Source: Pseudisothecium myosuroides
Lineage: Eukaryota > Streptophyta > Bryopsida > Hypnales > Lembophyllaceae
Direction of reading: 5' to 3'
Assembly: GCA_951799445.1 (NCBI GenBank)
Contig: OX637290.1
Span: forward strand, 1,986,501 to 2,050,500
Length of the DNA stretch: 64,000 nucleotides
The notes under the pieces are model-generated. The model saw only the letters and a program-made list of their open reading frames with translations, made no database searches and was not told where the DNA came from. Shown in pieces: positions 1 to 64,000 of this stretch (positions within the stretch are counted from its first letter, which is position 1; the number at the start of each line of letters is the position of its first letter). The position numbers were made by a program, and so were the translations under genes.

Positions 1-176
1 CTTCGTTTAGTATCTTTGCTGCATTGCAGCTTTGCTTAGGCACGTAGACAGTAACCTGGGCAGGTTTACACTAGAACCCGAATGTAGCCTCTTAGTTTCT
101 GCTCATCATTTGCATGCCAGGAATCGATCAGCTTGGCTGATTTGTCACATTGTGTTGCATCTCTGCATATTTTCAG

Positions 177-3100
177 TGCAATAGGAGGCACTAATGGCAG
201 CCCAAGTGTCGCGGCCAGCCCACCTCGAGGCTGGAACTCTTATGCCGCATTTTCGTGGGTCATTACAGAGGAACAGTTTCTCCAGAATGCTCAAGTGGTT
301 GCTGAAAAGCTTTTACCGTTTGGATACGAGGTAAGGTAGAGGATACTCTCTCCACCACTAAAAGCATTTTAAGCAATATACACGTGTGTTCTTTCATTGA
401 GAGATCACTCAATAGACAACAATGAATTGACCACCTTGACTGAAAGATCCAAACTCTCTTGAATTCGAATTTTCTCACTCAATGTGTGAATTTCTTATGC
501 AAGCGTTTAAAGTAGGAGGTCGTACACCTCTATCGAAGGGACAGAAAACCTCATTTGCAGTCAAAGGTTAGTGGTCATGAACATTTAGCCAAGTCATGCT
601 TACACACAATTAACTTGCTAATTGAAGGCCAACGGAGTCTACCGGAAGTAATGGGTTGCTGTTGTTAACAAGGATCAGGTCATTAACGGGTTTAGGGTTT
701 TAGGGTTTTAGGGTTAGGGTATAGGGTATAGGATGTAAACCACGCGTTTCTAATATGCGGCTCCGAATGGTCCATCATGCATAGGTTTATGCATTAGGAA
801 TTAGGCTACCGGATATGTTTGGACTTACATAATCGGGACGTGAGATATTGGTGATATTTTTGTGCAGTATGTGGTTGTGGACTCCTATGGTACCGGAGAT
901 TGGAGCCCAACGCCTCCTCCAAATTTGGCAGGGATTTCCTTGACGCATATGGACGCCCTCAGCCCGACCCTGAACGGTGGCCGAGCTCTCGTGGTGGGCA
1001 AGGGTTTAAGCCTGTGGCCGACCTGGTGCACAAGATGGGACTCAAATTCGGTATTCATGTGATGCGCGGAATCAATCTCGCGGCAGTCAATAGCAATCTG
1101 CCCATTTATTCTGCTCAGGTATACGCAGCTAGCACATTTATAAAGGATGAGTACCCATGCTTTATTATGGTCAATTTGAGGCTGCTCAAGTTGAATCACT
1201 GCACTTCGTTCTTTCATTTTTCTGAAACACGCATATCATAAGATTGCCTAATGTACATAATCAATGGCTATGCCAGTAACCACGCGCTTCCCCTTCTCTG
1301 CACACTAAACTCACACCAACGATTCATTCAGTTACATTATAAGAAAAGTGGTTCCGTTCTTGTGCACTCTATCTACATATATTATCACTGATTTTAGAAT
1401 TGTAAGAACTTTCGTTGTATGAATGACCAACTTTTAATCTCTAGACAAGTGAGAATATCTAGATGTGCAGCGAACGATGGCTTTTTCTTGTTGAAATTTT
1501 GAACGATCATCACTAAATGTGCATTATTCTTGACCCACTTTTCTTGTGGAAGGTTCAAGGGTTTAACACAATAATTTTGAATTTACTAAGTATGCGATTC
1601 AACATGTGTGCGTGGAGGTGGGGTGGGTGGGGTGGGTGCAAGCAATGGCATGTATACTTTAGAGCTTGCGTAAAATTTGATGGAAGGGATAAAATGTGGT
1701 GGTCTGGGGTGGAGGTGAGCAGGGAAGTCCAGATGAGACGGGGCGAGCATGGACGACACGGGATGTATTTGTGCGTGGAGGAGAGTGTCCCTGGATGCCA
1801 CTGTCTTTCACGACAGTCAACACCAGTAATGCGGGCGGAATATCCTTCCTCCAGTCTCTTTACAACCAGTATGCAGCTTGGGGTGTTGATTTTGGTAAGT
1901 TTTGCATACCATGTCACAAGAGAAATATTCCTAAAGGACTTAGAACCTCAAATTGGGCCTCATGTTTTCGTATCAGTTTGGAGCTGGTCATATACCTGTG
2001 GACTTTCTTTCAGATGTTGATTTCTTTCTAAATTCTGACCAACTGATTCCTCACTGATTCTAGTAATACAAATTTTTGCCTCATTGAAATTTAATTTTTC
2101 GTAGTTTGATCAATCGAATTGGACATGCTCAAACGATGAGTTCTTTCACACTTCGTGGTTAAGTAGAAAAAGCATCAATATTGTGAATTCATAATATTGA
2201 CAGTGTGGATTGAAAAGTGATAAAGTTGAGAAGAAAAGTACGTAGTGAGGAAAAGCGGCAGTGTTGAAAGAAATAGTGTCATTTCAACCTCGTTTCTCCT
2301 CTTATGCTCTGAACCGGTGCTAGTGGTCTCATGCGTAGTGAACGTAATTGAGGCTCTGACATTTTGAAAGTGGTGTTTTGGAGCAGTGAAGCACGATTGC
2401 GTCTTTGGGAGCAGCTTGGTTCTGGATGAAATTGCAGCGGTGTCGGAGGTAACGTCCTGAGGTTATGTGACTTGTCCTAGATTGCAAGTCCCTGACTTCT
2501 GCCGGTATTAAGGACTTAATTTGAGGGTGAAAGATGTGTAGCCATAAATTTTTTGCTTGTGCATTCAGGCTATTGCCAACACCGGGAGGCCGATGGTTTA
2601 CTCTGTTTCTCCAGGAGATGGAGCTACTCCTTTAATGGGACGTGATGTAGCTCAGCTGGTCAATTTGTACCGTGTGACGCCGGACAATTGGGATTACTGG
2701 GGCTCCATGCGACCCCACTTCGATATTGCGAGGTTTGCCCTTGAACTGTGTTTTTCATGCTTTTGCTAAAGCTGGCTTGTTAGTTGTAGCATCCGGTAAG
2801 GAACCAAGGCGTCCTTTCTGGGAGCACGTACTTGTTCGTACCCAAACCTGTAAGCGATTGATTGCAAAATCAAACAACAGGATGGATCTTGGAAAGAGAC
2901 TATGATAATATACGGTGTGATATTCTTGTGTTATTTAGCGAAAAGATTACAGTATCTCAAATGTGTAAGGATCCTTCAGGGGTTAAACTATCATTATTTT
3001 GGTGCACGCTTGGATTCACAGAATATCTCGGAGCTAGGATCAAGATATCCTGATTGATAGCTTCTTGTGCAATTCCAGGGATTTTGTGAGTGCTGGGAAT

Positions 3101-3179
3101 ACAGGGATTATCCAGCGTGAAGGTGGAAGGTCATGGCCCGACCTTGATCTGTTTCCGTTTGGCCTGCTCACGCTTCCTG
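177..3179 (+). CDS. GH27 alpha-galactosidase-like gene, 5' part (exons upstream of the PLE)
   Basis: Secreted-type glycoside hydrolase of family 27, closest in remembered pattern to the plant alpha-galactosidase / beta-L-arabinopyranosidase group, which trims terminal sugars from cell-wall glycans. Exons read from GT-AG sites and phase: 177-330 (PPRGWNSYAAFSW), 868-1118 (RPQPDPERWPSSRGG, MGLKFGIHVMRGI), 1723-1894 (SLYNQYAAWGVDF), 2387-2448 (VKHDCVFG, which carries the family's catalytic nucleophile Asp), 2569-2732 (PMVYSVSPGDG, NWDYWGSM) and 3079-3179 (SWPDLDLFPFGLLT). Exon 177-330 begins in mid-codon, so the start and signal peptide lie off the left edge. Junction phases agree through exon 3079-3179 except inside exon 868-1118. 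There the Tyr codon expected after YVVVD has only two bases (883-884), which shifts the frame. Either the gene is broken or a base was lost in sequencing or assembly. Family assignment is confident; exact substrate is not. Confidence 0.88.
688..732 (+). repeat. Degenerate telomere-like array in GH27 intron
   Basis: About six short units around TTTAGGG, with variants TTTTAGGG, TTAGGG and TATAGGG, lie in the intron between exons 177-330 and 868-1118. TTTAGGG is the usual plant telomere repeat. The tract is short and impure, so it is either an interstitial telomeric remnant or a chance simple repeat. Confidence 0.6.
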
Positions 3180-3226
3180 GTGAGAGATCGACAATCTACT
3201 CTTAATGCAACGTAAGAGACAATGTG

Positions 3227-3231
<5 letters not shown>

Positions 3232-3280
<49 letters not shown>
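3232..3280 (+). repeat. (GA)n microsatellite at the 3' end of the PLE
   Basis: About 24 uninterrupted GA units (TC on the PLE's coding strand) abut the outer end of the left direct repeat. The equivalent edge of the right repeat, at 8892, has only five GA units. The long tract is therefore either expanded element sequence or a pre-existing microsatellite that served as the insertion site. Confidence 0.9.
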
Positions 3281-3284
<4 letters not shown>

Positions 3285-4401
3285 CATGACACCCCATTGC
3301 GGGCAGATTCCTACAGTTCCCCAATTTTTCTAAGACAATTAAGCATCCCATAATATCGTAAGGCTAAGGCATCAGTGCAACCTGATGTTTGCCATGAAAC
3401 AGATTGTAATGACAGTGTGATAAAAACACATACCCCACTGGGAGGGAGGGTGGGTACAGCATGAATCAGTGAAAGCATGACCTTAGAAGAATCATGATAG
3501 ACACAAATAACCGTGAGATACCAGTATTTCAAGAAAAGTGTACAGTGTAAAGCTTAGGAGTTTTTGACTGCTGGAGTTTGCTCCTAAACAAGTAATATTA
3601 CACAAACCAATCGGACCAAAAAAATAAAAATTTTAAGCAGGAGTACACACAAGTTCTGGCCAGAGAAAGGCCAGAGTTACTGTCACGAAAATAACAAGCT
3701 GCAACCTTAGCCTTCTATCTGTTCAAAAACATAGCAAAGCTTAAGGAATAGAGGTGTCGAAAAAATAGTAATCTTGTCGTCCGTATCTGCCAAAAAATAG
3801 AGGGAATGCTCCTCACCTACGCCCATGCAAAACAACAAACATGAAGTGTGTTAGATTACGTGCGTGAGGTGTCTTCAGAGCATATCCAAGTTGTTATCCT
3901 TGTCACTGTTTTTAAGCAGAAAAGTAACGCAAGATGAGCATGATCCTAACATAAGGAACGTCACAAACAAGCACAAGAATTTTTTCTACTCTCTTTTGTG
4001 TAAAAACCTGTTCCTTAGCGTTGTCCAGAGGAATCGCTCGAGGTTGTGAGGTTGCCATTGCTTTACGATCAGATTTCCACAACCACTGTTCCACAAGTAA
4101 ACGACAAGGTAGCAACGTGAACAGCAAAGTTCTGCCACAAGCAGTATCAACAGCAAAGCTCCTCCACAAGATGTCAGCAAAAAAGAATGTGCTGACGTTC
4201 ATTCTTGGAATTAATCAGATCACCGATTAACCATGGGTGGCCGTCTGATGCAGTCAAAGCTGGTCGTTCTTCCATCTGTCCCTCATGAATGAGCAGGAAG
4301 GTAATGTAATAATGTGAACTTGGAGTGGTGTTAATGGCCATGAAATGCCATGTGTGTGTTTTTAGGTGGAAGCACATAGTGTACTGGTCCAAGCACCTTG
4401 T
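3271..4401 (-). repeat. PLE terminal direct repeat, downstream copy
   Basis: 1131-bp repeat, matching 8892-10022. The match starts inside the GA tract and ends at CACCTTGT, after which the two sequences diverge. It holds no convincing protein-coding ORF; the short frames in it are all under 100 codons and occur identically in both copies. It should contain the element's termination signals. Confidence 0.92.
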
Positions 4402-4856
4402 ACCCAGGGCCATTAAGATAGTTACAGCCTTCAATGACCTGTCCGTTAGTTTCTGGCAATTTATTGTATCTTGCATCCAGAAATATGCTCTGATGCGTAT
4501 CACAACTTGGGATGGTTCCATACGTGTTTAATAATAGAAGCACAAAATAACGACTTTATTATTATAGTCCAAAAGAATTCTTTTGGAGAGAGAGAGAGGG
4601 AGAGAGAGAGAGGCCCGCCTACCACCCCTGGCAGCAACGCTCTGTAATAAAAAGAATGAGACCTGGTATATCGTCACTCTCTGAACAGAGGTGCGTACCA
4701 GGCTCATGCTTACATAGTGTTAATTTACATAATGTGAATAACTCTCTCCAATGACAAATTGAAACACGACTAACTCTCTATAAACAGCAAGTGTGAACGA
4801 TAGTACCAGTGTCATAATAATGAATTTGGTATACCATAAACTCTTGGTCTATAGTC

Positions 4857-6989
4857 TCATTGGTTGAGAAGTTGTATAATTGTATGAATGTTAACTCTGG
4901 AAGCAGGGAAGTCGCCAGCAGTTAACCATTCAGTAACTTTTTTCTGAAGTCGAGACATTTGGAAACCATTGCTTCCGAGTGCCTGTATTATTAACTGGAT
5001 CTCGTATACCGCTGCATTGGTATCATTAGATATGTATAAGATCGGCATCACTTGTGAGATGATGATGTTATAAGACTGTCGAACAGGCCTATTAGAGTGA
5101 AATTTGATAAACTGTGTGTACTTAAAGGGGAGATTCCGCCTCTTGTCAAATTTCCTCATAATGAAGTTTTGTGGTTGATCTGGAGTCAAATCAAATTGGA
5201 CATTCATAAAATGGGCAGAGATGCCCCGTGTAATGTCATTGGACGCATATGAGCTTACTTCAGTTTTGATTTCAAGTATATCCAATGGATAAATCCAGAA
5301 TGGATTGTCTGGAGTTCGTGGTTGTTGAGGTGAAAGAAAATCTAGGGGATTGCCTACATTCAGCCAACAAATATCGTCAATATACCGAAAGGCATATTGG
5401 AATTTTTTCAGCAGATCCAGCCGACCCAGGGAGGCCAGTCGTTGTATGAAGCGTACCTCGTATGTCATAAGATAAACATTGCACCATAATGGCGAGCATG
5501 AGAATCCCATCGGAATTCCACGAGTTTGTCTCCATACTCTGTCTCCAAGGGATATGAAACAGTTGTTTATTAACCACGTATGCAAAGCCAGTAACCGATT
5601 CTGCTCCATGAGAATCCATCCCTCTGAAAAAGGTCGTGAGGTACCCCATCTGGCTGTAGTGGGAGTACCATCCTGGGAAATTTTAACCCAAAGTTTAGTC
5701 TCGGTTTTTGGATGTAGTAGTGATGCCTCTTGGAAGCCCGTGCGAAGCATGAAACGCAACGCATCAGGTAGGTTGTCTTGCCCAGTGATTGGAATGGACT
5801 CATAGCACTTCGTAACGTCTGCAACGTAGATATCGTGCAACTGATCGGGTAGATTCATGGTGACGTTCAAGACCGAGTCAACAATCCAGAAAGATGAAGT
5901 ATGTGTTCCAAGAAAACGAAGATAACCGTTATCTTTCTTTCTGGCCCAGGCTTTAAAGGAGTCAAGGACCACCATTGTAGTGACTGTGAGTAGTGTAGCA
6001 ATATTACTATACACTGTGTGGAAGGCATTAGTTAACCAACGATAAGTATGCTTATGTTGTTTGTATGTTGCCATCAAAAATGGTAGAGAATTAAATAGCG
6101 GGGGAAATTCCGGTAGTAATTCAAGCAGTTCATGCTTAACCTGATCAAAAATCACTGTGGGGAGTGTCCATCTGGTGTTTGTCATGCATGGAGTAAAATC
6201 CAGTCCCATGAGCCTTTGGAACGCTTGAAGTCGGATATGCCGTATACATACAAAACAAGCATTGTTGGTTGCTTTATCAAGCCCAGAGATGTACAAGCGA
6301 GATAATAACCATTGCATCTCATTTCTTATTGTTGGTATGCTAAAGAGATCAGGGCCTGATTCTTTGAAGCCATATTTGTTAGTGCGTGCAGCAATACGTA
6401 GTTTGTCCAAGCATAGATTTCGCAGGAAGCTCAAAGCAATTACCAAATCCAGGTGGAATTCCTGAAGATTCAACATAGCGTAGAGCCTGGTGAATGCATC
6501 TGCCGTCACATCCAAAGCCTCACGAAAGTCCGTGGGTCGTAAGGGAATGTGGTTCATGCCTTGCATGAAAGCAGCACGTAGGCGAGGGTTTTGAATAATG
6601 TGCAGGTCCATTGATCGAACATGGTGGCTTGGTTTACAAAAGTCAGAGCTTTCATTGACAGTTAAAGCATCCAAGAAGGGACGGAGACGAGAAGCAGAAG
6701 AGCAATCACATGACGCATTGGAGTCAAGTAAATCAAAAAATGTGAAGTGTTTGAAAACCGCAGAGGGTTTATAAACTTTAGTAGCAAGGTTATGATCGTA
6801 AGACCATGAAAAGGCTATAAGCTCAAGAGATGCATGTTCTGATAATCCAAAATAACAAAAAACTTCACTGAAAATTTGGCGTAGATCGAGCCACTCTAGC
6901 GCCCTGCTGCAGTAGAAGATATGTAAATATCGTACGCCATGTTTTTCCGAAACCCGTCGAAGCTTGAGCCTCCCGTATGAATCCTTCAC
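4857..6989 (-). CDS. Penelope-like reverse transcriptase, no GIY-YIG domain
   Basis: 710-aa protein that would copy the element RNA into DNA. The long N-terminal region (about 1-235) has no recognised domain. PLE-type RT motifs follow in order: DKATNNACFVC (about 238-248), LPFLMATYKQHK (about 302-313, with the KxHK signature of this group), DVTKCYESIP (391-400, first catalytic Asp), GIPMGFSCSP (491-500), YIDD (536-539, catalytic Asp pair), then HSNRPVRQSYN (about 631-641), matching the conserved thumb-region motif of PLEs. It ends about 70 residues later, with no room for the GIY-YIG nuclease of canonical Penelope elements. The frame is intact and all catalytic Asp residues are present, so the enzyme may be active. 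The ATG lies 44 bp past the ORF1 stop, which suggests a dicistronic message. Confidence 0.85.
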   Translation of the reverse strand: MKDSYGRLKLRRVSEKHGVRYLHIFYCSRALEWLDLRQIFSEVFCYFGLSEHASLELIAFSWSYDHNLATKVYKPSAVFKHFTFFDLLDSNASCDCSSASRLRPFLDALTVNESSDFCKPSHHVRSMDLHIIQNPRLRAAFMQGMNHIPLRPTDFREALDVTADAFTRLYAMLNLQEFHLDLVIALSFLRNLCLDKLRIAARTNKYGFKESGPDLFSIPTIRNEMQWLLSRLYISGLDKATNNACFVCIRHIRLQAFQRLMGLDFTPCMTNTRWTLPTVIFDQVKHELLELLPEFPPLFNSLPFLMATYKQHKHTYRWLTNAFHTVYSNIATLLTVTTMVVLDSFKAWARKKDNGYLRFLGTHTSSFWIVDSVLNVTMNLPDQLHDIYVADVTKCYESIPITGQDNLPDALRFMLRTGFQEASLLHPKTETKLWVKISQDGTPTTARWGTSRPFSEGWILMEQNRLLALHTWLINNCFISLGDRVWRQTRGIPMGFSCSPLWCNVYLMTYEVRFIQRLASLGRLDLLKKFQYAFRYIDDICWLNVGNPLDFLSPQQPRTPDNPFWIYPLDILEIKTEVSSYASNDITRGISAHFMNVQFDLTPDQPQNFIMRKFDKRRNLPFKYTQFIKFHSNRPVRQSYNIIISQVMPILYISNDTNAAVYEIQLIIQALGSNGFQMSRLQKKVTEWLTAGDFPASRVNIHTIIQLLNQ

Positions 6990-7033
6990 GAGGATTCTAT
7001 TGGCTTGACCTGCACATAAGAGTAATCATATCT

Positions 7034-8665
7034 TCACTGGTCAAATTCTTCCCAATTAAGGGATCTACCCCTCAAAGTAAGTCGTTCAGAGCGAGGAGCT
7101 ATACGACTGGAAGCTGTCTCATAACGCAGCGGAGATGGAGATCTGGTAGTTGAGATCGAGTAGCTGGGAGAAGGAGCATGGGAACGTGAGTATGCTGGAT
7201 CGGGTGACTGCGCTGTAATAGCCTGGCGAAAAGCTGGCGAATTGCGGTTCGAAGCGCTCAGGAAGACAAAAGCTTCATTAGCTCCGGAGCTGTTACCACT
7301 GCGAACAGGTGGTGTGTGCGAGACTGAATGAAGAGGTGGTTGTTCGCGGTTGGTTGGGCGATATTTGTGGTTGTAACCACCACGACCACCCCGGGCTCCT
7401 CTTTGACTACCTCTTCCTCGGGAATCACGAGAAGGGACAGTTGTCATGGGCGGACCAGGGCTAACGTTACAATTGATCAACCCGCGTGGACGTTTTCCAT
7501 TAGCATTGGGACTAGGGGTACCAGGATTAGAAACAGTGAAAGCAGCAGGCTTAAGAAGCCGTTCGATTTTTCTAATCCCAAGACCATCTGTGTGATGTGC
7601 AAGCAAACGGGAGTTTGGATCCTTCACTAATTCCAAAGCTGCCTCAACCATAAGGTCCCGAGCATAATTAAACGCGACTTGGTGACGTACAGCCACCCTA
7701 GCAGCCTCCGAGATCCACGTCAGAAAAGCCACAAATTTCGCAGATAACGTCGGGAAGTCCGAGTCTGGAAAGAAGATACCCAAGTTATTGATCATGAACC
7801 AAGTGGCATGGTCAAACCACATCACGTCCCCGCGACATCCTGATCTGTTGTCTTTTGGGCACAAACATCGCAGGTAGGGACGTTGCACGTTCCATAAAGC
7901 GGACGTGAACTTATCCCCTCTACCGTAACCAGTTAAGATATCTTGCTTGGTATGAATTTTCAGCTCCCTATTGTAGCACTTCTGGTGGTCATAGAGCACC
8001 AGTGGGAAGCTTTGTGGTATATCCTGTGCTTCCTTTAGCAGGCACGTATTGTGCACTACATTGGATTTCAGCATTTCAATCTCATTTGTACCAAGATTCG
8101 CCCATGTTTTCCACATGTTGATCGAGATCGGTGCCAGTAGGTTGATGTTAGGGAGTTTCCAACAACGGTGCAACTTTAAAGCCACCTCGTACTCCACTAC
8201 TCTCGCTGGTGTGAAGGGCACAACTGGTCCCTTGCCTGATGACATAAGTGAAGCATGATCGATCTCCTCCTGTGAGTTGTGGATTGATGAAGTAAAATCC
8301 TCCAAGGCCGCCTTTTGCGCTTCCGGGATGATTATCCCGCCAAGCAAAGGGTGCGGTGCTGGGGTCGCAGTGTCAGACAAGTTTGTGGCGTTGGATGATG
8401 ATTCATGAGGGTTGGCTCTTCTCAGTGCCGTATCGACCAGTTTGGTGTTCTGGTTAGCAAGTTCCAGTTCTTCAGATTCGAAGTCAAGGATAGCAGCCAG
8501 ATCCGCTTGAGCAAGCTTGAGTTGTTCCAGAGCTTTATCTACGTCCTTCTTAATTGCCAGTGCAAGTATCAAGGTCCATTGAGAGAGGTCGAGAGTAGTG
8601 AGCAGCATGGGGGCGTGTTCACCTTCATCGTCGACGTCCAGCATGGCAGCACGATCATGCTCCAC
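7034..8665 (-). CDS. PLE ORF1: coiled-coil / RGG-box protein, putative nucleic-acid-binding
   Basis: 543-aa protein with no family I recognise. An acidic, helical N-terminus (about 35-85) rich in Leu, Glu and Ala is likely to form a coiled coil. A middle region (about 155-370) carries a small Cys cluster, CLCPKDNRSGC (267-277), and aromatic-rich segments, and looks globular. An RGG-type basic stretch (about 413-430: RGRGSQRGARGGRGG) is followed by a low-complexity Ser/Pro/Arg tail (about 450-525). By position and make-up it resembles a Gag or ORF1 chaperone that would package element RNA; this role is inference. The frame is intact and just upstream of the RT. Most described PLEs have a single RT ORF, so a large separate ORF1 is unusual. 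Confidence 0.75.
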   Translation of the reverse strand: MEHDRAAMLDVDDEGEHAPMLLTTLDLSQWTLILALAIKKDVDKALEQLKLAQADLAAILDFESEELELANQNTKLVDTALRRANPHESSSNATNLSDTATPAPHPLLGGIIIPEAQKAALEDFTSSIHNSQEEIDHASLMSSGKGPVVPFTPARVVEYEVALKLHRCWKLPNINLLAPISINMWKTWANLGTNEIEMLKSNVVHNTCLLKEAQDIPQSFPLVLYDHQKCYNRELKIHTKQDILTGYGRGDKFTSALWNVQRPYLRCLCPKDNRSGCRGDVMWFDHATWFMINNLGIFFPDSDFPTLSAKFVAFLTWISEAARVAVRHQVAFNYARDLMVEAALELVKDPNSRLLAHHTDGLGIRKIERLLKPAAFTVSNPGTPSPNANGKRPRGLINCNVSPGPPMTTVPSRDSRGRGSQRGARGGRGGYNHKYRPTNREQPPLHSVSHTPPVRSGNSSGANEAFVFLSASNRNSPAFRQAITAQSPDPAYSRSHAPSPSYSISTTRSPSPLRYETASSRIAPRSERLTLRGRSLNWEEFDQ

Positions 8666-8891
8666 AATGTATTCGTGAATACGGGGGGTACTGATAGCAG
8701 CCAGGGTCGCTTGTACCGCCGGTGCAGGAGCAGGGAGGGGATCTCCATAGCCAAGATTGATCAGGTCCGATGCCCATTGAGGTTGTTCAGTATGGGACTT
8801 GTTCTGAGTGGACGGTTGTGCCTATCAGTAAGAAAAAAACGAAACTGTGAGAATCCAGTAGAGGCTCACCACCTCCACGTGAATAAATAGC

Positions 8892-10022
8892 AGAGAGAGA
8901 GTAGACATGACACCCCATTGCGGGCAGATTCCTACAGTTCCCCAATTTTTCTAAGACAATTAAGCATCCCATAATATCGTAAGGCTAAGGCATCAGTGCA
9001 ACCTGATGTTTGCCATGAAACAGATTGTAATGACAGTGTGATAAAAACACATACCCCACTGGGAGGGAGGGTGGGTACAGCATGAATCAGTGAAAGCATG
9101 ACCTTAGAAGAATCATGATAGACACAAATAACCGTGAGATACCAGTATTTCAAGAAAAGTGTACAGTGTAAAGCTTAGGAGTTTTTGACTGCTGGAGTTT
9201 GCTCCTAAACAAGTAATATTACACAAACCAATCGGACCAAAAAAATAAAAATTTTAAGCAGGAGTACACACAAGTTCTGGCCAGAGAAAGGCCAGAGTTA
9301 CTGTCACGAAAATAACAAGCTGCAACCTTAGCCTTCTATCTGTTCAAAAACATAGCAAAGCTTAAGGAATAGAGGTGTCGAAAAAATAGTAATCTTGTCG
9401 TCCGTATCTGCCAAAAAATAGAGGGAATGCTCCTCACCTACGCCCATGCAAAACAACAAACATGAAGTGTGTTAGATTACGTGCGTGAGGTGTCTTCAGA
9501 GCATATCCAAGTTGTTATCCTTGTCACTGTTTTTAAGCAGAAAAGTAACGCAAGATGAGCATGATCCTAACATAAGGAACGTCACAAACAAGCACAAGAA
9601 TTTTTTCTACTCTCTTTTGTGTAAAAACCTGTTCCTTAGCGTTGTCCAGAGGAATCGCTCGAGGTTGTGAGGTTGCCATTGCTTTACGATCAGATTTCCA
9701 CAACCACTGTTCCACAAGTAAACGACAAGGTAGCAACGTGAACAGCAAAGTTCTGCCACAAGCAGTATCAACAGCAAAGCTCCTCCACAAGATGTCAGCA
9801 AAAAAGAATGTGCTGACGTTCATTCTTGGAATTAATCAGATCACCGATTAACCATGGGTGGCCGTCTGATGCAGTCAAAGCTGGTCGTTCTTCCATCTGT
9901 CCCTCATGAATGAGCAGGAAGGTAATGTAATAATGTGAACTTGGAGTGGTGTTAATGGCCATGAAATGCCATGTGTGTGTTTTTAGGTGGAAGCACATAG
10001 TGTACTGGTCCAAGCACCTTGT
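8892..10022 (-). repeat. PLE terminal direct repeat, upstream copy
   Basis: Second 1131-bp repeat, upstream of ORF1 on the coding strand; it probably holds the promoter. It appears identical to 3271-4401. Between it and ORF1, about 225 bp of unique leader (8666-8891) is shared with neither repeat. Confidence 0.92.
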
Positions 10023-10143
10023 CTATTCTAATCAATTTAACGAATGATGAAGACCGAGTGTTTCATGTATAGTTGTGAAATACTAGCTGCTTACAAGGAG
10101 AATTAATGCAAAGATCAAGCCTATTTTTGTAATTTACTTTCAG

Positions 10144-11215
10144 TAAACGTCGTTCCAGCAGGTAAGTGTTACACATTTATGAACCGTCTTTTCATGATGC
10201 CCAGGATCATGGTAATTGCAGCCAGAAGATGTGCAGTGCGTGCTAACAGTGCTAAAAACAGTGCAGATGACACTATGGGCCATTTCGAAATCGCCTCTCT
10301 TCAGTGGTGGTGATCTGCGGTACCTGGATGCCAGAACGCTCGCTCTTCTCACCAATTCCATGCTGCTTGACATGAATTCCCTGTCAACTCACAACCAGGA
10401 GGTGCTGGAGCTCACCGTCATTGTTTTGTTTTTCTCAATTGTATCTAGACAGGCGTGGAGACTTTACTATTGATCTCCTTGAGCATCTGGAAGTCGTCCT
10501 GTCGCCGAAGCGTTTGCAAGTAAGTAGAATTCCTCGGTCGTCTTTTCGGGAAACATGATTATTCTAGCACGGTGACAATGTGCAGCTGCAACTTATAAAC
10601 CAGTCGAGTGATGCACGCGTCTGGGTCGCCCTTGACCCTTCAGGTACATAAATAAGCCCGGGATCAGCAAGGCAAACAGTGGTGTCCATGTCCATTTCCT
10701 TAACAGGGTTCAAATGTCCATGTACTGACCGACTTTCTCAATTTCGATCTAGTCTCACCGAGCTGACAACCACTGAGGCTGGTTCTGTTTTCGATTGAAT
10801 CCTCAGCAATCTCGGACGTCCTGTTTTTGTAGGCAAGGTCCTGTGTGAAAATTGCGTACATCAGAGCCCGAAAGTTTTGGACATCCAAATGCTCAGAACT
10901 CTACAAACTAGAATTGGTCAAAATCTGAGGTTCAAAACGGGCACTGATGCATGGATTTTCTATTTCATTGCAGGAACGTGGTTCGTAGCGTTCTTCAACC
11001 TCGGTTCGTCCTCTCCACAAGAATTAACGATCACTGCCAGCTTCGCCCAGGTGAGCCAAGCGCTTGTGGGTCATTCCAGCGGATCATGCGGCATGAACAC
11101 TTGTGTATGGCAGGATGTGTGGAGTGGGCAACAAATGGGCTTCATAACGGACCCAATGCGGGCACAAGTAGCCTCACACGGTGCCAGGCTTTACTCTGTC
11201 ACGTGCAAATGCTGA
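10144..11215 (+). CDS. GH27 alpha-galactosidase-like gene, 3' part (exons downstream of the PLE)
   Basis: C-terminal half of the same gene. An 18-bp microexon, 10144-10161, has good splice sites and fits the phase left by the exon ending at 3179. The next exon starts at about 10250 or 10262 and encodes QMTLWAISKSPLFSGGDLRY and LLDMNSLSTHNQE, the end of the catalytic domain. Then come 10453-10519, 10586-10643 (SSDARVWVALDPS) and 10974-11215 (TWFVAFFNLG to the TGA), forming the C-terminal beta domain. The last three exons join in phase. The exon ending near 10399 does not: it ends in phase 0, the exon at 10453 needs phase 2, and the gap is only about 50 bp. So this part either carries a second frame disruption or uses a splice I cannot see. 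Confidence 0.78.
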
Positions 11216-11484
11216 ATGACGTACCCTGGGCACCAACAAACTATAGTACTGAATTTATGGTGGGCAGATAAGTCCGTAAGTACGAGGCCTGCATTCCAGC
11301 TTCAAAATCGACGCAGTCACAGTGAGTGGCATATGCTCTTGGTGGCCGACTTGACGAGTTACTATGGAAACATCTCTTTGAAGAAATAGCTGGCCAATTG
11401 CACAGATATTTGAGTGTCATGTTACGACGTACTGAGTGCCAACAAGCTACTGTACTGAAGATGGAAGCATGTCTGGGTTGACAC

Positions 11485-11690
11485 CGTGCCTGTGCCGTTG
11501 CTACAACCAAAATAAAAGTAAAATAATTTTTCTAATTTTTTAGTTCATAGATACTTTGAAATTTAGTATCTTTTCTTCCGTAAGTTGGATCGCCACGCAA
11601 CCAAGCCCGTGCACCCCTCCTTGCTGAGGGAGGGACGCACGGTCTGGGAGATTTCACTGTAACTAACAAACAAACAAATACCCTATTTTA
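11485..11690 (+). repeat. Dispersed repeat family R1, copy 1
   Basis: Starts with GCCGTTGCTACAACC, runs through an AAAATAAAAG stretch and a 'cttccgtaagttgg' segment, and ends in an ACAAACAAACAAA tail. The same order recurs near 12155-12640, 13380-13760 and, inverted, 61690-62215. The tail could mark a retroposon, but I see neither TIRs nor a TSD. Confidence 0.6.
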
Positions 11691-12154
11691 AAGGTATGGA
11701 TGGATAGGATGGCACAAAGGCGAAGTGTAGGTAAGTTAGAACAATCCATTGTGATCAAAAGACTTCATAGTGGACACCTAGGGAATGATCCCATTATGGA
11801 TTTTTTCAATAAATGAGATTTGGACCACAATCAATGCCTTATCTAATGGTCATGGAGTGATTAAGGCATTAGAAACTTTTAATGGAGTGATTAAGGCATT
11901 TGAAACTTTTAACTTTTCAATGTAATTTCATTGTAGGAAGTGACTTTTTTAAGCCTTCCATGGTAGAAATTATTGTGATTGCTTTAGGTGTAGAAGATGA
12001 GCATTATGGATACAAATTTTGTTGGTTTGGGGGCATGATGAGTTGAACACTTCAAAAATTCATAGCAAATTCGTACTTTGTCAAAAAAGGCATGAGGGCA
12101 AACTCCTAATTCTTACTACAATGGATTGTTTTACCTTAATATCTAACTAGTGTA
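11691..12154. other. AT-rich intergenic stretch with a 30-bp tandem duplication
   Basis: No gene seen. A roughly 30-bp unit, GTGATTAAGGCATT plus AAACTTTT, is present twice in tandem at about 11852 and 11882. The rest is unremarkable AT-rich sequence. Confidence 0.5.
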
Positions 12155-12640
12155 CCTTGTGCCATTGCCACAACCAAAATAGAAATAGAAATAATTTTTT
12201 AATTTTTTAATATATAAAAACTTTGAAATTGACTAGTGTGCCTTGTGCCATTGCCACAACCAAAATAAAAGTAAAAATAATTTCTAGTTGTCAATTTATA
12301 AAAACTTTGAAATTTAAAAACTTTCATGCTTTAGGTCCAAATGCCACGAAACAAAGTCTGTGCATTATCCTTGACATAGAGCTTTCCAATGGTACCAAGA
12401 ACGCAACTAAGAACACAACCAAGAAAGCGATCAGAGGACACTCAATCCAAAAGATCTCAATATCTTTCATAGTGTAGGTCCAAACGCCACAAAACAAAAT
12501 TTGTGCACCCTTCCTAACATAGAGTTTTCCAAGTTGTACCAAGAACACGACCAAGGGACACTTGGTATATAGAGCTTTCTAATAGTACCAAGAACGCAAC
12601 CAAAGGATGCTCTATCCAAAGATCTCACCAAGTTTTAAAA
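12155..12640 (+). repeat. Dispersed repeat family R1, two or three partial copies
   Basis: TGCCATTGCCACAACCAAAA occurs at about 12161 and 12245, followed by repeated 'GTACCAAGAACGCAACCAA' segments. This is a cluster of truncated R1 copies in the same orientation. Small reading frames here are by-products of the repeat. Confidence 0.6.
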
Positions 12641-12681
12641 AAAAAATTTGCCAAGGACTAGTCTCTCTAGTTCAATGTATA

Positions 12682-13272
12682 AGGTAGGAGGCTCATAAGT
12701 CGACCATCTAAGCAAAAACAGAGGTCTGTGGAGAGCTGTGGGTGTCAAAACTTTTGCAGACTTTTTCGTGTGGGAGAGAAGTGAGGAAGACGTGCACTGC
12801 GATTTTTTGGAAATTTTCTGAGAGCATATGCATTACTGGTGAATTTTTGTAGTAGAAGGCACGTAGGTCGCTATTTCAGATCTTATTTTACATCCGTAAT
12901 GAAGAACAACATGTCTTAAAAATGAAATACGTGAGTCCTGAAAGCGACAGACTTGGCGCTTTGATGGTTCAGCTTTGTCCTTCAAGGCGTGCTACCTAGT
13001 TGGAAAAACAAACAACACTCGTGTCGCTGTGCAAAACATTGTTCATTCCTGGCATTAATATTTAATGACTCTTGCATTAAAAAAAGATGTGTGTCTTAAA
13101 TCCGCCCATAAGCCCACCACTCCTCACGTCAGCAGTTTCCTATTACCAGGCACTCAGTATGACAAAGTCTTGCCAGGAAAATTCTCTTTCGTTTTCACTC
13201 AGTGCTACGCGGTTTTTGACGCATTCATAGGATCGGTTGAAAATGCCCGGTCGGAGTTCGAGCCTCCTACCT
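12682..13272. mobile_element. TA-flanked TIR element (family A, divergent member)
   Basis: 591 bp starting AGGTAGGAGGCTC and ending GAGCCTCCTACCT, flanked on both sides by TA, the target duplication of Tc1/mariner-type elements. The ends match the ~410-bp family A copies at 40688, 57485 and 59169, but the interior differs. A 117-codon frame from 13065 to 13418 runs out across the right TIR and is not taken as a gene. Confidence 0.75.
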
Positions 13273-13379
13273 TAGTTTCCTTTGCAGTGGAAATTGTCCG
13301 TTTGTTTCAAAAAAAAAAAAAAGATCTCACCAAGTCACGGGAACAAATAAACAAAACAAACAAAACAACCTTAAGGTAT

Positions 13380-13760
13380 AGACTACTCTACCCTATGCCA
13401 TTGCCACAGCCAAAATAAAAATAAAATGATAGTCTTAAAAAATGAAAAAATTGCCGCTAGGGACGTGGTCATCTCATACTTTTTATCAATGGAAATGGTC
13501 ATGTGCTTCAAGAAAAAAGTATTAAAAAAAAAATTGGAAATAAATAAATAAATAAATGTAAGTTTTAATTTTTTTATTCATAAAAAATTCAAAATTCAAT
13601 ATCTTTTCGTCCATGAGTTGGAATGCCTCAAAACAAAGCCTGGGCACCCTGCCTTGCAGTGAGGGCTTTCCCACAGTACCAAGAATGCAACCCGGGGACG
13701 CATTGTCCAAGAATCTCACCATAACAATCAAACCAGCCCCGGGACTAGCCCTTTTTTTAA
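13380..13760 (+). repeat. Dispersed repeat family R1, copy
   Basis: Begins CTATGCCATTGCCACAGCC, contains the 'cgtccatgagttggaatgcc' and 'gtaccaagaatgcaacc' segments, and ends in AATCTCACCATAACAATC. It is the longest R1 copy in this cluster. Confidence 0.6.
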
Positions 13761-14619
13761 GCTTTTTGAGAAAGTGCCAGGATGGCGATCACTTAAAATT
13801 TGGTGGAGCATTGCATTTCTACATTCATCCATCTTTTGGACCAAAAATCACTTTTCTATCAAATTCATACACTTTTTCATCCAAATTTGACAACTTCATC
13901 TACATTTTTTATAGAAATGAAAAAAAATTGGCGAAAAAAGATTACTTTTATCTGGCGAAAAAAAGACATTTATTTTGAAATGGTGAAATCTGGCCATGGT
14001 GCCAAAAAAAAAAGGGCTGAATCAAACAAAAGAAAAGAAATAGCCTCATTTAAGGTATACTGTAGATATAGATTGGAGGTTCACCAGGCTTCACATAATT
14101 AATCTTATTTTTCTGAGAGTTCTGATCCATTAAGCAGTTTGCTGCCTGGACTCGCAGGCGTAACTTCAGAATTGCACTACCTCCTGCAGCAGGAGCAGCC
14201 GCATTTCCTCTCCATATTTCATAATGTGGGGACACAAAGAAACTTGAAACCGGAACGATTTAGTCTGGCTGCGCCTTGAGCTGAGAAAAAGTAGTGCTCG
14301 AGATTCAACTGCACTGTCAACGTACTGATATCGAGGCAAACACAGTATAATTTCGATAACATCTCCTTTCGATCAGGAGTCCATTCAAAAAATTGACGCC
14401 AGAGTAGGCGAAAGAATGTTCATGTCTGTAGAATTACAGAATTCAGAGCCACTTTGTGCAATTTATTTGTGAATCTACACGTCAGCTAGCTCTACATTTG
14501 ATCGACTCTAACAACGGGGACGGGAACATAGATCACTGAGCCAGGCTACCAAAAAATGGTCCTGTCACCTCACTTCTTTGTACTACAAGAATATCCGCTC
14601 GTAGGTAGTGTCATTAAAT
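13761..14619. other. Intergenic region downstream of the germin-like gene
   Basis: AT-rich with several A-runs. The part next to 14620 should hold the 3' UTR and polyadenylation site of the - strand germin-like gene, but I see no single clear signal. No other gene is supported. Confidence 0.4.
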
Positions 14620-15291
14620 TCAGGCCTTGAAGTTGGCTTTGATCTGCTGCACGGTCTTCTCGCTCACCTTGAACGCCTTCTCCAGCACCTCGTCGCTGAT
14701 GGGAGGGGTAGCGCCGAACAAGGCCGCAGCCACTTGCTGCACACCCGGGTTTTGGCTACTCAGCGCCGCCAACGCCACGGCCGGTTTCTTGCCCACATTC
14801 AGCTGGAAGTGCACCAGGGCCTTGGGAAACACAAATACATCGCCCGCGTACAACGTGGTGGCGAACAGCTTGTTGGCCGTGGTCACGAAGCCCACGTACA
14901 GCTCGCCCTGCAGCACCGTCAGGATCTCGGTGGCGCGCGGGTGGGTGTGCGGTGGGTTGAGGCCGCCCTTGGCGAAGTCCAGACGTGCCAAGGAGATGCC
15001 CAGCGTGTTGAGTCCGGGCAGCTGCGCGGCGAAGACGGGCGTGACAGCGAGGCCGGTGGGGTTGTTGGTGTTGCCGGCCTTGTTGAGGCCGTGGAACAGG
15101 AAGTCCGTCACCTTGACGTCGGCGGCGTTCTTGCACACGAGCCCATTGATGGTGATCTTGCTGGTGGCGTCGGCCACGCAGAAGTCCTGGAGCGGGTCGG
15201 GGTCGGCGGCGAGTGTCAGCACTGGCAGCAGAATGAGAACCGTCGCTTGCAGCAGGAGGGCCGCCAACGCCATACGCTTTAGCGTCGCCAT
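14620..15291 (-). CDS. Germin-like protein (secreted cupin)
   Basis: 223-aa, intronless germin-like protein. Residues 1 to about 28 form a hydrophobic signal peptide, so the product goes to the apoplast or cell wall. The mature N-terminus DPDPLQDFCVAD and NGLVCKN supply the conserved disulfide pair (Cys38, Cys53). Cupin box 1, LNPPHTHPRATEI (111-123), gives His115, His117 and Glu122; box 2, DVFVFPKALVHFQLN (151-165), gives His161. All four metal ligands are intact, so manganese binding is expected. Germins form stable hexamers, and members act as superoxide dismutase or oxalate oxidase; which applies here cannot be told from sequence. Length and order are normal for the family. Coding GC is well above the surroundings, and no damage is seen. 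Confidence 0.95.
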   Translation of the reverse strand: MATLKRMALAALLLQATVLILLPVLTLAADPDPLQDFCVADATSKITINGLVCKNAADVKVTDFLFHGLNKAGNTNNPTGLAVTPVFAAQLPGLNTLGISLARLDFAKGGLNPPHTHPRATEILTVLQGELYVGFVTTANKLFATTLYAGDVFVFPKALVHFQLNVGKKPAVALAALSSQNPGVQQVAAALFGATPPISDEVLEKAFKVSEKTVQQIKANFKA

Positions 15292-15523
15292 GATCTTGTC
15301 GCTAGGTGGCTTCGATTAGCCGGCTAGAATCCTCTTCGATTGATCAGAAAAACCAAGCGTATGTGCACAAGAGCACGAAGGAAAATAATCGTTAGTGAAT
15401 CTGCTCGTGTACAGTCGAAACTCGCACTACAGGCAAACGGCGTGAAAGAATTGCACAAGCAGGCTAGAAGGCTTAGATGCTAGAGAAATTGATGAGATGA
15501 GAGTCAAGGTTCGCCGCGCGCCA

Positions 15524-15531
15524 GTTTATAT
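15524..15531 (-). promoter_or_regulatory. TATA box of the germin-like gene
   Basis: On the - strand the sequence is ATATAAAC in a GATATAAACTGG context, 233 bp before the ATG. Transcription would start about 30 bp on, giving a 5' UTR of roughly 200 bp. Confidence 0.6.
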
Positions 15532-15645
15532 CTGTTCTGTAAATCACTCAGGGAAGCCTTTGGTGAGGTGGGTGCGAAGGACACGTTCGATTAACGGATC
15601 CCGGCTTCATTATCGGACACGCAGAAGCGAGGCAGGGCGTTGACA

Positions 15646-15768
15646 ATGGATGCGACTATATCTCAAGATGAGCATCCCAATTGGGCACCTCAATTGCAAG
15701 GGAATCCAGACGCAGTGCAGAAGTGCCTCTCGCGAGTTCAGGATACCGTGTCCCACACACTCCAATGA
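15646..15768 (+). CDS. Possible 40-aa small protein divergent to the germin-like gene
   Basis: A complete 40-codon ORF starting MDATISQDEHPNWAPQ and ending DTVSHTLQ. Its ATG has the favoured context, A at -3 and G at +4. It starts 355 bp upstream of the germin start in the opposite direction, in an unusually GC-rich 300-bp island. The second half (about 21-40) could form an amphipathic helix. I recognise no family. It could instead be part of a spliced gene or part of the promoter region. Confidence 0.3.
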   Translation: MDATISQDEHPNWAPQLQGNPDAVQKCLSRVQDTVSHTLQ

Positions 15769-16696
15769 GGTCGTCGGCGTTGACCTCGTTTCGCCTGACT
15801 GTTCCGAGCGTTCCGGCATACTTGCAGGAGTGGCGTCTTCAGTCTTCACCGAAAGATCGGATTCAACGAGAAGCCATTTCAGAGGTGCAGCCAATTTTAT
15901 TTTTTTGGCGAATTTTCGCCAGAATCTTACCTGATTTTGGCACTGGATTCTTGAACATGAAAACAAATGTTTGGAAAAATGGATGCAATCACCCTCAAAG
16001 AAATACTAAATCCGCCAATACTTGGATGAAAGAGACTAATAATAGATACAGACTGAGTATTATTATTGGTATCTGGAACTTTCACATGTAATGAGGAATT
16101 GAGGATTATGAGGGGCGGCTTCTCGATCACCTTATCTGCTTCCTTACACTAATTTTAGAGTCGGCAAAATAATACGGAGCACTCCAGTTTGTAAAGATGT
16201 GCTCGACACACGCCATGTGCTGATTTCAGTACACGAATGAATGCTTCTGCATGTCAAGTATTACTGGCAAAGTTTTTTGCATGTCAAAATGGGCAACTTC
16301 GGAATTTGGGCCGGAATTTGAACACTCGACGTGCCAAACAGTCCAGAATTTTGAAACTGGTACCGAACTCACAACAACCCGTTTAATATTTTAAGAAATA
16401 CATCTTGCGGCTTCGACAATAGGTGGACATCAAAAATCTGCACAAAATAGTGAAATTTGGTTGCCCCTCACTAATTTCTCAACATTCTACATTGTACAAA
16501 TATTTACTATTTCTCTACAAGAATGCACTACTTTTGAATTAAGGATTGCTGTAATTGGGACTCAGAAACCTCCATGTATACAAATAGAAATATTTGTAGA
16601 AATATTTGTTGACTTTGATGGCTTATAAAGTAATTTTCTTGAAGTAATGCAACCTAATTGTTAAGGCAACCTAATTAATTTCACTATTTTGTGTAG
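15769..16696. other. Intergenic, no gene supported
   Basis: The first 150 bp continue the GC-rich island; the rest is AT-rich single-copy-looking sequence. No splice-linked coding pattern or repeat end is visible. Confidence 0.4.
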
Positions 16697-16700
16697 TTAA

Positions 16701-17430
16701 CCCCTAAATGCCCAAACACCGTTTTTTGGCAACATAGCGATTTAGAACAGCTCACTACGAGTGGAGTTTTTATTTTTTTTCTTTGAAAATTTCACACAAT
16801 ATGTGCCTGAGGAGTAGCTTTAAGGCCCAATAGTTTTCATAACTTTTGACTTCATGGTTAAAACATTATTGCATGATATGTGATTTTCAATGCTTGGCGG
16901 ACAGCTCGAAAAACTTCTTTAAAAATCACTTTAAAAAAAATAAAAAAATTGAAATTGGTTCTTTAGATTTATATCTACGTGGGAAGCTTCAAATCATTCC
17001 ATTTGGATTAACAAGTCAAAAGTTATGAGGAGTTTTAGTTTGCAGGTAGGTATGGAGTCTTTGAAAGCCATACCTACTGGCAAACTAAAACTCCTCATAA
17101 CTTTTGACTCATTAATCCAAATGGAATGATTCAAAGCTTCTCGCGTAGATATAAATCTAAAGAACCAATTTCAAATTTTTATTTTTTTTAAAAGTGATTT
17201 TTAAAGAAGTTTTTGAGCTGCCCAGGTTGCCCACCGAGTAATGAAAATCACATATCATGCAATAACTTCTTAACCATGAAGTCAAAAGTTATGAAAATTG
17301 TTGGGCCTTAAAGCTACTCCTCGGATACATATTGTGTGAAATTTTCAACGGAAAAATATAAAAACTCCACTTGTAGATAGCTGCCCAAAATCACTGTGTT
17401 GCCAAAAAACGCAGTTTTTACATTTAGGGG
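16701..17430. mobile_element. TTAA-flanked foldback element (family T, copy A)
   Basis: 730 bp bounded by TTAA at 16697-16700 and 17431-17434. The ends are CCCCTAAATG and CATTTAGGGG. The two halves are reverse complements along almost their whole length, meeting near 17065, so transcription would give a hairpin with arms of about 360 bp. TTAA targets suggest piggyBac- or Kolobok-type mobilisation. No ORF of its own. Confidence 0.85.
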
Positions 17431-17434
17431 TTAA

Positions 17435-18300
17435 AAAAATAGATAAAAATTATGAAAGATAGGATAGGGTGAAGTTTGGAAGTCAAAAAGGTTAATTTTG
17501 GATGAAAAGTACCATAATTCATCCAACTTTAGTCAAACAGTCTTAAAATCTAAGTAAAATTTAGAATCAAAATCTAAAAGTAGATGTCAATTTGGAATTT
17601 TAAGCTAATAAAAAACGTTGGATGAAGTTTTAGAGGTTGAATTAGAGGCAAAACTTCATTTGCCTGTAAAGTTTGGTAGGAAAGTTCAAATGTAAAGTGT
17701 CTTAATAATTTAGAAAGCATATTTTACACTCCACAGTTTAGAATTACTTAACATCTAAAAATCATGAGTTAAAACTAAAAGTTCAACTTCAAAAGTAAAC
17801 CAAAAAACAGATTTGAATTCAAAAACACTTAAATAATCTTTAGAGAATTTTAGAACCATCTCACACTTAGAAAATAGATTAAAAAAAGATAGAGTACTAA
17901 AAATAAATTTAGTAATTAAAAAGGCTAGATTTGGATGAAAGTTATTCTTCTACTTTGAGTGAAAGGAACCTCAGAATCTAAAAACAATCTAGACCTAAAA
18001 ATCAAAAGTAAAAGTTTATTTGGACCAACAAGTCGGTAGAAATTGATGAGTAGAATGTGTTAGGGTAATTTAAAAGGAAAACTCCATCCACTTATAATTT
18101 TTACCAAAAAATCCAATTATAGAGATTTTGTCATTTTGTAATAGGCTTGAAGTGTTCTAAGACTTAGCTATCTAAAAGTTGAATTTTATTAACATTTATT
18201 TGGAGCAGTTGAGAATTTTGGCCTAAATTAGCCAAAACCATACAAAAACTCTAACTTTTACAATTTGCTTCCATTTTCATTAAAATTTAGATCGCTTAGA
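17435..18300. other. AT-rich quasi-repetitive stretch
   Basis: Irregular repetition of short words such as TTTAGAATC, AAATCTAAAAG and AAGTCAAA, in the style of the low-complexity blocks inside the giant elements at 21574 and 47893. No gene. Confidence 0.45.
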
Positions 18301-18343
18301 GTAAATCATAAGAAAATACATGTTACGGTCACCTTCAAAAAAG

Positions 18344-18400
18344 GGTGACGCTCCCTTGAAGGGGAACTTTGGCGAGGGGAGAACGCGATCCGGGAACTCA
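18344..18400. repeat. Short GC-rich dispersed motif, copy 1
   Basis: GGTGACGCTCCCTTGA followed shortly by GGGGAACTTTGG. The same pair, with a slightly longer gap, recurs at 47551. Nature unknown. Confidence 0.55.
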
Positions 18401-20573
18401 GGAAACTTCAGTGTCCTATGACGAGAACGTTTACTTCGAATATTGCGGCAAATATTGTGGGGGCTTGCTAGAGGTTTGCAATTCTCGCCTGTGGTCAAGT
18501 TGCTAAATTACTTGGTTTGTAGAACTATTGCAAACAACGATGCAATACGTAATCTTTAGTTTTTTTTTACAGGAAAAAACAATGTTGATTTCTTTTCTAC
18601 TATCCATTCAATTCAGGAATGAGACTTTTTTTTTAAACTCTGGAATTTGGATAATCTAAATTCTGAGTTTGAAAGATGAGCCTTGCTTCTCTGGCTCTTG
18701 GATCCACGGCGAAAAATTCTCTGTTTTTGTTTAGAAAAAGAAACAGTTTTGAATTAATTTTTTGCTCATGAGTGAGATTCTAATTCTGGAAGTTGGTCTT
18801 CCTAAACCTAAAGCCTATGGGACAATTGAAATTGTTCTCCACTCTCATCTACAATGCAAACCACGCTTGAGTCATTATAATTCTGCTCGTGGATTTTGGA
18901 GATTCTTCAATTGTTGTTTTTGAGTTGCAAAGGCAAATTTAGGTCAGTGACTTATTTTCAAGACGAGATTCTATCATTGGCATTCATGGTTGGGCTTTTA
19001 GCAGCATCACCTATGTAAGAATTGAGGTTTTCCTTGGAATCCTAATCGTCGTGAACGACTATGGCTTGAACAGTAGCAGGCGAGAGGGTTTTAAAGGAGC
19101 TTGAGGCAACAGAAGCAATCATAATATGATCAATTGCATCAAATATCATTGAGAATCAGGTATATATCTTGAATTGATATGTGCAGGATTTCGATTGTAG
19201 CTCGCACAAGAGTACGTTCCTTTTTGGTGTTGTTAATTCATAATCCTAGGATTTCCTCATGGACACTAGAAGTGCTCTAGAGTGTGTCAAAGAATTTTAG
19301 CAAGCTGAGGATTTCCCCTTTGAAATGGTGTGCTAGAGAATCGGTTAAGTTGATTAGGATTTCTAAACTTGTCGGGAAAGGATTTCTAAGCTTGTCGGAA
19401 AAGGATTTCTAAACTTGTCGGAGATGTGCAAGGATTGCCTCATAAAATAGTGGATGAAGAAATCACTAATTTGGAACTTCTAAGCTAAGCCCTGAGATTT
19501 GAAGAAGCTCTCTGTCTTTGGATTCCATGTTCGGTTGGCATTTCTGTTGTTGGGATAGTAGTTTTGCGTGGATTCTTGAAGGATTTTTGTCATTGCAGCC
19601 TTTCCTGAGGTGATATTGATTATTGCTATGCACCATGTTGTGGTTGCAAGTGAGGCCATGCTGTGGAATTTTCCATTTTAGTATTTCATCAGGGCATCCC
19701 TGTTTGAATCATCAAGATTAATTTGCATTTGTTGTGATGTTGTCAAACTGTTTGGGCATGCATGTTTGGAGAATTTTTTGTTAATAGAGTTGCAATTCAA
19801 TTTTGTTCTAGTTTTGCAAGGTTCAACTCTTTTCTTGCTTAAATGTATTTTGAATAATTCATGCAAATCTATATGTTGTGTGTTGCAAGAAGAAGGGAGC
19901 AAATTTGTGAAAGAAACACTATATAGAAGCCATAGATTGCTACACTGGGGCCATTGCTCAAAATATTTTAGACCCGCTACACAATTTGATGTACTATGCT
20001 AGCATGATTTTTCATTGGTCGTAATGGCTTTGTTTTTGTAGAGTTAAAAGATCATGTATCCTATGGAACAATGTGCTTCTAATATTTGATTCACGTTTTT
20101 TTTTTCATATCACTATGTGCTAAGATTTAAGAAAGGTATGTAGGGCAATAGCAACAATCATAATGTGATCAAATATAGGTTTTTCTAAACTAATATAACA
20201 AAAGTGCTTGTACTACAATATTTGTATGTGGGATGAAAACACAAGAGTTTATGCAAATAACATATTTTCATCTCTATTTATGAGTTTCTTATGAAATCAT
20301 TGAAAGCAAGAGGTTGCAGAGCACTAGAAGTGATTGTAAAAAAAACCATTTCCATTCAAAGTTGAGTGACCATTTAGCCAGTCATGCTTAAGACACTTGC
20401 AAACAAGTCCAACCATAAGTCCTAGATGGATTTATAAATATAATTATGAATGGATTAGCTATTGTTGGTAACAGAGATATTGTAAAAGATGGAACCAAGT
20501 TTAGTAAAATCCATGTAAAATTTTTTAAAAAGCTTGCACGACTAGAATATAGTTTCAAGAAATGGCACGACTA
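18401..20573. other. Intergenic, with a 24-bp tandem triplication
   Basis: No gene supported. At about 19350-19420 a unit GGATTTCTAAACTTGTCGG is present three times in tandem with small changes. The remainder shows no coding pattern. Confidence 0.45.
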
Positions 20574-20848
20574 AGGTAGGTACACCCAAAACCACCACTT
20601 TTTGCTACTGAGCCTATTAACTATTATTAGATTGATTAGATTCTCATATTTTCTTGTTGGAAAGTAAAGGGAGGTTCCAACATACTAGAAAACGTGCCAT
20701 TTGGATAAGTACTATATGCAAAAGTTATTAAGGAACAAAGTTTGGTTCTAAAAATGTTTCTTCCTCATAGATACATAATTGATTTGGAGATGTACACATA
20801 GTATAGATGGCGGTTTAGGGTCAGTGGCACATTTGGGTGTACCTACTT
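20574..20848. mobile_element. TA-flanked MITE with AGGTAGGTACACCC ends
   Basis: 275 bp starting AGGTAGGTACACCCAAA and ending TTTGGGTGTACCTACTT, flanked by TA on both sides. The outer bases resemble family A (AGGTAGG), but the rest of the TIR differs. Tc1/mariner-type by its TSD. Confidence 0.7.
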
Positions 20849-21050
20849 TAATGAAAATCTTTCTCAAACAAAATTGAATTAAACTCATCTTTACATGTCC
20901 ATCTCACAAATGTCCGAAAATCATCTAAATGTCATTTTTTGATCTTGTTGGCAACACTAAAAGTAAGCAAGTTTAATTTGCCTCCTTTCATCAATTTAAA
21001 CTTCACATGTACAAAGCAATTCATTACTTTAATAACGTTTAATCCTATTA

Positions 21051-21573
21051 TTAGTCTTTATTATATTTTACAATACGTTTCACTGGGTTAAAGTCTTCTA
21101 CAGTGAGCTTCCTAGATAATATAACATAATTTTTTTCCGTAACTCTAGATAACAAAACATATAGTAGTCCCGGTGTAAATGTTTCACGAATATCAATAAC
21201 TACTTTTGCGGCAACAATAGCCCCTTGAACTTTATGTCCAATAATGGCATATGCCAGTGCCAACGGAGATAAAGATTTGAAGTATTTCCCTTTATATGTG
21301 TAGTTAAACTTTGTCTTCCTCCTCTCCAATTTCACTTGAATGCCCGATTCCAACATACCAATTGTGATAGTGTCTACAAATCTACCTTCTTTAAAATGAA
21401 TGGCTTCAATTTTATCCATTGCTCCGTTGTTTATTCCTCTTTCAATGTTAATACTGTCCAATACCATAATGAAAGCACCTACAAACGGATTTTTTCAATT
21501 GATTGAATTTGGGTTCATTAATCCAATCACCTAATTCTTCAATATCAAGTGCATTAGAGTCAATGGGAACATC
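21051..21573 (-). pseudogene. PIF1-like helicase, C-terminal fragment
   Basis: Encodes the C-terminal part of an SF1B (PIF1-family) helicase. Visible are the NIERGINNGA segment, a degenerate motif V region LAYAIIGHKVQG (usual form HKSQG) and the motif VI region YVLLSRV. It stops at a TAA at 21051. The frame is shifted by one base in an A6 run (- strand, 21491-21496). The upstream coding sequence is interrupted at 21573/25858 by the giant element. The gene is therefore dead: split, frameshifted and truncated at its N-terminus. Source unclear: a Helitron Rep/helicase, a captured viral helicase or a host PIF1 copy. No Rep domain is visible nearby. Confidence 0.7.
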
Positions 21574-24500
21574 TGTGGGCACTAGATTACCCACCCTTGG
21601 TAATAAAGCGAACACTGACCAGGTTCTATGCTTTTATCCACTTTTTCAATATATGGAGGTGTTGTAAGCGCAGTCCACTATGCCTTCCAAGCAATGGATC
21701 TTTTTTGCTAGCGTTTCCTAAGTGTCGTGGATGGGCAAAAGAAATGACTAGAAATGCATGTGATAACTTCCAAGCTAACTGCAATGATCAGGGGTGATAG
21801 TGAAATTCTAACTCCCTAACTATCTATCCTACGTCTAGGGTTGACTGGGTAGTTGGCATCATTTCTAGTGTCCCTACTACGTGAAATGGGAACCCCTATA
21901 TTCCCTCCATGAACCCCTAAGACTATCTTTGTGTTTTAACGCTCCACTTGGAAGTTCTACTTCTAAAGACCAATCCTAAAGTTCAACTTTTACTCTAATT
22001 TCCAACTCCCAAATGTAACTCTAGATTTTTACTTCTTTGACTTAGTTCTAAATTTTAACCTCCAAGTTTGACTCTATGTTTTGACTTTTTACGCTTGATT
22101 TTTACTCCTATATTAACTCCAAATCTACCTCCTAAATTGATTTTTACTTCCAGTTCTGACTTCTATTTTTTACTCTAATTTTTTACTTCCTAATTAAATC
22201 TAAACTCTTGCTCTTAATCTACCCTAAGATTTGACTTGAGAATTTAACCCTAGATTAAACTTCCCAATTAAATCTAACTTTTTACTTCCCCAAGTTACTC
22301 TAAACTTTGACTTTAGGATTTAGCTTTTCTAATTAAATCCTTAATTTGACTATAGCTTTTGACTGCTAATTAATCCCTAATTTAAATCTTAGATTCTCTT
22401 TCTAATCTAAATCCCTAATCTCCGTCCATGGTTCCCTTTGGATGAAATTCAATCAAATTCCTCTGTCCTACCCCCTACTACTTAACTTACCCTAACACGG
22501 TCAATTTAAAGCCAAATTCTAATTGTAATATGTTTTCAGAAACCTCTATCCCTAATATATAGACTTTTGAATCTAAACTTCTAGTTCATGCTAATCTTGG
22601 CTTGCTAATCGTGCTTTAAAGGCTAATTAAGGAAACCAACACTAATTAGGGAAAACACCAAGGATAATTCAAAAACTCACCTCTTCATTGCCGGTGTTGG
22701 GAATAACTTCTTCCATGTCCACGTGCACATCCTCATACTCCATGGTAATCCTTTGTCTTGTTTGATTTTTTCCAAGCTCACCGCTTAATTTTAGAAATTA
22801 TTACACCCATGCGATTTAAACCCCTTCTTTTCCTTCTTCCTTTCTTTTCTTTCCCCTTCTTTCCTTCTACACTAGTACTATTCCACCTAAGCTTTTATGG
22901 AGCCTTACACTATGATCTCAAACTCCAAGGAAGTTTTTAATGTTCCTCCTACCCTCTTACACAACTTTGCCTTTGTGTCATCCTAATCCTTCTCTCAACG
23001 GTCACCACAAATTCTCAAGATTTTCCTTCCTAAGCCTACCTAGCCTAGGCCTAGGTCACAATTTATCGTCTCTCACCTTTTTTTGCCTACTTCTTCTCCT
23101 CCTTTTCTAATTTCCTACCATTGTGTGTAGGTGTGATTTTCTTGTTGGTGAGAGTTGAAAGCTGTTGGTTGCAAGTGTGGTGGTGCTTCTTCTTCTTTTC
23201 TCCCTCCTCCCTTTTGTGTTTTAGACCCTAATCCTACCCCATCTCCAACTTAGTACTAAGTTAGTTCAACATTCCTTGTCTTATTTTGATTTTGCTTAAG
23301 TTTAAGAAGATAAAAAAAAGGAGTCTAAAAAGGGAGCCCGAGCTGCTGGGGCCCCAACTGCCGCTACTCCGCTCAAGGCCTGGCCTCCCGGCTGGCCGGC
23401 AGTGGTGCTGGCTGGCTGGGGGGTCAGGAGATATTATTATTATTATTATTTTTTTTTTTTAAATAAAAAAAAACGTTTTATTTGTTATCTGGCTGGACTG
23501 ATGGTTGGACTGATGGCTGGACTGATGGTTTGGACTAATGGTTGGGCTTAGGCTAAAAAAAAACTGAACTTTGCAAAAACTAAGGTAGCGGGACTTTGCA
23601 AAATAACTAAGGTAGCTGGACTTTGCAAAATACTAAGGTACTAAAAACTAAAGCAAGGCTAGTTTTGCCAAGAGAGCGGAAATTGCTGACAACCTACATA
23701 TCTTGGAAGCTAAACTCTGAATGTTTCCACAAAGGTCTTGGAAACTAGACTTTGGAACTAAACACGGGGGAGGTTCAAAGCTTCGCCGTAAAGTTGGTTT
23801 TAACACCAACTTTAGGACTTCTTAACAACCCAAGGGTCAAAGCTCCGCCGTTGGAACCGTTTTAACACTCACTTTAGGACTTTAACTTAGTTGCTAGTTC
23901 AAAGCTTCGCCATCTCCGAGGGGGTCCACACAATGAGAGAGATTTTAGAAGAGGGAAGAAACAAAAACTTTTAAAGAAAACACACATAGGGTCAAAGCTT
24001 CGCCGTCCCGGAGGGGGATCCACTCAATAAGAAAAAGGTTAGAAGAAGGTTTGAAATAAACTTAGAAAACACACTCAAGGGAGGTTCAAAGCTTCGCCAT
24101 CCCGGAGGGGAGTCCACTCAATAAGGAGGAGGTTAGAAGAGGGTGTAAGAAAAATACATGGAGAGAATACACGAGTTAGGACCACGTGGCAATACAAAGC
24201 TCACACACTAAAGGCCTCTCAAAGCGGCATCGCCAAGGTACGGTAGGGGGTTACTCTAGGGTTAGTGCAAGACACCAAAGACTCCTAAAACTTCACAAGT
24301 TGGCTCACAAAATGTACACGAGAAAGAGAGGGACTCGCCACTTACAACAAGGTACCAAAAAATACACTAAAAAATACACAAAATAAGATAGAAGGACCCC
24401 CAAGGTCCTTCAAAGCTTGAAAAACAACAACAATGGAGCCAAAAGTGCTCCAAAAACACCGTAGAGGTTTTTGGCTTCAAACGCCAAAATATCCAAAATA

Positions 24501-25857
24501 ACTTGGACCCACGTACCCAAAACAAGAATTGGGGGTGTTCTAGAGAGAGAAATGGGGCCCTTATGTAGGTTTCCAAGGGCACACCCCTCCCTCTAGAGTT
24601 TTAAGGTAACCTTATCAACTAGGATTTTCATCCTCATCCTCAAAGATTTTCATCCTAATCCCTAAAAATCTACTTCTACCATCTATGCTGAACCAACATC
24701 CTAACTTTTGGAAATTAATTCCAATCGCCGAACGGATTGCGCCATTGGCTCTAGATCGCCATGTTTAGTCCTACACCTTTCAAAAAACCCTTACCAAGAT
24801 CAAAAATCCATCGTAGGCTAATTTAGTTTAAAAATCAAATCGTGGTAAAATTCTAGATCTTGGGGGTCTCCTATTTTGAGAAATGTGAATAGTCTAGGGT
24901 CTCTGGTAAGTGCGAGAGAGTCGGAAAGGACTCTTGGTTGACTTTGTTTTGCCATCGTATGGTCCCAAAATGTTGGTCAACGTCGCGGAGATCCCGCCAC
25001 GTGGTTAATTCCCGAGGAATCTCGCTGGTTCGAGTACTTGCAGCTATTGGAATGTCGTGAAACTTCACGGAGCGTATTATTAACATAAAATAAGCTAGTC
25101 TAATTTTTAGTGAGATTTTATTGTAACTTGAGTAATTTCCATGAAATTCCCGTTGGAGGTTAGAAGGGTTGACCACCCAAAAAAGGTTCTTCTGCAAGTC
25201 GAAAGATGCCGGGAATTTTCACGTGACCTCTTAGGGAGTCGCATGAAAGACTTGCAGGTGCGTTTCCGTACCTGGCACGATTGGTCAGTGGAGATTAAAA
25301 TTGGCCATCTCCTCGAATTAGCAACGGTGCGGGAATCTTCTGCAGGTAGAGGAATCTTGGCGAATCGATTTCGCCGTTGGACTCCTGGCATGGGATTTAA
25401 CCAAGAACACCATCCTTTGGCTGTAGATTCCTCCACGGGCCCGATCTTGCGTTAGTGGCTCCTGTATGCTAACAATTGAGATTTTGGGAGTTCGTCGATC
25501 TAATGGGGAATTCTAAACCTAACTCTAGGACCCGACCTAGTGGCCTTGCTGTGGATCCCTCGAACCGACTTAGCCGTGAATTGCCACATTCATGGTGGGT
25601 TTTAGCCCTTTTGGGGCTATGTGACTCAAATCCTCTAAATCTAGCCCTTTCGTTATTTCTATACTATTCTTAGGCTAGGTTTGGGGGGATTCTAAGTATA
25701 AACACAAATCTAGACCAAATACTATAATGGGTATGACACAACCCTATTTTGGTTCTACACTCTTTTTATGGCTTTTTGTATACTTTTATCAACTTTAAAT
25801 TGCAAATCTCCAAAAAAATAATTCTACGAGTCCCAAGTGACAAATTGGGAGCTCACA
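21574..25857 (-). mobile_element. Giant TG...CA element, probable solo LTR (copy 1, inverted relative to copy 2)
   Basis: 4284 bp flanked by the 5-bp direct repeat ACATC (21569-21573 and 25858-25862). Ends are TG...CA, as in retroviral-type LTRs. It is the reverse complement of 47893-53165 with many changes and shorter internal arrays. No ORF over 110 codons and no pol motifs are present, and the terminal sequences do not recur inside, so it looks like one very long LTR rather than a complete element. Internal features: five 'CAAAGCTTCGCC' boxes at about 23771, 23831, 23897, 23990 and 24087; a quasi-periodic pyrimidine-rich block at about 21940-22480; a GC-rich island at about 23335-23425. 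Orientation sign is by convention relative to copy 2. Confidence 0.82.
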
Positions 25858-26105
25858 ACATCAAACACATCACTAGGATCAAATAGCTTGAAAATCATGA
25901 TATCATTATACTTATCAACATCTCTTCTATACGTACATAGAACTATTGTTTGAATATCAAGGGCTTCAAAAATTCTTTCATCGTCCATAACACATTCACC
26001 TAAATAAAGGTCAATCTCTTCTTGGATTGGCTTTTGATCGTGTATGATATGTTTTGTAGTGTTTGGACCTATAGTGTGAAAGTTATTGAATTTTTTTTTG
26101 TACAT
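25858..26105 (-). pseudogene. PIF1-like helicase, middle fragment
   Basis: Encodes the segment upstream of 21573 in the same helicase: QTIVLCTYRRDVDKYND, the part preceding the conserved NIERG region in PIF1/Helitron helicases. Reading is open up to the insertion point of the giant element; the last few codons and stop of the local frame come from the inserted element. The first 20 or so codons overlap an R1-like repeat segment ('acactataggtccaaac'), so the true helicase match starts near 26055 and the Walker A/B region is missing. Confidence 0.6.
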
Positions 26106-26109
26106 AGAA

Positions 26110-26640
26110 AGCTTTGATTTATTCCATTCGGATTTGTTATGTAAAAGTTATGGGCAATCTTGTTTTTCAGACGGTCAAAGTATCTTCTTGAAAAAATAAC
26201 TTGTAGGATTCATTTTTGACTTCAATTTGTACTATTTAAAAAATTAAATTAACAAGGTTAAGAACTCTTGCTAGAACAACCTCACCGTTGAGATTAGTGT
26301 GTTTCAATTCCATCTTAGAGCTATTAACAATTTTGTAATTTTCCTTCAATCTTGAACCTACTTCAACTTAACAATTTTTTGATGAGTCAAAACTAAGTGT
26401 TTTTTTTAAACTTTTTTTCTTAGACTCTCAACTCAAATTATTTATCATATAAAATTAGAAATTTAAAATTAGTGGAGCAAAAATTATAAGTTATGAAGGT
26501 TCAATGCCAGAAAATGTAGTTGAACAAGGTGCAAAAAAACATGTTTCCTTCACTTTAAACGCAAATAAGGGAGGCAACCCAATTCTAATCACTTAAGCAA
26601 ATATACGTATTTATAGGGTGGGATTTTTGATTGGGGAAAT
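26110..26640. repeat. Diverged fragment related to the TTAA element at 32067
   Basis: Shares the order of segments 'aagttatgg-caatcttgtttt', 'agaactcttgctagaacaa' and 'gagctattaacaatttt' with 32340-32620. Ends are not preserved. No coding function seen. Confidence 0.5.
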
Positions 26641-26748
26641 TTTCCTATGTATGACAATAGAGTTCAGGAGGTGTCCATAATTTTTCAATTTTTTTTCTCA
26701 AAATATAATTACTATGAATTTTTTTATTGAAGATTTTGTTCAACCTAT

Positions 26749-27539
26749 ACTACACTAAAATTGGTAAATAGTATTGGCAACACTAATTGTCCCACCTAAC
26801 ACTAATTGTGATTTGCATTTACCAAATCTAACACTATTTTAACTCAATAGTAAAATCAGATGAATGACAGAGAGAGTCAGAATTTTTACAAGAGTGCATT
26901 TAGTGTTAGATGGGAACTAAATGAAATGCTGAAATAGACAATGAGATGCTGAAATGCTGAAATGCTGAAATAAATAAATGAAATGCGGAATTGCTGAAAA
27001 TTGCTGAATTGCTGTGAGAAAATGCTGAATTGCTGAAAAAATGCTGAAAAATGCTAAAATAAAAAAGTGGTGACCAAAAAAAAAAAAAAACTATTTTTCA
27101 GAGGAAATAGAGGAAAGAAAGACAAATCCAATGGTGTCATCCAATGTTCAATTACATACATCAAAAAAAGATATAGGCAACGGAAGTTTGAAATTTGAAA
27201 TCAAGCGGCAGAATTGGCGGGAAACCACGAAGTATATACCCACCCACCCACCCTAGAAGGAGCCTCTTCTTTCACAATCTCTCCACCGGACAAGGGAAAA
27301 TGAAAGTTTTCTTAGAGAAGGAATTGGACGGCAAGAGGTGTGTATAGTTTCCCAGGGAAGATCCAAAGTATGACATCAAGAGGCAGAAAACACAGTTTGC
27401 CAGGGAAGGGGCAGATTTTGACAGCGGGAGATAAGTGCCCCAACACTATTTACACATAAGTTGGAAAATAGTGTTGGGGGGTAAAAACAGGGAACAACAC
27501 TAATTATCACCCAACACTATTTACCAATTTTAGTGTAGT
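26749..27539. mobile_element. TIR element with ACTACACTAAAA ends, copy 1
   Basis: 791 bp with inverted ends ACTACACTAAAATTGGTAAA and the reverse complement at 27520-27539. Inside, at about 26935-27060, is an irregular tandem array of a 9-11-bp unit built on TGCTGAAA. The related but shorter element at 43566 shares the ends. The TSD cannot be fixed, because the flanks do not give a clear repeat; the CACTA-like start may be coincidental. Confidence 0.7.
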
Positions 27540-28287
27540 CATATAGACCTTGCTAATTCTGACCAAGGGCTAGCTGCAAAATCCAACAAGATTTTATTGC
27601 AATATAAAAAATCTTGTAGCCAATCATAATGTGCCACAACTGTGCCAAGAATTGTGCCATAATTTATCATTGTTCATTTCCTGCTACACGGAAAGAGAAC
27701 AGCCTACATTGCCATAATGGGGTGCTGATCAAGAATGGTTTGCCTGACTTGCCTCCCTTGTTATCTTACAATCTATATGGTCAAAGTTTATGAAATTCTT
27801 CTACACATTCTTATATTAGTCTAATCCAAGATCCTACAGGGAAATATGCAAAAAAAAACTTCTTTTCACATTTTTTTGCTCTTTGCCATAGAAATGGTAG
27901 TTTTTAGTGTTTTTGATGGAAAAGAAGCCCTAGGACTTTTGAGGTTAGGTAGACGCAAAATTAAGGTGTCATTAATGTGCTGGCACACTCACTCAAATTG
28001 GCCAGAACATTGAATCAAGAAATACGTATTAGATAATCAATGAGCCGCGCTAGTGGCAAATTGATTATCGTACATAACTGATTGTACTGTACTTTTTTAA
28101 ATCACAACCTTTGATCTTCATGATCCAAGTGTGTAGGAAGCAAGTTGAAAAGAAAGAAGGTTATGTATTAGATAACCAATGAGTCGCTCTAGTAGAGAAT
28201 AGGTTATCGTACATAAGTAGTTGTATATTTTTCAATGATCTTCATGATTTAAGAGTGTAGAAAGCAAGCTGAAAGGAAAAGGCTATG
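27540..28287. other. Intergenic, with a duplicated 'ttagataaccaatgag' segment
   Basis: No gene. Two diverged copies of a roughly 90-bp segment (about 28025-28110 and 28165-28240) share TTAGATAA-CAATGAG, TTATCGTACATAA and TTGTA-TGT words. Otherwise featureless. Confidence 0.4.
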
Positions 28288-28458
28288 TTTTTTTTTTTTG
28301 AAACAAGCATGTTCAAGAAACACACTACAAGGATTTTTCCATTAGGAAGAGAGGCTGATTTTACACAAAGTAATGACCCTGCTGCCACTAGGGATTGAAC
28401 CCGCAACCACTTGGGTACCTTACCTCCATCATCCGGTAGTTTAGGGTCATCTCTGACC
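28288..28458 (-). mobile_element. tRNA-derived SINE (probable)
   Basis: Read on the - strand, 171 bp ending in a 12-A tail. A B-box-like GGTTCAATCCC lies 58-68 bases from the 5' end, close to where tRNA genes have it; the A box is degenerate. An imperfect 16-17-bp direct repeat flanks the unit (AAAGGAAAAGGCTATG at the tail, AAAGAAAGAAGGTTATG at the 5' end), as expected for target-primed retroposition. It is old or diverged, and the parent tRNA is not clear. Confidence 0.6.
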
Positions 28459-28489
28459 AAAGAAAGAAGGTTATGAGTTTCAACTTGTA

Positions 28490-28903
28490 ATGGCAATGGC
28501 AACGGTTTGCCAATGGGACGGTGCCACATTAGCTTTGAAAAGTCAACAACCGGTTATGTCAGAAGGAGCAGACGGATTGCACCAGATTGCATCTTGGAGT
28601 TGTGAGGAAATTAAGTTACTGTACAAGTGCTTTGGTTGCGGCGCGGGTGGCCACCCTAACAGTAGTGAATCAAAGAAAAGACTACGTAGAGGGGCATGCA
28701 AATCGAGGTGTAGTGTTGATGTGGTGATTCGATACTCACCATGGCCCAGCCCTCGTCCCTTGTTGGCGATTTCCAAACAGGGAAGAGGCAAGGCAAATGC
28801 TTTCGGCACCTCCAAGAGGGATTGCACCGAAGGCAAGCTGGCGTACAAATTTGCCACCATGTTGGAGCAATTCATCAGTCAAACGCACGCTACCTCTCAT
28901 TGA
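28490..28903 (+). CDS. Unidentified 137-aa ORF
   Basis: Complete frame from ATG with higher GC than its neighbours. It contains KCFGCGAGGH, a Cys/His cluster that does not match a full zinc knuckle, and a basic segment KKRLRRGACKSR. I recognise no family. It may be an exon, an exapted fragment or chance. It begins 31 bp past the SINE. Confidence 0.25.
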   Translation: MAMATVCQWDGATLALKSQQPVMSEGADGLHQIASWSCEEIKLLYKCFGCGAGGHPNSSESKKRLRRGACKSRCSVDVVIRYSPWPSPRPLLAISKQGRGKANAFGTSKRDCTEGKLAYKFATMLEQFISQTHATSH

Positions 28904-30263
28904 CCTTAAGCGAAAAGGTGTTGCTTCGGTCTCTGATTTTGTATTTCATGTGTGACACTTGGTTGCAGGAACTCCATACGATAGAGGGTTTTGTTGCTAT
29001 GAAATTTTGGTATTGGAACTTGCATGCAATTTGAGCTCTCTTCTTCATGTTTGCTCTTGAAGCTCATCCATACCGTTGTATAATGTTATTGAATTCAGCT
29101 TAATACAACCAATTTTAGGGAGAATCATGGTGGCCAAAATTAGGGTTTTCAACGTTGAGTTCAACACTAACTAATAAGTGGAGTTCAAGATTTAAAAGTG
29201 AAGTAATCATTATTCTAAAGTTGCACAGTATTGGAACACAAGCCAGATGATTTTTTAATGTTACAATAAAAGGGTGGAAATTGTGCAAGCCCAAAATTAA
29301 TTTAAGAATGTTATGAGCTTTCGGCAATTTATGATATTTATTCAAAATCTCAACATGATTTGTGACAATAGTTTTTTAGGACGAACTTGCTTTGGGATTG
29401 ATTTGAATGCTTGGGATCACCACTATGAATCTCTCTAAAAATCTTTATGCATACGTGGAGAATTCATGTGGAGATTGCTCTTATGTCGTGAATTTTTTGT
29501 TTGGCAAGCCAAGAAGCAAAGATAGCAGTGTCCCTAGATGCGGTGTCAACTTTGAACCCCTTGGTTGCACAGAAGCAAGGATCTACTCTTCTGAATCTGA
29601 AGTGCACTGAAGTTTAGGTTATTCTGAGGAGTCCGAGCTATACAATGTTTGAATACTCATTATTGTATCTTGGAATTTATGTTTTTTTCTCTTCTTACTT
29701 TCCATTACGTTTGATATGTTACCTGGCATTTACTTACTTTGGTATTGCCAAGCCTTTAGGTCAATTTTACGTCTCTAAGATTACTTTGTGATTAGTCAGG
29801 ACTTCTAGGAAAGACCTTGTTGGAGCTACAACCAAATAGGGTGAGACACACACCATGTATATATTCATTATGCCACTCCTTGGTTCTTATGTTCGGGCTT
29901 GCAAAGTAGTAATGATGCTTGGGTGGATCGCGATTAGCTTTACGCCACACGATGATGTCAACATTAAACTGAATAAAGGAGACAACAACAGCCATTCTCT
30001 TGGACAAGGAAGAAAAAGGTGTGCAGAACATTCTTTTTTACTTGGTATTGATTTCTGTTTCAATTTTTCAGTCACCCGTAGGTGCTGATTGAGATGTTGT
30101 TGTAAGAGGTGCATGTATGCATTTTTGCTCTTGGTTACCAATTTGTGATTTTAAGAATGTATTGGATTTGCTGTTGGTTTTGCTGGAGATCAGGAGAAAT
30201 CGCGTCTACTTGCCGTAGAAGACCCGCCTGATGATGGATGAGACTCTCTTAGCTAATGAAGTA
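28904..30263. other. Intergenic, no gene supported
   Basis: Short frames (for example 29407-29610 on +) lack recognisable motifs or splice partners. No repeat ends seen. Confidence 0.35.
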
Positions 30264-30993
30264 GGGTGATTGCAAGAAACACCTGTACTATTTGTTGCGT
30301 TTTGCAATAGTACTCATGATTTTTTCTGGAATACTTTAAAATTAGAAAATCAATTTTTAAGAAAATTAAAAAATTTGGCCAATGTATGTACCTTTAAGAT
30401 GAAGGTAACCACCGAAGGAATTTCATTTAAAAATTTGCTAAGTAGGTGAATTAGAAAAGTGCCAAATTGCTAGAAAATACATACTTTGATGTTTTAATTA
30501 ATAAAAAATAGGAAAAAACTTAAATAAAAAAAATAAAAATTGGCCATTTGTAGCAACTCTATGGCAATGGTCATTCACCAAAAAAAAAAAAAAAAAAAAA
30601 TTTACATCTTCTGAATGCAAGTAGAAAGAGGCTCACTTTGTAGATGTCTACACCACATAAAATTAAGTATTTTTAGAATTCCTTTGGACATTACCTACAA
30701 GTCTATTAGAAGACCATCTCCACCAAATTTCAGCTCCAAAATTCGTTTTTATGGGTACTAAATAGTACTAAAAACCTCCAAATTGGCATTTGTGACATAA
30801 AATTGGGGGCTATTATTAAATAGTAAAACATTTTTTAAAATTTCAAAATATTAAGCAAGGTGTATAATAGTCATGAGTACCTTGTCTATGAATTTTGAGT
30901 GATTTGAAGTCAAAATGCAAGAGTTATGGCCTAAAAACTAATCAGCATACAGGGTGTGACAGAAAATTGTACAAGTGTTTCTTGCAATCACCC
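30264..30993. mobile_element. 730-bp MITE with 4-bp TSD (family G, copy 1)
   Basis: Starts GGGTGATTGCAAGAAACAC and ends GTGTTTCTTGCAATCACCC, with AGTA duplicated at both sides. Sister copies lie at 36639 and 59758, each with its own 4-bp TSD. No ORF. Ginger- and Sola-type transposases make 4-bp TSDs, but the superfamily is not established by that alone. Confidence 0.85.
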
Positions 30994-30997
30994 AGTA

Positions 30998-32066
30998 CAT
31001 CAGTTTTTTGCATCCTGCTTTTTTTCTTCTTCCAATCAGCTTTGCGATGACTTGTGCTTATTGATTTACTAAAAACATGCAATCGTATTTCTTGGCATCG
31101 CATGTTGTACAATGTGGTCAAGGGAGAATGCAAATGACACAATAGCAGCAACCCCTTTTCGTTTCCAATACTCTTTTCTTCCATCTCTGAGGACTCATGG
31201 ACTAGGATTGTCCGCTAGGATTTGCAAAGAAGCTTGAGAAGAAGTGCGAGCTATGGGGAGTCCGGATGTTTTGATGATAGAGGCCATGCCAAAGGCGAAG
31301 GAAATTGAGCAATCCAAGTGGCGTGGTGGTGGGTTTTTGGATGAGAGCATGGATGCGCTCCCTCACACAGATCAAGACTATGCGGACTATACCAAAAGTG
31401 AAGGTGGAAGTGGACAAGATGATCGTGGAGGAGATGTGAGTGAGTGCGAACAAGCCTGCCGACTTTCTTGCAAAGCTTCCTACCATGCCTACCATTAATC
31501 CTCACGTACGGAGGCTCATTGTTTTTCACTTATTGTGCATTTTGAGAATAGTTCTTGAATTTTGAGAATCGGTTTCACAAGATTAGGTTTCACTTGAATT
31601 GAATTACAGTACTTTTTGTGTTATTTGTCAACCCTAACGGCATTTGATCAGTATTTTAATTTTGGGACAAGTCAGAATCTGCACTAGGGTTCTAGGGTTT
31701 GGGATTTGTATGGTTTGAATTGGACTCACTTATATGCTTGGAATGCTCCGACTTAAAGGGCATTGGAAGCTATCAATCCGTGAAGAGACCATGAAATCGT
31801 GAGACCATTTTTGAGAAAGGCTCTTCATACGGTGCATTTTCAATTTGTTGTAAATCTTTTGCATTTCAACTTGATTGTGTATATAATTCACCATTCCTAT
31901 TTCCTGCTTCCAAACCCACAAGCATTCAAATCCGCCACTGTAAGCGTCCATGACTGTCATTTTTTGGTAATTCTTAGTTATGGGACTCCAAAACACGACT
32001 ACTACGGGTCACAGCGTAGGTCATGGCCTTGGGGACACTCGCGCCTTATGGGTGTTCCTACCTTAA
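30998..32066. other. Intergenic with a GC-rich exon-like segment near 31200-31500
   Basis: The stretch 31244-31498 is open for 84 codons on + and also open on -, with raised GC, but no motif or splice evidence decides it. The remainder is AT-rich without features. Confidence 0.3.
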
Positions 32067-32971
32067 CCCCTAAAGGACCAAAGTCCCCTCGGGGGACACT
32101 TGGGATTTCAGGCAGGCTCATGCGACCTGAAATTTTGACCTGATTTTTTGAAACTTTTTTTAAAGATAGGGAATCACATTAGCTTTCTAAAAATATAATT
32201 TTTTTTTCAATCGGTGCCCGGGAGCAAATGTTATGCTACCCTAAAGCAAAAAAGCAGTTCGGCGGGCAGAAAAAAAAATAAAAAATTTAATTTTTTTTTC
32301 TCAAAGATCATATTTATGTCTACATTTGAAGCTTTGATTCATTCTATTTGGACTCAAAATGAGAAAGTTATGGACAATCTTGTTTTTTGGGCAATTTAAG
32401 CATCTTCAAAAAAAAAAAAACTTATAGAATTCATTTTTGAATGCAATTTTCAAATTTTTTCAATTTTTTTTTTTGACGAGGTCAAGTTTGTTTGCAAGAA
32501 CAATCCTACCGTTGGGATTATATTGTTTTAATTCCACCTAAGAGCTATTAACAATTTAGTGTTTTGTTCAATTTTGGACCTACTTCTATTTAACAATTTT
32601 TTTATATGTGAAAATCAAGGTTTGACATTCTGAAATTTTTTTCCCCGACTCTCAACTCAAATGTTCAACATAAAAAATTACAACTTTAAGTTGTGTAGTG
32701 CAAAAAAAATCTACAAATGGCCGTCAAAGTCATCTAAAATTGCAGGAAACAGTTCAAAAAAACTTTTTTTCCCAACTTTGAATGCTAATATCTTCCAATC
32801 GGAACGGTCAAATTCCTTGAAATTTTTACCACATGATCTGAGACAAGTGAAGTATAAGATCCTACGATTAGATTCTAAAAAAAAAGTTTTTTTTGGTTTA
32901 GGGAGTGATCGCAGCAGAAATGGCAATTTTCAGTGATTTTGGAGCCAGAAAATGCCTTGGTCCTTTAGGGG
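32067..32971. mobile_element. TTAA-flanked TIR element (family T, copy B)
   Basis: 905 bp with ends CCCCTAAAGGACCAAAG and CTTGGTCCTTTAGGGG, flanked by TTAA at 32063-32066 and 32972-32975. Unlike copy A it is not palindromic throughout. It contains a 91-codon frame (32661-32936) with no recognised motif. Partly related to 26110-26640. Confidence 0.85.
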
Positions 32972-33060
32972 TTAACAACTTCGACATGAAAAACAACAGA
33001 CTCGTTCACCGGCTCCATAAACTCAGCACTCTCCCCAAAAGCTTGTTGCTGCTTTCAAAT

Positions 33061-33248
33061 TGTTAAGAAACATCTTATCTTAATAGGCTCTCTACTTGTA
33101 GTTCACTAAAGTTTACTTTAGTTAGAGGATCCCTTGGACCAATAGTAGAGGAAGAGAACTATTTATAGATTCTCTCTCCTTGGTATATATTTACTTTACT
33201 CTGAATATATTATACTTTGTAGTTTCATTTCGTTTCCTATTCTTAACA
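33061..33248 (+). repeat. Copia 5' LTR
   Basis: TGTTAAGAAACATC to TTCTTAACA. It carries an internal deletion relative to the 3' LTR in the part before CTTTGTAGTTTCATTTCG. Confidence 0.85.
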
Positions 33249-33619
33249 CCTAATCAAAACGCTCTTTGATCATTTTTTATTTAGCTTTTTGTTTTGAGGG
33301 AGGTTATTGGCAAGCTCTTTGTATGTTTTGTCTAGAGTTTCATATGTTTCAAAACTTTTGATTTTGATTTTGTTTCTAGAGGAAGTTTTGCAACCTTTTT
33401 GTTTGACCTATGTTATCTAGCAACTAATGGAAAAAACTGATTATTATGGACAAAAACTACGACAACACATATATTTGCAGAGCAGTCATTGCAATCTATT
33501 ACTTTTAACTAACTTCCTACTATTCATTTGGGGTGGATGATTTTGAAACACATGTTGTTGAACATACCTCTACTGGTGAGTTTTTTAATGTATTCCTTGA
33601 CTCTATATTTATGGATACA

Positions 33620-33870
33620 ATCCTATGGGATAAACAATTTTTTTGTAACTGTACAAATAATCCTACGGGATAAGCAACTTTTTGATGCATCTATATACAT
33701 AATCCTACGGGATAAGCAATTTTTTTGGTGCATCTATACACATAATCTTGCGGGATAATCCTACGAGATAAGTAATTTTTTATTGCCTATGTACACATAA
33801 TCCTACGGGATAACCCTATGGGAGAAGCAACTTTTTATTGCATATGTACACATAATCTTGCGGGATGAAA
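33620..33870 (+). repeat. Tandem array of about six 'ATCCTACGGGATAAG' units
   Basis: Unit of roughly 45-50 bp containing ATCCTACGGGATAAGCAA and TACACATA, repeated with substitutions and truncations in the Copia leader. No coding function seen. Confidence 0.8.
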
Positions 33871-34230
33871 ATAATCCTTGGACTTGGCTAGATCGAATAT
33901 GTTTCGTTTCTAGGAGGGTTCAACAAAGGTGATATTGCCTGAGGACACCAGTGTTACATGCATATGTGCTATGATTTTTCCTCTGCCCTCCTAGAGCTTG
34001 ATCAACTATCAGGATGTGTGCACCAATGTGTGTGTTTTTTACCTCTTGACCCAAAATTCTAGATAGGCAAAAAGCTCTAATTTTTGTACAAAAATAATAA
34101 AGTTGTGGAAACAACTTTTGTTGCGGCAAGTAGTTTGTATCGGATTCCAATCCAACCACTCGTTATGTAAATTCAATTACATTATGCTAAATATGCGTGC
34201 AAGGCAAATTAATTGCCAAACCATCATTAT

Positions 34231-34990
34231 GAAAGTTATCAATGCAATGCATCACTCTGATTGGTTAAAGTGGAAAGCTGTTATAGAGGAGGAGTATGCT
34301 TCTTTGTTTAAGATATAAGTCTTTGGATCTATTATGAATGATCTCTCTTCTCGACCTTTTGGATATAAGCTGATATTTGTGCTCAAACAAGAAAAAAAAG
34401 GTTCACCTAAAAGCAGGTAGCATTTTTCTTTCATAAATACCTTATATCAACCAAATTTTGCAAAGAATCAATATGATAAATGCCTATCCACTATCCGCAC
34501 ATATGGTTGGTCGTAACAACAAAGAAGATGATCCTTAATGCCCTTGCAAGGAAGAGAAGGAACATTGGTTGAATAATATCCATACCTCGCTGCGGTCAGA
34601 GTACTTTTATATTTGGCTACATCTACAAGGTCTAATATTGCATTTGCAATCAATGTCCTTACAAGGCAGAGTGCTTGTCCTACACTACAACATTGGAATG
34701 GAATTAAACACCTTCTTCATTATTTGAAAGGCATTGAAGATTTGGAATTATATTATACTTGATCAACAGATCCCGCATTGGTTGGATATACTGATGTTGG
34801 CTATAGATCTAACCTTGCATCATCTAAGTCTCAAATTGGCTACGTTTTCTTACGACATGGAGCTGCAATATCTTGAAAATCGAGCAAGCATTTGAAATCA
34901 AGAAAGTTATATCAATAGATATCAGTGAATCTTTTTACCAAGGCTCTTTCATTATGTACTCATTGTCGACTTCTTCATGGCATTGGAATG
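34231..34990 (+). pseudogene. Copia pol remnant (reverse transcriptase and RNase H)
   Basis: Pieces in three frames: WLKWKAVIEEEYASLFK (start of the Copia RT domain, about 34261-34315); RPFGYKLIFVLKQ (next conserved RT block, about 34350); YPLSAHMVGRNNKEDDP (about 34480); and LVGYTDVGYRSNLASSKSQ with IGYVFLRHGAAIS (RNase H region, about 34780-34875). Much of the RT, including the catalytic FxDD block, is deleted, and stops and frameshifts separate the rest. Non-functional. Confidence 0.85.
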
Positions 34991-35284
34991 TGGTGACTTA
35001 AGATGTTAGAATAGAAAGTTCAATAAATTTTTATTATGAAAATTGTAGAAACCTTTGCTATCCTTCCATGGATTTTTTTCCCACTGGGTTTTACTATGAG
35101 AATGGATTGATAAAGGTGTTGTACTCTTTTTCCTTCATTTGTGGTTTTGTCCTTGACTATAGTCAAGATATTCCCGGATAAAATTTTAATGAGGCAGCAA
35201 ACATATACCTTACTAGAATATAGAAATAATAGTATATGACATTGCATAGAATTTTATATAAATGTTATGTCAAGCAAGGAGGAG

Positions 35285-35504
35285 TGTTAAATAACATCTT
35301 ATCTTAATACGCTCTCCACTTGTAGTTCACTAAAGTTTACTTTAGTTTAAGGATACCTTGGACCAATAGTAGAGGAGGATAATTATTTATAGATTGTCTC
35401 TCAATATATATTTACTTTATTCTGAATATATTGATACTATTTTCTTCTTGCATACTTTGGTTATATAATTCTTTGTAGTTTCATTTCGTTTCCTATTCTC
35501 AACA
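35285..35504 (+). repeat. Copia 3' LTR
   Basis: TGTTAAATAACATC to TTCTCAACA, 220 bp, preceded by a polypurine tract and followed by the TSD copy CAAAT. Confidence 0.88.
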
Positions 35505-35509
35505 CAAAT

Positions 35510-36638
35510 TTCTCTGCGTCTAGAGCTTTCAGCAATTGGGCTTCATCATTGTTAGGGTTTCTATTTATTTGGGACTAGGAGAATCAGTGCAAGCGCAAGT
35601 GAAGATGGCGTTTCCATGGCGGATATTAGTCAGTCCAACATTGTTGGCTTGCCTCAAAGCTGCGCATATCAATATCTACTTGCCGCACAATTTGCTCGTC
35701 ATCCGCATCTTGTTCGCTTGTGCACAACTTGTCCTTTTCGCTTTTCTAGGCTTGATTTACTAGCACATTAGCCGCAATGGCGATGAAAAAAAATCTGTGA
35801 AAGTTAAGGTACCTTTGCTTATGTAAGTGTTCTTACTTTGTGTTCCAATCAATCCCCTGCTTATGTAAATCAGGATTTCATGGAAGGCGTTGGTGCAACT
35901 TTGGTGTTGGTGATCGGGTGTGCTTGGCTTTTTTTTGTGGTTTGGAAAGAATTTTGTTGTAGCCTATGAGCTTGCGCATGTCTTTATTTTCACTCCCGCT
36001 CGGGGTGTTGATTTGAACCTGCAGTCATTGTTTTGTGACAAATCGCAGATGTAGTCTAAACCCTAAGCTAATGGATCTAACCATCTAATCAGCGAGTGTT
36101 TTTATGGATTTCATAGGTCTCTACTTTGTAGCCTAGATTTAGAAGGGTCACTCCTTAGTTTGGGTTGTTTTGGGGTATTATTACCATGTAAGCCTTTTTG
36201 CATTGTTTCCACCCTTACCATCTTGACTCTGATTTTTTAGTCTTTTTGAGTGAAGAATTATGATCTTTTCAGACACCACGCTCATGACGTACTTATCATG
36301 AAGGTTTAAATGCTTTCTTTCCCATGATGTTTTATGGCTCCAAATCTTTGTAGTGAAAATTTGAATGTGATTCTTTCTATGATGCAGAGGAGGGCCTGAT
36401 GAAGTAAAAGAGATGACACGTAAGGACTTGATATGTACAAACTTTGGAAGATTGCCTTTTATTTTGGAGGGGTTAGTGGATTTTTTTCCATCGAATTTTT
36501 CATTTCTGTTGAGATCAATTGAACTTAAACATGTGGAAGGAGTCTCATCTCAAAGAGTCCCGCATTATATTCTCGAAGTTATTGATGATGTGTTAATGAC
36601 ATTGACACTGACTTAAAAATTTCTCAAATATTAATCTA
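35510..36638. other. Possible upstream part of an unidentified gene
   Basis: Two GC-raised open stretches, about 35536-35763 and 36400-36616 (the latter with NFGRLPFILEGLVDFFPSN after a possible acceptor near 36386), could be exons of the gene whose 3' exons are at 37844-38489. No family is recognised and junctions cannot be proven. Confidence 0.25.
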
Positions 36639-37370
36639 GGGTGATTGCACGAAACACCTGTACTATTTGTTGCGTTTTGCAATAGTACTCATGATTTTTT
36701 CTGGAGTACTCTAAAATTAGAAAATCAATTTAAAAAAAAATTAAAAATATGGCCAATGTATGCACCTTTAAGATGAAGGTAACCACCAAAGGAAATTCAT
36801 TAAAAAATTCTCTAAGTAGGAGAACTAGAAAAGTGCCAAATCTTAAGAAAATACATACTTTGATGTTTTAATTAGTAGAAAATAGGAAAAAACTTAAATA
36901 AAAAAAATAAAAATTGGCCATTTGTGACAACTCTATGGAGATGGTCATTCACCAAAAAACCCACCAAAATAATTTTTTACATGCTTCAAAATGCTAGTAG
37001 AAAGGGACTCAATTTGTGGACTTCTACACCACACAAAATTAAGTATTTTTAGAATCCCTTTGGACAATAGCTACAAGTCTACTAGAAAGCCATCTCTACC
37101 AAATTTTAGCTCCAAATTCGTTTTTATGGGTACTAAATAGTACTAAAAATCTCCAAATTGGCATTTGTGACATAATATCGGGGGCTATTATTAAATAGTA
37201 AAACATTTTTAAAAAATTCCAAAAAAAATAGACAAGGTGTATAGTAGTCATCAGTACCTCGTCTATGAATTTTGAATCATTTGGAGTCAAAACCCAAGAA
37301 TTATGGCCAAAAAACTAATCAGCACGAGACGTGTGACAGAAAATAGTACAAGTGTTTCATGCAATCACCC
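36639..37370. mobile_element. 730-bp MITE with 4-bp TSD (family G, copy 2)
   Basis: 732 bp from GGGTGATTGCACGAAACAC to GTGTTTCATGCAATCACCC, with TCTA duplicated at 36635-36638 and 37371-37374. Highly similar to copy 1. Confidence 0.85.
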
Positions 37371-37843
37371 TCTAATACTTAGTGAGAATTGTACCTACTA
37401 AGAATTGTGTCAACGTAATGGGATTCTTTTGTTATGCTTTCCATCATATTCTTGATAGAAGTAGCTATTCTCACAATTTTTGCGAATGTTGTTTCTAGAT
37501 GAGATCCAAAGTCCCCTATCAAATTTAGTTAGGCTTCTAATGTTCATCTATTGTATGTATTCAGAAAGTCGCAATGGCTGTTGGTATCCATGTTTGTATG
37601 GCATATATGCCCATACTCTTTATGGAAATGGGTATTTTCCTCAGGACCTTTCTATCTTACATGTAGACTTTGATTTTTAGGATGTTATGACTTACGGAAG
37701 TTTTGATCTCCTGTATGACTTGCTGAAATTTAAACACAAATTACATGTCATTTCTCACTGACAATGATTGTGGATGTAGTGAGTGAACTGTTTACTTTTT
37801 ACAACCAAGCCTATTTTCTATTTGCCTTATACATTCTAAACAG

Positions 37844-38489
37844 CAAGGATGACAAATTGAAGCGACCATTTCCTATTGACTCACTTGTGGCCAAGTAAGT
37901 AATCTCTCAGCGCACGAAAAGGGAAATGCTTTCAGTTATATTTTTAAGTATGTGCTGCCCAAATTTTATCAATATTGGTATGGCTTGTGACTTTCTATTA
38001 TTTGAATGAAAAATATTTTAAAATTTAATCATTCTTGGCCTTGTAGGTTGAAAGCTGATAATCCTTGGTTTGTGAGATTTCAAAGTGACAATCAGAACAA
38101 ACTTGCAACTAGGGTCTATGAATCTTATTTCATATTTGGGGCTAGGGCTCAGTTTTGAAGTAGCTACATATATTGTATACATAAGTTCACTAGTTTGTAT
38201 TGATGCCATATGCATGTTTCAGAGCCATCAAACCAACCTATATACCTTCCTTAATATAATTATTAATGAAATTTTTCATCTGTTTTTTTTCCCTGCCCAC
38301 AATAGATCTGAAGCCATGAAGAAGGAGCTTGCCGCAGAGCAAGAACGTCAAGTCAAGAAGAACAATGATGACGTTGGTGAACCGATGCCGTCAATTGAAG
38401 ATTCTGTTAACACCACAGGAAGCCAACTGTTGTCAAGGGCAGAGAGAAGACCACGACGTGTTGAAATTGTTGATGTGAATGAAGAGTAG
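37844..38489 (+). CDS. Unidentified gene, three putative 3' exons
   Basis: Exon 37844-37894 (DDKLKRPFPIDSLVAK) joins in phase, through good GT and AG sites, to 38047-38113 (LKADNPWFVRFQSDNQNKLA). A third exon follows an acceptor at 38304-38305: SEAMKKELAAEQERQV, then an acidic tail ending VEIVDVNEE and a TAG at 38489. The charged, helical C-terminus looks like real protein. The junction of exons two and three is one base out of phase with the visible GT donor at 38114, so the gene may be decayed or use another splice. I do not recognise the family. Confidence 0.35.
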
Positions 38490-39244
38490 TGGTCCGGGTT
38501 TTGTATACTGTAGTCCTCGCTTGTGTTGACAAAGAGAGACGATGTTATTGATGCTCTATTGTTTGCAAGTGGATTTACATGAAGTTGCAGTTGCAAATTA
38601 GATCAGTTCCTTAGCTCCAATATGGTTAGTGTTTTCCAACAAGTTAGTGCAGATTCTGTTTTGAGGGTTGTACATTCAAATTTTTGGCATGTTCCTTTTC
38701 TTTTCTTTAGTAAGGTTGCACAGAAGTCTTGTAGTAGACACTCCTAGATTTTTCATACCAATATGAAACAATAGGTTCTCTTGTTTGCATTGCATTTTCA
38801 TTGCATTGCAACAACAATGAGTCATCTTGTAATAGTGAAAGTTGTGCTTTGGTGTTTGAACATTGTATGGTATATGTAAGGTTTAATTTTGGGTCACTTC
38901 TAGATAAGAGTCACGATTAAATGTCTTTGTCTGAACTCCTAACCCCTTAGGACTAATTCCATTGTCCTATGACCAAATATTGTTTTTGAGCTCAATTTTG
39001 CTTTTTAAATCATATTTGAACATCAATGTAAAATTATTGTTACATGAGATTGCCGATCAATGTTGTATTTTTGTTCATCTTTTAATGTTCATCTTATATC
39101 GCTTGATAGCCATGTTTTTTGGCTCTTGCAACTTCAAAGGGCTAACCCTAGTAGGACGTTCAAGGTAGTCATGCCCAAAACACTTCAAGGAAATTGAACT
39201 TAGTATCTTTTCAAACCTCAAGGTAGCCATCCTTTGGTATGTAT
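38490..39244. other. Putative 3' UTR and intergenic sequence
   Basis: T-rich sequence following the putative exon stop; no further gene or repeat end is seen. Confidence 0.35.
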
Positions 39245-39851
39245 AGTCAGGTCCAATTCATTTACAATTTTTTCATTTAGTTTTCATTGGAAAGTTCAGC
39301 AACTTTAGAAAGCTCTAGCGTGCTAAAAAATGAACCGATTTTGAAACGACAAATTGTGTTGGAATTGCAATAAAGTGTACTTCAACTTCATAACAAGTGG
39401 AAAATGAATAATGTAAAATCATACAACAATTTGTATTCCTTTTATACACTATCTACCATTTCATAGAGAACCTTTGGAAGATAGTCAAAGATTTTTTGCA
39501 TTTGGGTGAAGAACAAGCAAGAAATCATACAAGCAATTCAAGTGGTATGTGACTAAGTATCTCTAAAGCAATTGTGAAGGTTCATTTCTTATATGTACCA
39601 TTGAATACAAGTTGTAATTTTCACAAATGTTGGCAACACTAGATAGTACATAGTGTATAGAAAACATCAAACTCTTTGTGTGATTTTCAATTTCACATAA
39701 GTTTTTGTAATGATGATAAAGTAGACTTTAGTGCAATTCTAACACAGCTCAAAATTCAAAATTCCGTTCATTTTTTAACACTCACAAGTCTCCCAAAGTT
39801 CTCCTAATCTCAGGAGGATTCAAAAACTCGTAATTCAGCTGGACTTGACTG
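39245..39851. mobile_element. TA-flanked TIR element (family C, copy 1 of a tandem pair)
   Basis: About 607 bp, closely matching the next element at a 610-bp offset over most of its length. Its ends are diverged: AGTCAGGTCCAATTCATTTAC on the left and GTCCAGCTGAATTACGAG as the reverse complement of the right. TA at 39852-39853 separates it from copy 2. Confidence 0.7.
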
Positions 39852-39853
39852 TA

Positions 39854-40462
39854 CAGTCGGGTATAGGAACCTTACGAATTTTCCAGTCAGTTTTCTCTAG
39901 AAAGTTCATCAACTTCAAGAAGCTCTAGCATGCTAAAAAATGAACCGATTTTGGAATCGCAAATTGCATTGGAATTGCAATGAAGTGCACTTCAACTTCA
40001 AAACAAGTGGAAAATGAATAATGTAAAATCATACAACAATTTGAATTTCTTTTATACACTATCTACCATTTCATAGAGAACCTTTGGAAGATAGTCAAAG
40101 TTTTTTTTGCAATGGGGTGAAGAACAAGCAAGAAATCATACAAGCAATTCATGTGATATGTTATCAAGTATCTCTTAAGCAATTGTGAAGGTTCATTTCT
40201 TATATGTACCATTGAATACAAGTTGTAACTTTCACAAATGTTGGCAACACTCCATAGTACATAGTATATAGAAAACATCAAACTCTTTGTATGATTTTCA
40301 ATTACATATTTATGTTTGTAATGATGATAAAATAGACTTCAGTGTGATTCCAACACAATTCAAAATTCAAAATTTTGTTCATTTTTTAGTGCACACGACC
40401 CTCCCAAAGTTGACCTAATCTCAACAGGATGCAAAAATTCGTAAGGTTCCTGTACCCGACTG
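39854..40462. mobile_element. TA-flanked TIR element (family C, copy 2)
   Basis: 609 bp with ends CAGTCGGGTATAGGAACC and the reverse complement of CAGTCGGGTACAGGAACC, flanked by TA at 39852-39853 and 40463-40464. Tc1/mariner-type by TSD. A 72-codon - frame within it has no motif. Confidence 0.8.
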
Positions 40463-40687
40463 TACATGGCTCGGACAAGTTCTTCACCCGCCCAATCTCT
40501 GATGTCCTATATTTGTGCAACTTATTGCAAGTAGTTCCCAAATCTGATTTAAAAATCATCTGAATTAGAGAGTCACTCCAGGAGTCACTCAGTTGTGCCT
40601 GTGAAGAACATACTAGTATCTTACTAAGACATTATTAATTAAAGATGAACACGTACCCTTGAGTGTAATATCAGTGTGTTCTTATTA

Positions 40688-41096
40688 AGGTAGGAGGCTC
40701 AGAAATGGAGCATCTAAGGGCTGGTCCCCCTTTTTCATGTATTTCCTTGCACGGGAATATTTTTAGCTCATTTTTCAGACATAGAGAAATTGATGAGGAA
40801 TCTAACCCAAGTGGTTTCGTATTTTTCCGATCATTTTTGAATTACTTATGAATTTTCAAACGAGTTGGGTCATAGGTCCCTATTTGTGACCCTAGGTCTT
40901 TCATAAGCGGTTCACTTGCAATTTCAAATAAAAATGGGGAAAGCAAAGAGAATGATTGGCTCTTGCAATTAATAATGCTTGTTTCCTTGATTCATTCAAT
41001 GACTATACTAGTCAATTTCAGAACCAACTCATGTCTATTTCACAGCCATTTATAGGGTCCATTCTAAATGCCCGCTCTGTTTACAGCCTCCTACCT
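40688..41096. mobile_element. TA-flanked MITE (family A)
   Basis: 409 bp from AGGTAGGAGGCTCAGAAATG to the inverted end GCCTCCTACCT, flanked by TA. Nearly identical along its length to 57485-57894 and, inverted, 59169-59578, so the family moved fairly recently. Confidence 0.88.
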
Positions 41097-42099
41097 TAGT
41101 ATCCTCAACTTCATCATTTGCTTGTAGTCTTTGGGCCGTTGTCAATGCATGTATGTAGAATTAAGAGCATCCTAGGCTCAGTCGCTTCATCTTGAAGTTC
41201 TTTCAACTTTTCTAGCCTTCAACTCCGCAATTTTTTGGTTGGTGCAATCATTTTCAAAATCAATCTAAGGTCAGACCAACCATTACCAACCAGGAGCCAA
41301 TTTCCAAGTTGTAGGATGTTCTATTTCCAACCAAGGCTTAGAATGTTTTCTTTTTCAAGGTTGGAACTAATAAGGTCATGACACATGTCCCAAAGTGTCA
41401 AAAAATATATGGAAAATATTGAGTGGGAAAGTAGTATTGGCTATGATTGGATTTAGAAGACTCTAGTGATTGGTAATGGTTTGGGAACACTTTTTGGCTC
41501 CTGGAAATCATAGTAATTTCAATTGTGGGGATAAAATTACAAAAAATTTAGAGTCCCAATATTTCTTATTTCTCTACAAGAGAAAAATTTCCTCTGCCTC
41601 ACATTGCTCCTCATGTGTGCTGAAATTGCTTGAGTGATTAGGTATAGGTGGTTCAACCTTACACTCTCTAAGACCTACAAACTTTGTCAGCCTTTTGGGC
41701 TTTTTCTGCAGGCCTCTAATTGCTCTACCAAGTACTACTCACTGACTCAGTCTCCAATTCATTCACGGTTCCGTCTTGTATTGTAACTACACCTAAAATC
41801 GACCAAATAAGCAATTCAATAGAGTCCCCATTATGATATTAAAAACTTTGTGTGGGGTCTTGTTGGCAGTCAAAAGAGGATTCTAGATTCTCTTAGAATG
41901 AATTTTCAGACACCGTATGAATAAACTTTGAATATTCAAAGTGCTGAAAATAGATGTTTCTAAAATTGACCCTAGACTCTCATGAAAAGTGGAAGTACAT
42001 TTTAGGCAAGAATTTGTAGGGACTGATTTTAGAAAGGGATTGAAATTAAGTGTAGTTACCTTAGTTCATTCTCAAAATTTCCCTTAGTCTCTTCTTGCA
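41097..42099. other. Intergenic, no gene supported
   Basis: The segment at about 41330-41400 ('ttccaacc...aaggttgg-actaat...gtgacacatg') recurs diverged at about 43930-44010. Nothing else is recognised. Confidence 0.35.
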
Positions 42100-42292
42100 A
42101 ACATGCGAAAGTTATGAGGAATTCTAGTTTGCGGATAGGTATGGAATCCAGAGATGCAATATCTATCCGCTAATTGGAATTCCTCATAACTTTCATTTCA
42201 TTAATCAAAATGTAATGATTCAAAGTATTCTATGTATACTTAAATCTTTAGAATCAATTTCAAATTTTAATTTTAAAAAAAGTGATTTTTAA
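42100..42292. mobile_element. Truncated foldback of family T
   Basis: Short palindrome built on TTTGCGGATAGGTATGGA and its complement, with the flanking 'ttatgaggaattctag' / 'ctcataacttt' arms of the copy A/C hairpins. It appears to be the remains of an older foldback next to the full copy that follows. Confidence 0.6.
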
Positions 42293-43261
42293 CCCCTAAA
42301 GGAAAAAGCTGCGTTTTTTTGCAACATAGCGATTTTGGGCAGCTCACCACAAATGGAGTTTTTCTTTTTTTTTCTTTAAGAATTTCACACAACATGTACC
42401 CAAGGAGTAGCTTTAAGACCCAACAATTTTCATAACTTTTGACTATATAGTTAAAAAGTTATTGCATGATACGTAATTTTCATTGAACTTTGGGCAGCCC
42501 GGGCAAATAAAAAAACTTCTTTGAAAATGATTTAAAAATAAATAAATTTAAATTGGTTCTCTACATTTATATATACATGGGAAGCTTTGAATCATTCCAT
42601 TTTGACCAATGAATCAAAAGTTATGAGGAGTTTTAGTTTGCGGATAGGTATGGAGTCTCTAAAAAGCATACCTATCCGCAAACTAAAACTCCTCATAACT
42701 TTTGACTCATTGGTCAAAATGGAATGATTCAAAGCTTCCCATGTATATATAATTGTAGAGAACCAATTTAAATTTATTTATTTTTAAATCATTTTCAAAG
42801 AAGTTTTTTGATTTGCCCGGGCTGCCCAAAGTTCAATGAAAATTACGTATCATGCAATAACTTTTTAACTATATAGTCAAAAGTTATGAAAATTGTTGGG
42901 TCTTAAAGCTACTCCTTGGGCACATGTTGTGTAAAATTTTCAAAAAATAAAAATAAAAACTCTACTTGTAGTGAGCTGCTCCAAAATCGCTATGTTGCCA
43001 AAAAAACACGGCTTGGTTCTTTAATTACGGATTAAAGAAGTTCTTTTAGCTACCCGGGTTGCCCACCAAACATTGAAAATCATATATCATACAATAACTT
43101 TTTAACTATGTGGTCAAAAGATATGAAAATTATTGGGCTTTAAAGCTATTCCTTGGGCACATATTGTGTGAAATTTTCAAAAATAAAAATAAAAATTCCG
43201 TTCGTAGTGACCTGCCCAAGATTGCTATGTTGCCAAAAATCGGTGTTTGGACCTTTAGAGG
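42293..43261. mobile_element. TTAA-flanked foldback element (family T, copy C)
   Basis: 969 bp between TTAA at 42289-42292 and 43262-43265. The first 720 bp form a palindrome centred near 42655, related to copy A. The last 240 bp (from about 43020) are a third copy of the arm sequence, giving arm-arm-arm. No ORF. Confidence 0.78.
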
Positions 43262-43565
43262 TTAACAAAATTGTTCATTAGAGTTCTGGTGAAACTTTGT
43301 GCTTGGGAATAATGGTTGAGAATTGTTTAGAGAATTGACTTGGAGGGAGACTTGTTTCACTAAACAATCTGATAGTTAGCGAGTGATTGCTCCTGATCAA
43401 TGTGTGTCGGAAATTTCTGTGGATGGCTGCAAAGATTTGTTGGATACTGTAATTTATTTTTGTTCACTGGCAAGCTCTTTTTGAATTGGATTTGTTCTCG
43501 AATGAATTGATGAAGCTGTATGAGCACACGAAATGGGTCACTTTTAAACAATATAAGGTAGAAGC

Positions 43566-43885
43566 ACTACACTAAAAAGGGTATTTAGTGTTGGCAACAC
43601 TATTTGCGAACCATGACACTAAATATCATTAAGCCTACTAAAGTAAGTAACATTAAATGTAATTTCTAACATTAAATATACTCTATGGTAAATCTGAAAT
43701 CTGAAAATGTTTACATTTAGTGTTAGAACTTATTAAAAGAAGGTAGAAGGGAAGAGAAGGCGAAGGCGGCGCATTGAAGTTTAGCACTACACTAATCGTC
43801 CTAAAATTGACATTTAGTGTAGGGTCAAGTAGGGTGGTAATTACACTAAATGTAATCCAACACTAAATACCCTTTTTAGTGTAGT
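43566..43885. mobile_element. TIR element with ACTACACTAAAA ends, copy 2
   Basis: 320 bp from ACTACACTAAAAAGGGTATT to the inverted complement. The end sequence and the 'TTAGTGTTGG-AACACTA' words match copy 1 at 26749, but the interior is shorter. Confidence 0.7.
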
Positions 43886-44185
43886 TGGCAACCTCGCCCT
43901 GTGGCCAAACTATAGGGTGCGTTATTTCCAACCTCAGATTGGAACTCAAGCTTGAAATGTGTGTTTTTTGGTCCTTTTCAAGGTTGGGACTAATATAATT
44001 GTGACACATGTTTAAAACCAGTGAGCAAGGAAGTGAGCAAGGAACTAGTTCTTCAATGATTAGAATTACAATACTCTCAACATTGACTATGGGTCAACAA
44101 TACTTTTTGGCTCGCGAAATTCACAATAACTTCAAATTCGGGAATAAAATTATGAAAAATTATGAATCCCCATATTTCCTATCTT

Positions 44186-44511
44186 CCTATCATTAGATGA
44201 GATTTCAGCCTCCTGGAGGGCTGCGTGTTCCCAGCTGTGGGAACTGCCGAATTCAGGGCCGCGGCAGCTCGCTGACGTGGCCGAGCGACTGCCACGTTGG
44301 AAAAAAAATATTTTTTTTTTCAAAAAAAAAAAATGAATTTTTTTTTCTGTTTTTTTTTTCATTTCAAGATTAATTTTTTTTTTTTTTTTTTTGAATTTCT
44401 AGAAATTTTTTTAATCGGGAACAGCCGTTCTCTGAAACTGCGGGGGGAACCAGCGTCAGGAACGGGCCTGAAACGGCCCTCCTGACCCCCAAAAAAACAT
44501 CTAATGGTAGG
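44186..44511. mobile_element. GC-rich MITE-like unit
   Basis: 326 bp with 14-bp inverted ends CCTATCATTAGATG / CATCTAATGGTAGG (one mismatch). The interior has two GC-rich blocks around long A and T runs. The TSD is not resolved. Confidence 0.5.
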
Positions 44512-44872
44512 GAAAATTTCCACCACCTCATACTCCTTACCATCTAGTTGAAATTTGCTTAAATGATCTACTACTAGTGCTTTTACCTCACAGTTACACT
44601 TTCCTTAATCCAAGAGTAAAGAATACATGTACTGGTAATTATCCCTATCACAAGTCAAGTTACATTTCTAACCACTCAACCTATTCTAGTTTTGAATGTT
44701 TTATTCCTCTGTCATATTAGTATTTTTTTCTATTACATATTATGAAAGAGTATCCTTATCACGAAGTATCATGATTCTACTTTAGGTTTTGTAGGTACCA
44801 ATGCAGATACTGTACAATTTTGAAAGATCAATTGTAATTTTTCCCTTAATAAGTTCAAGAAGGCTACTCTAA

Positions 44873-45684
44873 CCCCTAAAGCCCGGAGGTTTATTTTGGG
44901 CAGAAATTATGAAAAATTGCCATTTTTAGGGCAATGAAAAATAAATGAAAAATAAAGTTTTTTTTCAAAATTCAACCGTCCAAATTTGTACTAGACTACC
45001 ATAGGAATGTGTAGAAAAAATTTCAAAAACTTTGACCACACGGATTGAAAGATTATAACGTTTGAAGTTAGAAGAAAAAATTTTACTCTAGCCCTGCCCG
45101 ACAAGGCCAGCAGACTTTAACTCCTCCTAGAATGAAATTTTTACACTGCGTATGCTTATTTTTTTGGACATTTGCATCCTATATCATGTAAGTTACATAT
45201 ATGCCAAATTTCAGAAGATAATGAGCTTATTTGCAAAAGATTCTCAAAAGATTCCTAAATTGCCCGAGTTGCCAGAAAAGTTCAAGGCAGCATAACTTTT
45301 GATCTGGGCACCCGATCGGAAAAAAAAATAGATTTTCATTACGGGGTACGTATCTACACATTGTGTCAAAATTTCATGAACATCCGACCAAAATTGACTT
45401 CATAGGAACCTACCCGGATTTTCAATTGTCTGTTCAACAAACAATTGTCCTTAACCCTTGAACGACGCGGAGGACGTTTGACGTCCAATGAATGACAGAG
45501 CATCTTTCTATGTGGATAGAAGTGCAATTATTCATCCTCGGAATTTTGTTGTGAAAAGGGAAGGTCTTCTACAGTAGGTCAATTTCCAATGAGTGCTTTT
45601 CCATTTTGTTAAGGCAATGATTCACACGGTAATGGAAAGGGAGGATTTCAAGGGTCACGCCTTCGTCCTTTAAGGGTTAAGGGG
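44873..45684. mobile_element. Family T element (copy D) with a nested smaller element
   Basis: Starts CCCCTAAAGCCCGG after CTAA (a mutated TTAA) and ends in GGGG before TTAA at 45685-45688. The 222-bp element at 45455-45676 sits just inside its right end. Confidence 0.6.
45455..45676. mobile_element. Small TTAA-flanked element nested in copy D
   Basis: 222 bp from CCCTTGAACGACGCGGAGG to CGTCCTTTAAGGG with TTAA on both sides (45451-45454, 45677-45680). Ends resemble copy E at 55404 (CCCTTGAATGCCCGAGG). Confidence 0.75.
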
Positions 45685-45688
45685 TTAA

Positions 45689-47892
45689 TGTTCATATGTC
45701 CACCTGTCTTGCAAAAAAGTAATAAGAAACCTTCTAAACATATTCTGCTTTCATGCACAGTGAAATAAGATTGCTAGGTTGGAACAATAACCAGAACAAT
45801 GATACGAGCAATAAGTTAGTGGTTGTGTGCCTGATAGAATTGATCCCCTGGTTGTGCAAGCGGCATTGTTCCATCCAATTTAATGAAAGGGTTCAAAGTT
45901 TTATTGGTGGATGGTCTAAAACTTGATTTCTGATATTGAAGTGATTTATCAATCTCAAAATCAATATGTATCTCATTTTGCAAGATTTTGAAGTGCCTCA
46001 TTTAAATATGTAGGTTGCACAAACAGGTGTGATTACCTTGGTTATACAAATGTATTGTTTTAATATACTAATCTCCTTGATGTAGTTGTTTCATTTTGTT
46101 TTATTTTTTATGTTTTGTTCTATTTTGTTTTTTTGTGTTGAAACAGTATAGTTTTCATAATTTTCATCTTGAATGTACAATTAAATGAAAAACAAGAATC
46201 ATCGTACACCAGAATGAAAATTGTATGGACCTAGTGGCTAATAAATGAAGTTTAAGTATTTTAGACATTGGATGTAAACTTGATCTTTAGTACAATCTTC
46301 TATCTAATTATTATATAAAAACCCCTATGTGATGACAATTATAGAATGCTACAGTACTCGAAAATATTCACATCTCACAATTCTATAAGGCATTGAATTC
46401 TTAAGAATGATGTATCTCAACATGCCACTATTGCTTTTAACATGAGTTTCATTTTCAATGCCCATATATAACTTTTGAACTATCGAATTGTTACATACCA
46501 TTGCCATGTTTCTCCTCTTAGGTAGAGATAACAAACTTATTGATTGACATATCCTTGTAAAAGAGTTCATAGAAAAATTCAAAGACAACAATTTACATTA
46601 GATAGGACACTAGTTTTAATTGCATTTAATACATTTTTTAATCAATGCAATATTATTGGATGTAATACTCATAATTATCTCAAAAGAGACTTTGCCGCTG
46701 GTGTAATTTCCATATATCATCAACAACTCCATGTAACACACTTGTAGAGGGCAACTTGACAAAGACATTTGGAATGATACATGATTGTTTGAAGAACCAT
46801 ATGGTTATAAGTATGGTGGCATGACCATATCATGGAATATAAACTAGATGAATCTGAGTGAAAGTGATGCATCATTATTACATGTAATTTCTAAGGTGGT
46901 TGAATCTTATTCAATTATGCTCAATTGAACATTTGGAAAATATCATCAATGCTTCTCTTTATCACTAATGAATGGTTGTTATATTGTATATATATATGTA
47001 AGAAAATGGACTCCATTAAGATGATGTAATTTTAGCATTAAAGCTGTTAAGATCTTGTTAATGTAACCATGCACCTATGTACCAATGTTAATTTGGTAAG
47101 GTGGCGAACTACTTCTATGGTTATCTTTTTCATAGATTGAAAAGTCACTCATTACAATACAAGGTGATTCTAAAAACACTTGTTGTCTTGTTGATTTTGT
47201 TGCATTTGGAGATAGTACTTGGGAGTATTATAAACTTTTGGAAAAAAATATTTAAAAATTAATGATTATATATGGATAATTAATTGAACCTTCAACCTCT
47301 AGCTACCTACAAGAAGATGTTGTAGAGAGTCCACCTCATCCAAAAAGATCTAGACATTAAGCATTCATTACAAATAGTCTAAAGAGAACTTACATTGTTG
47401 CACCTATATACTTATTTTTGATGTTTTACTGAGATAAAGACTATTAATAAAAAATTAATCTTTGCAATAAATCCAACTTTCTTCAATATATGATTTTGTA
47501 GGTGATTATCTAGGACCCACAAGTCTTGTTTAAGGGCCTCGTCCAAGAAAGGTGACGCTCCCTTGACCCTTGACGGGGAACTTTGGTGCTGGGAACATAC
47601 GCATCGGGGAACGCTTGAATATCATCGGCGAGGAACATCATAATGGAATTGCATTGTGAATGCGTCTTGGGTTGGTTGATTTGCACTTACGTGTCTGAAT
47701 TAGCTATTGTAGATTATGTTTGATTACTCAATTTTGAATATGTCGGAGTGGATTTCTAGAGATTTTAGCGGAAACAATTTAGGTTTTATTGGGGATTTTG
47801 ACAATACACAAAGCGACAACAAAAAGAGAAGAATGCGTTGAATCCTAGCTTTAGGTGTGCTTCTTTTGTAGAATGCAATGTGAATTGGCATA
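45689..47892. other. AT-rich intergenic with two short dispersed motifs
   Basis: No gene. At 47491-47535 'ATGATTTTGTAGGTGATT' followed by 'GACCCACAAGTCTTGTTT' recurs at about 61623-61665. At 47551 the GGTGACGCTCCCTTGA motif of 18344 recurs. The right edge carries the TSD GCATA of the giant element. Confidence 0.45.
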
Positions 47893-49679
47893 TGCGAGCT
47901 CCCAATTTGTCACTTGGGACTCGTAGAATTATTTTTTTGGAAATTTGCAATTTAAAGTTGATAAAAGTATACAAAAAGCCATAAAAAGAGTGTAGAACCA
48001 AAATAGGGTTGTGTCATACCCATTATAGTATTTGGTCTAGATTTGTGTTTATACTTAGAATCCCCCCAAACCTAGCCTAAGAATAGTATAGAAATAACGA
48101 AAGGGCTAGATTTAGAGGATTTGAGTCACATAGTCCCAAAAGGGCTAAAACCCACCATGAATGTGGCAATTCACGGCTAAGTCGGTTCGAGGGATCCACA
48201 GCAAGGCCACTAGGTCGGGTCCTAGAGTTAGATTTAGAATTCCCCATTAGATCGACGAACTCCCAAAATCTCAATTGTTAGCATACAGGAGCCACTAACG
48301 CAAGATCGGGCCCGTGGAGGAATCTACAGCCAAAGGATGGTGTCTTTGGTTAAATCCCATGCCAGGAGTCCAACGGCGAAATCGATTCGCCAAGATTCCT
48401 CTACCTGCAGAAGATTCCCGCACCGTTGCTAATTCGAGGAGATGGCCAATTTTAATCTCCACTGACCAATCGTGCCAGGTACGGAAACGCACCTGCAAGT
48501 CTTTCATGCGACTCCCTAAGAGGTCACATGAAAATTCCCGGCATCTTTCAACTTGCAGAAGAACCTTTTCTGGGTGGTCAACCCTTCTAACCTCCAACGG
48601 GAATTTCATGGAAATTACTCAAGTTACAATAAAATCTCACTAAAAATTAGACTAACTTATTTTATGTTAATAATGCGCTCCGTGAAGTTTCACAACATTC
48701 CGATAGTGGCAAGTACCCAAACCGGCGAGATTCCTCGAGAATTAACCACGTGGCGGGATCCCCGCCACGTTGACCGGCATTTTGGGACCATACGATGGCA
48801 AAACAAAGTCCACCAAGAGTCCTTTCCGACTCTCTCGCACCTACCGGAGACCCTAGACTATTCACATTTCTCAAAATAGGAGACCCCCAAGATCTAGAAT
48901 TTTACCACAATTTGGTTTTTAAACTAAATTAGCCTACGATGGGTTTTTGGTCTTGGTAAGGGATTTTGAGAGGCTTAGGACTAAACATGGCGATCTGGAG
49001 CCAACGGCGCAATCTGTTCGGCGATTGGAGTTAATCTCCAAAAATTAGGATGTTAGTCCAGCATAGATGGTAGAAGTAGATTTTTAGGGATTAGGATGAA
49101 AATCTTTGAGGATGAGGATGAAAATCCTAGTTGATAAGGTTACCTTAAAACTCTAGAGGGAGGGGTGTGCCCTTGGAAACCTACATAAGGGCCCCATTTC
49201 TCTCTCTAGAACACCCCCAATTCTTGTTTTGGATCCGTGGGTTCAAGTTATTTTGGATATTTTGGCGTTTGAAGCCAAAAACCTCTACGGTGTTTTCGGA
49301 GCACTTTTGGCTCCATTGTTGTTGTTTTTCAAGCTTTGAAGGTCCTTGGGGGTCCTTTTATCTTGCCTTGTGAACTCTTGTGTACTCTTTGTGCTCTTGT
49401 TGTGAGTTGAGCGGGGTTTCTTATACTTGTTGAGAGTTGAGAGGCTCTTCTTTATCCGTTGTACGTTCTTGTGAGCTAACTTGTGAGGTTTTGAGGTCTT
49501 TTTGGAGTCTTGCACTAACCCTAGAGTAACCCCCTACCGTACCTTGGCGATGTCGCTTTGGGGGGCCTTTAGCACATAAGTCTTTCCGTGTCACTCTTGT
49601 TCTAACTCGTTTTGTTTCCCTTACTCACATGTTCTCACCTTTCTCTAATGTTTCCCTTGTTGAGTGGACCCCCCTCCGG

Positions 49680-49925
49680 GCCGGCGAAGCTTTGACCCTA
49701 TGTGTATTTTTCTGTAAAAGTTTTGTTTTTTCCCTCTTCTAAAGTCTGTTTCATTGTGTGGATCCCCCTTGGAGACGGCGAAGCTTTGAACTAGTGATTA
49801 GGTTGAAGTCCTAAAGTGTGTGTTAAAAAGTTTCAGACGGCGGAGCCTTGAACCCCCGAAGTGCCATCAAGTCCTAAAGTCGGTGTTAAACCCAATTTAG
49901 CGGCGGAGCTTTGAACCTCCTAGGT
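49680..49925 (+). repeat. Four 'GGCGRAGCTTTGAACC' boxes inside the giant LTR
   Basis: At about 49681, 49779, 49837 and 49900, 58-98 bp apart, each a variant of CGGCGAAGCTTTGAACC. Copy 1 has five equivalents at 23771-24087. Conservation of the box between diverged copies suggests a regulatory repeat, for example a transcription-factor site; this is inference. Confidence 0.7.
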
Positions 49926-50024
49926 GTCTTAGTTCCAAAGTCTAGTTTCCAAGACCTTTGTGGAAACGTCCAAAGTTTAGCTTCCAAGATATGTAGGTCT
50001 CCTTTGCATTTGGCAAGTCTTGTA

Positions 50025-50280
50025 TTCCCAAGTTTTTAGTTAGTCTAGGTGTTCCCCAAGTTTTTAGTAAGTTTAGTTGTTCCCCAAGTTTTTAGTTAGT
50101 CTAGGTGTTCCTCAAGTTTTTAGCGAGTTTAGTTGTTCCCCAAGTTTTTAGTGAGTCTAAGTGTTCCCCAAGTTTTAGTGAGTCTAGTTGTTCCCTAAGT
50201 TTTTAGTGAGTCTAAGTGTTCCCCAAGTTCTATTTTCCCCAAATCTTATTTCCCCCAAGTCCTATTTTTCCCAAGTTTTT
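50025..50280 (+). repeat. Tandem array of 'CCCCAAGTTTTTAGTTAGTCTAGG' type units
   Basis: About nine units of 24-30 bp around GTTCCCCAAGTTTTTAGT, decaying at the right end. Copy 1 has only a diverged short counterpart near 23565-23650. Confidence 0.75.
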
Positions 50281-51599
50281 CCCTTAGTTAGCCAAAAATC
50301 CAGTTTGCCAAAAATCCAGTTTTCCCTTAGTAGTTAAGGTCCAAAACCAAACAGACCAGATCAGTCAAGAACCGAACCAGACCAGCCATTACATCATCAG
50401 AAAATCAAAATATAAAAAAAATAATAATAATTAAAAAATATTTATTTATTTTTGTTGAGCCAACTCCCAACAGCATAACATTGTTAACCTTTGCTGGAGG
50501 GTTCCCTTTTGCTTCCTCGAAATCTGGAGCCCGCCAGCGAAGGAACTTACCCAGTGAAGTAAAACATACAACTTTTGAAAATATAGAACAGCTACTGAAA
50601 TAGGCATCTGCCATGCTTTTGACTTCGTGAGCGTACTAGGATGAGACAACTGACCAACCCATCCCCAGCACTTACTAAACCAAGCAGAAATTACCACCCA
50701 ATGCCCTCTACCAGCATATAAGTGAATTCCCCCCCTGGTATCTAGGGGGGATTATACCTCCACGTTGGAGGTATACATTCAGTTGTTTAGCAATGTTATG
50801 CAACCAGCCAGCCGAGAGGCCAGGCTCGGTCCGGCAGGCAGTTGGGGCCCCAATTTGGTCCCCATTTTTTGGACTCCTTTTTTATTTATTTTGGTTTCTC
50901 TCACACCAAAACAAAACAAGACAGGACAAACAAAACAAAGAAGAATGGGGGACTGACCTATAGCTAAGTAGGGTTGGGATAGGGATTAGGGTCTAAAATC
51001 AAAAAGGGAGGAGGGAGAAAAGAGTGGAGCACCATCGTACCTGCACACAAAAGAAGCCTCACTTTCACCAAGAACTCTACACACAATGGAAGAAGATTAG
51101 GAAAGAATGGAATGAAATAGGAGAGGAGGCGAAAGAGACGATAAATAGTGACCTAGGCCTAGGGATAGGTAGGCTAGGGGGGAAAATCTTGGGAATTCGT
51201 AGTGGCTGTTGGAAGGAGGATTAGGATGACACAAAGTTGAAATGGTGTAAGAGGGTAGATGGCATTTTAAAACCTCCTTGGAATTGTGGGACCATGGTGT
51301 AAGGTCCCATAAAAGCTTAGGTAGAATAGTACTAGTGTAGAAGGAGAGAAGGAAAAAGAAAAAAAAGGAGGAAGGGAAAGAAGGAGGTTAGATTATCAAA
51401 AGTTGTAATATTTTCTAAAAATAAACAGTGAACTTGGAAAAAATCCAAAACAAAACAAAAGATCCAAAACAAAACAAAAGATCCCCATGGAGCATGAGGA
51501 GGCATATGCGGATGTAGATGAGGTCATTTCTGACAGCGGTAGCGACGAGGTGAGTTTTTGATTTAATCTTTGATGTTTTCTTCCTAATTAGCATTGATT

Positions 51600-52745
51600 T
51601 CCTTAATCAGCCCTTAAAGCTCGATTAGCAAGCCGAGATTAGTGCAAATTAGAAGTTTAGATTCGAAAGTTTAGAAATTAGAAGTAGAGGTTTCCGAAAA
51701 CATATTACAATTAGGATTTGGCTTTAAATCAACCGCGTTAGGCTAAGTTAAGCGATAGGGGGTAGAACGGAGGAATGTGATTTCAATTTTCATCCACAAG
51801 GAACAATGGACAAAAATTAGGATTAGATTAGAAGGAGAATTTAGGATTAAAATTAGGGACTAATTAGCAGTTTAAAAACTAGAATCAAATTAAGATTTTA
51901 ATTAGAAAGGTTAAATTTGAAAGTCAAAGTTTAGAGTTAACTTTGGGAAGTAAAATGTTAGAGTTAACTCACTTAGAATTAAGTTCTCAGGTCAAAATCT
52001 TAAGGTAGGGTTAGGTAAGAGTTTAGAGTTAATTAGGGAGTCAAAAATTAGGGTAAAAAATAGAAGTCAAAAGTGGAAGTTAAAATTAATTTAGGAAGTA
52101 GATTTTAAAGTTAGAAATAGGAGTTAAATTTGGAAGTTAGAAATTGAAAGATAGAGTCAAATTTAGAGGGTCAAACTTAGGGTCAACCGTGAAGGTAATT
52201 TTAAAAGTTAAATCCTAGAGTTAAAATTAGAATTGAAATTAGGAGGTTAACATTTAGAATTAATCTAGGAGTAAAACCATCGGATTAAATTTAGAAGTGG
52301 AAGTCAAAATTCTAAAGTCAAAAGTTAGAATTAAATTTGGAATTAATTTAGAAGTAAAAAGCTAGAATAGAAGTTAAAAGTTAGAGGTAGAAGTTAAATT
52401 TTAGAGTTAGTTTAGAAAGTAAATACCTAAAGTTAAAAGTCAAAACAAAGAGTTAACTTTAGAGGGTAAATTTTAGATTTAGCTTGAGAAGTAAATTTTC
52501 AGGGTAGAAGTCAAACCGTAGAGTCAAATTTAGAAGGGTAATTTTAGAGTAAAATTTGGGAGTTAAAAAACTTAGAGTTAAAAATCAAAACATAGAGTTA
52601 AATTAGAGGGTAAATTTTAGAGTAGTTTAGAAGTAAAAAACGTAGAGTTAAAAGCTAAAACGTAGAGTCAAACTTGGAGGTGAAAATCTAGAGTTACATT
52701 TAGAAGTTAAAATTTAGGGTAAAGGTTAAACTTTAGGACTAGGCT
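51600..52745 (+). repeat. Purine-rich quasi-periodic block inside the giant LTR
   Basis: About 1.1 kb of GTTAGAATTAAATTTAGAAG-like words repeating irregularly with almost no pyrimidine runs. It corresponds to a pyrimidine-rich block of about 550 bp in copy 1 (21940-22480 on +), and this explains most of the length difference. Confidence 0.7.
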
Positions 52746-53170
52746 TTAGCAGTAGGAGATCCGGCATCCACAGTTTTGGTGCAATTCCCAAGTGGGACGT
52801 AAAAACAAAGGATAACCTTAGGGGTTCATGGAAGGAACCTAGGGGGTCCCTCTTTCACGTAGTTAGGGACTTTAGAAATGACGCCAACTACCCAGTCAAC
52901 CCTAGACATAGGATAGATAGTTAGGGAGTTAGAATTTCACTATCACCCCTGATCATTACAGTTAGCTTGTGAGTTACCACATGCATTTCTAGTTATTTCG
53001 TTGCCCATCCATAACACTTAGGAAACGTTAGCAAAAAAGATCCATTGCTTGGAAGGCACAGTGGACCGCGCTTACAACACCCCCATATATTAAAAAAGTG
53101 GATAAAAGCATAGAACCTGGTCGGTGTTCGCTTGATTACCAAGAGTGGGTAATCTTGTGCCCACAGCATA

Positions 53171-54180
53171 CAATTCTATTGAGTGTTTTGTAGGATAGAT
53201 ATGTCGGATTTGGGCTCATGCGCATTTCACTACTAATTATAAACTGTTTTATTTTTCCAGTCAGGTCAAGATTGTATAGAGAGCTTAGGGGCTTTGAGAA
53301 GATGATTAGGGGTGGACCTTTCTGTGTGGTCTACAAGCGTTGTAGTCCCCGTAAGACAATTTACGTCCTCCATAATGCCGTTTGCTTTGTTCGGGGGGCT
53401 TTGCATTGCTGGCGAGAGGCATTAGAAAAAAATTCAACCCTTGGGAGGGCTCCATTCCTTTGACAAAGGGATTGTGAGTTCCCCACAATGGAACTCACAG
53501 CCCCTTTGAGGGACAATGGTCACTATTCATCATCATAATAAAATAATAATTTAGGCTGACGAGGATAATTTCGGGAGGTCTCCTTTCCTTTACATAACAT
53601 TCAGTAAGGTGGAAGCACCTCAAATTGTCAAAATAAGGAATTCAGCATACTTGCAGGCACCATTTCGAAAAATTAATATTTTTGTGGTGTTAGCGAGAGA
53701 AAATCATGAATTTAAAAAAAAAAATAGATTTTTTGGACTTGGCAGTATTTTCTATGAATTTTCAAAGTTACAAGTCTCTTAGACCACTGGAACCCTCTTG
53801 TAGGTGGACCCAAATCTGAATTTTGACAAATTCAGCGCTTATCCAATCACAATGAAGAGAGGAGAAAACTTTATGACACATGTTGAAGACCATTCAATCA
53901 AAGTCTAGGGACGGTTTAATGTCCATCTAGGAACAAAGATTAGGTATACGGACGCTTTTGGGTGTTTCTACCTTAGTCTTACTAACTACTACCTCCTACA
54001 AAATGGTGTCGAATATACCGCACCATTATCAGTATCTAAAGACAAGTGTCAATCCACACATAACTTGTCAGTAGTATGCTCAGTTAGCAACTCCAACACT
54101 CTAGTACTTCCAATTTTATCAATATAAATAATTAAGCTTCAAAGCTTTAAAGATCTACTAAAAGACTTTGAGCAAAAAAA
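53171..54180. other. Intergenic with a short strong hairpin
   Basis: No gene. At about 53464-53505 GTGAGTTCC and GGAACTCAC, extended by AAGGG/CCCTT, form a 40-bp stem-loop. Otherwise AT-rich and unrecognised. Confidence 0.4.
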
Positions 54181-54895
54181 TTCTTTGCATACAATGAATT
54201 AGCTTCTTTCTCTTTGAGCTTTGAAAGTTATTCATTTCTTGTGATTAGAGTAGAGGAGACAAGCTCTTTATATACATATTGGGTGGTAGGAGGTAAAACA
54301 AACCACGTGAGATATCTAAATTAGAATTAGTAGGAGCTCAAGTCAAAAGCATGAATTGTGTTTAAAGTAGAATTTTAGACCTCGTTTAGGCATAGTAGAA
54401 TAACTTTTTTCAAAAATCTTTGTATTACAAAAAGTTGGTAAATTGAATAAAGTTTCATCTCCAAAAATCCTTTTGGGATTTCAAGTCTCCAATCAAAAGT
54501 TATGGACAAATTTCAAAGAGGGGTTGGAATGGACATTTTTAAACATCCTCTTTGAATTTTGTCCATAACTTTTGATTGGAGGATTTAAATCTCAAACGGA
54601 TTTTTGGAAATGAAACTTTATTTAATTTATCAACTTTTCTTAGTTCAATTTGTTTTGAAAAAAGTTACTTTACTATGCCCAAATGAGGTCTAAAATTCTA
54701 CTTCAAACACATCTAAAATCCTACTTTTAACTATGAGTGGTTGAGAAACTAAAAATTCTAAATTACTTATCCCACATGGGTTGTTCTACCTTCTACCACC
54801 CCATGAGTATATAAATAGCTTCTTTCCGCACCTAAAAACTCAAAGAAAGATGTTGATTGCAATTGGATAGACTACATTGGTACATAACTCAATGT
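54181..54895. mobile_element. Foldback element, about 715 bp, centre near 54537
   Basis: The arms are imperfect reverse complements: 'aaaagttatggacaaatttc' in the left arm pairs with 'tgtccataacttttgattgg' in the right, and outward through 'ttttagacctcgtttaggcatagtag', 'gggtggtag' and the TATATA words to about 54181 and 54895. No TSD resolved, so boundaries are approximate. Confidence 0.7.
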
Positions 54896-55403
54896 ATTCT
54901 TTGGAGTTTTGGCAAACCATCTTTCACCTTTAAAATTATTTGTTGATTTGCATGAGTGATTCTAGAATTAGAAAAAAAATGTAGTGCACCATAAGTATTG
55001 GTGATGCCTTTATTCCAGCACTAAAGCTCACATTAATAATGTGGAGGAAATTCGTGAATGAGGACTTCGGAGACGAAAAGGCAGCCTTACTGAATGTTAT
55101 GTGGGAATTTTGAAATTCCATATTTATTTTAATAATAATAAAATTTTAATATTTTCTAAATTACAATATTGAACTGCCCCACGCAAATCAGACCCTACAG
55201 TTCGCTGGGAAAAAAAATCATCTTTTTGACCAACTTTCCCTATTGTTTGGAAAATCATAGCCCTCCCGAGGGCTCATATTTCTTCTATTGTCTTGGGTAT
55301 TTTCTCTCCTCCTTTTCATTCCAGGTTGAACTCGCTTCTAGAAATATTCAATTGAAGTTGAAGTCAGTTGCTTCTAAAAGAAATGTAGTTGAAAAATGAT
55401 TAA

Positions 55404-56039
55404 CCCTTGAATGCCCGAGGCACCAAATTTTGGTGTCATCAATACTTTGAAGTTAAATAAAACTTAACCAAGTTGCTATTTTTAGAAGTTTATATTTTTG
55501 AAAAATTCTTTTTGAAGTCTAGTTTTAGTGTCAAAAATCCAATATTGAAAATGATTGATTACGATTTTTCTATTTAAGATTTTGTGCAAGGGTGTCCATT
55601 GCAATCATGACTTTCCATAGTGTTGAGGGCTCTTAGAAATGAGACTCAAATACACTAGGTCTTGGAGAAAAAATCACCTTAGAAATTCATTTAAAAAAAT
55701 TGTAGAATAGATTTTGAGAAACCGCAAATTGATTGGAGGTTAAGTCCTTTAACCTCATATTTTTTTGGTGACCAACTTTTTAGATTTGGCATATGAAAAG
55801 AAGATTGAAAGACTTCAAGTCACTTTTGCAACTCAACAACCTCGTATTCAAATGTTATAATATTTCAATTCATAAGTGATATTGTTGTGTTTTCTTTTCC
55901 TATGTGATCTCTAACATGTCTAGTTTGAATTTGTACGGTTACAATTTAAATAAATTGATACAACTTACTAAAACGTTGATTTTTTGTTCAATTTAGAGCA
56001 AATTTTTAGAAGTTCAAAAAGGCCTTGGGTATTTAGAGG
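55404..56039. mobile_element. TTAA-flanked TIR element (family T, copy E)
   Basis: 636 bp from CCCTTGAATGCCCGAGG to TTGGGTATTTAGAGG, flanked by TTAA at 55400-55403 and 56040-56043. Diverged ends; no ORF. Confidence 0.72.
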
Positions 56040-56094
56040 TTAAGTATGATATTATTTTATAAAATTTCTTTGTATAATCAAGTATCAAAATGTA

Positions 56095-57911
56095 CAGTAA
56101 GGTCTACTTCATTTACGAATTTTTGAAATCGCAGGAAAGGGAATTTCAAATCTACCAACTTTGACAGCCTCCCGAGGGCTCAAAAATTGGTCTTTGGCCA
56201 TGAAATTTTTACCACAACTTCATCTTAAAGTTAATTATATGTGTGCCAAATTTCAAGGTCAAATGATTTACACAAAAAAATATATTCACAATCTCCCAAC
56301 ATGTGTAGCCGTGAAAAAAATTTGACTATTGCCAACTTTGACACACTCCCAAGGACTGAATTTTCTTTTTCTTTTTCTATGAAATTTTTGGCATAGAACC
56401 ATCTATATTTTGATTAAATGTGGAAAAAATTTCAAGTCCAAAAGACCCCCCAAAAAATAGATATTTAAAATCTCCCAACATGTGTATTTGTGAAACAATT
56501 TCACTACTACCAACTTTGACACTATCCCAAGGGTTGAAAAATTGTTTATTTACCATGAAACTTTTATGATGAAATCATCTCTATATTAATAACATGTGTG
56601 CCAAATTTCAAGTTCAAAAGATTCACACACAAAAAAATATGCCACTTCTACCAACATGTGTAGTTGTGAGAAAAAAAATTTCAGCCCTTGGGATAGTGTA
56701 ATTTTTTGGGTTAAAACTTTCACATGGATGTAGAAAGTCATTCTCACAACTACACATGTTGGTAGAATTAGAATATCTTTTTTTCGGTAAATCTTTTGAC
56801 CCTGAAATTTGGCATACATTTTATCAGTATAAAGATTATCTCATGCCAAAATTTTCATAGTAAAATGTGTTTTTTACAGCCCTTGGGACAGTGTCAAAGT
56901 TGGTAGTAGTGAAATTTTTCTCACAACTACACATGTTGGTAGAATTGGCATATTTTTTTTTGTATGAATCTTTTGAACTTGAAATTTGGCACACATGTTA
57001 TTAACATAGAGATGATTTCATCATAAAAATTTCATGGTAAATAAACAATTTTTCAACCCTTGGGATAGTGTCAAAGTTGGTAGTAGTGAAATTGTTTCAC
57101 AAATACACATGTTGGGAGATTTTAAATATCTATTTTTGTGGGGGGTCTTTTGGACTTGAAATTTTTTACACATGTAATCAAAATATAGATGGTTCTATGC
57201 CAAAAATTTCATAGAAAAAGAAAAAAAATTCAGTTCTTGGAAGTGTGTCAAAGTTGGCAGTAGTCAAATTTTTTTCACGGCTACACATGTTGGGAGATTG
57301 TGAATATCTTTTTTTGTGTAAATCATTTGGCCTTGAAATTTGGAACACATATAATTAACTTTAAGTTGAAGTTGTGGTAAAAATTTCATGGCCAAAGACC
57401 AATTTTTGAGCCCTCAGGAGGCTGTCAAAGTTAGCAGATTTGAAATTCCCTTTCCTGCGATTTCAAAAATTCGTGAATGAAGTAAGGTAGGAGGCTCAGA
57501 AATGGAGCATCTAAGGGCTGGTCCGTCTTTTTCATGTATTTCCTTGGACGGGAATATTTTTAGCTCATTTTTCAGACATAGAGGAACTGACGAGGAATCT
57601 AACCCAAGTGGTTTCGTATTTTTCCAATAATTTTTTAATTACTTATGAATTTTCAAACGAGTTGGGTTGTAGGTCCCTATTTGTGACCGTAGGTCTTTCA
57701 TAAACGGTTCACTTGCAATTTCAAATAAAAATGGGGAAAGCAAAGAGATTGATTGGCTCTTGCAATTAATAATGCTTTTTTCCTTGATTCATTCAATGAC
57801 TGTGTCTGTCAATTTCAGAACCAACTCATGTCCATTTCACAACCATTTATAGGATCCATTCTTAATGCCCACTCTGTTTTACAGCCTCCTACCTTAGACG
57901 TGGCCTTACTG
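56095..57911. mobile_element. 1.4-kb hairpin element with TA TSD, interrupted by a family A MITE
   Basis: Ends CAGTAAGGTC... and ...GGCCTTACTG, flanked by TA (56093-56094, 57912-57913). Without the MITE it is about 1405 bp and almost wholly palindromic, centred near 56730. Each arm itself contains three to four diverged copies of a roughly 150-bp unit: 'caactttgacac', 'cccaagg', 'aatttc-tggca', 'caacatgtgtag'. The outer TIR resembles family C at 39854. The MITE at 57485-57894 lies in the right arm near its outer end. Confidence 0.85.
57485..57894. mobile_element. TA-flanked MITE (family A) nested in the hairpin element
   Basis: 410 bp, TA at 57483-57484 and 57895-57896. Nearly identical to 40688-41096. 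Its insertion in the right arm of the 56095 hairpin dates it after that element. Confidence 0.9.
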
Positions 57912-57913
57912 TA

Positions 57914-59166
57914 CATTGAAAGCAGAGTATCATGGTTTTATAACTTTACACTATGGTAATACACTTTGTGTTACTGAAATTTCACGGATAAAGTGGAAAA
58001 TTTTAGGACTGTAGATGTGGACCAGGGATTGAAGTCTGCATTGAATTGCCTACGCACTTCTTGGTAAGAAGTGCGTATTGGCTCTTCCTTTCATCCTTGC
58101 GCAAATACACGTCCAAAATGTTCGATTTGCTTCATGGTCAATTGCTTGCAAATGTGTTTGGAAATTGATTTGTCTCTACCTTCAGTGAGCAAGCGATATG
58201 GTGAGTTAGGAGACACTCCCACTGTCCGGAAATAAGCTTCCGCAGTTTGTTCGAAATGTTTGGCAGGGATCATATTTTGAATTTGTATGGGTCCAAATTT
58301 TATATCTCCAGAATCAAAGTAGAACATTGCGTAGGTGGGTCAAAACATAAATCAAATTGAACAAAAGAAATACCTACTCAAAGCTACTAAACTAATCATG
58401 AGGCGCAGTTAAAGACACTTGTCTCCTGTCAGATAGTGTTTTTAATGCTTTCAGCTGCATTTAATTTGATTGAGGACAAGTTTGGAGTGGTCCAGATAAA
58501 CCCAGATAAACCCTAAAACCTTGAGTACATTGGCTTTCTACAGTGATTTTTTGTTTAGGCTACCACTGGAACCTGGGTTGACGAGATTCATTTGGTTATG
58601 CTCTTGCAGGTAAGAAGTGCACCAGTCTTCAAGGTGCACAACTCGTGAACTCACGTTGTGAAGTGTCAGTTTTGCAATGGCAAGTTGACTAGCGATTGGG
58701 CATTAGGGTTGACTGGAGCATTAGGGTTAAATGACCAAGGGTTTGTGCGGGTGTTTTTCTGAGTGCTTGTCTAAGAATTGTCTAAGAATAATTAACAGCT
58801 GTTTTAAATTTTAAAAAACTCCCCAATCATTTGAACAATCACACAGGCCACATGCAAATCTGACTTTGGAGTTCTGCTTCTAGTACATAGCCAGGAAACC
58901 CTTTCACCAACACCAAAGTCCTCATGCTTGTACATTCATATATTTTGAATGTTGATAGAAGTGATTACCTAGTGTTTGAATTTATATGCTTCAACACTAC
59001 AAATACGAGCCAGTCATTGCTGTCCAGGAAATGACATTATGATTTCTCACTTTCTCAAAAGCTTGTGGTAAATGAAGTTGCTCGAAGGCCAAGTCAGTCC
59101 ATGAAATGGGTCCAAATAACTTTACTCGTATCAAAGACATGCTTGGCAGTGCATGTGGTGTGAGTG
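57914..59166. other. Intergenic with an unidentified 78-aa frame
   Basis: The - strand frame 58091-58327 (FDSGDIKFGPIQIQNM to GRVFAQG) reads like protein but has no recognised family and no neighbouring exon that I can join. Otherwise nothing. Confidence 0.3.
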
Positions 59167-59168
59167 TA

Positions 59169-59578
59169 AGGTAGGAGGCTGTAAAATAGAGCGGGCATTA
59201 AGAACCATCCCTATAAGTGGTTGTGAAATGGACATGAGTTGGTTCTAAAATTGACTAGTATAGTCATTGAATGAATCAAGGAAAAAAGCATTATTAATTG
59301 TAAGAGCCAATCATTCTCTTTGCTTTCCCCATTTTTATTTAGAATTGCAAGTGAACCATTTATGAAAGACCTAGGGTCACAAATAGGGACCTACAACCCA
59401 ACTCGTTTGAAAATTCATAAGTAATTCAAAAATGCTTGGAAAAACACGAAACCACTTGGGTTAGATTCCTCATCAATTTCTCTATGTCTGAAAAATGAGC
59501 TAAAAATATTCCTGTTCAAGGAAATACATGAAAAAGGCGGACCAGCCCTTAGATGCTCCATTTCTGAGCCTCCTACCT
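59169..59578. mobile_element. TA-flanked MITE (family A), inverted copy
   Basis: 410 bp, in the opposite orientation to the other two full copies. Left TSD TA at 59167-59168; the right one has mutated to TG. Confidence 0.85.
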
Positions 59579-59757
59579 TGCATATGGACTGCACCCATTC
59601 AAAAGCGAGAGAAAGGGTTTTTTTCCTGGGCTAGCTTTTGCATTGAATGAATATCAATCCACTAGTTGTATTTCAAAATGGCAAGATTATTTGTATTGGA
59701 TTTCTAGAGCTTGGTTAAGCAGTGGGGTATCTTGGAATACAACATGGAAGAAGTTCT

Positions 59758-60491
59758 GGGTGATTGCAAGAAAGACTAGTACTATTTTGCGTCACAATGA
59801 GAGTGACTTTCTTGTCATCGGCTATAACTTTTGAAGCATGAATCTGATTAACTTGAAATTTTTATTGAGATGGCTAATTTGATAATATTTAGGTCCTCTA
59901 TTATATTTTTATTTTTAAATCATTTTCTATTTAAATGTAAATTTTGCTAATTTGTCACACTTTGCAGTTGAAGGTTTTTTAGTACTAGGGAATATCCAAA
60001 ACTAATGATCTAGAGCTGAAATTTTTGTGGTCTATTTCCATAGTAGGAAGTCATGTTTCTACCAAAGGGAATTTAAAAGTATTTTATTTTATGTCCTCCA
60101 CATACGTGCTAATAGGGCTCTACTGCACGCACATTTCTGAACATTGAAGATGGTTTTAAGATAATTTTTTTGTGAAATCTCTTCATCATAAAGTTCTCCC
60201 AAATTAACAATTTTTAGTTTTTAAAAAAAATCTTATTTTTTACAAATTAAAATGTGAAAGTACCTATTTTCTTGAGATTTTGCTAGTTCATGAGACTTTT
60301 CTAGTTCTCCTACTTAGAGATTTTTTCTAAGCTTTTCCTTCTTAGGGTATCTTCTTCTTAAAGGTTTATGCATTAAAATTATTTTTTATATTTTTTAGAA
60401 TTTTTTTTCTAATTATATAGTACTCCCGAAAGAAAAAAGGAGTATTGTGGAAAACGCTACAAAAACCGGTCAATCTTTCTTGCAACCACCC
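59758..60491. mobile_element. 730-bp MITE with 4-bp TSD (family G, copy 3)
   Basis: 734 bp from GGGTGATTGCAAGAAAGAC to CTTTCTTGCAACCACCC, with TTCT duplicated at 59754-59757 and 60492-60495. More diverged than copies 1 and 2 but of the same length and order. Confidence 0.82.
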
Positions 60492-60495
60492 TTCT

Positions 60496-61689
60496 GAATT
60501 TGGTTGAGGTTTCTATTCTTGCACATTGAAGCTATTCAGTTACTGGCTTCTCAAGAGTACGGGCACTTTGGCGCAACTTGGATGTATTCATCAAGGTGAT
60601 ATAATTTATTTTGCTAGATTCATTCAAAATTGCATACAAGCTTTGCCTTTTTTCTGTCTGTATAGTTCTGTAGACTCCCCTGCTTTTTCTTTTGTATTTT
60701 TTTGTTGCGATTGAGTTGGACTGCACAATGAAGATCGACACTTAAGAGGTGAGCGTCCTTTTGGACCGATGACTCTTTTGTGAGTGAAGATGCTAGCCGG
60801 TTTGTTCCACTGAGTGTGAGCATGGAGAGCTCCGTTTAATTTTGAACAAATCTTGTTTTGTTTCCCATGAAATTTGTTGGAGAGCATTCAATTATTAGTT
60901 ACTTTGCATGTCCATGTTCGTGCTGCGGTTGGCAAGAGGAAGATTAGCTGCTCTGTAAGATCTCTCAATTTGAACCTTGGAATCGTCTTCTTCTCAATTG
61001 TGTTTACATGCTCGTCGATTTGGTGCTTTTATATTCTCTCTTGGTTTGTCACAAGGGCTTCAGAGAATCTGCCTAATATTTTGGCAGGAGCTGAAGGTTG
61101 AATTGTTGAGGCTGTTAAGGTTATATAATAAGGCTTCATTGACATTGGTTCGATGATTGTAGCTCACGGCCAAGGATCACCAAAGATTCCAAACTTTGTA
61201 TGCAATTATTTTGAAGGCTCATATGGATTCTTTGAAGAGGAAAGAAAAGGACAAAAAGGAGAAAAAGAACTACAACGTTCTATCTCAGATGGTAATCGGA
61301 AACTAGATAGGAGTAATGAATGACCGCATTTAAATTCAAAAGACCATCTGCTCGACATGCCCATTCAAATTGTGTATACAAGTCTCTGAGAAGTAGAGAT
61401 CGATTGGGGCAATTCTGAGGGTCATGCAGGCGCATGCAATCTCTCAATTTTCTTTTGATTTATGTAGACATAGCTACACGTTTCTTATCACAAGTGTGGT
61501 TTCATATACACTATAATGGTTGGATATTTTCAATTTGAAACATCCATTTGAAGCACCTTTCTCTTGTGACATGATTCTTCCTTTTAAAAGCTATTGTGGT
61601 CTTTATGTTTGTAATTAGTATATATGATTTTGTAGATGATTCTCTAGGGCCCACACGTCTTGTTTATGAATTAAAAAAAATACTTTTAC
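60496..61689. other. Intergenic, no gene supported
   Basis: Several 60-90 codon frames on both strands lack motifs. The 'ATGATTTTGTAG-TGATT' motif of 47491 recurs at about 61623. Confidence 0.35.
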
Positions 61690-62215
61690 CTTTATTTTGA
61701 TTGTGGCAAAATAAAAGTATCCATATCTTAAGTTAGGTTGTTTGTTTTGTTTTGTTATGGTAAGATCTCTTGGATTGTGAGTCTCCCGGTTGTGCTCTTG
61801 ATACTATCGGAAGTCCTTAGCAAGGAAGGGTGTACAAGCTTTGTTTCTTGGCGTTTGGACTCATGGAAGAAAAGATATTGAATTTCAAAATTATTATGAA
61901 TTAAAAAAATTAGAAAATCACTTTTATTTTTATTTTGAAAATAGCAACGATACAGTTCACACTAATTAGGGGTTAAATGAAGTTGTTTGTTTTATTTGTT
62001 TATTTGTTACGGTAAAATCTCATAGACCATGAATCCCCGGGTCAAATTCTTGGTACTGTTGGAAAGTTCTCTACGAGGAGGGGTGCATGGGTGTTGTTCT
62101 AGACCTATGGTGAGAAAGATGTTGAATTTCATAGTTTTTATTATGAAATTAAAAAAATTAAAAAAATTACCTTTACTGTAAGTTTGACTGTGGCAATGGC
62201 ACATGGCATCATATC
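61690..62215 (-). repeat. Dispersed repeat family R1, two inverted copies in tandem
   Basis: Two units (about 61690-61900 and 61905-62215), each the reverse complement of the 11485-type repeat: TTTGTTATGGTAAGATCTC or TTTGTTACGGTAAAATCTC, then 'gtgta/gtgca', 'aagatattgaatttc', and TTTTATTTTGA-TGTGGCAA. Confidence 0.6.
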
Positions 62216-62387
62216 CTAATTATTCAATGTTTAGTGTTTACGGAGGTCATACTTTCAAGTCTGGCTGTCCATTTGGGGCGGCTGGGAATGATGATTAAGC
62301 TTAGATTTTTGTGAGAGAACAATGACTTGGGCATCTTTGTGTGGTTGTTGCAGAGTACTGCAGGCATTGCCAGAGAAGTGTCAAAAT

Positions 62388-62604
62388 TGTTAAGAAACGT
62401 AGTGTGAACGCTCCCCATAATGCATGTTAGTTTAGTCAACAAAGTAGTTGATACTATTTCCTAGCCAATACGGAGAGAGTACTATTGATTGTCTCTCTCC
62501 TTTTGTATATACTTCCATTCTTCAATGTTAGTTGTATTCTTTTCTCTTGCATACTTTGGTGTTTTATATGTTTGGAGCTTTTGTTTCGTTTATTATACTC
62601 AACA
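62388..62604 (+). repeat. Copia 5' LTR of an element running off the right edge
   Basis: 217 bp, TGTTAAGAAACG to TACTCAACA. The last 100 bp resemble the 35285 LTR ('cttgcatactttgg', 'tttcgttt', 'ctcaaca'). Directly followed by CGTTATCAGCACG, a primer-binding-site-like sequence with the TATCAG core expected for initiator Met tRNA. Confidence 0.82.
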
Positions 62605-63511
62605 CGTTATCAGCACGCTCTCCTACTCTTGTTTTCGAGTTTTTCAGTTTTGAAACGTCCAACTTAGATTTTATTTTCGTTGAGGAAGTTTGATAACCCC
62701 CCCATTTCTTCTCCTCTGGTGCTCCCTGGAGCTCTTCTCTCTCTGCCCGAGCTCCCTTCCCCCGAGCTCCTGGCCCTTCTCCGCTCCCTTCCCCCGAGCT
62801 CCCTTCCCCCGAGCTCCTGGCCTTCCCACTGCTCCCTCTTTACCTCCCCCATCCCGCCCCTTCTCCCAGGCTCACGGCCCGTCCTGAGCGGCCTTCTCCC
62901 TGCTCCCTCTTTGCCAATTTTTTTTTGGTTGAAGTTCTTTGGTTTCTTTTAATTTCATTCTTCTTCCTTGCTCTTCGCCCTTGCACCACTTCACCTCCAT
63001 TTTGCAACTCCACTCTTCATCTCAAGTCTTTGCCACTTCAATCTTTTCTTGCTACCTCTCCAAACCCCAACCATTTTAATTTTGGTTTTAGTTTTTAAAT
63101 TTTTAAATTTTAAATTAAATTATTATTTTAGTTTTAAAAGATACAATTAAAATTTTATATTTTCTTTATCCTTATCTACATCTTTTCCTTTACCATTCTA
63201 TTTTCTTTATCTTTACAATTGTTGAATCTTTATATTTATCTTATCTTTCATCTTTATCTTTATCTATATTTTTACTTTTACTTTTACTTTTACTTTTACT
63301 TTATTTTAACTTTACTTTAAATTTTAAACTTTTACTTTTACTTTTACTTTATTTTAACTTTATTTTAACTTTTTAAACTTTTACTTTTACTTTTACTTTA
63401 TCTTATCTTTATCTTTATCTTTATCTTCATCTTTATCTTTATCTTTCTATTCAAACCCTAATTTCCTTTTTAAACCCTAATTTCTCCCCAAAGCCATTTT
63501 CATTTTACAAC
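62605..63511 (+). other. Copia leader with pyrimidine-rich arrays
   Basis: Contains a GAGCTCCC/CCTGGCCC-rich array (about 62730-62880) and TTTACTTTTACTTT and TTTATCTTTATC arrays (about 63230-63450), ahead of the gag ATG. Frames here of up to 90 codons are low-complexity artefacts. Confidence 0.6.
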
Positions 63512-64000
63512 ATGACTACTTCAACTTCTTTTGTTGCTACATCTACGACTATTCCGGTGGCTGCTACTATCATTGAGCCACCGAGGTTTCAGCCTCTTCT
63601 TTTTACACCATTGGCAGCTGACGGCAGCAATTATTTATTATGGGCGAGGACTGTTAAAGCACATATATTTGCTGATGGATTATCAGACGCTATTACTTTT
63701 GACACTATTCCCACTGTAAGTGCCACTGATCCTGCTGCCACAGATCCTACTATTCCTACTGCTACTGTTTCTGCTTCCATTTTGTGGAAAGCTTTACTTT
63801 TGCTGCGTCGCCATGTTGTTCCTTCTTTACAACATCAATACTTAGAGATAGAAAAACCAGATGAGCTTTGGCAAAAGCTCAAAGCTCGTTTTGACCATCA
63901 GAAAACGATGTTCCTTCCTACCGCTCTCCACGACTGGACACATTTACGAGTATTGGATTTTCCAACACTTGTTGCTTTTAATAATGAGCTTTACCGCATC
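63512..64000 (+). CDS. Copia Gag, N-terminal part, open at window edge
   Basis: ATG at 63512, then 163 codons with no stop to the last base, so the gene continues past the window. A Ser/Thr/Ala-rich start is followed by FTPLAADGSNYLLWARTVKA, the typical start of the Copia Gag (UBN2-like) domain, then WKALLLLRRHVVPSLQHQYL and ELWQKLKARFDHQ, matching the helical capsid-like region. Zinc knuckle, protease and pol would lie beyond the edge. The open frame, TG...CA LTR and primer site suggest a comparatively young element. Confidence 0.88.
   Translation, partial: MTTSTSFVATSTTIPVAATIIEPPRFQPLLFTPLAADGSNYLLWARTVKAHIFADGLSDAITFDTIPTVSATDPAATDPTIPTATVSASILWKALLLLRRHVVPSLQHQYLEIEKPDELWQKLKARFDHQKTMFLPTALHDWTHLRVLDFPTLVAFNNELYRI

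Follow-up and report, generated by a model that had tools for sequence, protein, structure and literature searches.

An interstitial two-ORF, endonuclease-less Penelope-like element in a moss genome and its possible insertion at microsatellites

Introduction

How do Penelope-like elements (PLEs) that encode no endonuclease (EN) insert away from chromosome ends? This question is raised by a locus of the moss Pseudisothecium myosuroides, analysed here as a window of 64,000 nucleotides, in which such an element lies inside a gene. It is directly testable in this genome, which holds 22 stop-free, near-full-length reverse transcriptase (RT) copies, four lineage-linked types of simple-repeat tail and a conserved, probably structured RNA motif.

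Results

The insertion is a two-ORF, endonuclease-less PLE, apparently intact, whose minus-strand orientation corrects the sequence-only reading (Table 1). That reading's description of an intact two-ORF element holds, as both the RT ORF (4857-6989, 710 aa; 722 aa from stop to stop) and ORF1 (7034-8665, 543 aa) are open and PLE motifs are present.

Table 1. Features of the insertion and its surroundings (positions in the window).
Feature	Position	Strand	Remarks
Whole insertion	3271..10022	-	5'-truncated upstream pLTR copy, full unit and downstream pLTR
Upstream pLTR (X) copy, 5'-truncated	8892..10022	-	same as 3271-4401, 0/1131 differences
(CT)5 tail of upstream pLTR, leading into 5' end of full unit	8892..8901	-	
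ORF1	7037..8821	-	595 aa stop-to-stop; helical N-domain, RG-rich disordered tail
ORF2, telomerase-like reverse transcriptase	4857..7025	-	without GIY-YIG match
Motif A, conserved, probably structured RNA, 3' of RT ORF	4615..4704	-	
CT tract immediately past motif A	4585..4613	-	
Downstream pLTR (X) region, full length	3271..4584	-	
Block B, conserved piece of X	3800..3906	-	second copy 9421-9527
Motif E, small hairpin by eye, ahead of terminal tail	3281..3306	-	second copy 8902-8927
(CT)24, read in element sense; terminal 3' tail, target microsatellite or both	3232..3280	-	
Intron of host alpha-galactosidase-like gene enclosing insertion	3182..10143	+	ends by eye

The RT carries the motifs TYKQHK, DVTKCYESIP and YIDD; we take KxHK, DVTKCYESIP and YIDD to be PLE signatures. 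When the window protein was aligned with 33 relatives, residues K310, H312, K313, D391, Y536, I537, D538 and D539 were invariant. This telomerase-related RT with its PLE motifs places the element in the PLE order. The lack of a GIY-YIG domain, already remarked on from the window alone, extended to all 34 proteins (no match at E ≤ 0.1), while Pfam recovered RVT_1 in 32 of them and otherwise few stray weak matches. Integrase, RNase H and protease domains of LTR retrotransposons were found neither in the 34 RT proteins nor in 51 ORF1 sequences. An LTR or LINE origin of the RT, which the sequence-only reading had named as the outcome that would speak against it, was ruled out by folds and domains.

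ORF1 lies upstream of the RT at 29 of 30 loci. The 51 ORF1 sequences gave only stray weak domain matches, and a comparison of the fold with PDB and viral models returned no match worth naming, which does not in itself make the fold a new one. The protein would probably package or chaperone element RNA. Possible splice acceptors were seen before both ORFs: one before ORF1 (8822; 14 of 16 pyrimidines), which shares the top rank with three others among 145 sense-strand YAG sites, and one before ORF2 (7010; 10 of 16 pyrimidines).

When the repeats were compared base by base (3271-4401 against 8892-10022), no mismatch was observed over 1131 positions, in line with the earlier view that the element is young, and no further base matched beyond either end. 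Their interpretation as LTRs was rejected in favour of the pLTR arrangement of PLEs, which arises from tandem or partially tandem copies and here consists of a 5'-truncated upstream copy, the source of the 1131-bp repeats, joined to a full one. Neither of two pLTR ORFs had a Pfam match at E ≤ 0.01, and the pLTR query produced 29 matches in the genome, mostly to block B alone.

The flanks bear out the placement of the element inside a gene. Three of the seven flanking pieces searched with Pfam match alpha-galactosidase, with Melibiase_2 at 855-1238 (below the Pfam cut-off) and 10216-10473 (just above the cut-off), and Melibiase_C at 10799-11212. The enclosing intron, its ends read from splice-site letters, would measure 210 nt once the insert is taken out. 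No TTTAGGG-type repeat was present at either window junction. Within the window, blastn found no further PLE copy outside 3271-10022 and tblastn matches were all at E 0.7 or worse; related loci were likewise absent from IMG/VR and prokaryote genomes. Across the 388-Mb moss genome, by contrast with the single copy of the window, at least 36 near-full-length RT copies were identified, including the 22 stop-free ones. Four of the 36 lay less than 2 Mb from a contig end, against 3.96 expected and hence without enrichment, and none less than 0.5 Mb away (0.99 expected). Non-telomeric placement is therefore general for the 36 copies placed, which show no sign of the telomere association that is typical of EN-deficient PLEs, though not strictly defining for them.

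Downstream of the RT, motif A was present in 28 of the 30 copies read and is a conserved, probably structured RNA; it had no match in Rfam. In tests of its hairpin, 9 of 500 shuffles attained the observed number of pairs altered on both sides, while further pair types were no more numerous than in shuffles (262 of 500). The minimum-energy fold of motif A from the window and from locus L052 was a long alternative stem and not the hairpin. An outer CCTGG...CCAGG stem appeared by eye less consistent than the hairpin and was not counted; a stem of this type was the minimum-energy preference in two of four motif A sequences. Hairpin and outer stem may represent alternative conformations. Searches with Rfam revealed no hammerhead in the window at 3000-10300 (E ≤ 5) or in 10 loci (E ≤ 0.5), and this candidate was rejected, a loose core-motif scan having found nothing on the sense strand and a single antisense match, which lies within the RT ORF.

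In 28 of 28 copies motif A is followed by a simple repeat, either CT, TTC, GTTT or T6-7C, and the type of tail is concordant with RT lineage, requiring only the minimum number of changes. A clear tail was absent at L041, L052 and L054. Simple-repeat tails might lengthen through slippage.

On balance, we favour insertion that needs no endonuclease and is primed when the simple-repeat tail of the RNA pairs with microsatellite ends in the genome. Three GTTT-family insertions adjoin one genomic repeat (R), and the two R copies seen without a PLE each follow a GTTT-rich or T-rich tract; these two copies, of what is itself a repeat, constitute the evidence for an empty-type site. That insertions recur at one repeat, a PLE-free copy of which has its own GTTT tract, argues against opportunistic capture at random double-strand breaks, whereby the tail would be an RNA end or a by-product of RT slippage that takes no part in site choice. 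Capture would be more in keeping with the window junction, where no target duplication was found and the two flanks share no word of five or more bases, and with the differing tail lengths of close copies (CT 24, 10, 8 and one interrupted tract); parts of PMC3846280 also report EN-deficient PLEs priming at deprotected telomeres or double-strand breaks. In the CT family, empty sites were not encountered and the window and C2 copies lack a CT tract on their 5' side, so tail and target are indistinguishable. The C4 copy has (TC)20 on its 5' side, which is ambiguous between a target and the element's internal CT tract after which ~96 bases were lost. This second reading weighs against priming, and against the conjecture on telomere tails discussed below, and in favour of break capture, which we still consider rather doubtful. 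The (GA)24 at 3232-3280 was dropped as sole proof of a target microsatellite because other copies also have (CT)n tails.

Discussion

We infer a mechanism of insertion modelled on Terminon telomere-end priming, in which a microsatellite substitutes for the telomere repeat. Element RNA would be bound via its 3' structured motif. Where a genomic microsatellite is nicked or broken, the simple-repeat tail of the RNA (CU here) would anneal to the microsatellite strand complementary to it; the telomerase-like RT would extend the paired 3' end, and the copy would be completed by 5' truncation and end joining. As the RT would extend an existing microsatellite 3' end, an endonuclease would not be needed. 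Alternatively, an endonuclease might be supplied in trans by another element, such as an EN(+) PLE elsewhere in the genome, with microsatellites merely accessible. Adineta vaga and kuruma shrimp do harbour both EN(+) and EN(-) PLEs, but the sections of PMC3846280 that record this report that nothing points to cross-mobilisation in A. vaga, and that EN-deficient PLEs are the only kind in fungal genomes; we regard supply in trans as highly improbable.

The priming reading bears on how EN-less PLEs insert away from chromosome ends. We tentatively propose, as a conjecture that could well be wrong, that the EN-less PLEs of this moss left the telomere when microsatellite tails, specific to each lineage, replaced an RNA tail complementary to the telomere, that the structured 3' motif and its simple-repeat address guide the RT to genomic microsatellites, and that tails differ in length because they are copied reiteratively, as by telomerase. 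If true, telomerase-style primer pairing would be tied to dispersed retrotransposition, with the RNA tail setting the target: a form of RNA-addressed, cutting-free retrotransposition.

What is new goes beyond the coordinates given by the sequence-only reading: the genome-wide set of RT copies, not enriched at contig ends, and the conserved, probably structured motif with its lineage-specific simple-repeat tail, which that reading did not mention. The novelty of architecture that this reading had suggested does not stand: two-ORF PLEs without EN are already described in passages of PMC6431247, and both ORFs have Selaginella relatives. Among matches listed in the open-access literature, a scope that leaves aside the primary EN(-) PLE papers, none concerned a moss EN(-) PLE with microsatellite tails.

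Sequence comparison suggests that the element belongs to a plant PLE lineage shared with Selaginella, and EN(-) PLEs are recorded for Selaginella and conifers (PMC9033089, in the portion cited). The RTs of three Selaginella moellendorffii proteins (SELMODRAFT_432251, _425932 and _425444) are 34-38% identical to that of the window, a deep divergence that would suit an undescribed PLE clade, as would the single organism name (Ceratodon) among 120 relatives listed. We nevertheless consider such a clade improbable, given that ORF1 and RT are common to these proteins: two of the gene models have an ORF1-like block ahead of the RT and the third a weak match, and none of the three has a GIY-YIG match (E ≤ 0.01), as here. 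Selaginella elements are termed telomere-associated in part of a review (PMC12477314), whereas the copies described here are interstitial. Closer in sequence is Ceratodon purpureus KC19_6G001700 (P0074), sister in the tree with 75% identity over 410 aa of RT, an isolated protein model likened through its RT alone.

Athena/Terminon elements of bdelloid rotifers are also EN-less and, according to excerpts of PMC12477314 and PMC6431247, have an RNA motif at the 3' end and, after it, a short simple repeat that might pair with the target end. Their hammerhead beside telomere-complementary 3' repeats has no counterpart here, where Rfam found no hammerhead and the tail is (CT)n; compared with Athena by description only, the tails here are microsatellites and the copies lie off chromosome ends. 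For Poseidon, internal initiation of reverse transcription has been demonstrated (PMC11167929, in the part consulted). The EN(+) Penelope/Poseidon elements share with the moss element a tandem pLTR organisation and a telomerase-related RT, but possess GIY-YIG and a single ORF where the moss element has two ORFs and no EN.

Structure of the element and its host gene

Base-by-base alignment bore out the identical direct repeats noticed in the sequence-only reading: 3271-4401 and 8892-10022 agree at 1131 of 1131 bases, with no extension at the ends. The placement of the element within a host intron also held, by eye, and removal of the insertion would leave an intron of 210 nt. Three of seven flank pieces matched an alpha-galactosidase of GH27 type in Pfam, and the remaining four had no Pfam match. 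In one host exon (868-905), the exon start and a conserved block seemingly lie in different frames (by eye, in comparison with relatives); a pseudogenised alpha-galactosidase-like gene or a base error at this exon could account for this. Repeats of the TTTAGGG type are absent at both element junctions.

Features of the element and of the surrounding window
Feature	Position	Strand	Remarks
Telomere-like array	688-732		short; four TTTAGGG-type units; host gene region, ~2.5 kb from element
PF16499 match	855-1238		16.5 bits, below the cut-off of 23
Host intron	3182-10143		by eye
pLTR (repeat region), downstream copy	3271-4584		
Motif E	3281-3306; 8902-8927	minus (first copy)	
Block B	3800-3906; 9421-9527	minus (first copy)	
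Motif A	4615-4704	minus	
ORF2 (RT)	4857-6989	minus	722 aa stop-to-stop from 7025
ORF1	7034-8665	minus	595 aa stop-to-stop from 8821
pLTR, upstream copy	8892-10022		5'-truncated
PF16499 match	10216-10473		23.4 bits
PF17801 match	10799-11212		35 bits
Diverged copies of repeat R	11506-11630; 13566-13708; 61764-61936		70-75%
Cupin-domain gene piece	14623-15315	minus	PF00190, E 4e-53
~177-bp satellite arrays	56152-57437		apparently in both orientations (by eye)

Copies across the genome

A search of the same assembly (387.9 Mb, 222 contigs; the window is C4:1986501-2050500) recovered other copies, with 69 matches to the RT protein. The near-full-length set comprised 36 matches that span 594 residues or more, one of them from the window (C7:4282764, with 624 residues covered but 11 stops, was left out), and 22 of these 36 have a stop-free RT. 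Across contigs C1-C10 (363.6 Mb), the 36 copies have no telomere bias: 0, 1, 4 and 11 lie within 0.5, 1, 2 and 5 Mb of contig ends, versus 0.99, 1.98, 3.96 and 9.9 expected. Thirty RT loci were fetched, ten of them lengthened by ~900 bases, and ORF1 was present upstream of the RT in all except L054 (29/30). Separately, twenty CCCTAAA units lie in the opening 6 kb of the contig that carries the window (L016, C4:1-6000), which suggests that this end, ~2 Mb from the element, is near a telomere.

The pLTR had 29 genomic matches, mostly to block B alone; this block, in which inverted-repeat stems (by eye) and AG/GTGAGG occur, may form another RNA structure or serve as a splice donor. Short pLTR-only copies with CT tracts on either side occur at L009 (6980-8321) and L011 (7586-8838). 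At 34.25 Mb on C2 (L013, L014, L044), the 3' pLTR region has 90% DNA identity to that of the window, the RT protein only 61%; L043 and L044 are 92-93% alike in RT-region DNA and differ in their pLTR. Elements seem to exchange modules at the CT tract.

ORF1 and the two-ORF arrangement

The search for ORF1 homologs found 50. In the structure model, the N-terminal domain is helical and predicted with confidence, and the tail is disordered. At least three RG pairs occur within the last 170 residues in 32/36 of the aligned proteins that exceed 450 aa (51 were aligned; the 15 below this length were not counted). Pfam gave stray weak matches only, and a convincing match was absent from the fold search. 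The ORF1 profile matched the N-terminal part of two Selaginella RT gene models, P0173 with a score of 90 (39% identity across 72 columns) and P0177 with 68 (26% across 129), and scored 38.5 with a third, P0176; controls stayed at or below 22.2 (20 shuffles of P0173 residues 1-360) and 21.0 (six other RT proteins). The suggestion of a new architecture fell: the two-ORF endonuclease-less arrangement is already known, and two of the three Selaginella models carry an ORF1-like N-terminal match.

A probably structured RNA motif followed by a lineage-specific simple repeat

Downstream of the RT stop, 28/30 loci carry motif A, a conserved stretch of 75-90 nt (it is missing in L045, and this stretch is N in L055). 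In an alignment of 19 rows, after removal of nine that were identical or differed by one base, 94.7% of the hairpin's cells are paired, versus at most 46% in slid versions, and nine cells have both sides changed, a number reached in 0/500 shuffles, although relatedness of the sequences raises these pairing counts. One pair reads A-U in 11 sequences and G-C in 8, a second U-A in 18 against a single A-U, and the covariation score of 0.227 was matched by 0/500 shuffles. Evidence in the other direction is that only two pairs change on both sides (9/500 shuffles got there), that further pair types showed no excess (six, equalled by 262/500), and that 5/19 sequences break the innermost pair. The longest helix between loop and downstream strand averages 9.8, longer than with shuffled strands (5.8, maximum 6.7) or strands swapped between sequences (7.5, maximum 8.6), a difference that points to a pseudoknot. 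Several CT-family members, among them the window, have a longest helix other than the one seen in the remaining families. Four members folded as single sequences gave z of -4.6, -4.5, -2.7 and -2.7, with a long alternative stem favoured over the hairpin in L052 and the window. Motif A is thus well supported as a structured RNA, its exact fold being less certain given that relatedness. Rfam had no match to the motif.

Directly 3' of motif A, a simple repeat follows in 28/28 loci (CT in 8, TTC in 8, GTTT in 3, T6-7C in 9). Mapped onto the RT tree, the four repeat types require three changes, the minimum possible, against a shuffled mean of 15.2 (0/200 shuffles as low; near-identical copies favour this result). 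Random break capture with slippage, the stronger of two rival accounts of insertion, is rather unlikely.

Integrated 3' ends and possible target sites

The pLTR ends in motif E, a second small hairpin (by eye), mostly followed by the family's own repeat. Eight of nine CT-family ends bear CT units (window 24, C3 copy 10, C4 copy 8, C2 copy interrupted, L039 8, L040 10, L042 9, L043 11), L041 being without. TTC-family ends have 2-10 units in L046, L047, L049, L050, L051 and L053, and none in L052 and L054. Beyond the tail, L046 and L053 share the same letters, and those beyond L051 are those past motif A's tail in L050, which fits tandem joining at the repeats. The three T6-7C ends read (L064-L066) have T6 or longer and diverge beyond.

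GTTT-family copies L056, L061 and L062 finish in GTTT/GTTTT tracts, and the same genomic repeat, R, adjoins all three. Because L061 and L062 are 99.5% alike up through the element ends but their R copies only 83% over the first 133 bases, they appear to have inserted independently instead of being copied together as one block. The closest to an empty site seen are PLE-free R copies with no motif E in the preceding 90 bases: one in L075, 743 bases further on, after a long GTTT/GTTTT tract, and one in L014, preceded by TTTGTTTTTTT. On the 5' side of the C4 copy, (TC)20 passes immediately into element position 5534, and has two readings: a target microsatellite that was split, or the internal CT tract of the element with ~96 bases missing after it.

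Proposed insertion mechanism

No endonuclease match was found in the elements; supply of this activity in trans, the other rival account, is improbable. For endonuclease-deficient PLEs, PMC3846280 describes exposed chromosome ends or breaks as the presumed primers; for Poseidon, PMC11167929 describes reverse transcription starting within the RNA. We infer that the simple-repeat tail would, by pairing, guide priming toward nicked or broken microsatellites, with a putative role for ORF1. Terminon RNAs, as described in PMC12477314 and PMC6431247, have a ribozyme adjoined by telomere-complementary repeats; the tail of the present elements resembles that repeat in its presumed role, and would act in its place.
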